Positions 1 to 5,877 of a DNA stretch of 5,877 nt are shown here, piece after piece. Source of the stretch: Nitrospinae bacterium RIFCSPLOWO2_12_FULL_45_22. Lineage in GTDB: Bacteria; 2-12-FULL-45-22. The stretch lies in assembly GCA_001803565.1 (NCBI GenBank), contig MHDQ01000280.1, positions 1-5,877 on the forward strand. The letters are read 5' to 3'. Within the stretch, counting starts at the first letter, position 1. Every line of letters begins with the position of its first letter. The position numbers and the translations under genes were made by a program. Below the pieces are notes generated by a model, which saw only the letters and a program-made list of their open reading frames with translations, was not told where the DNA came from and did not search any database.

Positions 1-3000
1 AGTATAAGCCTTATCCTGTTGGCCCTTAGCCTGCTATTTTTTATTATGGAGGAATATAATTTACGGACGGCCTTACTAGCGGCCCTAACCCTCTCGGCCT
101 TTCTCAACACTTATCCCTGGATGCTGGGTTATCTCTTAGGTCCTATCGGTATTTATCTGCTCTATCTCTGGCGCTGGCAAAAAAAACCTTTATCGGAATT
201 AATCAATACCGTAGTTAAGACCGCCTTTTTTGCCTTATGCTTCAATCCTCTGGTCATTATCCGACTTGTCCGACAATTATCCTGGCTCTCAAGGTTACCT
301 AAGGCCTATCTTGGTGGTAACATAACAGAATTTATAAGTCTGACAGAGCTTTATGGCTTATCCCACCACCGGTTAGCTGATGAAGGCTGGTATCTTTCTC
401 CGTATTTTCAAATCCTTATCCTGTTTATATTCGCCGGTGCCCTGGCTTTAACCTTCTATGGGTTGATAATAGCATCAGGCAAGCAGCGGGCATTGCTCCT
501 GTCTCTGGCTATTCCTTCCATTCTCAACTTCTTTTATTTGAAATACCTGGCCGATTATCCTTACGGTTTTTTTAAGAACCTCTCTATGTCAATAACAATT
601 ACTATGATGCTATTGCCCATAGGCTTATTCTCCTTGTATGGCCGGATAAAGAGACATCCCTGGCCTGGCTTAATCGGGAACAGGTTTGCCGGGCTTCTTC
701 TGGGTCTACCCCTCGCCTTTGCCGGGGCATATATCCTGATCAATATCTATACCCTCGTCCTTTTGACTAAAGTGACCAGTAAAAGCATGACCCTTAATCT
801 CTCGGCCCTGAAAGATCTAGCTACCAAAGTCAAGTCGCTCCACATCCCCGGCCCTATCTACCTTAAAGATGATAAAGAGACCCGGATGCTCTGGCTTACT
901 TATTTCCTGGAGAGCCAGCCCCTGGCCTTAAATAACCTCTCTCCTTTGATCTATTACGAGATGTATCCCTTTGCCAGGCCAAAGGATTTTTACCAGGATG
1001 GAATAAGTCAAGACTATGTGCTGGTAAAGCGAGAAAGAGATATGCTACCCACCTGGGCAGAAAAAGTCCTCTATGAAAATCGGGAATATCAGTTGTTAAA
1101 GAAAAAGCCAGAAGTACTTTATCACCTGGACCTTAAACCCCGACCCTTATTATTACATAACCGGGATAAGGTAAAGATAACGGTTCAACCGGAGAGGATA
1201 GCGATCAATTCCCGGAGTTATAACCTTCCCGGGGCTCTCTCAGCTCAGGGCCAGGAGTTAGGGCTAAGGTTCTTCGCCCCCCGAGGAGCGGGCTATGTAT
1301 GGGAGCAAGACGGGATAAAAAAGACCATATACCTAGGGCAAGATACCGGTAAAATAAAGAAAGAAATAGGGCCTTGGCCATTCCAGATAGAAATAACCAA
1401 CCTGAGCCCCCGTACCATGATCTTTCCCTGGTTAGAGATCACTGGGAAAAAAGATATATCGGCGGAAACATTTATGCCTCCTAGAGGCACAAAGGAGGAT
1501 AAAAATGTCATTGCGAGGAGCGGGTACCCACCCGAAAGTGTGGGTGGGACGAAGCAATCTCATAAGATTGCCACGCCCGCCTTCGGCGAGCTCGCAATGA
1601 CAAGAGAGGGCTTATTTTCAAAGGATAGTATTCTTAGTTACTTTCCGGAGCCTATGCTGCCTGATACGGATTTTTATATTGTAGCAGGCTGGTATGATCT
1701 GGATCTGACGGATAAGGGTGAGAAAGGGCGCTGGACTGGGGCTAATGCCATATGCCTCTTCCGGAATCCTTATAAGAAAAGCCTCTTAAAGATAAAAGGA
1801 CAGGTCTCCCACTGGGCAATAGAGGGGAAGAAAGTACCACGGGTGCAGATTCTTCTCAATGGGTTCCGGCTAGATAATTTTATCCCCCAGGATCAGGAAT
1901 TTGTGCGGGAATTAATCCTGGATAAAAGCAACCTGGGCAATAGCCAGTGGTGTGAGCTATCTTTCGGAGTGGATAAGACCATTACCCCACACCAATATGA
2001 TCATAGTGGTGACCGGCGGGAACTAGGGATAAAGATTACCCACATTCAACGCACGGACTATTATAACCCCCCGGAGAAGCTCTTCCCTGGCTCAGAATTT
2101 TATCTGGTAAAAGGCTGGCATGAGCTGGAATCAAAAAAAACTAAGGATCAAGCTTACCGTTGGACTAAGGCCAAAGCCCGCACCCTCTTCCGAAACCCCC
2201 ACAAGAAGAGCCTCTTGCGGCTCAGGGGGGAACTGCCCTATCTAGACCTAAACGCTCCCTCCCGGCCTAATATTAAGCTCTTGCTCAACGGTAATCTCCT
2301 GGCTAATTTTGTCGCCCAGGATAAAAATATAAGGAAAAATTTTGTCCTGGAAGGAGACTCATTGGGTAGCGAGGCCTGGTGCGAGCTAGAGCTGGCTATT
2401 GACAAGACTGTTATCCCCAAAATGCAAGAAGGAAAAGAAGACCGACGAGAGCTGGGTATAAAGATCACCCGTTTAGACCTGCATGACTATTTTGCCCCAC
2501 CAGAAAGAGTCCTCCCAGACTCAACGGTTGATCTTTATGCAATTACTGGCTGGCATGAGCTGGAATATGGCAATAAAATAGCCAGGAACCATCCCCGGCG
2601 CTGGACAGAAGCCCAGGCCCTGGCCTTGCTAAAAAACCCTGGCCGGGAAGGAACCCTGGGGATAGCTGGCACCCTCCCACCAATCTCCTTTCCTTCCCCA
2701 CCCATCGTCCAAATATTACTCCGGGGCGAGGAGATAGATAGATTCGTACCAGCAGGTAAAGAATTTTATCGGGAGCTCCCGGTTACTAAAGACCTACTGG
2801 GCCCTTCTCCCTGGCTGGAGCTATCATTCTCCACCAATCAGGTATTTATCCCCGATGCCCATTATAAAACCGGAGATCACCGGGAATTAGGGATTTGTAT
2901 AACCAGGGTAGATTTTAGAGAAGGGACTTTGGGTAGCCAGAGAGCTGAGCCGGTCGTAGATTTTGGCAAGCCAGAAGCCCATAAATATATAGCGAATGGA

Positions 3001-4653
3001 TGGTCCTGGGATGAGACCTGGCCAGATGGTAGGGACTTCAACTGGGCCTGCAATAAGGAATCTATTCTAAAGCTAAACCTACCAAAGGTCTCAGACTATG
3101 TTATGAATTTAAGGATGATCCCTTTCCGGGGGCCCACTAACTCATCGCAGCAGATGAATATCTACCTTAATGGACACCTCCTAACCGGGTTAAGGTTGAT
3201 CAATGATCAGTGGCTGGAATACCAGGTATTTATCCCCTATGATTATCTCTCTACCCTCGAGACCAATACCTTCCGGCTTGGGTATAAATATCTGGGCTCT
3301 GTGCCGGGCGATAGCCGGAGTCTAGCTGCTGCCTTTGATCGAATTAGCTTTACTAAAACCGGTCTGCAACGATTATTACCCGATTCTGCTCTCTATATGG
3401 GTCAGGGTTGGTATGAGTTAGAAGAAGACCCAGAGACAGGTAGGTACTGGCGGAAAGGCAATAATGGTGCTGAATTCTGGCTAAAAAAAACCCGGGAAAA
3501 TACCTATCTTAGTCTTAAAGGAGAATTAATATCCTATCCTGAGGGGGGGTCGTCCCAGGTCCAGTTGTGGACAGGGGAAAAAGAGCTGGGCCGGATAAAA
3601 ACTGTAGGCAGAGCCTTTGCTGGCGAGATAAGGATAACACCAGAACTCTTTTCTGATTCAACCTGGCTCAAGCTTAATATCACCACTACCCGGAAGGAGA
3701 AAAGGGTAAGCTTTAAGGTACAGGAATTGCGCCTGCAAGAGAGAGTCCTGCCTGACTCACCGGCTCGGGTGATAAGGGGCTGGAGTGATCTAGAGATAGT
3801 TAGTGAGCAAGAGGAGTATTGGCGTTGGACAGAAGATGCAGCAGAGGCAGACCTACCCAGTTCGAAGGAAGGGGGATATTGGCAACTCCTGGGAGAAACC
3901 CTGCCCTTAAAGGCTTATCCGACACCACCTCAGATCAAGCTAGAACTTAATGGTAAAGAGATGGACTCTTTTGTCCCTCTCAATCCCCAATTCCTATGGC
4001 AGTATAGCGCCCCAAAAGAACCGGTAAAATTAAGACTAAGCATAGACCAGACAGTTATACCGAATAGTTTCTACCATAACGGTGACCAGCGCCGGGTCGG
4101 TTTGAAGATAAAGGGCCTGCGTCATCTTAACGGGCAAGAGCAACTGCCCGGGTTATTAATCAATTTGGGAGAGAAGAGGGCAAGAGATTATCTCCGCGCT
4201 GGCTGGTCCAGTGATGAGCGGGGAGATAATATGACCAGTTTTGTCTGGGCCACGGCCAAAGAGGCCTTGCTCCAATTCTCCTTACCCCGGAAAGCCGATT
4301 ATTTCCTGAACCTGAGGCTGATGCCTTTTACCTTCCCAGGGGCATCTCAACAGACCACCAAAGTTTATCTTAATGACAAATTGCTAGCCGAGATACCCTT
4401 GATTAAACCGGAATGGCAAACATACCAGCTATTTATCTGGACTAAGTATCTGGCCCGTAAAGGCCCTAACACCCTCCGCCTGGTCCATAGCTATACCCAA
4501 ATACCCAGGCAGGTACTGGCCAGCCAGGACCAGCGAGACCTGGCAGTAGCTTATGACTATATCTCCTTTATTCCAGCACCAGCCACCACCAAACCCCCTC
4601 TGCTCCTACGCCTAAAGCGCAAACTCCACTACCTCTGGACTCGCTCCCTATAA
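1..4653 (+). CDS. Giant polytopic membrane protein with seven C-terminal beta-domain repeats (5'-partial; GT-C/PMT-like glycosyltransferase candidate)
   Basis: The frame is open to the left edge, so the true start lies upstream; the TTG at 19 is only the first possible start inside the window. Residues are counted from that codon (1544 to the TAA at 4651). Hydrophobic segments lie near residues 1-10, 16-30, 34-52, 62-83, 129-152, 158-176, 187-208 and 222-250. A soluble segment follows (about 255-490), including a beta-rich part from about 375. Seven tandem domains then fill about 547-1520, and a basic tail (RLKRKLHYLW) ends the protein. Helices followed by extracytoplasmic domains, with a tyrosine-rich KYLADYPYGFFK stretch before a helix, resemble large GT-C/PMT-like membrane glycosyltransferases as I remember them. 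The catalytic acidic loop of that fold would be in the missing N-terminus, so activity cannot be confirmed. The repeats look like carbohydrate-binding-type beta-sandwiches facing the periplasm or cell surface. Residues 497-528 come from an inserted palindromic element. The reading frame is certain; the function is an inference. Confidence 0.9.
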   Translation, partial: SISLILLALSLLFFIMEEYNLRTALLAALTLSAFLNTYPWMLGYLLGPIGIYLLYLWRWQKKPLSELINTVVKTAFFALCFNPLVIIRLVRQLSWLSRLPKAYLGGNITEFISLTELYGLSHHRLADEGWYLSPYFQILILFIFAGALALTFYGLIIASGKQRALLLSLAIPSILNFFYLKYLADYPYGFFKNLSMSITITMMLLPIGLFSLYGRIKRHPWPGLIGNRFAGLLLGLPLAFAGAYILINIYTLVLLTKVTSKSMTLNLSALKDLATKVKSLHIPGPIYLKDDKETRMLWLTYFLESQPLALNNLSPLIYYEMYPFARPKDFYQDGISQDYVLVKRERDMLPTWAEKVLYENREYQLLKKKPEVLYHLDLKPRPLLLHNRDKVKITVQPERIAINSRSYNLPGALSAQGQELGLRFFAPRGAGYVWEQDGIKKTIYLGQDTGKIKKEIGPWPFQIEITNLSPRTMIFPWLEITGKKDISAETFMPPRGTKEDKNVIARSGYPPESVGGTKQSHKIATPAFGELAMTREGLFSKDSILSYFPEPMLPDTDFYIVAGWYDLDLTDKGEKGRWTGANAICLFRNPYKKSLLKIKGQVSHWAIEGKKVPRVQILLNGFRLDNFIPQDQEFVRELILDKSNLGNSQWCELSFGVDKTITPHQYDHSGDRRELGIKITHIQRTDYYNPPEKLFPGSEFYLVKGWHELESKKTKDQAYRWTKAKARTLFRNPHKKSLLRLRGELPYLDLNAPSRPNIKLLLNGNLLANFVAQDKNIRKNFVLEGDSLGSEAWCELELAIDKTVIPKMQEGKEDRRELGIKITRLDLHDYFAPPERVLPDSTVDLYAITGWHELEYGNKIARNHPRRWTEAQALALLKNPGREGTLGIAGTLPPISFPSPPIVQILLRGEEIDRFVPAGKEFYRELPVTKDLLGPSPWLELSFSTNQVFIPDAHYKTGDHRELGICITRVDFREGTLGSQRAEPVVDFGKPEAHKYIANGWSWDETWPDGRDFNWACNKESILKLNLPKVSDYVMNLRMIPFRGPTNSSQQMNIYLNGHLLTGLRLINDQWLEYQVFIPYDYLSTLETNTFRLGYKYLGSVPGDSRSLAAAFDRISFTKTGLQRLLPDSALYMGQGWYELEEDPETGRYWRKGNNGAEFWLKKTRENTYLSLKGELISYPEGGSSQVQLWTGEKELGRIKTVGRAFAGEIRITPELFSDSTWLKLNITTTRKEKRVSFKVQELRLQERVLPDSPARVIRGWSDLEIVSEQEEYWRWTEDAAEADLPSSKEGGYWQLLGETLPLKAYPTPPQIKLELNGKEMDSFVPLNPQFLWQYSAPKEPVKLRLSIDQTVIPNSFYHNGDQRRVGLKIKGLRHLNGQEQLPGLLINLGEKRARDYLRAGWSSDERGDNMTSFVWATAKEALLQFSLPRKADYFLNLRLMPFTFPGASQQTTKVYLNDKLLAEIPLIKPEWQTYQLFIWTKYLARKGPNTLRLVHSYTQIPRQVLASQDQRDLAVAYDYISFIPAPATTKPPLLLRLKRKLHYLWTRSL
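1506..1602. mobile_element. 97-bp palindromic (MITE/REP-like) element inserted in frame in the large gene
   Basis: The ends are a perfect 12-bp inverted repeat: TGTCATTGCGAG at 1506-1517 and CTCGCAATGACA at 1591-1602. Inside are further pairings: GCGGG (1520-1524) with CCCGC (1576-1580), CCCACCC (1527-1533) with GGGTGGG (1542-1548), and GCAATCT (1554-1560) with AGATTGC (1565-1571) across a CATA loop. A small CGCC/GGCG hairpin at 1578-1588 competes with one of these. There is no room for a transposase, so any movement would need one supplied in trans. Elements beginning TGTCATTGCGAGGAGC and containing GACGAAGCAATCT are, from memory, dispersed in many copies in diverse bacterial genomes. No clear target-site duplication is visible: the flanks are AA on the left and AG on the right. 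The encoded residues (497-528 of the large protein) fall in the linker before domain A1. Confidence 0.85.
1657..4578 (+). repeat. Seven tandem protein-domain repeats, order A-A-A-B-A-A-B
   Basis: The boundaries I read are A1 1657-2079, A2 2080-2511, A3 2512-2952, B1 2953-3375, A4 3376-3747, A5 3748-4152 and B2 4153-4578, or 124-147 codons each. Type A opens with LPDS/LPDT-like residues, then GW(Y/H)(D/E)L(E/D) and RWT. A central strand reads (V/I)(Q/K)(I/L)LLNG or similar, and most copies end in GD(R/H)RELGI. Type B opens with GWS(W/S)DE, then a W-A core, LNLR(M/L)(I/M)PF, QQ, YLN and a final A(F/Y)D(R/Y)ISF. Both types share the opening GW and the aromatic W(T/A) core, so they are probably distant relatives. 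A1 and A2 are closest to each other. A4 lacks the terminal GDRRELGI block and is the shortest. Modules of this kind occur, from memory, at the C-termini of large membrane glycosyltransferase-like proteins. Sugar binding is inferred, not shown. Confidence 0.8.
2113..2566 (+). repeat. 19-bp exact direct repeat in domains A2 and A3
   Basis: GGCTGGCATGAGCTGGAAT occurs at 2113-2131 and again at 2548-2566, 435 bp (145 codons) apart. Both copies encode GWHELE at the same place in adjacent A domains. The span given runs from the first copy to the second. The spacing is a whole number of codons, so recombination between copies would add or remove exactly one domain without shifting the frame. Confidence 0.85.
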
Positions 4654-4673
4654 AAGGGTTTTTGGTCCACTTT

Positions 4674-4715
4674 TCACTTACAGGTGTAGCTATTCTTTGT
4701 CGTCAAAGAAAGTGA
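4674..4715. terminator. Hairpin after the large gene (possible weak terminator, no T-tract)
   Basis: TTCTTTG (4693-4699) pairs with CAAAGAA (4704-4710) around a TCGT loop. An outer pairing, TCACTT (4674-4679) with AAGTGA (4710-4715), leaves an internal loop on the left and shares base 4710 with the inner stem. The hairpin sits 20-60 bases after the stop codon of the large gene, a typical terminator position. No run of T follows on either strand, and the stem is AT-rich, so intrinsic termination is doubtful. It may instead be an RNA 3'-end stabiliser or chance. Confidence 0.3.
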
Positions 4716-4744
4716 GTTGACAAGCCGGATCATTATGATTTAAT

Positions 4745-5044
4745 CTAATTTTGTCGTTTTCCCATTGCTGGTTCCAGATTCTTTAGCTTGATCCCACTAG
4801 CTCCTTTTTCATGCAGTGTATACTTGTTCATTCCCCTGATAAATAGAACCAGTGTTTCATTCGACGGTAAATAAGGTTCCCTAAGCAATGAATGGTCAGC
4901 TATCTCAAAGATGTATGCTATGGCTGCCGGGCAAGTACCTACCATTATCTGGGAGACATAAAGGCTTCTGACCCAAGTAGCATTTTTAAAGAATAGATAT
5001 ACAGGGATTTTGTTTATGGCCTTTTTAGCCCTGTAAATAGACAT
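4745..5044 (-). CDS. Hypothetical 99-residue protein, possibly a gene remnant
   Basis: A minus-strand ATG at 5044 opens 99 codons ending in TAG at 4745-4747. An AGGA lies about 9 bases upstream, but it belongs to the word ACAGGATA, which recurs in the adjacent repeat, so the ribosome site may be accidental. An in-frame stop lies just upstream of the ATG. The product has no signal peptide or clear membrane helix. The pattern YIFEIADHSLL, then ETLVLFIRG, then KYTLHEKGASGIKLKN loosely recalls small secreted beta-barrel proteins of the form TFEV-LKG / GE-YLLFL / YTL-GG-QG-F. If so, the signal peptide and several turns are lost and this is a decayed fragment. That resemblance is from memory and weak. 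The opposite strand has no competing gene, which slightly favours a real or formerly real gene. Confidence 0.33.
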   Translation of the reverse strand: MSIYRAKKAINKIPVYLFFKNATWVRSLYVSQIMVGTCPAAIAYIFEIADHSLLREPYLPSNETLVLFIRGMNKYTLHEKGASGIKLKNLEPAMGKRQN

Positions 5045-5071
5045 TGAATTTTATCCTGTAATAGAAATTTA

Positions 5072-5131
5072 AACAGGGATAGATAGGATGAACAGGATGT
5101 CCTATTTGCTTCTATCCTGTTTATCCCTGTT
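5072..5131. repeat. Imperfect inverted repeat made of 9-nt units (CAGGAT family)
   Basis: AACAGGGATA (5072-5081) pairs with TATCCCTGTT (5122-5131), and AACAGGAT (5091-5098) pairs with ATCCTGTT (5114-5121). The left arm reads as three 9-nt units: ACAGGGATA / GATAGGATG / AACAGGATG. The right arm, read on the other strand, holds two: ACAGGGATA / AACAGGATA. The unpaired 9-nt bulge (5082-5090) is therefore exactly one unit. A stray inverted copy, TATCCTGT, lies at 5052-5059. Repeats of this word type are, from memory, scattered in the intergenic regions of many bacterial genomes. The function is unknown. Confidence 0.75.
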
Positions 5132-5170
5132 AGAAAACCCCTTTCATGGTTACGAAAAGTTTTAGGTAAT

Positions 5171-5230
5171 AACTAAAGAGCAAAGACCCCGGGGTCCTTA
5201 TCTTAGCTCTTGGTTCTTAGTTCTTTGTTC
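5171..5230. repeat. GC-rich palindrome flanked by degenerate heptamer repeats
   Basis: The core GACCCCGGGGTC (5185-5196) is a perfect 12-bp palindrome. To its right lie four head-to-tail 7-nt units at 5203-5230: TTAGCTC / TTGGTTC / TTAGTTC / TTTGTTC. The left arm carries the same word type inverted. AACTAA (5171-5176) pairs with TTAGTT (5217-5222), and AAGAGC (5176-5181) pairs with GCTCTT (5206-5211). The whole could fold as a nested hairpin. It lies about 100 bp before the CMD start codon, so it could be a dispersed repeat, an operator or a transcription-stop structure. The sequence alone does not decide between these. Confidence 0.6.
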
Positions 5231-5316
5231 TATATTTGTCTCTAATTTTTGCTCAAACAAAATCCCTATTATATGTGTGTATCAAGGGAGGAGCCGTATC
5301 TTTACTAATTCAAAAA

Positions 5317-5328
5317 GGGGGGTGGGAG
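5317..5328 (+). promoter_or_regulatory. G-rich ribosome binding site of the CMD gene
   Basis: GGGGGGTGGGAG ends two bases before the ATG at 5331. The part GGGGGTG matches the anti-Shine-Dalgarno complement GGAGGTG with one mismatch and ends 6 bases before the ATG, a normal spacing. This supports 5331 over the in-frame GTG at 5277 as the start. Confidence 0.65.
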
Positions 5329-5330
5329 AA

Positions 5331-5720
5331 ATGAGCACAGAAGACGCCTATCAGAAAGGCCTGGAGGTTATGGAGCACCTTATGGGTGCTGCCGGTCGGG
5401 ATGGGGTAGTGAAATGGTTCGATGAGTTCGACCCTGAATTGGCCCAGATGGTGGTGGGACATATCTTCGGCACAGTCTGGACCCGACCGGGGATGGACAT
5501 GCGCAGCCGTTCCCTGATTACCATGGCTACCCTGGCTGCCCTCAACCGCGGCCCGCAATTACGTGTCCATATCCAAGGTGCCCTCAACCTGGGCATATCA
5601 GAAAAGGAGATTGTAGAATTGTTGGTCCACATCGGCTTTTATGCGGGGTTACCAGTGATGGCCGAGGGTCTTAAAGCCGCCCGGGAGATTTTCGATGAGC
5701 GGCGGCAAGGGACAAAGTAA
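5331..5720 (+). CDS. Carboxymuconolactone decarboxylase (CMD) family protein, PcaC-like
   Basis: This gene is complete, at 129 residues, the usual size for a single-domain CMD protein (PF02627, small all-helical, cytoplasmic, usually oligomeric). The CMD core is clear: GMDMRSRSLITMATLAAL (residues 54-71), PQLRVHIQGALNLGIS (75-90) and EIVELLVHIGFYAGLPV (93-109). The RVH histidine (80) and the ELLxHxGFYAG block match the 4-carboxymuconolactone decarboxylase branch. The protein contains no cysteine, which excludes the AhpD-type peroxidase branch with its CxxC motif. I chose the ATG at 5331 because G-rich Shine-Dalgarno-like sequence (5317-5328) precedes it and the family normally starts about here. 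An in-frame GTG at 5277 would add 18 unlikely residues. No other protocatechuate-pathway gene is visible, so the real substrate is unknown; many such proteins are not true PcaC. The dehydrogenase fragment follows 50 bp downstream on the same strand. Confidence 0.93.
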   Translation: MSTEDAYQKGLEVMEHLMGAAGRDGVVKWFDEFDPELAQMVVGHIFGTVWTRPGMDMRSRSLITMATLAALNRGPQLRVHIQGALNLGISEKEIVELLVHIGFYAGLPVMAEGLKAAREIFDERRQGTK

Positions 5721-5770
5721 GGATGGCATTAGGTATGTTATTTCAATGAAACTGCCTTGGGAGATGCGAG

Positions 5771-5866
5771 ATGAATTGCTTTCGTGACAAGTACGGACCT
5801 TTGGCTTTGATCACAGAGGCATCATCGTATATAGGCACTGAAGGCCGCATAAAGCGGGAAAAATAA
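5771..5866 (+). pseudogene. N-terminal fragment of a short-chain dehydrogenase/reductase (SDR)
   Basis: The frame from ATG 5771 to TAA 5864-5866 encodes 31 residues. A GGGAG Shine-Dalgarno sequence (5759-5763) lies 7 bases upstream of the ATG. Residues 8-23, KYGPLALITEASSYIG, align by eye with the start of classical SDR enzymes, which commonly read KYGPWALVTGASSGIG. This is the first beta strand and the glycine-rich NAD(P)-binding turn TGxxxGIG. Two of the three glycines of that turn are changed here (G to E and G to Y), which should abolish cofactor binding. After GTE the similarity stops and the frame ends within seven residues. Neither other plus-strand frame continues past about 5842, so a single frameshift does not rescue it. 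An SDR is normally about 250 residues, so this is a decayed or internally deleted relic, or a short leader-like reading frame. SDR and CMD genes are plausible operon partners. Confidence 0.6.
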
Positions 5867-5869
5867 TTT

Positions 5870-5877
5870 AAGGAGGA
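5870..5877 (+). promoter_or_regulatory. Strong Shine-Dalgarno sequence at the right edge
   Basis: AAGGAGGA forms the last eight bases of the window, four bases after the stop of the SDR fragment. It is a near-ideal ribosome binding site, so a plus-strand gene very probably begins within about 5-10 bases past the edge. The close spacing suggests it is co-transcribed with the CMD gene. The identity of that gene cannot be seen. Confidence 0.7.

Follow-up and report, generated by a model that had tools for sequence, protein, structure and literature searches.

How does a short palindromic repeat come to lie inside a long protein gene that stays open through it, and has the protein made any use of the insert? 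This question is raised by the window, by which we mean the whole 5,877-bp stretch of DNA analysed here; it is the entire contig C280 of genome G000 (3.67 Mb, 321 contigs). An initial annotation of these letters had described a 97-bp palindromic element domesticated as in-frame coding sequence. Here, we examine the structure of this element, its other copies, its insertion site and its likeness to known repeats.

A composite palindromic repeat within a large gene

The host gene (1..4653, + strand) is a frame of 1550 codons that runs without a stop from base 1, its 5′ end lying beyond the contig, and the element lies wholly within this frame, as had been claimed. The encoded protein begins with five TM-like stretches, all of them (5/5) within the first 256 residues, which are followed by a beta-rich region and then by a domain that carries the motif GW(Y/H)(D/E)LE and is present several times. 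The first of these repeat domains starts at 1639..1692 (+, YFPEPMLPDTDFYIVAGW) and is paralogous to YYNPPEKLFPGSEFYLVKGW at 2059 and YFAPPERVLPDSTVDLYAITGW at 2488. Searches of Pfam and NCBIfam returned zero matches for the host protein or for the insert peptide. No homologue of the host protein was found in the phylum of G000, represented in the comparison by two species (G000 and G001), or on the GTDB contigs, and across the genomes of relatives homologues were absent except for a weak domain match in G035, a genome of another phylum. Downstream of the host gene, a gene of the carboxymuconolactone decarboxylase family (PF02627) is present at 5331-5720, and the intergenic DNA at 5072-5131 holds an inverted repeat (AACAGGGATAGATAGGAT / ATCCTGTTTATCCCTGTT) that resembles another common interspersed repeat.

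The repeat itself (1506..1602, +) consists of two GTCATTGCGAG...GCAATC half-elements arranged tail to tail and in the host frame encodes VIARSGYPPESVGGTKQSHKIATPAFGELAMT. Half-element 1 (1507..1559, +) is a short imperfect palindrome with the internal stem GGGTACCCACCC...GGGTGGG, and half-element 2 (1566..1601, -) is in the opposite orientation (GTCATTGCGAGCTCGCCGAAGGCGGGCGTGGCAATC). The inverted arms at 1506-1517 and 1591-1602 are perfect over 12 bp, and TGTCATTGC is found at both outer ends of the 97-bp element. When folded as a single strand, the 97 nt form a closed multi-stem structure of -32.1 kcal/mol, compared with -14.2 ± 2.5 kcal/mol for shuffles of the same nucleotides (z = -7.2; 0/200 as good). 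The palindromic character and the internal stems reported at first are thus confirmed. The 12-bp terminal repeats also exist as described; however, since the element is built of two half-elements whose tails face each other, these ends are the heads of two opposed monomers and not the ends of a transposon-like unit. No clear direct repeat that could represent a target duplication was found at 1505/1603, and a search of Rfam with the repeat gave no match.

Among the three + frames, that of the host is the only one without a stop across the 97 bp. The insert peptide is hydrophilic, and the tryptic peptides that translation through the repeat would yield include SGYPPESVGGTK and IATPAFGELAMTR. 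A structural model of this region predicted from the single sequence was uninformative (pLDDT 36).

Other copies of the repeat and their genomic context

In the G000 genome (3.67 Mb), the 11-mer GTCATTGCGAG was counted 24 times and its reversed control once, which excludes that the repeat lacks other copies in the genome. In total, there are 24 head words, 19 half-elements and about 16 loci, and both head-to-head and tail-to-tail pairs are present. Half-element 1 is 92% identical to the copy on C134 over 52 bp and 88% identical to the copy on C101 over 57 aligned columns; these two copies are intergenic or flank genes. If the peptide were simply a normal stretch of the protein under selection, with a coincidental palindrome in its coding sequence, this would agree with the open frame and the hydrophilic composition, but the DNA identity to the C134 and C101 copies, the many further copies and a palindromicity far beyond that of shuffled sequences make this explanation extremely improbable. 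Because the longest exact match between the 97 bp and the other G000 loci fetched is 18 bp, a false join at the repeat during assembly is unlikely.

Two other copies each form the C-terminal tail and the stop codon of a gene, one encoding a DegT-like aminotransferase (L007, on C54) and the other a histidine kinase (L003, on C30). By ORF context across the about 16 loci, no G000 copy other than that in the window is wholly within a long gene, and the rest are intergenic or overlap weak ORFs only. This agrees with the expectation of a multi-copy repeat that is usually intergenic. On the assumption that some 85% of G000 is coding, a count of at most 1 in 16 within genes would arise by chance with a probability of about 6e-12, an indication that most copies landing in genes are lost. 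In G001, which is the nearest relative compared and the second species of the phylum, 0 of the 19 loci sampled lay in a credible gene, and nearly all pairs were head to head. Two candidates for in-gene copies in G001 were rejected as spurious ORFs.

The family extends well beyond this phylum. A gapped half-element pattern was found in 24 of 116 genomes sampled across phyla, with zero matches for the reversed control, and the highest count was 443 half-elements in one complete genome (G063). A stricter pattern matched at least 119 GTDB stretches on more than 100 contigs, and the matches listed include Bradyrhizobium, Rhodopseudomonas, Chloroflexi, Omnitrophota, Bacteroidota, Patescibacteria and others. 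Genes for Y1_Tnp (RAYT) were present in 19 of the 24 repeat-bearing genomes versus 48 of the 92 without the repeat (Fisher P about 0.02). They were absent from the repeat-richest genome, G063, and from G042, and in G000, two of the five Y1_Tnp places (C282 and C37, among the matches listed) were on contigs without a copy of the repeat. A literature search found no relevant paper that names the GTCATTGCGAG sequence.

In-frame copies were also found in genes of other genomes. A type III DNA methyltransferase gene (L184, G066:C12:103039-106071) contains two in-frame copies about 40 codons apart, which read VIARNEVTKQS and VIARSGSDEAI. At the second of them, where the protein reads LEKLTSSPVIARSGSDEAIPLDDLLDG, the extra residues are missing in seven homologues (LELFTDLDDLLDG and similar). 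This is a clean empty site, and the repeat is read here in the VIAR frame that the window copy also uses. Further cases are likely in a PfkB kinase of Omnitrophica (L058), in which the repeat falls in a hairpin whose length varies, so that the site is not a clean empty site; in a glycosyltransferase of Chloroflexi (L091); and in a ScpB-like protein of Endomicrobia (L102), of which the repeat forms the C-terminal tail. Several long ORFs that span copies in high-GC genomes were left uncounted because many chance ORFs occur there.

The insertion site and alternative origins

In the paralogous junctions of the host protein, the distance from the start of IKIT to the start of the YYNPPEK or YFAPPER that comes next is 10 residues, whereas 69 residues separate the start of LEIT from the start of YFPEP at the insertion junction. 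By this comparison, the insert sits in the linker directly before the first repeat domain, in line with the linker position proposed at the outset.

The initial annotation had further reasoned that a 97-bp insertion must have been accompanied by a 2-bp duplication to preserve the frame. A left extension of the repeat (1465..1505, +), which encodes ETFMPPRGTKEDKN, is common to the C30 copy, and 1465-1522 is 83% identical to that copy; a possible right extension (1603..1607, +) is also common to the C30 copy, with a match that spans 1566-1607. The common repeat is thus longer than 97 bp, and as the 138 bp of 1465-1602 make 46 codons, the duplication need not be assumed.

The left flank of the C30 copy also matches the linker of a tandem uvrA at C214 at 42 of 49 bases, through GTCATT inclusive. 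A flank of about 45 bp is thus common to window positions 1465-1505, to L003 (G000:C30:8512-8569, -) and to L229 (G000:C214:3117-3165), and its three genomic occurrences share one reading frame (ETFMPPRGTKEDKNVIARS, EAFMPLQGTKDNENVIAGS and EASMPGQGTRDYENVIIKGAREHN). The tandem uvrA at C214 is an open frame of 1785 residues, and the linkers of tandem-UvrA homologues are of like length and of unrelated sequence. The uvrA linker may have been either the donor or the recipient of the left-flank sequence. It is conceivable, yet distinctly unlikely in our estimation, that the repeat moves as a translatable cassette, in which the 41-bp left flank and the hairpins (138 bp, 46 codons) would be copied with the frame kept and a piece of the uvrA linker would have been acquired at the shared AATGTCATT.

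We consider it likely that a composite copy of a short palindromic repeat from a widespread family inserted in a linker of a large extracytoplasmic protein and was kept there as neutral residues. The pair of half-elements would have entered the segment that links the membrane-anchored part to the first repeat domain. It would have been retained because a stop-free frame runs through the repeat and the linker is flexible, which would give the host protein about 30-46 neutral residues. The repeat probably propagates either as a non-autonomous element or through recombination or repair between hairpin-forming copies. The analysis establishes the identity of the repeat, its copy number, the open frame, the linker position and an in-frame insertion of the family, with an empty site, in another gene; we infer that the window copy inserted into a pre-existing intact gene and that its peptide is translated and neutral.

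Alternatively, the repeat may have lain in the gap between two separate genes, one membrane glycosyltransferase-like and one for the repeat domains, or over the 3′ end of the first; its stop-free frame would then have fused them, or re-initiation at ATG 1597 would keep two products. The copies on C54 and C30, which already form C-terminal tails of genes in G000, would suit such an origin, as would the repeat domains of G035, which sit in separate proteins. In addition, a strong Shine-Dalgarno-like AAAGGAGG (1491-1498) stands six bases before ATG 1505, from which a 31-codon ORF in another frame runs to TGA 1598-1600 (1491..1600, +, in all) and ends in an ATGA overlap with the host-frame ATG 1597. 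This ORF and its Shine-Dalgarno-like site may be due to chance, and such a motif was found upstream of 0 of the 23 other G000 heads scanned. A downstream product, starting MTREGLFSKDSILSYF, would be without a signal sequence or membrane segment, though its domains look extracytoplasmic; moreover, a single frame is open on both sides of the repeat with similar base composition by codon position, and no promoter-like or terminator-like site was seen at the junction. Given these points, an origin from two genes seems unlikely.

The Shine-Dalgarno-like site and the ATGA overlap, which are specific to the window copy, together with the stable hairpin that the full 97 nt form as a single strand, could also be read as signs of co-option, in which the peptide or the mRNA hairpin would have a function, for example to make translation pause after the membrane part and before the exported domains, or to provide an internal start. 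Against this, the window copy carries no sign of selection, and most small repeats in genes are regarded as neutral or slightly harmful (PMC2229807); we therefore hold co-option to be very unlikely. The term "domesticated" is likewise unsupported, since the analysis gave no hint that the peptide is functional or conserved, and orthologues for a comparison were not found.

These observations show that the in-frame insertion of small palindromic repeats is no peculiarity of Rickettsia and happens with a family found in many phyla too, the window adding a further example from a poorly sampled phylum. Natural in-frame insertions of this family, such as those in the DNA methyltransferase with two copies, form a large set that can be tested. 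The observations also call for caution in annotation, as peptides such as VIARS, SLRGAKRRSNL and HCEERSDEAI can stem from the translation of a repeat when they turn up in a predicted protein.

Comparison with known palindromic repeats

Small gene-less repeats that form hairpins and are sometimes fused in frame to genes are also known among the MITEs (ERIC and NEMIS/Correia; PMC2229807). MITEs, however, consist of one unit that is bounded by terminal inverted repeats and mostly flanked by target-site duplications, whereas the ends of the window repeat are the heads of two monomers.

The CGTC-tagged REPs are similar in several respects. The window repeat has a TGTC tag followed by the AT of the stem in TGTCATTGC at both outer ends, and, as in those REPs, its family consists of self-complementary monomers that form head-to-head and tail-to-tail dimers and are mainly intergenic. 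Some dimers of CGTC-tagged REPs are intragenic and encode 20-30 residues (Di Nocera 2013, PMC3733652). In contrast to their stem of 8-9 bp with a loop of 4-5 nt, the monomers of the window family are about 26-53 nt long, with ATTGC/GCAAT ends (5 bp) and an imperfect interior of variable length, and their tail is CTC instead of CCA. Because the 8-9 bp stem is absent although the TGTC-AT head is present, we did not file the repeat as a member of the CGTC-tagged REPs.

The Rickettsia palindromic elements (RPEs), to which the element had been compared from the start, provide a parallel that holds, as the window repeat is in frame inside a gene. Like it, RPEs are palindromic repeats of about 100 bp that lie in frame within protein genes at exposed sites; they share the motif ATGAC (in the window, GTCAT at 1507-1511 and ATGAC at 1597-1601), and their insertions also reach beyond the typical repeat. 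They differ in that the host phylum here is not that of Rickettsia. Sequence identity of the window repeat with RPE-7, which is reported to be 99 bp long (PMC2267715), is no more than a lead. Within genes, REP dimers and RPEs usually contribute 20-30 residues at exposed positions (PMC3733652, PMC3767692, PMC2229807). The repeat in the window works like elements of the RPE/REP type, for which insertion into genes is already known from Rickettsia and other bacteria.
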